Shown here: in pieces, positions 1 through 33,552 of the stretch | Numbering within the stretch: the stretch's first letter is position 1 | Layout: each line of letters begins with the position of its first letter | IMG/VR virus record: IMGVR_UViG_3300017527_000417 | Coordinates: 1 to 33,552 of that record | Length of the DNA stretch: 33,552 nt | Reading direction: 5' to 3' (one strand) | DNA from: a virus | The notes under the pieces: generated by a model | The model's database searches: none | What the model was told of the DNA's origin: nothing | Seen by the model: only the letters and a program-made list of their open reading frames with translations | Program-made: the position numbers and the translations under genes

Positions 1-353
1 CGCGTGAAGATGATGTTGAATTAGCAGAGATGGAAGAACAGCAGGTATATGAGATTATCCAACGTCAGCAGGAGGTGTATAATATTAAAGAGCCTAAGCT
101 GCCGAAAGATAAGAAATTGCATATTGATTTTCATGAGATTAACTTTCCTATTAACCAGGGTGAAGAAATTGAACGTTGGGGCTGGGAGTTTGAGCAGAAT
201 ATTAGTACACCTGTTGATTACATACAATCTAAAGAGGGCTTAACCCAGGAAGAGGCAGAGGAAAGATATGTAGCTAATAAGGAATTGAATACAGAATTGA
301 GCCCTGTGCAGAAAGCTTTTAACGAAGCTTTAAATGAACCTGAAGAAGAATGA
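1..353 (+). CDS. Portal protein, C-terminal part (continues from 32502-33552)
   Basis: This is the 3' end of the portal gene whose 5' part lies at 32502-33552. The reading frame is open from base 3, and bases 1-9 duplicate the last 9 bases of the window. Joining base 33552 to base 10 keeps the frame and gives 464 residues, a normal size for SPP1 gp6-like portals. The tail has the pattern usual in this family: an acidic helix, then a DFHEIxFP-type segment, then a segment reading SKEGLTQEEAEERY. The stop overlaps the next start (350), as expected for portal followed by head-morphogenesis protein. An ATG at 30 could be taken as a start, but it is internal. Confidence 0.85.
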   Translation, partial: REDDVELAEMEEQQVYEIIQRQQEVYNIKEPKLPKDKKLHIDFHEINFPINQGEEIERWGWEFEQNISTPVDYIQSKEGLTQEEAEERYVANKELNTELSPVQKAFNEALNEPEEE

Positions 354-1093
354 GCCTACAAAGCATATTAAAAAGTAAAGAGAAGTTTATAGGTGATTTG
401 CTCGATACATTCAACGGGCAATGGGAGAAGATGTCGCCAGTGCTTCAAAAGAGCTTGACGACTCTTTTTCGTTCGGGTGAGTTTTCGACGGATGCTATAC
501 AATTAATTTTTCAAGAAGCGGGTTTTAATGATTTGGTTGGTGAAGTTGCTGCTAATTATAACCAAATGTTCAAATATTCAAGACAAATGTCCCAGGAATT
601 GGGATATAAGTTTTTACTTACAGAAAAGAATATAAAGCTATTTGATGCAGCGAATAAGTTAAACTTAGAAGACTTATTAAATGTGCGCTCTAGTATAGCA
701 ACTGACTTAAAACGATTTTATATAGAAGCCAGTCTCGAAGAGCGCACTGTTAAAGGAATTAGACAAGGCTTTGATGGATTATTTAAAAAGATGGGTAGAA
801 ATTTAGGTGCTGAGATTAGTACGGGGATTCGTTCGTATGAATCGGCTATTGACTTGAAAAGTATGGAGGCCGGTGGAATAGAGAAATTTGTGTATGTAGG
901 CCCGTTCGATGGTAAGACAAGAGATAGCTGTTCAGCAACATTATCTAATCCGTTGCAGCAAACAGGCTGGACAGCAGCACAAGTAGAAGCTAGTGAGACG
1001 CCTTTTATTCAGAGGGGCGGCTTTAATTGTAGACACAGATGGCTGGCTTATGCTGGTGAATTTACAAGAATACAAACGGCAGTATTACCATAG
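350..1093 (+). CDS. Minor head / head morphogenesis protein (SPP1 gp7, Mu gpF type)
   Basis: A 247-residue protein encoded directly after the portal with a 4-base overlap. The C-terminal third holds the family signature: FVYVGPFDG at residues 180-188, a DGKTRDSC segment ending at Cys194, and GGFNCRHRW at 223-231 with Cys227 and His229. In the SPP1 gp7/Mu gpF family this Cys/His-containing domain marks the minor head protein, which joins the procapsid with the portal and affects DNA ejection. The N-terminal 170 residues are helical. Order and length both fit this role. Confidence 0.85.
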   Translation: MSLQSILKSKEKFIGDLLDTFNGQWEKMSPVLQKSLTTLFRSGEFSTDAIQLIFQEAGFNDLVGEVAANYNQMFKYSRQMSQELGYKFLLTEKNIKLFDAANKLNLEDLLNVRSSIATDLKRFYIEASLEERTVKGIRQGFDGLFKKMGRNLGAEISTGIRSYESAIDLKSMEAGGIEKFVYVGPFDGKTRDSCSATLSNPLQQTGWTAAQVEASETPFIQRGGFNCRHRWLAYAGEFTRIQTAVLP

Positions 1094-1107
1094 GATGGCT
1101 TTTGTAA

Positions 1108-1605
1108 ATGGCAACTAAAACAAACTTCGACAAAATAAAGCTATTTGAGCCATCCGCAATGCGGGGTTTGGCTCATAGATATGAAAGAGTATTTGACCAA
1201 CGTGTATTCGAAGATGGCAAGGATTATAGAGGGAAGCAATTTCCTGAGTATAAGACAAGCTATAAAAAGCTGCTTGCGAAAGACTTTACCAAGAAAGACG
1301 GTGGTAGATACAAAGGCTATGAAGGCGGAAGTTTAACAACCGGTGGTAAAAAAGTATCTAAAAGATTGCCCGAGTTAAGAGGTATTACAAGAGATAGTTT
1401 AAAGCCTGGTAAAGTAGGCACTGATTATTTTCAATTAGTCTTTACTGGTGAAGGTGGCTTTTTAGCTGATGCTTTATCTAAGAAGGGTAGAGATTTTATT
1501 GAAGATATACCGAGTAAGGAAAAGACCTGGCTAATTAAAGAGCTTGGTAAATTAGTTGATAAGCAGTACGACAAGATACCTGATGTAATAAACTTAGGAA
1601 AATGA
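1108..1605 (+). CDS. Probable virion morphogenesis protein
   Basis: A 165-residue basic protein between the minor head protein and a lipoprotein gene. It is rich in Lys, Gly, Tyr and Arg in the middle (a KKDGGRYKGYEGG segment) and has a helical C-terminus. The position and the short basic character are like small phage morphogenesis proteins of the Mu gpG or tail-completion kind, but I see no diagnostic motif. The ATG at 1108 follows a gap of 14 bases and has no strong ribosome-binding site. Confidence 0.5.
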   Translation: MATKTNFDKIKLFEPSAMRGLAHRYERVFDQRVFEDGKDYRGKQFPEYKTSYKKLLAKDFTKKDGGRYKGYEGGSLTTGGKKVSKRLPELRGITRDSLKPGKVGTDYFQLVFTGEGGFLADALSKKGRDFIEDIPSKEKTWLIKELGKLVDKQYDKIPDVINLGK

Positions 1606-1606
1606 T

Positions 1607-2065
1607 ATGAAATATTTAATGATAGTAGTTTTATTTTTAATCAGTTGTGAGACTAATATACCAAACGCAATATATGGTAATTTATATGAGGATGATGTTT
1701 TTGTAACCATACCAACAGCTAATGAATTCCACCAGTTAAAACCGATAACGAAATTTTATTCTGATAGTGTCGATTCAGTAGATAGTAAACTAGTTATTAA
1801 AAGTTCCGGCCCTTATTACGTTGGGTTTTCTTTAAGTTTTAACACAGGGGATTTAGCTAGTTATCATATAGCAGTATTTAAGAACGATATTAAACAAGAT
1901 AATTTAAGTGTTGAACGTAGCGGCGGAAGTTCTTTTGCAAATGCTGGTGCTAACGGGATATTAAACTTAAGTATGAATGATACACTAAGTATCAAAGTAA
2001 ATTCAACGGGGCAGCAATTAAACTATAGTCATGTTAGTTTTTTAGTTGTAAAGGTCGGCAAATGA
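1607..2065 (+). CDS. Secreted lipoprotein with a C1q/TNF-like beta-sandwich
   Basis: A 152-residue protein that begins with a short lipoprotein signal peptide: hydrophobic residues 4-12, then the lipobox LISC with Cys14 as the acylated residue. It is expected to be a membrane-anchored lipoprotein. Residues 65-152 are beta-rich, with a GPYYVGFSLSF start, a central loop, and an LSMNDTLSIKV strand before a final strand. This order recalls the C1q/TNF jelly-roll found in many phage fibre proteins. The ATG lies one base after the previous stop and the gene overlaps the next by 4 bases, so it belongs to the head operon. Phage lipoproteins in such places often exclude superinfecting phage; that role is inferred from position only. 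Confidence 0.65.
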   Translation: MKYLMIVVLFLISCETNIPNAIYGNLYEDDVFVTIPTANEFHQLKPITKFYSDSVDSVDSKLVIKSSGPYYVGFSLSFNTGDLASYHIAVFKNDIKQDNLSVERSGGSSFANAGANGILNLSMNDTLSIKVNSTGQQLNYSHVSFLVVKVGK

Positions 2066-2661
2066 ACCCAGTAAGAGAACTAGATAAGATTACACCAAAA
2101 GAAGGTATATATAGTCTGGCTGATTCATCTATATATGAAATATATGATCGGGCTATTGAATATTTTAATAGTGGTGTATTCGTTGAACTTGGTAGTTTCT
2201 ATGGTGGTTCGTCCTATTATCTGGCTGATAAGATAAGGAAGTCTGGTAAGGATATTAAATTATATTGTGTTGATGTATGGGAAAGAATACCACGAGAAGA
2301 TACAAAGATAGAATTATCAGATGGAAGATTTGCGGAATACGTTGATTTTTACAAAGATATTGAAGGCAGTATTTTTAATAAGTTTTGGGATAACGTAAAA
2401 GAGTTCTCTGATATTATAAGACCTTTACAATGTGATTCTGCGTTAGCTGCGGGATTATTTGATAAGGTTGATTTTGTTTTTTTAGATGCAGATCATTCTT
2501 ATGTGGGTGTGTGGAATGATTTAATTGCTTGGAAAGATAAATGTAAATGGCTGGCAGGACATGATTATAATTTACATGTTTGGCAAGCGGTTAATGAATT
2601 GTTTAACGAAAGCGAAATTGAGAACGTACAGGAAATGAGTTTTTTGATAAAGCGCGCATAA
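2062..2661 (+). CDS. SAM-dependent methyltransferase, class I (Methyltransf_24-like)
   Basis: A 199-residue protein with a glycine-rich SAM-binding loop (VELGSFYGGSS, about residues 41-51) and a later acidic strand DFVFLDADHSY (about 137-147). This pairing is typical of the Methyltransf_24 family, which modifies sugars and small molecules rather than DNA. There is no DPPY or PCQ motif, so it is probably not a DNA methylase. It overlaps the lipoprotein gene by 4 bases and sits inside the head operon, with a glycosyltransferase downstream at 4684. The two may act together in decorating a glycan or virion protein; that link is an inference. Confidence 0.7.
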   Translation: MNPVRELDKITPKEGIYSLADSSIYEIYDRAIEYFNSGVFVELGSFYGGSSYYLADKIRKSGKDIKLYCVDVWERIPREDTKIELSDGRFAEYVDFYKDIEGSIFNKFWDNVKEFSDIIRPLQCDSALAAGLFDKVDFVFLDADHSYVGVWNDLIAWKDKCKWLAGHDYNLHVWQAVNELFNESEIENVQEMSFLIKRA

Positions 2662-2670
2662 TATTCGTAG

Positions 2671-2704
2671 TATTTGCAACTTGTTCGTATTATACGTAAA
2701 TTGT
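2671..2704 (+). promoter_or_regulatory. Candidate late promoter before scaffold/capsid genes
   Basis: In the 74-base gap before the scaffold gene, TTTG at 2673-2676 is followed after exactly 20 bases by TAAATTGT at 2697-2704. This resembles the -33 TTTG / -7 TAnnTTTG promoters of Bacteroidota. The block TATTTGCAACTT recurs exactly at 30164-30175 before the terminase genes, with the same 20-base spacing. The gap also has two copies of TTGTTCGTA (2681-2689 and 2701-2709) and the palindrome-like CGTATTATACG. Confidence 0.55.
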
Positions 2705-2735
2705 TCGTACTTTTAATAACTTAAAGGGAAATATT

Positions 2736-3293
2736 ATGGCTGACGAGCCGGTAATTACGGATGCTCCTACTGATGAGCCTAAACAACAGGTAGTATTTAA
2801 TTCACAAGCGGACTTTGACGCTGTTATACAGAATAGACTAGCTAAAGAAAAGGCTAAGTATACTGATTATGACACAACAAAGGATGAACTGGAAAAACTT
2901 CGCCAGGAAAAAAAGGAACGTGATGAGCTGGAGTTATCAGAACTAGACAAAGCAAAAAAACAGGCTGAAGAAAGCAAGCTTGAAATTGATCGGCTTAAGA
3001 CTTTTGAAACAAAAGATATTGAGCGTACAAAGAAGCTTGAAGAGTCATTTGATAAGAAACTTGATGAAAGTGATTTATCAGATGAAGAGAAAGATTTATT
3101 TACTGGTTTGCCTGTTGAAAAAAAGATTCCTTTGCTTGAAAAAGTGATAGCTTCTAAAACGGTAACACCTCCCAGCAGTGCGGGTAAATATCCTGGCGTT
3201 GGTGAACCAACAAAAGAGCAAATACTTGCTATGGACAACGGGCCGGCAAAAACAATTGCCTGGACAAAGTTTAGGAATGCTGGCGGGGTATAA
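2736..3293 (+). CDS. Capsid scaffolding protein
   Basis: A 185-residue, highly charged, mostly alpha-helical protein with long Glu/Lys/Leu coiled-coil segments (about residues 45-125), directly upstream of the major capsid gene. The start of the helical part (FNSQADFDAVIQNRLAKEKAK) matches the common phage scaffold pattern in which an F..QxxxDxxIxxRLAxExxK segment precedes the coiled coil. Scaffolds assemble with the capsid protein inside the procapsid and leave before DNA packaging. The ATG is preceded by AAAGGGAA. It is probably the first gene transcribed from the promoter-like sequence at 2671-2704. Confidence 0.8.
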   Translation: MADEPVITDAPTDEPKQQVVFNSQADFDAVIQNRLAKEKAKYTDYDTTKDELEKLRQEKKERDELELSELDKAKKQAEESKLEIDRLKTFETKDIERTKKLEESFDKKLDESDLSDEEKDLFTGLPVEKKIPLLEKVIASKTVTPPSSAGKYPGVGEPTKEQILAMDNGPAKTIAWTKFRNAGGV

Positions 3294-3315
3294 TTTTTAA
3301 ATACAAGGATGTATA

Positions 3316-4447
3316 ATGGCTAATCAAAGTTTAGTTGCTGCCATTACTGAGTTGATCAAATGGAGGTCGTTTTAGTCAGAAATGATTAAAATTATTATCG
3401 GGCAATATCGGTGAAAGCTGAGATGCTAATACCGAGATAAACAAAAGAATTAAAAAACTTTTGTCATCGTAACGCATAGCAGGTGAAACTTGAGAAAGAA
3501 TATAATCCTGCCACGAGTGTCCGGCATCTTAACAAGAAATTGAAAGATGAAAATGTATGCTGAACTTGCACGAAATGGAAGTGTAAGAACTAAAAGATAA
3601 AAAGCTTTTAGGATAACAAAATTGCCCTGAGATTACACAAGATGTGGATATGATATATCAGAATGCAGCAATAGGGCGTGGGCTCGTGAATTATCAAGAG
3701 CACCCAGGCGAAGGGGTTATAGTAGAGTTTCCAGTTTTTGATGAAGTAAGTGGATCAGCATCACCTGGAGAAGGAACTGAGCCGACGGCTCAAACGCTGA
3801 ACGTGACGATGCCGACCGCGACTATGGCGAAGCGGTCAGTTTTCGTCCAGTTGTCAGGTTTGGCAATTAAAGGTGCAGGAAGCAAGATTGTTTCTCAAAT
3901 TGGTGCTACAATGGGCATGGCGAAAGCCAAACAAGACGACGCCCAAATTTTTTCGATTGTTACGGCCACGACGGATTTCTCGAGTTCTGTGGGTGCAACA
4001 AATACAGCAATGTCAATTACAGTTGCTTTGGCTGGTTTGTTGTTAATTCAACAGGCAGAAGTTGCAGAAACTATTAATTGCGTGGTTGATGCTAATGGAT
4101 ATAATGATATTCGTACAGGCTTGTTACCTGTAGCAAATGACGATACAATAACAGGTGCATTAACAGATACAGTTTCAATTAACGGTTTGGCTTCAAGAGC
4201 TTACGGAATGAACTGGTATGTAACAGAGCGTATCGGCTCAGGTACTGTAGATGCCACAACTGAAGTAACAAATGGATTGATTTTTGTTAAGTCAGCTATT
4301 GGTTATGCACATGCTTGGAGTCCTGGGAATAATGGGCTTGAGATAGATAGAATAGCATCTTCTGATGTTAGCAATCTTATCTTGAACTATTATGATTCAG
4401 CAATTGTTACTAAGCCTACAGGAATAGTAAAAGTAGCTTACGTATAG
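3316..4447 (+). CDS. Major capsid protein, split by a group I intron (join 3316-3356, 3625-4447)
   Basis: The start MANQSLVAAITELI at 3316 hits a stop 12 codons further if read straight through. Removing 3357-3624 joins exon 1 (41 nt) to exon 2 (823 nt) in frame and gives 287 residues. The junction then reads AITELI-PEITQDVDMIY, which matches the N-terminal pattern of common phage capsid proteins that begin MANxxxTxLxDLIPEI. The rest (GLVNYQEHPGEGVIVEFPVF, then a long alpha/beta body) looks like an HK97-fold capsid protein encoded right after the scaffold. Without splicing only a GTG at 3644 could start it, which would lose the N-terminal arm and has no ribosome-binding site. Confidence 0.8.
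3357..3624 (+). other. Group I intron (probable IA type), no internal ORF
   Basis: The 268-nt insert follows group I rules: the last exon base is U (3356) and the last intron base is G (3624). Pairings fit the group I order. P1 is exon 3353-3356 with 3366-3369. P2 is a 9-bp hairpin, 3370-3378 with 3383-3391, closed by a GAAA tetraloop. P3 is 3398-3403 with 3519-3524. P4 is 3408-3412 with 3431-3435. P5 is 3416-3418 with 3425-3427. P6 is 3441-3447 with 3458-3464. P7, with one bulged base, is 3474-3480 with 3555-3560. P8 is 3525-3530 with 3544-3549. P9 is 3565-3571 with 3581-3587, and P9.1 is 3590-3596 with 3605-3611. The extra sequence between P7 and the P3 3' strand is characteristic of subgroup IA. 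P1 and P10 are weak, so the exact 5' site is less certain than the intron itself. Confidence 0.78.
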
Positions 4448-4455
4448 GGGTTTGA

Positions 4456-4674
4456 ATGAACCAAGTAAAAAAAACTGGAGCTGTGAAAACGGCTCCTTTT
4501 AACGTTGATAAATTAACCGAAGATCAATTAGAACTGGCTGTCGAAAAATGGTGCGGTGTTCATCCCAGGTATATGTGGTTTAGAGGGGCATCGATCGATA
4601 TTGATCAGTATAAGCTTTCAATGGATGGCATAAATTGGCCAGGGTTCGTGGAGAAGAAGTTTCAACCAAAATAA
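4456..4674 (+). CDS. Small conserved-looking protein after the capsid gene
   Basis: A 72-residue protein with no motif that I recognise. It has a Lys-rich start, an acidic helix (LTEDQLELAVEKW) and a C-terminal half with several aromatic residues. It begins 8 bases after the capsid stop and ends 9 bases before the glycosyltransferase gene, so it is part of the capsid operon. Its place, directly after the capsid gene, is where head decoration or connector proteins often lie, but I cannot assign a function. Confidence 0.5.
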   Translation: MNQVKKTGAVKTAPFNVDKLTEDQLELAVEKWCGVHPRYMWFRGASIDIDQYKLSMDGINWPGFVEKKFQPK

Positions 4675-4683
4675 GGAAGTTTT

Positions 4684-5577
4684 TTGAGACATAAGAATAT
4701 AGTTGTATTTATCCCAAAGGCTGGTTCAAGGCCAAGCTATGATGCAAAATTTGTTGAATCATTCATAGCGGCTAAAGACTATCTGCATGCTAAAGCTAGT
4801 GAAATTCCTTTTACTTTTACTATTAGTCAATATTTTAGCCATACTTTTCCAATTGATGCTAATCGAAATGAATGCATTTCTATGGCCATAAAGAATGATA
4901 TTGATTTATCCATCTTCTTTGACACTGACCATGTTATTCAAACAGATACATTATTGAAACTAATTAAACACGATCTTCCGGTAGTCGCTGGTGTTTATTG
5001 TAGCAAGGGTGAGCCATTTCCTCCTGTTGTTTATAGAGAGAATGATGGTAGTGTTGATTTTGATCTATTCAATGTCATTTACAAGATAGGTGATAAATCT
5101 ATTTATGAATATGAAGATTTATTCCCTGCTGATATGGTTGGCGGTGGATGTTTTGCAATTTCTTTAGATGTATTAAAGAAACTTAAAAAACCATACTGGA
5201 AGTATAGACCATTGCCGCAAGGATTGTTAACAGATGATGATAAGCAAGCTTTTAGTGGAAATACTGAGCTGGAGCGAGAGCTAGAGGAGACTTTAAAAGA
5301 TTGGTTGCCGGATACTAGATTTAAGATTGAAAATGATGTTCATAGTGCTACGGAGGATGTCTGGTTTTGGCGCAATGTTAGACAGGCTGGTTATCAGTTG
5401 ATGGTAGATCCTACTATAGTTTTACCTCATGGGCCTATTGATATGTGGGTAGATAAAGCAGTCTCAGAACATTGGTACAAGATGCGTGTTGAAGGTGCTG
5501 ACAAATTGAGTAATTGTACGATACCAGATCCTAAAAAGAATGGAAAGCATGCAAAAGCACAATCAACTAAAGGATAA
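4684..5577 (+). CDS. Glycosyltransferase, GT-A fold (family 2-like)
   Basis: A 297-residue protein with the N-terminal layout of GT-A glycosyltransferases: a beta strand near residues 5-10, an RNECISMAIKND helix, then IDLSIFFDTDH with the metal-binding DTD at 80-82. A second conserved part (DMVGGGCFAISLDVLKKL) and a later TEDVWFWRNVRQAGY segment are also usual in this family. It should transfer a sugar from a nucleotide-sugar donor. I chose the TTG start at 4684 because AAGGAA lies just upstream; the protein then starts RHKNIVVF. It sits among head genes, so capsid glycosylation or cell-surface modification are both possible. Confidence 0.75.
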   Translation: MRHKNIVVFIPKAGSRPSYDAKFVESFIAAKDYLHAKASEIPFTFTISQYFSHTFPIDANRNECISMAIKNDIDLSIFFDTDHVIQTDTLLKLIKHDLPVVAGVYCSKGEPFPPVVYRENDGSVDFDLFNVIYKIGDKSIYEYEDLFPADMVGGGCFAISLDVLKKLKKPYWKYRPLPQGLLTDDDKQAFSGNTELERELEETLKDWLPDTRFKIENDVHSATEDVWFWRNVRQAGYQLMVDPTIVLPHGPIDMWVDKAVSEHWYKMRVEGADKLSNCTIPDPKKNGKHAKAQSTKG

Positions 5578-5821
5578 TTTAGAGAGAGTAAAGGCAAAGT
5601 CTAAAGAAAGCTATATGAAGGAGAATCATACAGCAATGCCAAAGAAGATGCAAAAGAAGGAAGAAAAGGAATTGAGAAAAGCTGCAGTACATGCTGAGTC
5701 AAAGCTTCATGGGGTATGGAACCAGGAGAAGAGTAAAGCTATAGATGATTCAAAACGTCCTGAGTTTGGTTGTTATTTTGGTGGTGTTAATTTTGATAAA
5801 AATGGAAAGATCATAAGATGA
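5540..5821 (+). CDS. Small basic hypothetical protein
   Basis: A 93-residue, Lys-rich protein whose start (ATG 5540, or 5549 in the same frame) lies inside the end of the glycosyltransferase gene and whose stop overlaps the next start. It has a helical, charged middle (MPKKMQKKEEKELRKAA) and a C-terminal segment with GCYFGGVNF. I do not recognise a family. Tight coupling on both sides supports a real gene. Confidence 0.5.
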   Translation: MESMQKHNQLKDNLERVKAKSKESYMKENHTAMPKKMQKKEEKELRKAAVHAESKLHGVWNQEKSKAIDDSKRPEFGCYFGGVNFDKNGKIIR

Positions 5822-6231
5822 AATTTTTATATTTAATATTTATTGCTAGTTTCTTATTCGCACAGGGAAGGCCACAAACAAATGTATTATTCCCGTCTGG
5901 TCAGGATAGTATTTTAGAAACAGGAGCCTCGGACACATTACAATATCGTTTAGGTATTGGTGGTAAATGGAGTGCTTACTATACGCTGACAGAAACAATT
6001 ACAACAGCAGAAAAAGTTGCAGAGACGAATGAGGTAGTTGATTTGAGCGGTGATAGTAATTGGCAATGGGCAGAATTTGTACAATTAAAGATATATAACG
6101 GAGCCAGGAATATAACGAGTAATGTTTTCTATATAGGTGATAAGGCTGGAGCTGTTACGGCAATACTAGTTCCTGATTCGGTTAATGCAAATATTTTACT
6201 TTATACTAATAGTATTATAGGCGGGAACTGA
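5818..6231 (+). CDS. Secreted hypothetical protein in the head module
   Basis: A 137-residue protein with a clear Sec signal peptide: MKFLYLIFIASFLFAQ, probably cut near residue 16, with no lipobox Cys. The mature part is beta-rich and polar, with no domain I recognise. It starts inside the last codons of the previous gene. A signal peptide on a protein encoded between capsid and connector genes is odd, because virion parts are normally assembled in the cytoplasm. The ending Phe-Ala-Gln is like signal peptides of Bacteroidota and relatives. Confidence 0.6.
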   Translation: MKFLYLIFIASFLFAQGRPQTNVLFPSGQDSILETGASDTLQYRLGIGGKWSAYYTLTETITTAEKVAETNEVVDLSGDSNWQWAEFVQLKIYNGARNITSNVFYIGDKAGAVTAILVPDSVNANILLYTNSIIGGN

Positions 6232-6256
6232 TGAATCAGAATGAACGGAGTTCATA

Positions 6257-7261
6257 ATGCCTTACTGTAATATCACAACGGATTTACAGGATCTGTATAG
6301 AGGAAATTCAGATTTTACTCTGAAGCGCGAAGTTGAAAACTGGACGGCTACAAGCGGACAATCTAATACTTATGAAAAAGCTTTTGTAGGCTATACGGGT
6401 AACTGTTGGGAAAATGGAAATAAGCTTACTGTCAAAACAAGTATTGCTGAGGTTGAAGCTGCTGCTGCAAGTTGGTGGTATGATAGTGCTACTGATATAA
6501 TTTATATCCATCCAACAGGAAGCGGTGATCCGGCTGATTTTACTATCGAGATAGGCGTAGACCATGAAGACATGCTAACACGTTGCAGAAATCGAGCAAT
6601 GTCTCGCATGGATGCTTGGTTAAATAAGATAATGATTACACCTCTTATTGAACGTGAAGTAGATGATCATTTCACGGGTGGTTATGAAGAGCCTCTTGTG
6701 ACTGCTTGTGCTGCACTTACTCTTTACTATGCTATTAATCAGCGTGATCCACATGATGAAGATGCGCTTACTTTGTATAAGATGGCCTGGAACCCTGAGC
6801 CTTCAGATGATGCTGATGACAATGAAGTAAAAGGTATCATCAACATGTACTTAGAAGGCGACTTAGTCAGGGTTGACGACGTTTCGCCTCGCGAATCCGG
6901 TAATTACAATATCTTTCCTAACTCAAGCAACACGACAGCCGAGCCAGGTATACAACTCGAAGGAAATTTTACGGGCAGTACTTTCCAGATGTGGCGTATA
7001 ACGATAACAACCGGCGGTGCTCCTGATGGTACAATGATTTGGAAGTTCTCAGATGATGATGGTACTACAGATACACGTACAAGTATAACAAGTAAGACAA
7101 CAGGAACGAGTAATTTATTTGAAACAGTTTCGGGTGCTATTAAAGTAAAATTCACAGCTTCGACTTATACGGCTACAGATTATTGGCAGATTCAGTTATA
7201 TCCGATGGATAGCACTTTAGAGCAGGGAAGCAAGATAGGGAGTATTACTCTTTGCAGGTAA
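6257..7261 (+). CDS. Probable head-tail connector with a C-terminal beta domain
   Basis: A 334-residue protein. The first part (to about residue 200) is like phage head-completion/adaptor proteins: it begins YCNITTDLQDLY, has a DHEDMLTRCRNRAMSRMDAWL helix, and a later helix with EPLVTACAALTLYYAI. The last 120 residues form a beta-rich module with TFQMWRITITTGG, MIWKFSDDDG and TATDYWQIQLY, a pattern seen repeatedly in phage structural proteins. The position between capsid and tail-tube genes fits a connector. It could also be a neck or decoration protein. Confidence 0.6.
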   Translation: MPYCNITTDLQDLYRGNSDFTLKREVENWTATSGQSNTYEKAFVGYTGNCWENGNKLTVKTSIAEVEAAAASWWYDSATDIIYIHPTGSGDPADFTIEIGVDHEDMLTRCRNRAMSRMDAWLNKIMITPLIEREVDDHFTGGYEEPLVTACAALTLYYAINQRDPHDEDALTLYKMAWNPEPSDDADDNEVKGIINMYLEGDLVRVDDVSPRESGNYNIFPNSSNTTAEPGIQLEGNFTGSTFQMWRITITTGGAPDGTMIWKFSDDDGTTDTRTSITSKTTGTSNLFETVSGAIKVKFTASTYTATDYWQIQLYPMDSTLEQGSKIGSITLCR

Positions 7262-7328
7262 CGTAACCAGTGTGCAAACAATGCAATGAATAATATATAA
7301 CAAGGATGTTTTTTTTAAGGACATTAAT

Positions 7329-7523
7329 ATGAAAGTAACAGCAAGCCCAAGTTTTAATCAATATCGTATGATAGTATTAGGCTTGGAGAAAAAGGAATTT
7401 AGAGATTTGCAAAAGGGTAAAGTTATAGATGTTAAGAAAGACTTGGTTGATAAGAACCCTGATGCATATATAGAAGTGAAAGGAGCCAAGGATGGCAGCA
7501 CCAAACAGTCCGTACAAAGTTAG
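7329..7523 (+). CDS. Small hypothetical protein before the tail-tube gene
   Basis: A 64-residue Lys-rich protein that overlaps the start of the tail-tube gene by 32 bases. It begins MKVTASPSFNQYRMIV and has a KKEFRDLQKGKVIDV segment, suggesting a short beta/alpha fold. No family recognised. The 67 bases before it hold no gene; they include a T-rich run (7309-7316) and AAGGAC before the ATG. Confidence 0.5.
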   Translation: MKVTASPSFNQYRMIVLGLEKKEFRDLQKGKVIDVKKDLVDKNPDAYIEVKGAKDGSTKQSVQS

Positions 7524-8493
7524 ATGGGGATTTTCTGAGGAGACAACTTTTGGGACAGCCATTGCAGATGGCGGAACATTTACCTGGCTTGAAGGGCCGC
7601 CGCCAACAGTTGATTATGGTCTAACAGATGACAAGACTATCAAGTACAGAGGCTATCAATCAGCCGACACGAATGACTCATTTACAACTACGGCAGGCGG
7701 TACGGTTGTTATTAGTTTTAGTGATGTTGTAGTAAGGCAAGATGATGCAGCTATATTGCTTTATTCAGTTATGCAGAATATGTCAGAGGCGGCTGGGTCA
7801 CCCTTCCAAAAAGACTTAACCTGGGCAAGTGGATTTACAGCTCCTGACTTTGGGGCTAATGCTGGTTTATTCCATACTGTAGGTATTTATGATGTTGTCG
7901 CAAGCAATCATAGAAAGTTTACAAGTTGTGTTTTACGCAGCTTGACATTAAGCGCAGACTTAACGGGTGATGGCAGATTAAGAGCTTCGGGTGAATGGGT
8001 AAGTGGATTTACACCAAGCACTACTGCCAATTTCTCTGGTACATGGGCACCAAGCGCACAAGCTTATTTTAATTTTTCAGCACCAACAACTAAAACCATA
8101 GGCGGAACGAATGCGTTAATGTCTGCTTTTGAATTAACATTCAATAACAATATAGTTCGAGTAGGTAATGATTCAAGTGGTAATGCGGAGACGTATTCTT
8201 TGGGCGAACTGGAATTAAGCGGATCTATTACAGCTTTATATGATGCTGGAACTGATGGACAAACGACTGCATTTCTAGCCGGTACAGCAACGCCTATTAT
8301 TTTAATTCATGGTAGTACTGGCGTTGATCCTGCTTTTTTATGGAGAGCGGATAAGTGCGAATATACTGGCAATGATCAGGATTATGGCAGCACGGCTAGG
8401 ATGGTTACGATGCCATTTAAAGCACTGCTAGACACAAGCTCTACAGCACAAACTATTATTGAAGTATCAGACGCTATAGATAGAACATGGTAA
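7492..8493 (+). CDS. Major tail tube protein
   Basis: A 333-residue protein with the look of siphophage tail-tube proteins: a MAAPNSPYKVRWGFSEETTFGT start, then alternating beta strands, many Thr/Ser/Gly and few charged residues, and a SLTLSADLTGDGRLRASGEW segment followed by GLEL-type strands. It lies just before the two-frame tail chaperone and the tape measure, the standard place for the tube gene. The start overlaps the end of the small gene at 7329. AAGGAGCC lies just upstream. Confidence 0.75.
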   Translation: MAAPNSPYKVRWGFSEETTFGTAIADGGTFTWLEGPPPTVDYGLTDDKTIKYRGYQSADTNDSFTTTAGGTVVISFSDVVVRQDDAAILLYSVMQNMSEAAGSPFQKDLTWASGFTAPDFGANAGLFHTVGIYDVVASNHRKFTSCVLRSLTLSADLTGDGRLRASGEWVSGFTPSTTANFSGTWAPSAQAYFNFSAPTTKTIGGTNALMSAFELTFNNNIVRVGNDSSGNAETYSLGELELSGSITALYDAGTDGQTTAFLAGTATPIILIHGSTGVDPAFLWRADKCEYTGNDQDYGSTARMVTMPFKALLDTSSTAQTIIEVSDAIDRTW

Positions 8494-8738
8494 AATTATC
8501 GACAGGAAAAGAATTAGAGCTAAAAGAACTTAACAGAGCAGATGCCAGGAGTTTAAAATACGCGTCTGCTTTAGGCTTTGATCCTTTTAAGAATAACTAT
8601 TTTGATAGAGCAGCCTTGTTAGGTACAGGGCTAAAGCTTGATGAGCTTGAAAAAACTTATAGTGACGAGGAAATAATAGAAATAGCTGGATTAGTCTTTG
8701 AAAAGATGACTCTTTCTGATACGCAAAAAAAAAGCTAA
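8487..8738 (+). CDS. Tail assembly chaperone, short form (gpG-like)
   Basis: An 83-residue acidic, helical protein between tail tube and tape measure. Its last codons are read on a run of nine adenines (8725-8733), where a -1 frameshift would lead into the frame that stays open to 9046. This is the lambda gpG/gpGT arrangement: the short form and a rarer extended form guide tape-measure protein during tail assembly. It overlaps the tube gene by 7 bases. Confidence 0.8.
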   Translation: MVKLSTGKELELKELNRADARSLKYASALGFDPFKNNYFDRAALLGTGLKLDELEKTYSDEEIIEIAGLVFEKMTLSDTQKKS

Positions 8739-9046
8739 TCATAGCTATCTGGGCCTCGGTGTTTGAAACCGAGTTTCAAGAAAAAAGAGCGAACGGAGAG
8801 AATTTTTTAAATGAGACTGACAGCGAAAAACTATATTTCACCTACCTTATACAATGTTCTGATTGGGCATTTATTTTTGATTCAGATATTGATGAGATAT
8901 TCGATCGTTTTGCTATGCATAAGCAGGGGATATTTTCGTTTGGGAATATATACGATGAACTTCCAAACTGGTGGTGTGACGCGCTCAATTTACTCAACTC
9001 CGAAGAGAACAAAGCTATTAAAGCAAGAAGGCGTATAGAGAAATGA
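8724..9046 (+). CDS. Tail assembly chaperone, frameshift extension (gpT-like)
   Basis: On the slippery run CAAAAAAAAAG (8724-8734) a -1 slip on A AAA AAA takes ribosomes into an open frame reading KLIIAIWASVFETEF onward to the stop at 9044-9046. The joined protein would have 186 residues (82 from the first frame, 104 from the second). The extension itself has no good start; a GTG at 8759 exists, but no ribosome-binding site precedes it. The second part is acidic and aromatic, as in other gpT parts, and overlaps the tape-measure start by 4 bases. Confidence 0.78.
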
Positions 9047-10614
9047 CGCAAAAAAAGAAGATAATATTACAGGCCGAAACTAAAGGTGTAAAACAGGCTG
9101 AAGGCCAGTTTAAAAAATTAGGCGGTTCTATATCTAAAGCTGGTGCAATAATAAGCACCGTTTTTGCTTCTGCTGCTCTTATGGGTGCTGCTCGTCTTTC
9201 AAAGATGGCTGCAACTGCTGAGGGTGTAAAAAACGCCTTTGATAAACTCAACAAGCCTGGTCTATTAGATGAATTAAGAAAAGCTACCCGTGGCACAGCA
9301 ACAGACTTTGAATTGATGCAGCGTGCGGTTGGAGCAGCTAATTTTAAAATTTCATTAGAATCTTTACCTAAGCTTTTAAAGTTTGCTCAAATGCGAGCAA
9401 GAGACACGGGTGAAGAGGTTGGCTATTTAGTTGAAAGTATCATTACTGGTATCGGTAGAAAATCACCTTTAATTCTTGATAACTTAGGCTTATCAGCTAT
9501 ACAGGTTAGGGAAGAATTTAAAAAGACCGGTGATATGGCAAAGGCTGTTGCTAATATCATTGATGAAGAGTTTGAGAAGAATGGTGAAAGTGCTGAAACT
9601 ATCGCTGATAAATATGATAGAGTTGCCGTTTCCTTTGATAAAATACAACGTTCAACAGGTGATTTAATAAATAAATCTGTTGAAGCTACTGGTGTTCTAG
9701 ATGAACAAACTGGTGCGCTAGAAGAATTAAATACGGTTATTACAAATATTGCCGATCCCTTCGCTGCTTTAGTTGGTTTTTTGTTTGAAGCTCAAAAGTG
9801 GGCGATGAAAATGTTGCCCGGAATAAGTGGCTTAATAACGTTATATAAGCTTTTGGGTTTAGAAACAGCCAAAACAGTAGAAGCAACCGATGATGCTATT
9901 GATGGTATGCGTAACTTTTGGGACATAACGAATGATGTTACGGATGCCACAAAAAAAGAAATGGGTGCTGTTGAGGCTATTTGGGCAGCAGAACAAAAAA
10001 GGCTAATAGCTTTACAAAATTATAGTGAAGTTATTATCCCCCAGGTAATAGATGTTACAGAAAAACAAATAGAGCAGAATGAAAGATTAGCAAAATCTAT
10101 TAAAAAGGTTGAAGAATCTACAAATGAATTGCATGATAAATGGTTAGATAATTGGATTGATATGATTGAGGCTTCTGATGCATTAACTCAATCATTCGGT
10201 GATGCGTTCGCGGGTGTATTAGAACGTGCTGCAATGTCTAATCAAGATTTCTTCACAGCTACTATTCAGGGTTTTCAAAATATGATAGCGCAAATGATTT
10301 CTACGCTTGTTGCTAATGCTGCTATATTTGCAATATTTAAGGCATTTGGTGTGCCTGGAGCTGATAGGATGTTTGGCGGCGGTTCACTTTTAGGTTTACT
10401 TGGTTTTGCTGATGGTGGACCAGTGACAGATAATAAACCTATCATAGTAGGTGAACGAGGGCCAGAAATATTTGTACCTCCTTCTAGTGGGACGATAATA
10501 CCGAATGAGCAAGTCGGTGTTACAATTAATTTTAATGGCAATGTAACAGATAAAAGATATGTACAACAATTTATTATCCCTGAGATACAGAAATCTATGA
10601 GGCGTGGTATATGA
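9043..10614 (+). CDS. Tape measure protein
   Basis: A 523-residue protein, long helices first, with hydrophobic segments (about residues 30-50, 240-275 and 415-460) and the C-terminal signature of tape measures: GFADGGPVTDNKPIIVGE, then RGPEIFVPPSSGTIIPN. It sets tail length and passes into the host during DNA entry. Tape length scales with residue number, so a tail of roughly 75-80 nm would be expected from the usual 0.15 nm per residue. The start overlaps the chaperone stop. Confidence 0.88.
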   Translation: MTQKKKIILQAETKGVKQAEGQFKKLGGSISKAGAIISTVFASAALMGAARLSKMAATAEGVKNAFDKLNKPGLLDELRKATRGTATDFELMQRAVGAANFKISLESLPKLLKFAQMRARDTGEEVGYLVESIITGIGRKSPLILDNLGLSAIQVREEFKKTGDMAKAVANIIDEEFEKNGESAETIADKYDRVAVSFDKIQRSTGDLINKSVEATGVLDEQTGALEELNTVITNIADPFAALVGFLFEAQKWAMKMLPGISGLITLYKLLGLETAKTVEATDDAIDGMRNFWDITNDVTDATKKEMGAVEAIWAAEQKRLIALQNYSEVIIPQVIDVTEKQIEQNERLAKSIKKVEESTNELHDKWLDNWIDMIEASDALTQSFGDAFAGVLERAAMSNQDFFTATIQGFQNMIAQMISTLVANAAIFAIFKAFGVPGADRMFGGGSLLGLLGFADGGPVTDNKPIIVGERGPEIFVPPSSGTIIPNEQVGVTINFNGNVTDKRYVQQFIIPEIQKSMRRGI

Positions 10615-12836
10615 GTCTTTCCGGAACTGTAGATTATTGGGATTTAGCACGTAAGAATAGCGCAGCAAAAGAAAGCTGGCTAATCAAGTTATTCTATGAT
10701 AACGAGGATGCTGCTGATTATATCGGTATATCTGACACTGATGTAACAATAGATTCTATCTTTTACCATGGCATAGTAACAGATTTCGGTGAGATAACAG
10801 AGAGTTTAGATTTACTTAAAAGCAAGGCTTCAATAGGTAATGTAGACATTACTTGCCAAAATACGTACAGAGGCAAAGAGTTTTCAAAAGAGTTGTGGCC
10901 AAATACAGGCTCACAAAACTTATATTATATTAATCGTAAGGTAGAAATTTATTCTCGCTTTGGTGACACGACTGCCATTGCAAAATGCAGATTAATATAT
11001 GAAGGGCGATTGTTTAATTTTACACAAACAGTTGATAGTATAGTATTACATATTGAGGAGAAGAAACCACAGGATTTTATTCAACTGGCAACTACAAAAA
11101 GCACTGATGGCAAAGTTACTTTTCCTGTTGTTTATGGAAACTATACAGCTTCGGGAAATGCTGTTGCAGCCGAAACTTTAGTAGATAATAAAGCAGTATG
11201 GCCATTAGAGGTACATTCAATTATAGGTGAAGGTGCTAATGCACATTTTTATTGTGTCGATGGAATTAACCAAACTCATAACTGGCATTTTTACGAAGAG
11301 TCTTTAGATACTTTTCACGAGATTGAAGAGGATGGATTGGGTGGAACGGTTACGGCTTTTAAGACTGGTTTTGTTGATCCTGTTAAGTGTACGTGTCGAC
11401 GTGGTTTTATATTTGAAGCAAATATAGTAAGCGCAACTAGTGCAGGAGGTGATACTGAAACCTGGGCAGATACTGAAAATGCTATAGATGGTGATGAGAC
11501 AACAGATGCAAGTGTTACAGTCTCTAAATCTATCGATGCTGGCGGTAGTCCTTATGTTGGAACTTTTAAAGTTGAATTCCCTTCTATTGATGGTACTTTT
11601 GATAATTCGCAGCTAGATGCCAGAATGTATTATAGCATTACAGTTACAACTGGTGACGGTGGCGCAATGACCACAGCACTTGCCGAGCATGATGTATTTG
11701 CTAATCTTGTTGATTTTGTTACTGGTGTGGGTACACAGGCGGATGGCTGGTCAAGCTGGTTTAATGATGTTGATACAGATTACACAACAAATAAAGAAAT
11801 TATGAATCCGCTTGAATTTAGGGTTACAATTAATGAGCCTGGTGGAGCACCAAGAAGTTATGCGTCTGTTACTACATTATCAAACGTGCAACTTAGTGTT
11901 GTTGCTCAATACGATTGGGATGGCGATTTGAACGGTTTAGCAGGAAGTAAAGATATTGATCAGTTTAATAATTCAATAGAGAAGATAAAATTCTTATATA
12001 GTTCGAATGATGGCTATGATCAGGTATTTACAAATGCACCAGCGCCAGCAGAAACAGCGACCTTACCTCATCAAATATTCAGAGATATGTTGAATAGATT
12101 TGCCGGGTTTGATGTTGCTACAGCAAACATGATAGGTTATGCTGACTTAGATGATGCTCGTGATGGTACAGATGATGCTGGAACGGATTGGGATTGTAGA
12201 TTTTGGATAGATAAGCCAACAAGTTTAGATGATGTTTTGCAGCAATTACAATTTGAGGGAGGTTTTATATTTAAATATTATCCTTCTGGTGGTAAGTTTA
12301 TATTTGTAAAAGACAACTATCACCTGCCGGCTTATCCTGATCATGTAATATATGATACTGATTACACAAATCTTGAAACAAGTTTAACTCCATTTAGTGA
12401 AATTATTACAGACGTTGATTATCAATATCAAAAGCATCCTGCTAAAAGTGGATACGTTAAAACAAGAAACTTTTTAAATACAGATAGTGGGAAAACAAGC
12501 AGAGCAGATTATTGGCCAAGTATAGCAGCAGAAGAAAATAAAACACAAATTACTTTAGATTATTTGGTGGATGATCCTTTTACAACAGGGACAGATACTA
12601 ACCCAAATTCTTGTATTGCAATGTACTATGATAATATATGGGCAGATCCTAAGATATTAGTTAATTGTGATATTATCAATCCGGCACTTTTTGATCTTGA
12701 GATAGGAGATACAGTCAGGTTTGATGATGACTATGTTAAAAGTGGAAAGAGTGCAACGGTGTATTATATGGTTACTGAAACACGTAGAACAATAGGCGGT
12801 TTAAGTATTCAATGTAGGGAGGTTGGAACGTCGTGA
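10611..12836 (+). CDS. Tail tip / baseplate hub protein
   Basis: A 741-residue protein encoded immediately after the tape measure. The first part (WLIKLFYDNEDAADYIGISD, then KASIGNVDITCQN) is like siphophage proteins that link tape measure end and tail tip. The C-terminal part (a TSLDDVLQQLQFEGGFIFKYY helix with following strands, ending ETRRTIGGLSIQCREV) resembles hub domains of the gp27/gpJ kind. No peptidase motif was seen. The gene order tape measure, hub, fibre supports the call. Confidence 0.65.
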   Translation: MSLSGTVDYWDLARKNSAAKESWLIKLFYDNEDAADYIGISDTDVTIDSIFYHGIVTDFGEITESLDLLKSKASIGNVDITCQNTYRGKEFSKELWPNTGSQNLYYINRKVEIYSRFGDTTAIAKCRLIYEGRLFNFTQTVDSIVLHIEEKKPQDFIQLATTKSTDGKVTFPVVYGNYTASGNAVAAETLVDNKAVWPLEVHSIIGEGANAHFYCVDGINQTHNWHFYEESLDTFHEIEEDGLGGTVTAFKTGFVDPVKCTCRRGFIFEANIVSATSAGGDTETWADTENAIDGDETTDASVTVSKSIDAGGSPYVGTFKVEFPSIDGTFDNSQLDARMYYSITVTTGDGGAMTTALAEHDVFANLVDFVTGVGTQADGWSSWFNDVDTDYTTNKEIMNPLEFRVTINEPGGAPRSYASVTTLSNVQLSVVAQYDWDGDLNGLAGSKDIDQFNNSIEKIKFLYSSNDGYDQVFTNAPAPAETATLPHQIFRDMLNRFAGFDVATANMIGYADLDDARDGTDDAGTDWDCRFWIDKPTSLDDVLQQLQFEGGFIFKYYPSGGKFIFVKDNYHLPAYPDHVIYDTDYTNLETSLTPFSEIITDVDYQYQKHPAKSGYVKTRNFLNTDSGKTSRADYWPSIAAEENKTQITLDYLVDDPFTTGTDTNPNSCIAMYYDNIWADPKILVNCDIINPALFDLEIGDTVRFDDDYVKSGKSATVYYMVTETRRTIGGLSIQCREVGTS

Positions 12837-13771
12837 GTTTTTTTAAACAAGCAATTAAATTTTATCCTAACTGGCTTAATTATAATACTAGTGATATTGA
12901 CGGGATTAATTATGATCCTGAGAATGAACCGACGGTAGTTGGAGAAGATTATAAAAATAGTGGGGATTCTGCTTTTGGTAACTTTGCAGCAAATGGGCCT
13001 GCTTATGATTGTATAGATAATAAAATTGGCTCGGTTGTTACAATAGAGACAAGTGGGCAATCTTCTACGCCTGAAATACACTTTGACCTAACAACAGCTA
13101 TAAAATTTGATACAGTTATTTTAGCAAACCATAATCTTGGAACGGTTGAAGTCGATGTAGAATTTGATGATACGTCTGGGAATGTCGGCTTTGATACGTG
13201 TAACTGTACGACTTTAAACATTAGATACCCTAAAGGCTACTATGTATTAGATAACGCTGTTACAGTTTCAAGTAATACGGCAACTTTTGTAAGTGGTGAA
13301 ATTGGAATAGCATTATTTGAAACAGATTCAGAGCCAGCAGAGACAGTTTTTGAAGTTGACCTTGATCCTACTGGAGCAGCTTTTACAGCAAACAATTTAA
13401 CAATGGGCGAAGTTATTGCAAGTCAGAAATGGACAGCTCCACACGCTCCTGAAACTCAGGGCTGGCGAAATGTTGATAGATATGGGCATGTAATTAATAG
13501 AACACAAGGCGGACAGAACTACGGTACGTTTAATCATGGTATAAAAAAGAGAATTACTTTATCTTGGAAGAATCTTTCAAGTTCTCAGTTAGATGATTTA
13601 GAAGAAGTTTTTCAAGTTACTAAAGGAAGTACTTATCCTATGTTTGTTGATTTGGGCGAACATGCAACACAGCACTATTTAAGGTACATGCGGTTAGTTG
13701 GAGACTTTTCGAGTGTACCTATTGCCGGTGGAACTTATCATAATGTCCAGTTAACATTGGAGGAAGAATGA
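12833..13771 (+). CDS. Tail protein, beta-rich
   Basis: A 312-residue protein starting with GTG at 12833 (GGGAGGT upstream), overlapping the hub gene and the next gene by 4 bases each. Two beta-sandwich-like parts can be made out: residues 50-110, with a FDTVILANHNLGTVEVDVEF strand pair as in galactose-binding (discoidin-like) folds, and a C-terminal part with GINRTQGG-like and RITLSWKNLSSSQLDDLEEV segments seen in distal tail proteins. I take it for a distal tail or minor tail protein. Confidence 0.55.
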   Translation: MSFFKQAIKFYPNWLNYNTSDIDGINYDPENEPTVVGEDYKNSGDSAFGNFAANGPAYDCIDNKIGSVVTIETSGQSSTPEIHFDLTTAIKFDTVILANHNLGTVEVDVEFDDTSGNVGFDTCNCTTLNIRYPKGYYVLDNAVTVSSNTATFVSGEIGIALFETDSEPAETVFEVDLDPTGAAFTANNLTMGEVIASQKWTAPHAPETQGWRNVDRYGHVINRTQGGQNYGTFNHGIKKRITLSWKNLSSSQLDDLEEVFQVTKGSTYPMFVDLGEHATQHYLRYMRLVGDFSSVPIAGGTYHNVQLTLEEE

Positions 13772-14277
13772 GTTATTCAAGTGCTAATGACAATTTTGGC
13801 AAGATAGTAAACCAGGGAATTTTTACTTTATTAAATGCTGAGATTCCAAGAGAGAAAGTTGTCTATCAGCCAGAGTTTAGAAAGCAAGATTTGACACGAC
13901 AAAAGTATTATAGAATTTATCAAAATGGTTCTGAATTGGTAAGTAAAGGTACAAGTTATGAGGTAAGAAGTTATAACTATCAGATAAGTTACTATTACCA
14001 ATTTTCAGGTGATGAGAGCAAGAAAAAGTTTGAGGATATAATTTCTAATGATTGGGAACATTTGTATTTTAAACTAATGAGCAATAGAGGCTATGAGCCT
14101 TCTTCTGGTTATGCTTGGCATGATATAGAATTTGGAGAGGTTACAGGCGTTATTTGGGGTATTGATGACGAAGAAAAAAACGTTGGACATATAGATGCTG
14201 AGGTTAGTTTTACAAGATGTAATCAATTTGAAATAACAGAAGAAATAGTAATTGAGGGAGATATTGTAATTGAATAA
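13768..14277 (+). CDS. Tail module protein of unknown function
   Basis: A 169-residue protein with alternating strands and many Tyr residues (YNYQISYYYQFSGDESKKKF), ending in a repeated Glu/Ile segment (EEIVIEGDIVIE). It overlaps the genes on both sides. The size and alpha/beta pattern would suit a tail completion or terminator protein, but its place after the hub gene is unusual for that role. No firm assignment. Confidence 0.5.
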   Translation: MSYSSANDNFGKIVNQGIFTLLNAEIPREKVVYQPEFRKQDLTRQKYYRIYQNGSELVSKGTSYEVRSYNYQISYYYQFSGDESKKKFEDIISNDWEHLYFKLMSNRGYEPSSGYAWHDIEFGEVTGVIWGIDDEEKNVGHIDAEVSFTRCNQFEITEEIVIEGDIVIE

Positions 14278-16216
14278 AATTTTATTATTACTGTTTATTA
14301 TGGTCTGTTTTGTACAGGCTCAAACAGAACTATTTGAAATAACTCCCAGAGAAGGGAGGACAAGAAAGCTTGTTAAAAATGCTACTGTTTACATTGTAAA
14401 TGATATTACTACCGACTCTCTTATACTTACAGAGTATACAAGCGGTAAAGCTGGTACTTATTATCGCAATGATACTAAATATGGCAAGTATAAGGTTTAT
14501 GTTAACGGCACAAAAGTAAAAGATGCTCACCCCTTTGGTGTTATGCAGCAAGTGTCTGATACTCTTGAGTTGAAGCGAGCTGGTAGTGATTACTCAAAAC
14601 TAATATTGTTACAGCTTTCTTCTGGTAATAGTTATGGTGGTGGTACGTTTGTGTTAAGAAGTGCAGCTTTTTGTCAAGCTATTTTGGGGGATTCAAGTGC
14701 TAATAGCGTAACAATATTTACGTCAGCAACGGCAGGGACAAGATGGGTACGTCAAGCTTTTATTGACAACGGCAGAAAGCTTAACCTATGGTGGGCAGGT
14801 GGAATAGGAGATGGTACAACTAATGATTCAACAGCATTTGCAAGAGCTTGGGCAGCCACAGATAGCTGTGAGAAAGGTTCTATTTTTATACCAGAAGGTA
14901 ATTTTGTCTTAGGAAAACAGTTCGATGCAAACTGGAAGCCATTGAAACTAGAGGGTGTCGATAGACAAAAAAGTATTATTGATTGTGAAATTTCGGCTAC
15001 AGCACACGCTTTTATAAAGGTCGGCAGTCATACTAACATAAGAAATATTTATTTTACAAATACAATATCGACATCTGGTTTAATTATAAGGACGTTAGAA
15101 GCTGCTCCAAATGATCTTGAATATATTACAATTAAGAACAATACTTTTGATTGTTCATCTCGCTCTATAAAATTTTCAAGGGTAAATTCCTCTATTATTT
15201 CTGATAACTTTTTTATTAACTCAAGTGGTAATCGTGGAAACGCAATAACATTAAAGGAATGTGATAGTATTATTGTTAAAGGAAATCACTTTGAACAACA
15301 GGCTGCTGAATCAGGGAACATATCTCCAATAAATACTCAAAACCTTATACACTCTGTTATCTCTAATAATATAATAGAATCCTCCTATGAACATGGTATA
15401 CTACTTGAGGACAATTCAGACTATAATACTGTTACTGGTAACGTTATAAAGATTGTGAATGGCAGTAATGGACATGGTATCTTTTTGCAGGGTGGTTATA
15501 ATAATGTTTTTACTGGCAACACTATTCAAGGCCCAGGTGATGTTGACGGAGGAGATGATACTGGAATAAGAGTACAACTTAGATCAATACAAACTAATGG
15601 GCATAATGTTATTGGGAATAATAAAATTTATGACTTTTCACACGGATTGTATTTTGTTGCTCCTGGAACAGACAGCGTAGATAATGATACTTATGATGTT
15701 GGCCCTTTTATCTGTTGGAGTAATGAGTTTGAAAATGTTCATACAGGTATGAGGTTTGTTTCGAATGCTACTGCTCCCGAACACGATAGTTTAATGTTTC
15801 TTATCAAAGGTAATACTTTCACAAATGTTACTCAAAACGTTCTTATAGATAATTCAAGAGCAAGAACTATTTTTGAATTAAACACAGTATATAAGTCTTT
15901 GCACACAACAATAGCGAGTGTTGGTTATGGAGGAAATAAATGGTTTAGGTTTAATACTGTTTTAAGCTCTCCAAGTATGACAGACCTTGTTACATTAACA
16001 TCAATGAGTGGATATACTGTTGTGGAAGAGCATAATATTGTTTCACCTAATACTATAACAAACTCTCTGCCTCAACCGCATAAGGGATTTATCTTAACAA
16101 GTGGAGATTCGCTTATTTTCGATGGTGGTGGTGGTAATGACTACCTAAAGTTTGATGGCACGAATAAAATATACTGGTATGTAAACGGTGCTATTGTAGA
16201 TAGCCTGAGTCCATAA
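14270..16216 (+). CDS. Tail spike with pectate-lyase-type beta-helix and signal peptide
   Basis: A 648-residue protein. Residues 1-18 form a Sec signal peptide (hydrophobic core LLLLFIMVCF, end VQAQ). The middle holds the usual opening of the Pectate_lyase_3 superfamily (GDGTTNDSTAFARAWAA at about 170-190, then IFIPEGNFVLG), followed by many short strands of the form NxxFxxxxxxI, as in right-handed beta-helices. Such spikes bind and often cut surface polysaccharide. The C-terminus (DGTNKIYWYVNGAIVDS) is short. The start is TTG at 14270, within the end of the previous gene; the signal peptide would be lost with any later start. Confidence 0.75.
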   Translation: MNKILLLLFIMVCFVQAQTELFEITPREGRTRKLVKNATVYIVNDITTDSLILTEYTSGKAGTYYRNDTKYGKYKVYVNGTKVKDAHPFGVMQQVSDTLELKRAGSDYSKLILLQLSSGNSYGGGTFVLRSAAFCQAILGDSSANSVTIFTSATAGTRWVRQAFIDNGRKLNLWWAGGIGDGTTNDSTAFARAWAATDSCEKGSIFIPEGNFVLGKQFDANWKPLKLEGVDRQKSIIDCEISATAHAFIKVGSHTNIRNIYFTNTISTSGLIIRTLEAAPNDLEYITIKNNTFDCSSRSIKFSRVNSSIISDNFFINSSGNRGNAITLKECDSIIVKGNHFEQQAAESGNISPINTQNLIHSVISNNIIESSYEHGILLEDNSDYNTVTGNVIKIVNGSNGHGIFLQGGYNNVFTGNTIQGPGDVDGGDDTGIRVQLRSIQTNGHNVIGNNKIYDFSHGLYFVAPGTDSVDNDTYDVGPFICWSNEFENVHTGMRFVSNATAPEHDSLMFLIKGNTFTNVTQNVLIDNSRARTIFELNTVYKSLHTTIASVGYGGNKWFRFNTVLSSPSMTDLVTLTSMSGYTVVEEHNIVSPNTITNSLPQPHKGFILTSGDSLIFDGGGGNDYLKFDGTNKIYWYVNGAIVDSLSP

Positions 16217-16225
16217 GGAGTAAAA

Positions 16226-17383
16226 ATGAAATTTATCTGGATATTATTCATAGCTGCTATTTGTCAAGCACAAATTTTAACTGAGAATTTTAACAACTTT
16301 AAAATAGATACAAATCACGTTGCTGTTAAGTCTAATATTGTTGCTTTGTATAGGTTTAATAATAGCAGTGATGTAAATGATTTAGTTAATTCACATACTT
16401 TAACAGCAAATAATAGTGTAGGAGACTCACTTGTTCCAACGAGTTATTCGAGTGGTGACTCTTCTGTTTATTTTAAGGGAACGAGTAGCCAATTCTATAG
16501 TATTGCTTATGCATCTGCTGCTGATTTTAGATTTACTGAAGCTAATGAAATAACTCTTTTATGGCGTGGATATGTTGATGATGACAATAGCTATAAGTCT
16601 ATTGTCTCTTTTTGTGGACAGGCTGGTGTTGATGGTATATCTTATTATTGGCGATATAATTCAAGTATGCGTACTCACGTTGATGCTGATAATGCAACTC
16701 TTACACCTACGAGTAGTAATAGAACACTTGAAGGAACTTATGCAATAACTATTGGGTCAGGAGGTGCAGCATGGACAAATGCTACTGTCTGGGAAAATGG
16801 AACTGCTGGTTCAGTTGTTGATGTAAGTGGTTATTCAGTGGTTTATACTAACAATAGAAATTTTGGTATAGGTGCAGATAAGGCAGGACTACAATATTGG
16901 TTAAACGGTACTATTTATGACCTAATTATTATTAATGATGAACTAACAGCAAAAGAATTAAAGGATATTTCATACCTTGCTTATGGCTGGAAATCAATAG
17001 GTGGAGATGTTACAAGATTAAACTTGGGGTATTTTCAGGGTGTTCAATCAGATACTATTTACAAGGCTATTCCTGATTCAACTATGCCAGATGGTATGCA
17101 ACCACAACTATCTTTTAATTATAGCACAGATGGTTCAAGCTGGACAACTTCAACAACCGCGTTTACAAGAAACTTTAGTGGTGATTCATTACTCTTTGGT
17201 AATGATGGAACTAATTTAAAAGCTTATTATGGAAGTACGGGAAGCATGACTGAGATTGTTAGCGTTTCAAGTGGCGCGACTATTTATGTTGATGCCATTA
17301 GCTTAACGTCGGAGACAAGTGATGCTGATGACAAGGGCTTTAAAGAATTTCCAAAATTTTCTGGTTTTCCAAATAATAATTGA
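16226..17383 (+). CDS. LamG/concanavalin-like secreted fibre protein
   Basis: A 385-residue protein with a Sec signal peptide (residues 1-16, ending CQAQ). Residues 40-255 look like a LamG/concanavalin-like lectin domain: VALYRFNNSSDVNDLVN at the start, SSVYFKGTSSQFYSI, EITLLWRGYVD, then NFGIGADKAG and LNGTIYDLIIINDELTAKELK. This domain binds sugars. The remaining 120 residues are beta-rich. AAGGAG precedes the ATG. It probably takes part in host recognition. Confidence 0.72.
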   Translation: MKFIWILFIAAICQAQILTENFNNFKIDTNHVAVKSNIVALYRFNNSSDVNDLVNSHTLTANNSVGDSLVPTSYSSGDSSVYFKGTSSQFYSIAYASAADFRFTEANEITLLWRGYVDDDNSYKSIVSFCGQAGVDGISYYWRYNSSMRTHVDADNATLTPTSSNRTLEGTYAITIGSGGAAWTNATVWENGTAGSVVDVSGYSVVYTNNRNFGIGADKAGLQYWLNGTIYDLIIINDELTAKELKDISYLAYGWKSIGGDVTRLNLGYFQGVQSDTIYKAIPDSTMPDGMQPQLSFNYSTDGSSWTTSTTAFTRNFSGDSLLFGNDGTNLKAYYGSTGSMTEIVSVSSGATIYVDAISLTSETSDADDKGFKEFPKFSGFPNNN

Positions 17384-17390
17384 GGACATT

Positions 17391-17849
17391 ATGAAAAAGA
17401 TATTTTTAGTTTTACTATTTTTCGGAATAGCGCAAGCACAATATAGTGCCAATGAACATAGATTCGAAGTAGCAATTATTCCTGTAGGGCCAGGCATCGT
17501 TGATGCAGCATTTCATAAGCAAGATTCTGTATATGTTCAATTTGATTATCAACCTGAACAGAATCCTATTACAATATGGGAAACGGCTTTTGCGGATACT
17601 ATAAGAATAAGTTATGATAATAGCCCGTCTTTATGGGATGCTAATTTAAGAGCTACGGTCGCTTTTACTTTAGCGAATAATGTTGCTTTTGTTGAGAATC
17701 AAAGATATCAATTAAAGATTCGTACTTATGGTGGGTCAGGGCCAGGGTATCCAGATTGGTCTCCTTATATGTTAAGCAGTCTATTTTTTGAGATTGAAGA
17801 GGAGGTGCCAATAAACCCCCCGCGAGTTCCAGCAAATGGTGGCCTATAG
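17391..17849 (+). CDS. Secreted small protein of the fibre module
   Basis: A 152-residue protein. I start it at ATG 17391 (TGAGGAC upstream), because it then opens with a perfect Sec signal peptide: MKKIFLVLLFFGIAQAQ, cut near residue 17. The mature part is beta-rich and resembles a fibronectin-III-like or Ig-like fold (RYQLKIRTYGGSGPGYPDWS). Near the C-terminus a run of six cytosines (17816-17821) allows a -1 frameshift into a frame encoding a transmembrane helix. Confidence 0.65.
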   Translation: MKKIFLVLLFFGIAQAQYSANEHRFEVAIIPVGPGIVDAAFHKQDSVYVQFDYQPEQNPITIWETAFADTIRISYDNSPSLWDANLRATVAFTLANNVAFVENQRYQLKIRTYGGSGPGYPDWSPYMLSSLFFEIEEEVPINPPRVPANGGL

Positions 17850-17911
17850 TTGGTATCGTTGTATTGGTGATTGCTGGAATAGTTGGGATAATTTACTTAG
17901 CTAAAAAATAG
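17816..17911 (+). other. Candidate -1 frameshift extension encoding a transmembrane anchor
   Basis: At 17816-17822 the bases read C CCC CCG in the frame of the gene at 17391, which fits the X XXY YYZ rule for -1 slippage. The -1 frame then reads PPASSSKWWPIVGIVVLVIA, continuing as a hydrophobic helix that ends LAKK, with the stop at 17909-17911. The frame has no useful start of its own, so a fusion (173 residues), a disrupted gene or a sequencing error are the choices. The next ribosome-binding site (TAGGAG, 17909-17914) comes directly after this stop, which argues that the frame is meaningful. Confidence 0.5.
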
Positions 17912-17919
17912 GAGTTATT

Positions 17920-18141
17920 ATGGGTGAGTTTGAAGAAGGTTTAAAAAAACTTAATGAAGGCTTGGCGAAGCTTGAAGAAATCAATCGTAAAGTTCACAGG
18001 CTAGAGCATGCTGTTGAGGATCTTGAGCTAAATCTTGAAGAGAAATTTGATAATTTATTAGTCGATGTTAACAGGATTTTAGAAATATTAGAAAACTCGA
18101 TTGTTACAATAAAGAAGATTAATAAAAAGCCTATAGAATGA
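17920..18141 (+). CDS. Small coiled-coil protein
   Basis: A 73-residue protein that is almost entirely one heptad-repeat coiled coil (LKKLNEGLAKLEEINRKVHR and onward, Leu/Ile every 3-4 residues). AGGAG stands 6 bases before the ATG. It overlaps the next gene by 4 bases. Such proteins next to fibre and lysis genes may trimerise or bridge complexes; function unknown. Confidence 0.6.
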   Translation: MGEFEEGLKKLNEGLAKLEEINRKVHRLEHAVEDLELNLEEKFDNLLVDVNRILEILENSIVTIKKINKKPIE

Positions 18142-18347
18142 ATTGTGCAGAGTGTAGATTTAACTGGGATTATTTTGTGCCATTAGACGATTATCCAATA
18201 TATAAGAGGTACAAATATTGTTTTATTCAGGACAAGAAGCCTCCGGATTGTACACTCCCTGATGTTGGCCATAGTATTCATGGAAAGATACACAAGAAAG
18301 CTATTGAAAAACGGAAACCTAAAAACATTATGAAGATAGTAGGATGA
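18138..18347 (+). CDS. Small Cys-containing protein
   Basis: A 69-residue protein opening with a CxxC pair (Cys3, Cys6) and with two more Cys (28 and 38), which could bind a metal. The C-terminal third is Lys-rich. It overlaps both neighbours by 4 bases, so translation is probably coupled. No family recognised. Confidence 0.55.
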   Translation: MNCAECRFNWDYFVPLDDYPIYKRYKYCFIQDKKPPDCTLPDVGHSIHGKIHKKAIEKRKPKNIMKIVG

Positions 18348-18601
18348 CACTTAAAAACCCAATTAAAAGAAAAGCAGAGGTTAAAAAAGCTGCGCCAAAC
18401 ATTTATAAAAACTTGTTTGATACTGCTCTTGGCGTTGTTATTGGTTGGTCTTTCGCTCATTATGCAGTTGATTCTTTTGAAGGTACTTGGCCGAATGTTT
18501 CTATGGTAGAAATTATATTAAAATTAATTGAAGACCTATGGTTTATAGGAGGGCTGCCTCTTGCCAGATGGGTATTTGAAATATACAGGAAGAGAACATG
18601 A
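18344..18601 (+). CDS. Probable membrane protein, holin candidate
   Basis: An 85-residue protein: basic N-terminus (residues 1-20), a first hydrophobic segment (about 26-42, TALGVVIGWSFAHYAV) and a second (about 56-76). Short, two-helix, with a charged C-terminus (EIYRKRT), it has the form of a class II holin. It is not next to the endolysin (20276), so the role remains open. Confidence 0.5.
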   Translation: MTLKNPIKRKAEVKKAAPNIYKNLFDTALGVVIGWSFAHYAVDSFEGTWPNVSMVEIILKLIEDLWFIGGLPLARWVFEIYRKRT

Positions 18602-18930
18602 GCAATATATCTGATAGCGTTTGGAGATGGATATCTCTTATTATTATTATAGGTGGTTTTATAGCAACGAATGTGTATCAGGAAACACGGATGCAGACAC
18701 TTGTTGAGATTCACCTTGGGAGAAAAGATTTACATGTAGACGAAGGCGAGTTCGTTTTAAAGGAAAACGAAAAACATGCTATACACAATCTTGCTTTAAA
18801 AGGTTATCCATTTACACAGGGTGATAGACAAGCCTTATCCGATTGGGTATCATTTAATAAAAATTGGGAGAAAGAAGTACAGCGTATTGTTGAAAAAACT
18901 ATCATAGCATACGAAAAGCAAAACAGATAG
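18598..18930 (+). CDS. Membrane-anchored small protein
   Basis: A 110-residue protein with one N-terminal transmembrane helix (about residues 10-27, WISLIIIIGGFIATNVY) and a soluble charged tail with a C-terminal coiled-coil segment (KEVQRIVEKTIIAYEK). The arrangement is like inner-membrane spanins or tail-anchored lysis accessory proteins, but no lipoprotein partner is obvious. It overlaps the preceding gene by 4 bases. Confidence 0.55.
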   Translation: MSNISDSVWRWISLIIIIGGFIATNVYQETRMQTLVEIHLGRKDLHVDEGEFVLKENEKHAIHNLALKGYPFTQGDRQALSDWVSFNKNWEKEVQRIVEKTIIAYEKQNR

Positions 18931-19011
18931 ATTCGGGCGATTACTAAATAGTTTAAATTGGTACTCAAAAATACAGTAAAACTGACTTTATGGGCGCCAA
19001 AATAAACAAAC

Positions 19012-19045
19012 TTGCATGTTGCATATATAAAACATTATATTGCAA
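19012..19045. promoter_or_regulatory. Inverted repeat and promoter-like sequence before the HTH gene
   Basis: TTGCATATATAA (19019-19030) and TTATATTGCAA (19035-19045) form a near-perfect inverted repeat ending one base before the ATG of the HTH gene. TTG at 19012 and TATATTGC at 19036 are spaced like the promoter elements seen elsewhere in this genome. The message may be leaderless, since no ribosome-binding site is seen. The site is a candidate autoregulatory operator. Confidence 0.45.
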
Positions 19046-19046
19046 T

Positions 19047-19217
19047 ATGAAAATTGGAAAAATATTAAACACTTACAGACATGATAACAAAATATCTATA
19101 CGAAAGATGGCAAAGTTTATAGGTATTTCGTTTGCAACATTAAGCCGTATTGAGAATGGCCGTGAGGTCGATGGTGATACGCTTGTCAAGTTATTTAATT
19201 ACTTATTTAAGGAGTAA
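19047..19217 (+). CDS. Small HTH transcription regulator (Cro/CI, HTH_3 type)
   Basis: A 56-residue protein that is just one XRE-family helix-turn-helix domain: KILNTYRHDNKISIRKMAKF, then IGISFATLSRIENGREVDGD. The recognition helix ISFATLSRIENGRE is typical. I start at ATG 19047 because the HTH fold begins there; an upstream ATG at 18990 would add a Cys-rich stretch with no match to the family. It is the only clear DNA-binding repressor in the genome. Confidence 0.8.
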   Translation: MKIGKILNTYRHDNKISIRKMAKFIGISFATLSRIENGREVDGDTLVKLFNYLFKE

Positions 19218-19221
19218 AGTT

Positions 19222-19554
19222 ATGTTGAACGAAGATGCTCAAGAAATTTTATACGCTGCAATAAGTGTGGCCAATGCTGCTGCTGATGGTTTTGACTGGT
19301 CAGATTTAGGCTCATTGGTAAATTTCCCAAGCGCAATTTCAGGCTGGTCAGATGGAGTAGCAAATCTTAAGGCTACGTTTGCAACAGATGAAGGTAGGGA
19401 TGAGATAGAAGATTACGTTGCTGATAATTTTGATATTCCTGATAATGCCCTAGAAGAAAAAATTGAAATGTCTTTGGCGTTTGTGTACGCTGCTTTTGAT
19501 TTATATGCTACCTGGACTCAAGGCCAGGATGATATTGATGGTGAACCTGTTTAG
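19222..19554 (+). CDS. Acidic hypothetical protein
   Basis: A 110-residue acidic protein (many Asp, Glu, Ala), helical, starting at ATG 19222 behind AAGGAG. The composition (DFDIPDNALEEKIEMSLAFVYAAFDLYATW) suggests an amphipathic helical bundle. Genes like this recur in phages of the FCB group between fibre and lysis genes, but I cannot name a function. Confidence 0.55.
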   Translation: MLNEDAQEILYAAISVANAAADGFDWSDLGSLVNFPSAISGWSDGVANLKATFATDEGRDEIEDYVADNFDIPDNALEEKIEMSLAFVYAAFDLYATWTQGQDDIDGEPV

Positions 19555-19567
19555 TCATAAATGAAGA

Positions 19568-19584
19568 GGTTGCAATTTGCAACC
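19568..19584. promoter_or_regulatory. Perfect 8-bp inverted repeat, operator candidate
   Basis: GGTTGCAA, one T, then TTGCAACC: a perfect palindrome with a one-base centre, lying between two genes and just before AAGGAG. The half-site TTGCAAC also occurs in both candidate late promoters (2674-2680, 30167-30173), and TTGCAA ends the inverted repeat before the HTH gene. It may be a binding site for the HTH protein or a hairpin over the ribosome-binding site of the next gene. Confidence 0.45.
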
Positions 19585-19597
19585 ACAAGGAGCAACA

Positions 19598-19696
19598 ATG
19601 GAAATACACACAATAATAATTTATTCATGGTATGCTTTTTTGATTCTTTTAGGATCTGCTATAACACTTTTTATTCAATGGATATGGAAGAAATAA
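19598..19696 (+). CDS. Tiny single-helix membrane protein
   Basis: A 32-residue protein behind a good AAGGAG site. After MEIHT it is one transmembrane helix (IIIYSWYAFLILLGSAITLF), ending QWIWKK. Tiny membrane proteins of this type are often holin or lysis regulators. It precedes another short gene with one base between them. Confidence 0.5.
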   Translation: MEIHTIIIYSWYAFLILLGSAITLFIQWIWKK

Positions 19697-19697
19697 T

Positions 19698-19823
19698 ATG
19701 TGGAAATTATTAAAACTTGCAAAGCAAGTTGATAAGATTAAAACTTACATGGATGCCTTTAATGTTGACATTGAACTTATCCATAAAAAACTTGATAAAA
19801 TTATTGCCAGGCAAAAATCGTAG
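19698..19823 (+). CDS. Small amphipathic protein
   Basis: A 41-residue, Lys-rich helical protein starting one base after the preceding stop. The end (IHKKLDKIIARQK) is amphipathic. No family; the support is position and coupling only. Confidence 0.4.
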   Translation: MWKLLKLAKQVDKIKTYMDAFNVDIELIHKKLDKIIARQKS

Positions 19824-19848
19824 TTGATTACGAAAAAGTAATACTAAT

Positions 19849-20199
19849 ATGAATAGCGAACATCAATTATATGCTATAATTATCTTTGCAGGGTTATTAG
19901 GTTTTTTTAGCTGGACGACTTCAGATGATAAAACTATGCTTGTAGATATGAATAGGCGTATGATAAAAACCATTGAGCTAAAAGATGCCCAGATAGATAG
20001 TTTAATGAAATGGGTTGAGGAGTGCGAGGGATGGGAAAACTCAATAGACGTAGATACGATAAATTTAAAGATGACATCAAAAGACAGCGTAAAGAATTTG
20101 AATCTGAGCTACAGAAATCTAAATCGTTATCTGCTAAAATATCCGCCAACGTTCAAAAGCTTTCAATCGCGAAAGTCATCCTGGTTCTTAAAACAGTGA
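19849..20199 (+). CDS. Membrane-anchored lysis-module protein
   Basis: A 116-residue protein with one N-terminal transmembrane helix (about residues 7-23, LYAIIIFAGLLGFFSW) followed by a helical charged part (DMNRRMIKTIELKDAQIDS). The topology suits an inner-membrane spanin. The second half is also read in another frame by the gene starting at 20031, over 169 bases; such overlaps are known from Rz/Rz1. The C-terminal half looks less natural than the N-terminal half. Confidence 0.5.
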   Translation: MNSEHQLYAIIIFAGLLGFFSWTTSDDKTMLVDMNRRMIKTIELKDAQIDSLMKWVEECEGWENSIDVDTINLKMTSKDSVKNLNLSYRNLNRYLLKYPPTFKSFQSRKSSWFLKQ

Positions 20200-20276
20200 A
20201 GGACTATAAGGAGAGCAAATATTTCTTAATCATTTTAATTGTTGTTGCTATAGTCGTATTTTTTTTAGGAAGATAA
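20031..20276 (+). CDS. Tail-anchored membrane protein overlapping the gene at 19849
   Basis: An 81-residue protein in a different frame, starting at ATG 20031 (a GTG at 20022 is also possible). It is strongly charged and helical at first (NRRRYDKFKDDIKRQRKEF), then ends in a transmembrane helix (residues 63-80, YFLIILIVVAIVVFFLG) and an Arg. The codon pattern and protein features look real. Its stop overlaps the endolysin start by one base. Confidence 0.6.
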   Translation: MGKLNRRRYDKFKDDIKRQRKEFESELQKSKSLSAKISANVQKLSIAKVILVLKTVKDYKESKYFLIILIVVAIVVFFLGR

Positions 20277-20692
20277 TGAGTGATATATTAAAGAGAGCCT
20301 TAACACAATATGGTATTAAAGAAATACCTGGAATAAAAAACAATCCTGAGATAATGAAATACTTTGATGTGATGGATATGGATTGGGTACAGGATGATGA
20401 AACCGCGTGGTGTAGTGCATTTATGAATTGGTGTTGTATTGAGTCAGGTAAACCGGCAAGCATGGCATTAAATGCCCGAAGCTGGCTTGGTGTTGGCAAT
20501 GTTGCAAGTACTCCACAGCTTGGTGATATAATTATCTTTTGGCGCGAAGATCCGAAAAGCTGGAAGGGTCACGTAGGAATTTATATCAATCATGGACATG
20601 GTGCAGTCTGGACATTGGGAGGCAATCAGAATAACATGGTTTGTATAAAGCCCTATCCATCAAGCAGGGTAATTGGTTATCGAAGGGTGTAA
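20276..20692 (+). CDS. Endolysin, TIGR02594-type cysteine peptidase
   Basis: A 138-residue protein matching the TIGR02594 pattern (NlpC/P60/CHAP-like): GIKEIPGIKNNPEI near residues 13-26, the nucleophile in AWCSAF (Cys46), ARSWLGVG at 67-74, PQLGDIIIFW, then GHVGIY with His99, and LGGNQ with a final VIGYRRV. It should cut peptidoglycan peptides. There is no signal peptide, so it needs a holin or other membrane protein for export; several candidates are encoded just upstream. Confidence 0.85.
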   Translation: MSDILKRALTQYGIKEIPGIKNNPEIMKYFDVMDMDWVQDDETAWCSAFMNWCCIESGKPASMALNARSWLGVGNVASTPQLGDIIIFWREDPKSWKGHVGIYINHGHGAVWTLGGNQNNMVCIKPYPSSRVIGYRRV

Positions 20693-20726
20693 ACTAAATT
20701 TATAATTTATTATAGTTATAACTAAA

Positions 20727-21035
20727 ATGACATTATTTGAAATTGGCGCATGGTTTTTATTCGGTGGACTTTGCTACTCTTTACGCGAAGCAGAGATGTG
20801 GTTAAATTATCGTTCGCCAAAGTGGATGAAAAATGATTGGTGGTTAGGTGAAACCAAGCGTTTGCCGTGGTGGACTTTTCAATGGTGGAAAGATGCGTAT
20901 CATTTTTTCGGTAATCTTGTACGTGTGGCGTTAGCGATAAGACTATCTTTTATATACAGTATAGAAATAGCGTTGCTATTTTTTATCTTGTGGGCTGCTG
21001 GCAGATACTTAAGCCAGTGGTACATTAAACAATGA
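20727..21035 (+). CDS. Trp-rich membrane protein
   Basis: A 102-residue protein with an N-terminal hydrophobic segment (residues 3-18) and a C-terminal one (residues 68-92, LAIRLSFIYSIEIALLFFIL). The middle carries many Trp (WMKNDWWLGETKRLPWW). It is the last gene before the terminator at 21034. A role as holin or lysis regulator is possible but unproven. Confidence 0.5.
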   Translation: MTLFEIGAWFLFGGLCYSLREAEMWLNYRSPKWMKNDWWLGETKRLPWWTFQWWKDAYHFFGNLVRVALAIRLSFIYSIEIALLFFILWAAGRYLSQWYIKQ

Positions 21036-21120
21036 ACCGCCTCGCCCTCCTAAATCTTCAAAATGCAGTAGGATATTTGACTTAGGTAGCCTCCACTGCT
21101 TAGAGGCGGTTCTTTTTCTT
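21034..21120 (+). terminator. Structured transcription terminator with possible pseudoknot
   Basis: GAACCGCCTC (21034-21043) pairs perfectly with GAGGCGGTTC (21103-21112), followed by TTTTTCTTT: an intrinsic terminator with an unusually long loop of 59 bases. Inside the loop CCTAA (21049-21053) can pair with TTAGG (21082-21086), and GCAGT (21065-21069) with ACTGC (21095-21099); these cross and would make a pseudoknot. It ends the structural/lysis operon. Confidence 0.7.
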
Positions 21121-21136
21121 TACAAAGGAGCAGCTA

Positions 21137-22147
21137 ATGAAGAAAGTAGATATAGTACGAGAGTATTTAGATAAATATATTGATTCATTAAAAGAAGGAA
21201 CATTAAATAAAAAACAATTAGCTAGACAAATAATGCTTGATTACCCTAAGATATTTAAAAATCTTGAGGATGTCAGATGCATGATAAAAGAATGTACTGT
21301 CCCCAGATATAAATCAACAGTTGTCGTAAATCCTGAACACGTATTTATTTCAAATCAAAAACACGGTATAAAATCATCCTTACCTAAATCCGAAGCAAAG
21401 CCGTTACCTGATTTTATCTTCCCTAAAGAGCTTGTAAAGACATTTTGTTTTGCTGACGTTCACATACCTTATCATGACGAGAAAGCCGTTACAGGAGCGG
21501 TGGAGTACGCTAAAACGCAAGATATAGATTCTATACTTATTAATGGTGACTTTTTAGATATGTATCAGGGAAGTTCTTTTATGAAAGATCCGCGAATGTC
21601 ATCTTTAGAAAAAGAACTCGAAGCTGGTTATTGTTTTATACTTTATCTCAAACAAGAATTGAACGTTCCAATCTTTTATAAGTTCGGGAACCATGAATTT
21701 AGATGGCAAGTTAACCAGATGAAATTAAATCAGGCAACGGTTGGCATCGCAGAAGTTGAGTTACCAAACATAATTGAAGCCAGGGAATGGGATGTTACTA
21801 TTATCCAGCAGGAGCAAAAAATTAAATATGGTAAATTAAATATCATTCACGGCCACGAGCTAAAATACGGTGTATATTCTCCCGTAAACCCAGCGAAGGG
21901 ATTGTTTAATAAAACTAAATCTAATACTCTTGCAGGACATTGGCACCAAACGTCAGTACATCATGAATCGGACTTTAATGAAAAAGGTATTGGTTGTTTT
22001 TCTCTTGGCTGTCTGTGTAATTTACGGCCGGAATATAGTCCTTATGCATACCTCAAATGGAATCACGGGTTTTCAATTTTAAGCAAAGAGGCTGATGGTA
22101 CTTTTCATGTAGACAATAGACGAATTATAAACGGTGAAGTTATATAG
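21137..22147 (+). CDS. Calcineurin-like metallophosphoesterase
   Basis: A 336-residue protein with the metal-binding motifs of the family in order: DVH (107-109, within FADVHIPYHD), NGD (136-138), GNHE (184-187), HGH (238-240) and GHWH (267-270). The first 90 residues are a helical, HTH-like or linker region. Phage members are often annotated as phosphatases or nucleases near replication genes. AAAGGAGC lies before the ATG, and the gene follows the terminator, so it starts or joins the early region. Confidence 0.82.
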   Translation: MKKVDIVREYLDKYIDSLKEGTLNKKQLARQIMLDYPKIFKNLEDVRCMIKECTVPRYKSTVVVNPEHVFISNQKHGIKSSLPKSEAKPLPDFIFPKELVKTFCFADVHIPYHDEKAVTGAVEYAKTQDIDSILINGDFLDMYQGSSFMKDPRMSSLEKELEAGYCFILYLKQELNVPIFYKFGNHEFRWQVNQMKLNQATVGIAEVELPNIIEAREWDVTIIQQEQKIKYGKLNIIHGHELKYGVYSPVNPAKGLFNKTKSNTLAGHWHQTSVHHESDFNEKGIGCFSLGCLCNLRPEYSPYAYLKWNHGFSILSKEADGTFHVDNRRIINGEVI

Positions 22148-22464
22148 TTTATATTATAACGTTTAAGGTTATATTTAACTAAAACAAAACTTAGTTAAAG
22201 TTCGCGAATCGCGAATCGCGAAATAAGTGTTTTTCACCGGTTGTAAGTGTTTTTCACTACACTTGTGTATAAGTGTAGAACTTTTGAACGAAACCCGTAA
22301 GGGTATATTTAGCAAAAAAATGTTGTTTATATACCTTAACGGGTATACGGGCGTATACTAAAGCAGCTAAAAAAAGTGCAATTATTTTCAACCGAGCTAT
22401 TGACAATGAAGGTATACTTTGTATCTTTAAAGCAACAAACAGATCAAACCTGTAGGAGGGTGAA
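22148..22464. promoter_or_regulatory. Intergenic control region with repeats; possible replication origin
   Basis: No gene is seen in these 317 bases, but there are repeats. Three tandem TCGCGAA units lie at 22202-22222. The 14-base sequence TAAGTGTTTTTCAC occurs twice (22224-22237, 22244-22257). CTACACTT and AAGTGTAG form a perfect inverted repeat (22257-22264, 22271-22278). GTATAC occurs at 22343-22348, 22353-22358 and 22412-22417. The iteron-like repeats next to AT-rich DNA are like origins. This is the largest gap before the early genes. Confidence 0.55.
22400..22429 (+). promoter_or_regulatory. Promoter of the early gene block
   Basis: TTGACA at 22400-22405 and TATCTT at 22422-22427 are 16 bases apart. 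Read in Bacteroidota style, TTG and TATCTTTA are 19 bases apart. A GTATAC palindrome (22412-22417) sits between them, and two more lie about 55-70 bases upstream, so a repressor could block this promoter. The first gene downstream starts at 22465. Confidence 0.6.
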
Positions 22465-22608
22465 ATGAAAACTAAAGATATTAAAGATACTATTTATAGG
22501 ATGAGAGCTACAGAAAAAGAAAAAAAAGAGCTTTTAAAACAATGTTTAGACAGGAGTCCTCATGCTTTGTTTGCTGTTTATGGCTTATCAAAAAGGCAAA
22601 CTAAATGA
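22465..22608 (+). CDS. Small early protein
   Basis: A 47-residue basic protein, first gene after the early promoter, with a very strong ribosome-binding site (TAGGAGGGTGAA). It is helical and Lys-rich (TEKEKKELLKQCLDRSPHAL), with a short SKRQTK end. Size and place suggest an early host-takeover or regulatory peptide; function unknown. Confidence 0.55.
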   Translation: MKTKDIKDTIYRMRATEKEKKELLKQCLDRSPHALFAVYGLSKRQTK

Positions 22609-22700
22609 TAGTCTTTCACCTAATACTAGCTTTATTGTTTAGCCTGCCAAAAGCAGAGCAGCGACTTGATGCGTGTACAAACAAAAAGGATAAGCAATGA
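22605..22700 (+). CDS. Tiny hydrophobic peptide
   Basis: A 31-residue protein linked by 4-base overlaps to both neighbours. Residues 1-14 are hydrophobic (MIVFHLILALLFSL) like a short signal or membrane helix, and the rest is polar. Only the tight coupling supports it. Confidence 0.4.
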   Translation: MIVFHLILALLFSLPKAEQRLDACTNKKDKQ

Positions 22701-22924
22701 TAACAGACCATTATCCAGTAAATGACAAGATAGACTTAAATACAAGATTTCATTCGTTAGATAAACATATCTGGGACATTTATCATATATCAGATCCTGA
22801 AGACAACTTTAATAAGTGGGCTGGTTATCTTGAAGAAAATGGTTATTATGATGATGCTTATAAATGCGAATGGGATGAAGATTGGTTAACCGATGCCATA
22901 GAATTTGGGAGAAAATTATTATGA
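22697..22924 (+). CDS. Small acidic early protein
   Basis: A 75-residue acidic protein rich in Asp, Tyr and Trp (NGYYDDAYKCEWDEDWL). It overlaps the next gene by 4 bases and has AAAGGATAAGC before the ATG. No family recognised; strongly acidic small early proteins may mimic DNA or bind host proteins, which is only a thought here. Confidence 0.5.
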   Translation: MITDHYPVNDKIDLNTRFHSLDKHIWDIYHISDPEDNFNKWAGYLEENGYYDDAYKCEWDEDWLTDAIEFGRKLL

Positions 22925-23148
22925 CACATCAAGAGCAAGAACTACTAATACAATTTATTGAGGCCCACATAAGCAAACTTTATAATTATATAGATAGTAG
23001 AATTTTAACGGAAATATGTAAGCACAGGATAGATGATCATGATGAAACATATATAGGGGAAATGTATATTGGTTTTGTAAAGCCTCTTGAGGAAGAATTA
23101 GACAAAATTAAATATAAGGAACATACCAAGAAAAGGAAGCCATTATGA
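22921..23148 (+). CDS. Small helical early protein
   Basis: A 75-residue protein started at ATG 22921, overlapping the previous stop by 4 bases. It is mostly alpha-helical (HQEQELLIQFIEAHISKLY) with a Lys-rich tail. No motif recognised. Confidence 0.5.
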   Translation: MTHQEQELLIQFIEAHISKLYNYIDSRILTEICKHRIDDHDETYIGEMYIGFVKPLEEELDKIKYKEHTKKRKPL

Positions 23149-23306
23149 ACCACAGACTAAAAGATAAAGATAGGGTTATCTGTGCTTGGTGCTGGTATCA
23201 CAAACCTTTAAAATGGATATGCCAAAAGCTAGGAATTGTATTGAGTCATGGAATTTGCCAGAAGCATTATAATGAGCAGCTTGACAATTTACGGAAGGGA
23301 GTTTAA
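23145..23306 (+). CDS. Small zinc-ribbon-like protein
   Basis: A 53-residue protein with Cys13 and Cys16 (ICAWC), Cys26, and SHGICQKHY near residues 35-42. The ICxWC ... SHGIC pattern is common in small zinc-binding segments of bacterial signalling proteins; here the last Cys of that motif is replaced by His. It overlaps the previous gene by 4 bases. Confidence 0.5.
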   Translation: MNHRLKDKDRVICAWCWYHKPLKWICQKLGIVLSHGICQKHYNEQLDNLRKGV

Positions 23307-23378
23307 CGGCCTGCATTTGGAAGTCGCGGACATTTGAACGGGATGGGCCGGAAAACCATTTGCAGGCTTTTATAAGGA
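23307..23378 (+). promoter_or_regulatory. Structured leader or attenuator hairpin
   Basis: GCCTGCA (23309-23315) pairs perfectly with TGCAGGC (23361-23367), which is followed by TTTTAT and then AAGGAGGAG for the next gene. An alternative pairing, CGGCC (23307-23311) with GGCCG (23346-23350), uses some of the same bases, so the two folds exclude each other. It could be a weak terminator or a translational switch. Confidence 0.45.
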
Positions 23379-23385
23379 GGAGAAA

Positions 23386-23589
23386 ATGACGGATCTTGAG
23401 AATTGCCAGCATGAATTAAAGAAAGCAGCAGATATAATTAAACGAGCGAGTAGGTTTATTAATGAATTTTATGCTGGCTATATAATTCACTATGTCCGCG
23501 ATGTAAATGATGGAACGCTAAAGAGTCTTTTAGATGATTATGGACTTAAGCTTGAAAAGGGCAGATTAAAACTAAGGTTAACAAAATAG
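23386..23589 (+). CDS. Small helical early protein
   Basis: A 67-residue protein behind a strong AAGGAGGAG site and the hairpin at 23307-23378. It is helical and basic, ending in a Leu/Lys-rich segment (GLKLEKGRLKLRLTK). No family recognised. Confidence 0.5.
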   Translation: MTDLENCQHELKKAADIIKRASRFINEFYAGYIIHYVRDVNDGTLKSLLDDYGLKLEKGRLKLRLTK

Positions 23590-23597
23590 GAGCTATA

Positions 23598-23684
23598 ATG
23601 GAATGGTATTATATATATATATTAGTACTAATTTTATCTTGTTGTTTTGGCTGGTTCATTGGCTGGTTGAAAGATCGGAAATAA
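23598..23684 (+). CDS. Tiny single-helix membrane protein
   Basis: A 28-residue protein with TAGGAGCTATA before the ATG. Nearly all of it is one transmembrane helix (YIYILVLILSCCFGWFIGWL), ending KDRK. The clear ribosome-binding site is the main support. Confidence 0.45.
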   Translation: MEWYYIYILVLILSCCFGWFIGWLKDRK

Positions 23685-23720
23685 ATAAAGACACAAGGAC
23701 TAATTAAGCAAGGATAAATT

Positions 23721-23921
23721 ATGATTGGCTTTACTTTTTGTTTATCTTACAGAAACTCCTATCCGTTAAAGTTGACTATCAAAGAAAATATTTTTGCTAA
23801 GGCGAGACTTAAATATATCAAGTATCTAAATACTGAATATAATATTGTACCACAGGATAATCTTATCAAGTGGATCAACCAAAAACAATATGCGGCATTG
23901 TTAAATGAAGATAATAATTGA
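23721..23921 (+). CDS. Small hypothetical protein
   Basis: A 66-residue basic protein, with AAGGATAAATT before the ATG. The middle is helical (IFAKARLKYIKYLNTEY). It overlaps the next start by 17 bases. No family recognised. Confidence 0.45.
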   Translation: MIGFTFCLSYRNSYPLKLTIKENIFAKARLKYIKYLNTEYNIVPQDNLIKWINQKQYAALLNEDNN

Positions 23922-24051
23922 GCGCGGTTATTTAAGGATAGTTAAAGATGACGGTATTTATTACTTGTTACAATATAAAGGCCATTATTGGAGTTGTGTT
24001 TTTAAGGGCAACGGCTGGGAAGTTAAGAATATGTTTAGGAGAATGAGATAA
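23905..24051 (+). CDS. Small beta-rich protein
   Basis: A 48-residue basic protein whose strands (MKIIIERGYLRIVKDDG, then IYYLLQYKGHYWSCVF) suggest a small beta-sheet fold. It overlaps both the gene at 23721 and the NinG gene. No family recognised. Confidence 0.45.
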   Translation: MKIIIERGYLRIVKDDGIYYLLQYKGHYWSCVFKGNGWEVKNMFRRMR

Positions 24052-24449
24052 TGAACGACGACAAACTAAGATTAAGGCTGGCCTTTAAGTCTATCTCTTA
24101 TTTAAAATACAGAGCACAGAAAGAGTTTAATATCTTTATTCGGCAACGTGATTTTGGAGAGCCTTGTATTTCTTGCGGCAGTCCATTAGGGCAGAACTAT
24201 CACGCAGGTCACTTCTTTTCAATAGGCGCGCATTCGTCTGTAAGGTTTGATAAAGATAATGTACATGGCCAGTGCATACGCTGTAATAACTTTTTGCATG
24301 GTAACTTAGCTAATTATAAAGATAACTTAATTAAAAAGATAGGTATCGAGAAATTTAATGCTCTTGATACTAGAAAGAATGATACTGTAAAACGTAAAAA
24401 ATTAGATTACATAGATATTATTTTAAAATATAGAAATAAGGAGGAGTAA
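24051..24449 (+). CDS. ninG: NinG/Rap-like recombination nuclease
   Basis: A 132-residue protein that follows the lambda NinG (Rap) pattern closely: an EFNIFIRQRD helix, a zinc site PCISCG (Cys39, Cys42), then HAGHFFSIGA (His51, His54), VRFDKDNVHGQCIRCN (His72, Cys75, Cys78) and a helical end. Rap cuts branched DNA and assists recombination. Lambda NinG is longer, so this is a compact form. The zinc/HNH-like fold is also shared with homing nucleases, but the sequence order is that of NinG. Confidence 0.85.
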   Translation: MNDDKLRLRLAFKSISYLKYRAQKEFNIFIRQRDFGEPCISCGSPLGQNYHAGHFFSIGAHSSVRFDKDNVHGQCIRCNNFLHGNLANYKDNLIKKIGIEKFNALDTRKNDTVKRKKLDYIDIILKYRNKEE

Positions 24450-24640
24450 TGATGAGTATTTGGTATACAATAGAAGATCCAGAAGATGTTGATATTGACC
24501 GTGATTGCAATGAAATAAATATACTATACAATAGCGACAATCAGGGTAATTATTATGTTGCAGTTCCTATTAAGATTCTGCAAGATAAAATTGATGAATT
24601 TTATGGCGATTCTGAAAGTCCGTCGATGGATGAGAAGTGA
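24449..24640 (+). CDS. Small acidic protein after ninG
   Basis: A 63-residue acidic protein behind AAGGAGGAG, beginning MMSIWYTIEDPEDVDIDRDC (ATG 24449 or 24452) and ending in an acidic tail. The gap after it (24641-24690) holds no gene. No family recognised. Confidence 0.5.
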   Translation: MMSIWYTIEDPEDVDIDRDCNEINILYNSDNQGNYYVAVPIKILQDKIDEFYGDSESPSMDEK

Positions 24641-24690
24641 CAGGATCAATGTGATGCTAACCATCGTATGGACCAGGCAAGGGGATTGAA

Positions 24691-25023
24691 ATGAATGAAC
24701 CTAGTGAAATAATGTATTGTAGCTTTGGTGGACACTGGACAGAATCATATATTAATTACTTTACTAATTACGGCGGGATCTGCGAAGATTGTGCAAATGC
24801 TGTCGCAAAAGAGGAGGGCAAGATGGAAGAAGAATTATTATCTGAATGCTGTGGCGCAGAGTCAACAGTAGAAATTATTGATGGATTGGGTATATGTGCG
24901 GAATGTAAAGAACATGCTGAATTTATAGATGAAGATGAGTCTTGTAATGAGGGCGGTGGTTTGCATTATGATAGAGATATTGATCAAGCACATTTAATGA
25001 GTGAAGCGAGGAAATTAAAATGA
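24691..25023 (+). CDS. Zinc-ribbon protein with paired Cys motifs
   Basis: A 110-residue acidic protein. A first Cys cluster (Cys10, then GGICEDC with Cys31 and Cys34) and a second (ECCGAE, then GICAECKEHAEFID) suggest two small zinc ribbons; the second is a pattern common in phage and bacterial small proteins. AAGGGGA lies before the ATG. The role is unknown; protein binding is likely for such ribbons. Confidence 0.6.
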   Translation: MNEPSEIMYCSFGGHWTESYINYFTNYGGICEDCANAVAKEEGKMEEELLSECCGAESTVEIIDGLGICAECKEHAEFIDEDESCNEGGGLHYDRDIDQAHLMSEARKLK

Positions 25024-25274
25024 CTAAAATGGAAAAGTTTGCTTTGTCTCAAATGGAAATAATTGACAAACAAAAGCGTGAAATAGAGCTGTTACATTTA
25101 ACAATTTCACGTTTAACAGAATCGCACCAGGAAGAAATGAAAAAAGAAATTGGTTATCTTCAAAAGAGATTAGATCAGCTATCAGAAAAGATTGAAAATT
25201 ATAATTTAATAATTAACGTACATAAACAATTAGGATCAGCAAATGCTGAAGGAGGGAAGAATGAAAGTAGATAA
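25020..25274 (+). CDS. Coiled-coil protein
   Basis: An 84-residue protein formed largely of a coiled coil (IIDKQKREIELLHLTISRL and following heptads to about residue 65). It overlaps the neighbours on both sides. The last residues are read over the ribosome-binding site of the SSB-like gene. Confidence 0.5.
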   Translation: MTKMEKFALSQMEIIDKQKREIELLHLTISRLTESHQEEMKKEIGYLQKRLDQLSEKIENYNLIINVHKQLGSANAEGGKNESR

Positions 25275-25881
25275 TAAGAATGAGTTTAAGCCAGATCCAT
25301 TTCCAGTTGGCGTACACCATGCAGTATGTTATTCAATAATTGATTTGGGACATCAATCTTATGAATATATGGGAGAGTCTAAAGTAGCTCGTAAGGTAAT
25401 GTTAACTTTTGAAGTTCCTGCAATCAGAATTGAATATGAAAAAGACGGCGTAAAAAAAGAAGGGCCAAAAGTAATTGGCAAAGAATATACGGCTTCACTT
25501 GGCGAAAAAGCTAACTTGAGAAAAGATTTAGAATCCTGGCGCTCAAAAGCTTTTACATCTGAAGAGCTTGATGGATTTGAGTTGTCGGATTTATTAGGTG
25601 TTAATTGTTTGTTAAATGTTGTATTGAATGAAAAGAAAACTTATTCTAAAATTGCAGCAATTACACCTTTAGTGACAGGAACTAAACCTTATGATTCAGC
25701 AGAGAATCCATTACTTCAATATGATATTGTAATGGGTGAAGCTTTTCCTGATAACATGCCTCAATGGTTAAGGGATAAAGTCTTAAAAGCTAAAGAATTT
25801 GATGCGCCACAAACGGCTACAGAAAAGGCACGCGAAGAGGCAATTAATAGTCCAAACGAAGACGATGATCTTCCATTCTGA
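25261..25881 (+). CDS. Single-stranded DNA-binding-like phage protein
   Basis: A 206-residue protein starting at ATG 25261, which AAGGAGGG precedes. It ends in DDDLPF, the acidic hydrophobic tip by which SSB proteins recruit partners. The body (PVGVHHAVCYSIIDLG, then GKEYTASLGEKANLRKDLES, then WRSKAFTSEEL) belongs to a phage family found beside replication and recombination genes. I take it as the phage's SSB or SSB-like replication protein. It overlaps the next gene by one base. Confidence 0.75.
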   Translation: MKVDNKNEFKPDPFPVGVHHAVCYSIIDLGHQSYEYMGESKVARKVMLTFEVPAIRIEYEKDGVKKEGPKVIGKEYTASLGEKANLRKDLESWRSKAFTSEELDGFELSDLLGVNCLLNVVLNEKKTYSKIAAITPLVTGTKPYDSAENPLLQYDIVMGEAFPDNMPQWLRDKVLKAKEFDAPQTATEKAREEAINSPNEDDDLPF

Positions 25882-26234
25882 TGGACTATCAAACAATAAG
25901 CGCAAAGATACAGGAAGAGATTAAAACGCTCAGGAAGGCTCGTAATTCGCTTCTAACGCGCTCAGAAGATAAAGCCAATGCTTTAGGTGCTTATGAAAAG
26001 AAGCTTGCACAGACGATGATACAGCTTCGTAATGGTCAGGTGGTTGAGTTAGATGGTAAAGAAGTATCATATACTTCAGCTACGGGGCTAGAAAAAATTG
26101 CAAAAGGGTGTTGCTATAAAGAGTCTATTGCGTTGGATATTGCTGAAAGTAATTTACGGAATGCTCATGTAAGCATGAGAGCAACGGAAAGTATAATTAA
26201 CGCTTTGCAGTCACTTTTACGATATGAAGAATAA
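25881..26234 (+). CDS. Helical protein following the SSB-like gene
   Basis: A 117-residue protein, mainly alpha-helical (SAKIQEEIKTLRKARNSLL at the start) with a GCCYKESIALDIAESNLRNA segment. It is coupled to the SSB-like gene. In phages such small helical partners of SSB are often of unknown recombination function; no motif proves it here. Confidence 0.5.
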   Translation: MDYQTISAKIQEEIKTLRKARNSLLTRSEDKANALGAYEKKLAQTMIQLRNGQVVELDGKEVSYTSATGLEKIAKGCCYKESIALDIAESNLRNAHVSMRATESIINALQSLLRYEE

Positions 26235-26261
26235 AAACAGCGTAACTGAGGAGCTAAACAA

Positions 26262-26399
26262 ATGATGTGGGCTAAACAAAGAAGTCGCTTATATTGCCGG
26301 GTTTGGGCAATAATAGACTATAGAGTGTGGTTTTGTCCTTGTTTCTACTCTCCACCGTTTGGGCGGGTAGTCTCGGCAGACTGCAAAAAACATGATTAA
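26262..26399 (+). CDS. Small Cys/Trp-rich protein
   Basis: A 45-residue protein after the first copy of the repeated ribosome-binding cassette (ATG 26262 or 26265). It contains YCRVWAI, WFCPCFYSPP and a late Cys, so a metal site is possible. No family recognised. Confidence 0.45.
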   Translation: MMWAKQRSRLYCRVWAIIDYRVWFCPCFYSPPFGRVVSADCKKHD

Positions 26400-26411
26400 G
26401 GAGCTAAACAA

Positions 26412-26633
26412 ATGACACTAATTGAAGATATAAAAGCCAAGTGCGAGAACGATGATCCGATAACTGTAAGCAAGATAATTAACATCATTAAAAAGCGCGA
26501 ACCTACAGCCAAACAGTTAAAAGAATTAATATTCAAATATCACGGGGACGAATTTTACAGCAAAAAAGAGAGTGAAATAAGAGTTCTTAATTTTATCGAT
26601 TGTGAAGCAATAATTGAGGAGCTAAACAAATGA
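26412..26633 (+). CDS. Small helical protein
   Basis: A 73-residue protein with a helical N-terminus and a KKREPTAKQLKELIFKYHGD segment. It is flanked by cassette copies: one sets its start, and its own last residues (EELNK) are encoded by the next copy. No family recognised. Confidence 0.5.
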   Translation: MTLIEDIKAKCENDDPITVSKIINIIKKREPTAKQLKELIFKYHGDEFYSKKESEIRVLNFIDCEAIIEELNK

Positions 26634-26728
26634 GTGATATTGAGATTGTAGTACATAGTGTTATAATAGGAATGCTAATGGGAATAATTCGTTGGTTATA
26701 TGATATCACAAAGGAGCTAAACAAATGA
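26630..26728 (+). CDS. Tiny membrane peptide ending in KELNK
   Basis: A 32-residue protein with one hydrophobic helix (IVVHSVIIGMLMGIIRWLY) whose last residues, KELNK, are encoded by the cassette copy that starts the next gene. Starts and stops overlap as ATGA on both sides. Confidence 0.45.
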   Translation: MSDIEIVVHSVIIGMLMGIIRWLYDITKELNK

Positions 26729-26931
26729 GAGGATTTATTGAAGTTGATACGGTGCGCGAAATGGTTGATGAAATTATCAAAAAGCACACCATCACAGCCG
26801 AGCGGCTATATGAAGCAATGTCAAAAGCTGGTTTTCGTTATATCGAAGGTGCTAAGGAAATTTGTGAAAAAACGGCAAAGGAGCTGAACAAGCCCGAACA
26901 CATACCATTAACCAGTGCTAAAAGAAGGTAG
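26725..26931 (+). CDS. Small helical protein with an internal cassette remnant
   Basis: A 68-residue helical protein (VREMVDEIIKKHTITAERLY). At residues 52-55 it reads ELNK inside AKELNKPEH, encoded by a slightly changed copy of the cassette. This suggests that its C-terminal part was once downstream sequence, added when the stop was lost. No family recognised. Confidence 0.5.
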   Translation: MRGFIEVDTVREMVDEIIKKHTITAERLYEAMSKAGFRYIEGAKEICEKTAKELNKPEHIPLTSAKRR

Positions 26932-26942
26932 GAGCTAAACAA

Positions 26943-27014
26943 ATGAAGAAAGTACATTTAAAATTAATCACCAGAAATGGGATATTAATTAGAATTGATG
27001 TGAACAATGCTTGA
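26943..27014 (+). CDS. Tiny peptide
   Basis: A 23-residue peptide (MKKVHLKLITRNG, then ILIRIDVNNA) whose start is set by the fifth cassette copy. It overlaps the next short gene by 8 bases. Supported by the ribosome-binding site only. Confidence 0.35.
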   Translation: MKKVHLKLITRNGILIRIDVNNA

Positions 27015-27114
27015 CAAGTGGGTACGCTGGCGCAAAGATGAAAAGGCTATCTATTGGGCTCGAATAAAGCAGCAATGGATAAATATACTACCAAGTGACA
27101 GGGAGAAAAGATGA
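27007..27114 (+). CDS. Tiny Trp/Lys-rich peptide
   Basis: A 35-residue basic peptide (WVRWRKDEKAIYWARIKQQW) overlapping both the previous gene and the start of the radical-SAM gene (ATGA). The start lacks a clear ribosome-binding site and depends on coupling. Confidence 0.35.
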   Translation: MLDKWVRWRKDEKAIYWARIKQQWINILPSDREKR

Positions 27115-27689
27115 AGTTAATAAAGAAAATTATATGGAAGCTAAATAAGTTAAAGCGTGGTGATATAGTAACCATTAGGCCAATAGACAGGTGCAACTTA
27201 TCTTGTGATTATTGTATAGCTGTTATTGATGGCAGGGATATAAAGAGTAAAGAGCCTGTTTTAAGTGTTCAGGAATGGATGGAAATACTAGACCAGGAAA
27301 AACACAGGATAGTTCAGATAACAGGTGGCGAGCCTATGCTATATCCACATATTAGAGAGTTAGTAAAAGAACTTATAAAGAAGTATCATGTAAGGATATT
27401 CTCTAATTTGACAATATATAGAGACTTACCAAAGAGTAGCAAGATCCGTTTTCATGCAACATATCATAGATCGGCAAGCTTGAGAAAGTTTCTAATTAAC
27501 CTGGACAGATACCGTAAAAAATATTTGGTTGGTGTTTGGGAGATAGAAACAAAATTTGTAAGCGGCAGCCATTGGAAGAAGGAGAAGAAAAGCCAGGAAG
27601 AGATGCAATGTAGTGCAGAATATTCTTATAATTCCAAAGGCAAAAAGGTATATATGGCTTGCCATGTAGACAAGGAGCTAAACAAATGA
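27111..27689 (+). CDS. Small radical-SAM protein
   Basis: A 192-residue protein with the radical-SAM cluster motif CNLSCDYC (CxxxCxxC: Cys28, Cys32, Cys35) and the SAM-binding TGGEPMLYP (GGEP 72-75). Radical-SAM enzymes use an iron-sulphur cluster and SAM to start radical reactions. Two further Cys near the end (SCA-type segment and ACHVD) might hold another cluster. It is shorter than most family members, and no QueE, BtrN or maturase signature is evident. Its last residues, KELNK, are encoded by a cassette copy. GGGAGAAAAG precedes the ATG. Confidence 0.75.
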   Translation: MKLIKKIIWKLNKLKRGDIVTIRPIDRCNLSCDYCIAVIDGRDIKSKEPVLSVQEWMEILDQEKHRIVQITGGEPMLYPHIRELVKELIKKYHVRIFSNLTIYRDLPKSSKIRFHATYHRSASLRKFLINLDRYRKKYLVGVWEIETKFVSGSHWKKEKKSQEEMQCSAEYSYNSKGKKVYMACHVDKELNK

Positions 27690-27949
27690 ATAAAAAAAGC
27701 AAATATAGAAACAGCAAAAAGTACTATTCAAACAATGGTGGTGTAAGAAAGAAAAAGGTCATGGTTGAATATTACAATAAAGAAGACTTTATTAAAGAAG
27801 AAGAATTACTTGCTCCTGTACATAATAACAGGCTGTATCTTGAATTTTTTACTGAAGAGAATGTAAGTAAGGTTATGGTTGTTGATGTTTTTAATGAAGT
27901 TATTGGTAAGAAAAATGTTAAACCAGGCTTGAATAGTATTGTAATATGA
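27686..27949 (+). CDS. Small basic protein
   Basis: An 87-residue protein started at ATG 27686 by the sixth cassette copy. The first 28 residues are very basic (KKSKYRNSKKYYS, VRKKKVM), and the rest forms strands and an acidic helix. The basic tail may touch nucleic acid. It overlaps the next gene by 4 bases. Confidence 0.5.
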   Translation: MNKKSKYRNSKKYYSNNGGVRKKKVMVEYYNKEDFIKEEELLAPVHNNRLYLEFFTEENVSKVMVVDVFNEVIGKKNVKPGLNSIVI

Positions 27950-28566
27950 AAACTAAGTTATCAATTCCTATTGAGACAATATATCTCTTGCCAACGGACA
28001 GGGAATATTCAGCAGCAGAGGCGATAATACAAATTATTCATGATATTGAAACTCAAAGCGAATGGAGCATTTTAAATTATTCAAAACAGTTTACCTGGAG
28101 CAGAACAAAAGTGGAAAACTTTTTACAAAAAAAAACGAACGGACTATCATTGAAAGACAAGCTTGAAAGACATAGAAAAATAACTAATAGCGCACCATTA
28201 AGAAGTATAGAGAGCAGAAAAAAAGCCTTTGGTTTAGCATTAGTTCCGTATGTTGAGAAGTATGGAAAGAAGAATATTCGGCAATTTTTTGATTATTGGA
28301 CAGAGAGCAGCGGTAAGGAATTAAGATTTGAAGCGCAGAAGTTTTTTGATATTCCCAGGAGATTGTCAACAGCAGACAAATTGATATTTAGCAAGAACGG
28401 AAATATTGACAGCATACAACAGGAAGCAGATTCATTTTTGAAGTATATGAAACAGGATGGCGGTTATTATAGATCGGATGATAAGCAGCAGTATTTAATA
28501 AACTGGATAAACAGAAGCAATAAGAGTAAAGAAGTTAAAGAGTATTGTTTACAGAAAATAACTTGA
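27946..28566 (+). CDS. Probable replication initiator or helicase loader
   Basis: A 206-residue protein. Residues 20-65 look like a winged helix (SEWSILNYSKQFTWSRTKVE). The C-terminal part has FFDYWTESSGKELRFEAQKF, then FDIPRRLSTADKL, a pattern frequent in phage replisome-organiser proteins in which FYxYWxE is followed by an RFExxKxFDIxRRL segment. It is the last gene of the early block and the best candidate for starting DNA replication, since no helicase, primase or polymerase is present. Confidence 0.6.
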   Translation: MKTKLSIPIETIYLLPTDREYSAAEAIIQIIHDIETQSEWSILNYSKQFTWSRTKVENFLQKKTNGLSLKDKLERHRKITNSAPLRSIESRKKAFGLALVPYVEKYGKKNIRQFFDYWTESSGKELRFEAQKFFDIPRRLSTADKLIFSKNGNIDSIQQEADSFLKYMKQDGGYYRSDDKQQYLINWINRSNKSKEVKEYCLQKIT

Positions 28567-28694
28567 CATTAAGTAAAATAATATTAAATTGAATAACATG
28601 AAAACCTTGACAAGCACATTAGAATATAATAATACGTTCGAACAATTAAGACCCGTAGGCTTTTGCTTGTCAAGGCTGCCTGCGGGTTTTTTTT
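28563..28694 (+). terminator. Terminator with pseudoknot-type pairing, preceded by a promoter-like sequence
   Basis: ACCCGTAGGC (28651-28660) pairs with GCCTGCGGGT (28678-28687; one G-T pair) and eight T follow, a good intrinsic terminator. In its loop TGCTTGTCAAGG (28664-28675) is perfectly complementary to the upstream CCTTGACAAGCA (28605-28616). The order of the four arms makes an H-type pseudoknot, or two folds that compete. TTGACA (28563-28568) and TAAATT (28585-28590) may form a promoter for a short RNA of about 100 nt. GTTCGAAC (28635-28642) is a palindrome between the arms. Confidence 0.7.
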
Positions 28695-28745
28695 ATGTCA
28701 AAAATTGAGTCGTACCGGACTACATAAATAAACGGAGCTGTAAAT

Positions 28746-28892
28746 ATGAGAGCAGTAAAACAAATGGTGTATGGCTTAGACCATGCGGACTCTACACCCG
28801 CCTGCTCTCTTTACATATTCAGACTAAGCAGAGGCGAAATCCAAGCAATGACGTGGCGTCAACTTGGCCTTGCAAGCGAGAGCGAACAATAA
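28746..28892 (+). CDS. Doubtful small ORF in the structured region
   Basis: A 48-residue ORF (MRAVKQMVYGLDHADSTPA at the start, TWRQLGLASESEQ at the end) with CGGAGCTGTAAAT before its ATG. The ribosome-binding site is good, but almost the whole length coincides with perfect RNA stems, so it may be a leader peptide in a structured RNA rather than a free protein. No family recognised. Confidence 0.35.
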   Translation: MRAVKQMVYGLDHADSTPACSLYIFRLSRGEIQAMTWRQLGLASESEQ

Positions 28893-29018
28893 GCTGAAGC
28901 TGAACCAGAGTTAAAGAAGGGCTCTGCTGGAGAGCAACCCAATCCTCGATAGAGGCTGACAAGGGAACTACTGGAGATCGTGTGACACTAATAGGTGTTC
29001 GTTGCAAGTTTTGCAAGG
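28766..29018 (+). ncRNA. Candidate structured RNA of unknown family
   Basis: Several stems follow one another. GGTGTA (28766-28771) pairs with TACACC (28793-28798), with ATGG/CCAT inside. CGCCT (28799-28803) pairs with AGGCG (28832-28836), plus GCT/AGC. CCAAG (28841-28845) pairs with CTTGG (28863-28867), enclosing TGACG/CGTCA. A branched domain is closed by CCTTGCAA (28868-28875) with TTGCAAGG (29011-29018) and GCGAAC (28882-28887) with GTTCGT (28997-29002), and contains a CCTC-gata-GAGG hairpin (28944-28955). It resembles no RNA class I can name; tmRNA, RNase P and group I or II introns do not fit. It lies directly before the cytosine methyltransferase gene. Confidence 0.5.
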
Positions 29019-29041
29019 GTAGAAGCCAGGAGTATGTATGA
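28982..29041 (+). CDS. Doubtful 19-residue Com-like leader ORF
   Basis: A GTG start with GGAG 5 bases before it opens a 19-codon frame containing VRCKFCKG and ending in ATGA overlap with the methyltransferase start. The RCKxC pattern recalls the first zinc knuckle of Mu Com, a translational activator encoded just before mom, but the second knuckle is absent. It may be a coupling leader only, and it overlaps the structured RNA. Confidence 0.25.
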   Translation: MTLIGVRCKFCKGRSQEYV

Positions 29042-29679
29042 AAGTGCTGAATTTATATGCTGGAATAGGTGGTAACAGGAAGCTGTGGACGGGTGTTGAA
29101 GTTACGGCAGTTGAGAATAATCCTGAGATAGCGAAGATTTACCAGGACTTTTTCCCTGATGACACGGTGGTGGTTGGTGATGCTCATCAATATTTATTAG
29201 ATCATTATAAAGAGTTTGATTTTATTTGGAGTAGCCCACCTTGCCAAAGTCATAGTAAAATGATGAAAGCAACGAGATACGATTTAAGAAGATACCCCGA
29301 CATGAAATTGTATGAAGAGGTCTTGTGGTTAAAGCATTTTTATGCTGGTAAGTATATTCTTGAGAACGTTGAGCCTTATTATTCTCCACTAATAACATCA
29401 CAAAAGATTGGCAGGCATTTAATATGGAGTAATTTTTATATTAAACCATATAATGAACCAAACATAAAAGACTTTATTTCTATTGGTGGCATTGCCGGTG
29501 CTAATAAATTAAAAAAATGGTTAGGGATGGAATATAAAGGCCAAATTTATTATGATGGTAATCATGAACCTTCGCAAGTTTTAAGAAATTGCGTTCATCC
29601 TGAGCTTGGCCTTCACATATTAAACTGCGCTCTTGAGCGTATAGACAAGAACACGTATTCACAGAAAGAATTATTTTAG
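29038..29679 (+). CDS. C5-cytosine DNA methyltransferase
   Basis: A 213-residue protein with motif I at the very start (LNLYAGIGGN, residues 4-13), motif II ending VENNPE, and the catalytic motif IV SSPPCQSHS with Cys69. After the ENVEPYY segment (ENV motif VI) the target-recognition part is very short. It is about half the size of usual C5 enzymes, but phages often carry such compact forms. It would methylate cytosine in phage or host DNA, for example against restriction. CCAGGAG precedes the ATG. Confidence 0.83.
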   Translation: MKVLNLYAGIGGNRKLWTGVEVTAVENNPEIAKIYQDFFPDDTVVVGDAHQYLLDHYKEFDFIWSSPPCQSHSKMMKATRYDLRRYPDMKLYEEVLWLKHFYAGKYILENVEPYYSPLITSQKIGRHLIWSNFYIKPYNEPNIKDFISIGGIAGANKLKKWLGMEYKGQIYYDGNHEPSQVLRNCVHPELGLHILNCALERIDKNTYSQKELF

Positions 29680-29688
29680 GAGGGTACT

Positions 29689-30099
29689 ATGAGAGAGATA
29701 AAATTCAGAGCGTGGCACAAAGAAGAAAAAAAACTGTGTGCTATTGATATTTTAACGGGTAAGGGTGCTTTTTTGATTGGGGTTTTAAGAGATGAAGATA
29801 CATTATACGATGGTGGTAAAATGATTATTAGAGCACCAAGAGAAGGGCGGTTTTGTGATAACGATGAATTTGAGCTCATGCAGTTTACAGGCTTGCTTGA
29901 CAAGAACGGCAAAGAGATATATGAGGGGGATGTTGTAAGGGATAAGTTTGGAAAAGTTGAAAAGGTTTTCTGGAATGAAGTGGTGGTAGGATTTGATTTT
30001 CAAGCCGAAAACAATGACGCTTGGATGCCGAACTTCGATGCTGTTGCTTATGAGTATGAAGTAATAGGTAACATATACGAGCTGGCAAAAGTGCCATAA
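29689..30099 (+). CDS. YopX family protein
   Basis: A 136-residue protein with all the marks of the YopX family: MREIKFRAWHKEEKKL at the start, LMQFTGLLDKNGKEIYEGD in the middle, DVV-type strands after it, and a final EVIGNIYE. YopX proteins are common in phages of Firmicutes and Bacteroidota; their function is unknown. AGGAGGG lies before the ATG. Confidence 0.9.
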   Translation: MREIKFRAWHKEEKKLCAIDILTGKGAFLIGVLRDEDTLYDGGKMIIRAPREGRFCDNDEFELMQFTGLLDKNGKEIYEGDVVRDKFGKVEKVFWNEVVVGFDFQAENNDAWMPNFDAVAYEYEVIGNIYELAKVP

Positions 30100-30124
30100 T
30101 TAAGTGTCATGTTGGATAAAAAAC

Positions 30125-30160
30125 GGGGTGGTGAAGGCAGCCACGCCAGCTTATCTTTTT
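30125..30160 (+). terminator. Weak terminator after yopX
   Basis: GGGGTGG (30125-30131) and CCACGCC (30141-30147) form a six-pair stem with one mismatch and a 9-base loop, followed by a T-rich stretch ending CTTTTT (30155-30160). It would separate the YopX gene from the terminase promoter. Confidence 0.4.
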
Positions 30161-30163
30161 GGA

Positions 30164-30197
30164 TATTTGCAACTTTCGTATAAAATCGTTAATTTCC
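30164..30197 (+). promoter_or_regulatory. Candidate late promoter before the terminase genes
   Basis: TTTG (30166-30169), exactly 20 bases, then TAATTTCC (30190-30197). The block TATTTGCAACTT is identical to that before the scaffold gene (2671-2682), and TCGTAT follows in both after a 2-base difference. The first gene downstream starts at 30222. Confidence 0.55.
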
Positions 30198-30221
30198 TAT
30201 AAAAATATACTATGGATAGTT

Positions 30222-30587
30222 ATGCACCCAGGTGGTAGGCCAATAGAGTACACGGAAGAAGAAATTAACAAAATAAAAGCAAAGATAGAGAAGTATATTA
30301 AAGAAACAGAAATACCTATCGTTGCAGAATTTGCCTATAAAAATGATATACGCAGGCAAACATTATATGAATTACCTCAGTTATCGGACACTATAAAAAA
30401 GCTAATAGATAAAAAAGAGGCGCAGCTTGAGAACAAGGGGCTATTTAATGAGGTTAATAATACTATGGCTGTATTCTCTTTAAAGCAGCTTGGCTGGACT
30501 GATAATAAACAAGAAAAGGTAATTGTTGAGCTTGACACAAAATCAATCGTGGACGAAATTAAGAAATCTGACACAACAACAGATTAA
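30222..30587 (+). CDS. Terminase small subunit
   Basis: A 121-residue protein started at ATG 30222 (MHPGGRPIEYTEEEINKIKA). It has the usual GRPxxYTxEE opening, an HTH-like middle (IVAEFAYKNDIRRQTLYELP, with a LSDTIKKLIDKKEAQLENKG helix) and FSLKQLGWTDN near the end, a set repeatedly seen in phage small terminases. It binds the packaging site and loads the large subunit. It overlaps the large-subunit gene by 65 bases if that gene starts at its first TTG. Confidence 0.82.
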   Translation: MHPGGRPIEYTEEEINKIKAKIEKYIKETEIPIVAEFAYKNDIRRQTLYELPQLSDTIKKLIDKKEAQLENKGLFNEVNNTMAVFSLKQLGWTDNKQEKVIVELDTKSIVDEIKKSDTTTD

Positions 30588-31818
30588 CTATTATAACGAT
30601 CAGCACAGGTTTCTTATTATCACTGCCGGCAGAAGGTCAAGAAAAACACTAATAGGAAAGCGTAAACTATTGATAAGTGCATTAGAGAAACCAGGCAGAT
30701 ACTTTCATGGAGCACCTACGCACAAGCAAGCAAAGGACATCTTCTGGGACAGCCTCAAGCAAGACACTACAATGTTTCGCACTCAAAGACCAAATGAGAC
30801 CGATAGGATAATTAATTTATACAATGGTTCTGAAATACACGTATTAGGATTAGACAGACCTGAACGTATAGAAGGCCAGCCCTGGCATGGATGTCATATA
30901 ACAGAGATAGCCAATGTAAAAGACGGAGCCTGGCAAGCTAATATAAGACCAGCTTTAGCAGATACTGAAGGCTGGGCAATTCTCGACGGTGTACCTGAAG
31001 GCAAAAACTTTTTATATGATTTAGCTCTATATGCTTGTGATCATGCAATACCAAAAACTGAACCAATCAAGGGGGCTTATGGATTTAATCCGGCAGACAA
31101 ACAGTGGGCATTTTATACTTGGTTTTCATCAGATGTTCTTAGCGCGGGAGAAATTCAAGCTAATAAAAACACCCTTGATGAAAGAACTTATAAACAAGAA
31201 TACGAAGGAAGCTTTGAAGATGTTCAGGGATTACTCTATTATGCCTTCGGACAACATAACGCGTCTAATTGTAAATTCGACAAAAACGATATAGTACATA
31301 TCGGAATGGATTTCAATGTTAATCCAATGACAGCAACATTTAGTCATATTGAAGGTGATGTTATAAATGTATTTGGTGAGGCGCATCTAGTTAATTCAAA
31401 TACTATGGAGATGGCTAAACACATCAAAGAGCGGTTTTTACCTAAACAATGTTATATCTATCCAGATGCTACGGGAAAAGCAATGGAATCAAATGCTAGT
31501 GAGTCGGATCTTGCGATACTCAGGAAAGAAGGATTTGTTGTACGTGCCAGGACGAGTAACCCATACGTCAAAGATCGCGTTGCTGCTGTTAATAGTAAGC
31601 TGAAGTCATTCGATGGTAAAGTAAGATTGAATATTAACTTTAAGAACTGTCCTAAATTAGTAAATGATTTTAACAGGGTAGAAGCTACTGATGATGGACG
31701 GGAGAATAAGAAGCAGGAAGATGAAGGCTTAGTACATATATCAAGTGCTTTGGGTTATAACATAGCTTATCTATTCCCTGTGCGGCAGCGTACAGTAACA
31801 AATGTGGTGAGGCATTGA
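30523..31818 (+). CDS. Terminase large subunit
   Basis: A 431-residue protein. The ATPase part has a Walker A-like TAGRRSRKT (residues 34-42), a HGAPTHKQAKDIFWDSL segment and the Walker B region around WAILDGVPEG. The nuclease part begins near residue 260 with HIGMDFNVNPMT, where the first metal-binding Asp lies, and continues with CYIYPDATGKAM. It cuts and pumps DNA through the portal. The start is uncertain: TTG at 30523 or 30529, both inside the small-subunit gene. Confidence 0.9.
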   Translation: MLSLTQNQSWTKLRNLTQQQINYYNDQHRFLIITAGRRSRKTLIGKRKLLISALEKPGRYFHGAPTHKQAKDIFWDSLKQDTTMFRTQRPNETDRIINLYNGSEIHVLGLDRPERIEGQPWHGCHITEIANVKDGAWQANIRPALADTEGWAILDGVPEGKNFLYDLALYACDHAIPKTEPIKGAYGFNPADKQWAFYTWFSSDVLSAGEIQANKNTLDERTYKQEYEGSFEDVQGLLYYAFGQHNASNCKFDKNDIVHIGMDFNVNPMTATFSHIEGDVINVFGEAHLVNSNTMEMAKHIKERFLPKQCYIYPDATGKAMESNASESDLAILRKEGFVVRARTSNPYVKDRVAAVNSKLKSFDGKVRLNINFKNCPKLVNDFNRVEATDDGRENKKQEDEGLVHISSALGYNIAYLFPVRQRTVTNVVRH

Positions 31819-32489
31819 TGAACTTACTTAACGTCGATTGCATGGAATATATGAAGGGCTGCAAGGATAAACACTTTGAATTGGCTATTGTTGATCCGCC
31901 TTATGGGATAGGAGAGGATGGGGGTAAAGGTGTTAGAATTTCTCCATCAAGACCAAATAGTTATAATAGAAAACCAAAATACGAAGCAAAAGGATGGGAT
32001 AAAAAGCCTCCAAATAAAGATTATTTTATAGAACTTTTAAGAGTTTCTAAAAATGTTATTATTTTTGGGGCTAACCACTTTATCGAAAACATACCAAAAG
32101 CAAACAGTTCATGTTGGATTGTTTGGGATAAAAAGAATGAAGGTACTGATTTTGCTGACTGTGAATTGGCTTGGTCAAACATGAAGACAACAGTAAGGAA
32201 ATTTAGAGTTCATAAGTTTCTCGGGACTCGAGGTGGTCAATTATGTATCCACCCTACTCAAAAACCAGTAAAACTCTACAAATGGCTATTAACACACTTC
32301 GCTAAAGAAGGCCAAAGTATCTTTGATTCTCACGGCGGTTCAATGTCATTAGCAATAGCTTGTCATGATTTAGGATTTAACGCAACCATTTGTGAGCTTG
32401 ACAAAGATTATTATGATGCAGCCGTTAAAAGATATAACAACCACATTAGCCAAACAGATTTATTTAAAAACGACAAGGAAGTCGCATGA
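31815..32489 (+). CDS. DNA methyltransferase, N4/N6 amino type (beta class)
   Basis: A 224-residue protein with motif IV DPPYG (27-31) near the start and HPTQKPVKLYKWLL, then IFDSHGGSMSLAIAC (the SAM site) near the end. This order is that of beta-class amino methylases. Other phage members read DTHxGSGS at the SAM site; here it is DSHGGSMS. It methylates adenine or cytosine amino groups in DNA. It lies between terminase and portal, with overlap to the terminase stop. It is encoded with late genes, so it may mark DNA before or during packaging. Confidence 0.85.
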   Translation: MMNLLNVDCMEYMKGCKDKHFELAIVDPPYGIGEDGGKGVRISPSRPNSYNRKPKYEAKGWDKKPPNKDYFIELLRVSKNVIIFGANHFIENIPKANSSCWIVWDKKNEGTDFADCELAWSNMKTTVRKFRVHKFLGTRGGQLCIHPTQKPVKLYKWLLTHFAKEGQSIFDSHGGSMSLAIACHDLGFNATICELDKDYYDAAVKRYNNHISQTDLFKNDKEVA

Positions 32490-32501
32490 TAAGGATATCA
32501 A

Positions 32502-33552
32502 ATGATATTATCAATAAACAGTAAACAAGATTTATCCAAAGAGCTGGTATTAAAGACAGCTTGGGAGAATATTGACAAAAGCAACCAGATGGAAGTTGAT
32601 GAGCGTAACAAACTACTTGACTTCTATGATGGCCAACAGGACAAGCCGGAGTATCTTGAGGTATATGGTTTTGAGAATAAACAATCATTACCTTTGCAGA
32701 CGATAAACTTATTCAAGCGTATTATAGATAAGATTTCTCTTGTTTACAAATATCAGCCTGATAGGACTTTTGAAGATGATGAAGAGTCATCTTATGAGGC
32801 ATGGATAAATGACAACAGGGATAACAGAAAATATACGGTATGGCTGAAAGAGGCAGAGCGTAAAAAGAAGGCTCTCGGTATGGTATTAAAGAGGCCGATA
32901 TATTTACCTGATAAAGGCTGGCGTTTTTTTGTTGATACTGAGTGGGAGCCTCACTTTGCTATTGGCGATCCATTTACACCGATTGCTTATTCTATACCTA
33001 TTAGACATGACACTACAAATACTGATAATAACCAGGAAGACTGGTGGATGTTCTGGAGCGATAAGCATTACTTCTGGTATCAGAAAGACTCCAAGAAAGT
33101 CTTTTACGATCCTGCTTTCCCTACAGGTGAACACAAGCTTGGCTTGATGCCTATTGTAGAATCGAGGACAAATTTTCCTACTGAGGACTATTGGGTAACA
33201 GGTGCTACTGATTTAATGCAGAGTAACCAAAGTATTAATATATCTCTTAACAACTTGAATTATGCGATACATTATCAGGCATTTGATCAGCCGTGGGCAC
33301 AAGGTGTTGATGATGAAGAAGCTAAAAAGATAACAACGGGGCCAGATACTTTACCTACTTTACCTGATGGTGCTAGTCTTAACTTACTCGGCTATAGTCC
33401 TAAGATTGTTGAAATGACTGAGGCAATTAAGTTTGAGGTTGAAGCAATAAGTAGAAATTATAATGTTAATGTTGATTGGTCGATGAGTGGTGATCCTTCT
33501 AGCGGCTTTGCGCTATTAGTTAAGAATATAGACTTAATGGAAGCGCGTGAAG
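32502..33552 (+). CDS. Portal protein, N-terminal part (continues at 1-353)
   Basis: The first 350 codons of the portal gene, cut by the window end. It has the N-terminal marks of SPP1 gp6-like portals: a WENIDKSNQMEVDERNKLLD helix, DFYDGQQ, then NKQSLPLQTINLFKRIIDK, and a later EAISRNYNVNVDWSMSGDPS with GFAL. Position after terminase agrees. With bases 10-353 joined, the gene encodes 464 residues. Twelve portals form the DNA channel and head vertex. Confidence 0.88.
   Translation, partial: MILSINSKQDLSKELVLKTAWENIDKSNQMEVDERNKLLDFYDGQQDKPEYLEVYGFENKQSLPLQTINLFKRIIDKISLVYKYQPDRTFEDDEESSYEAWINDNRDNRKYTVWLKEAERKKKALGMVLKRPIYLPDKGWRFFVDTEWEPHFAIGDPFTPIAYSIPIRHDTTNTDNNQEDWWMFWSDKHYFWYQKDSKKVFYDPAFPTGEHKLGLMPIVESRTNFPTEDYWVTGATDLMQSNQSINISLNNLNYAIHYQAFDQPWAQGVDDEEAKKITTGPDTLPTLPDGASLNLLGYSPKIVEMTEAIKFEVEAISRNYNVNVDWSMSGDPSSGFALLVKNIDLMEARE
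33544..33552 (+). repeat. 9-base terminal overlap with window start
   Basis: CGCGTGAAG at 33544-33552 equals bases 1-9. Reading through the join keeps the portal frame (E-A-R-E-D-D-V-E), so the overlap is where the circular or permuted genome was opened. Confidence 0.85.

Follow-up and report, generated by a model that had tools for sequence, protein, structure and literature searches.

A predicted ORF-less group IA intron splits the major capsid gene of a virus record and belongs to a phage intron subfamily missed by Rfam RF00028 in all loci tested

Positions 3357-3624 of the window, here meaning the whole stretch analysed, a single virus record of 33,552 bases from a tailed phage, are almost certainly a group IA self-splicing intron of the major capsid pre-mRNA. 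A sequence-only reading had already proposed an ORF-less intron of group I, type IA, for this gene, and the proposal is now backed by DNA homology, covariation, a bridge to a T4 intron and alignment of the capsid protein. The IA assignment draws on the stem P7.1 between P7 and P3' and on the T4 bridge, and covers both IA1 and IA2. The predicted gene layout is as follows.

3316..3356, + strand: capsid exon 1, 41 nt (13 codons and 2 nt), ending in U; placed by alignment with the N-termini of intron-free capsids
3357..3624, + strand: predicted ORF-less group IA intron, 268 nt, with a terminal G (omega G); placed by DNA matches with phage introns that stop at 3624, by covariation and by a match to model R1
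3625..4447, + strand: capsid exon 2, major head protein, 823 nt, resuming with ...CCT GAG ATT

The ATG at 3316, with AAGGA just upstream, opens a frame reading MANQSLVAAITELIKWRSF which, if unspliced, stops at 3373-3375; this in-frame UAG lies inside P2 and ends unspliced translation 19 nt into the intron. Removal of 3357-3624 leaves joined exons of 864 nt, equal to 287 codons plus a stop, with the expected exon joint GAGTTGAT followed directly by CCCTGAG. The earlier description of a capsid frame broken after 13 codons and resumed 268 nt on had the coordinates right, its sum for a kept frame (41 + 823 = 864 nt) is correct, and the U and G that it placed before the insert and at its end are present as U3356 and G3624. 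Since a U must precede the intron and the codon phase must be kept, only U3356 and U3353 could serve as the 5' splice site. U3353 would create the joint E-F-P, unlike the I-P and I-S of homologues, and U3356 was preferred because it yields the I-P joint found in homologues.

Searched alone, the exon 2 protein matched nothing among phages or viral contigs, and capsid relatives were reached by way of terminase relatives, which led to the capsid of locus L013 and from there to the capsid family. The L013 capsid gene matched residues 1 to 281 of the joined protein (tblastn, E 3e-8), and a search with the L013 capsid returned 17 loci, its own contig included. A capsid profile was assembled from the distinct proteins of these loci together with that of L012, with the window left out, and the joined 287-aa protein matched it from residue 1 at E 3.4e-24 with no gap across the joint, where the homologues read MANETTTSTLDDLISPL or MANETTTSTVTETIPTI and the window reads MANQSLVAAITELIPEI. 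The sequence-only reading had expected the joined frame to give a normal capsid start and had suggested aligning the spliced protein with insert-free homologues; the alignment runs gap-free through the joint. The homologues were identified as major head proteins by PHROG matches down to 1e-29 and are matched by solved phage capsids such as P-SCSP1u gp19 (E 3e-9), while direct matches of the window's own capsid protein are weak. No copy of the intron was present in any of the loci with intron-free capsid homologues. As the homologues align through the joint from residue 1, the capsid gene is therefore interrupted.

The insert folds better than its shuffles (z -4.4, with 0 of 200 as good), and the following elements were laid out on it.

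3353..3369, + strand: predicted P1, 3353-3357 with 3365-3369, with the wobble U3356-G3366 at the 5' splice site; from sequence pairing
3370..3391, + strand: P2 hairpin, 9 bp with a GAAA loop; from fold and covariation
3399..3404, + strand: P3 5' strand, pairing with 3518-3523; 95% of cells paired, double changes in 3 of 6 pairs
3408-3413/3430-3435, + strand: P4; from covariation, 94% of cells paired
3416-3418/3425-3427, + strand: P5, connected to P4 by AA joining segments; from covariation
3436..3468, + strand: P6 and P6a; 97% paired, double changes in 9 of 10 pairs
3474..3478, + strand: P7 5' strand, pairing with 3556-3560 across P3 to give the group I pseudoknot; predicted guanosine site
3479..3511, + strand: P7.1, an additional stem of IA type that separates P7 from P3'; 97% paired, double changes in 4 of 5 pairs
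3518-3523, + strand: P3'; from covariation
3525-3530/3544-3549, + strand: P8; from covariation, 85% of cells paired
3556-3560, + strand: P7'; from the covariation count
3565-3571/3581-3587, + strand: P9; from covariation
3590-3596/3605-3611, + strand: P9.1; from covariation

Covariation was counted from P2 to P9.1 in 67 sequences, with the helices as drawn on the window. Paired cells made up 90.1% of 4150, as against 32-42% when the strands were slid by 1-3 columns, and double-change cells numbered 956, where shuffles gave 302 (sd 17) and sliding never more than 229, all cell counts being inflated by related rows among the 67 sequences. Double changes occurred at 51 of the 64 pairs. P7 was paired in 67/67 sequences with one double change (L006); the search pattern fixed part of the P7 5' strand and of P3' for most members, and invariance there is partly by construction, yet P7' lies outside the pattern and still pairs in 67/67, and the double change comes from L006, a locus found by BLAST. 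The least conserved helix is P2, whose outer pairs are ~61% paired. The order P3-P4-P5-P6-P7-P3'-P8-P7', with P7 crossing P3, is that of group I introns; all the helices that had been sketched from the letters (P2, P3 to P9 and P9.1) gained support from covariation, and the extra IA-type sequence noticed between P7 and P3' corresponds to the covarying P7.1. An alternative P1 using GUCAG at 3375-3379 was discarded, as it conflicts with the covarying P2.

Searches with the insert placed it in a large phage intron family. BLASTN against phages at E 1e-3 returned 36 records, headed by Bacillus phage vB_BsuS_PJN02 (OM634653, locus L002), whose match of 81% identity over 257 nt ends exactly at 3624. 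The two introns share the ribozyme, the 3' end, the preceding U and the terminal G; the PJN02 intron differs in its length of 1145 nt, in carrying ORFs annotated as 'mobile intron protein' and endonuclease ahead of P2 (in the P1 loop), and in its host gene, a RecD-like helicase whose exon flanks are unrelated to those of the window. Joining the PJN02 exons without the intron rebuilds the Walker A motif GGGGMGKSW, in FLVGGGGMGKSWLQRILLELI. Other relatives were located within or next to tape-measure genes in phages of Clostridioides and Staphylococcus; a crAss-like phage carries a relative as well, as does a rodent-gut phage in which the annotated major capsid protein is interrupted at several points. 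With one exact core pattern, at least 119 viral stretches were found to carry the family, the commonest 3' exon families among the matches listed being terminase large subunit, tape measure, polymerase and NrdD. Two family copies lie close together in L052 (8941-9116 and 9487-9647) and likewise in L003 (2500-2687 and 3029-3197).

A covariance search with Rfam RF00028, proposed earlier as a check on the intron, was run and gave no match when the window was searched at the gathering score, nor in the local stretch at E 10. The same model at the gathering score found no family intron in L002-L009 or in 19 further loci among L019-L116, where its one match was to a second, different intron, in L024; even at E 1 it returned nothing in L002 and L005. 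As a positive control, it matched three T4 introns, with scores of 105, 40 and 36 bits. Because it misses this family's introns in 27 other loci and matches those of T4, its silence is uninformative here: RF00028 is an invalid test for this intron subfamily, and its result in the window is a false negative. Model R1, covering P3-P8 of 38 family members, scored the window at 153.9 bits (E 3e-38, with the window in its training set) and recovered the family mostly at 114-164 bits. R1 also detected the T4 nrdD intron inside the RF00028 match, at an E of 1.8e-6 that is approximate owing to rough calibration, and kept register through P7'; it missed the T4 nrdB and td introns in L141, which RF00028 detects. 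This bridge to T4 nrdD, together with the pattern of RF00028 results, therefore assigns the family to group IA, at a distance from what RF00028 models.

By family membership, splicing would be initiated by guanosine, with P7 binding the guanosine and P1 marking the 5' splice site through U3356-G3366, and two transesterifications would join exon 1 to exon 2 in the mRNA for the 287-aa capsid protein. Translation of unspliced RNA would stop at the UAG before the catalytic core, which would keep ribosomes off the ribozyme.

Were the insert instead an untranslated leader, with the capsid starting at the internal GTG 3644, splicing would be unneeded, and an uninterrupted 267-aa ORF does run from that codon. 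Intron-free homologues, however, start 20 residues earlier and cross the joint; the earlier proposal had named homologues starting at 3644 as what would overturn it, and they begin at the equivalent of 3316. Just upstream of 3644 there is no clear ribosome site, in contrast to the AAGGA before 3316, and the insert itself shows a conserved ribozyme fold, so that this reading is very improbable. It is equally hard to credit that the intron is splicing-defective and the contig derived from a defective or assembly-minor genome: P1 is indeed short, with only five pairs, two of them wobbles, but the window intron retains every invariant position of the family and each core helix, both exons keep open frames, and the capsid has in other respects been well conserved. 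An intron able to splice thus remains strongly preferred.

Capsid-gene group I introns and ORF-less phage introns are already documented, and the window intron joins a large recognised kind. The T4 td, nrdB and nrdD introns share with it the group IA class, the helix order, a similar J6/7-P7 region and the terminal G, whereas they carry GIY-YIG or HNH endonuclease genes, lie in nucleotide-metabolism genes and are detectable by RF00028. In mycobacteriophages, the LittleE intron likewise lies within the major capsid gene, and RT-PCR together with N-terminal sequencing demonstrated its splicing (PMC3706429), although it is 820 nt long, is a probable group I intron of unclear subtype and bears a LAGLIDADG-like ORF on the opposite strand. 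The BAKA intron, of 265 bp with splicing shown by RT-PCR (PMC3706429), is also ORF-less and in a phage structural gene, a likeness drawn from its published description, but that gene encodes a minor tail protein of a mycobacteriophage. A lactococcal phage capsid intron is cited in the same paper (PMC3706429). Group I introns are also known from the MCP of Delta and Zeta crAss-like phages (PMC7886860), and in bajarodcaudo virus 1 (PQ006092.1) R1 detected three clear copies and one weaker in the annotated major capsid gene (2919-6071), which is split several times; unlike the window, these capsid genes hold multiple introns each, several with endonuclease ORFs. Jug phages average 18.5 group I introns of ~206 nt per genome, with splicing of 37/76 backed by metatranscriptomes (PMC12363816), and IA2 makes up over half of catalogued viral group I introns (PMC11835236).

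Transfer to a new site most likely brought the intron into the capsid gene, because its closest relatives occupy other genes of other phages with unrelated flanks. As the sequence-only reading had noted, the insert encodes no homing endonuclease, its longest ORF being 33 aa, and no obvious free-standing one emerged among the ORFs scanned with Pfam and PHROGs (many of the window ORFs, not every small one), where the sole nuclease match of that sort was NinG/Rap, a recombination nuclease. An endonuclease gene would have been lost or never carried, and the route of transfer may have involved an endonuclease since lost, an endonuclease acting in trans, or reverse splicing. That the intron entered the capsid gene with no endonuclease of its own, for instance by reverse splicing at a match to its short guide sequence alone, and that the subfamily spreads likewise on a wide scale in phage late genes, is unlikely.

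No exact end repeat was found in the window. The portal gene is apparently split between its ends (32502-33551, open at the end, and a portal-like stretch at 30-353), which suggests that the genome is circularly permuted and almost complete, its ends not overlapping. A scaffold-like gene (2736-3293) precedes the capsid ATG at 3316. Two DNA methylase genes (C5 and N6/N4 type) and a Methyltransf_24 gene occupy 29038-29679, 31815-32489 and 2062-2661, the last two flanked by head genes, and a radical SAM gene (27111-27689) is present on this small phage genome. A terminase search of genome contigs for host assignment gave no match.

The window intron offers a clean and minimal case, with no ORF, in which predicted RNA splicing would be required to make a virion protein that is both essential and highly expressed. 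It also reveals a widespread phage group IA subfamily that was invisible to RF00028 in all loci tested, and split capsid, terminase, tape-measure and polymerase genes may be misannotated where RF00028 is the sole test.
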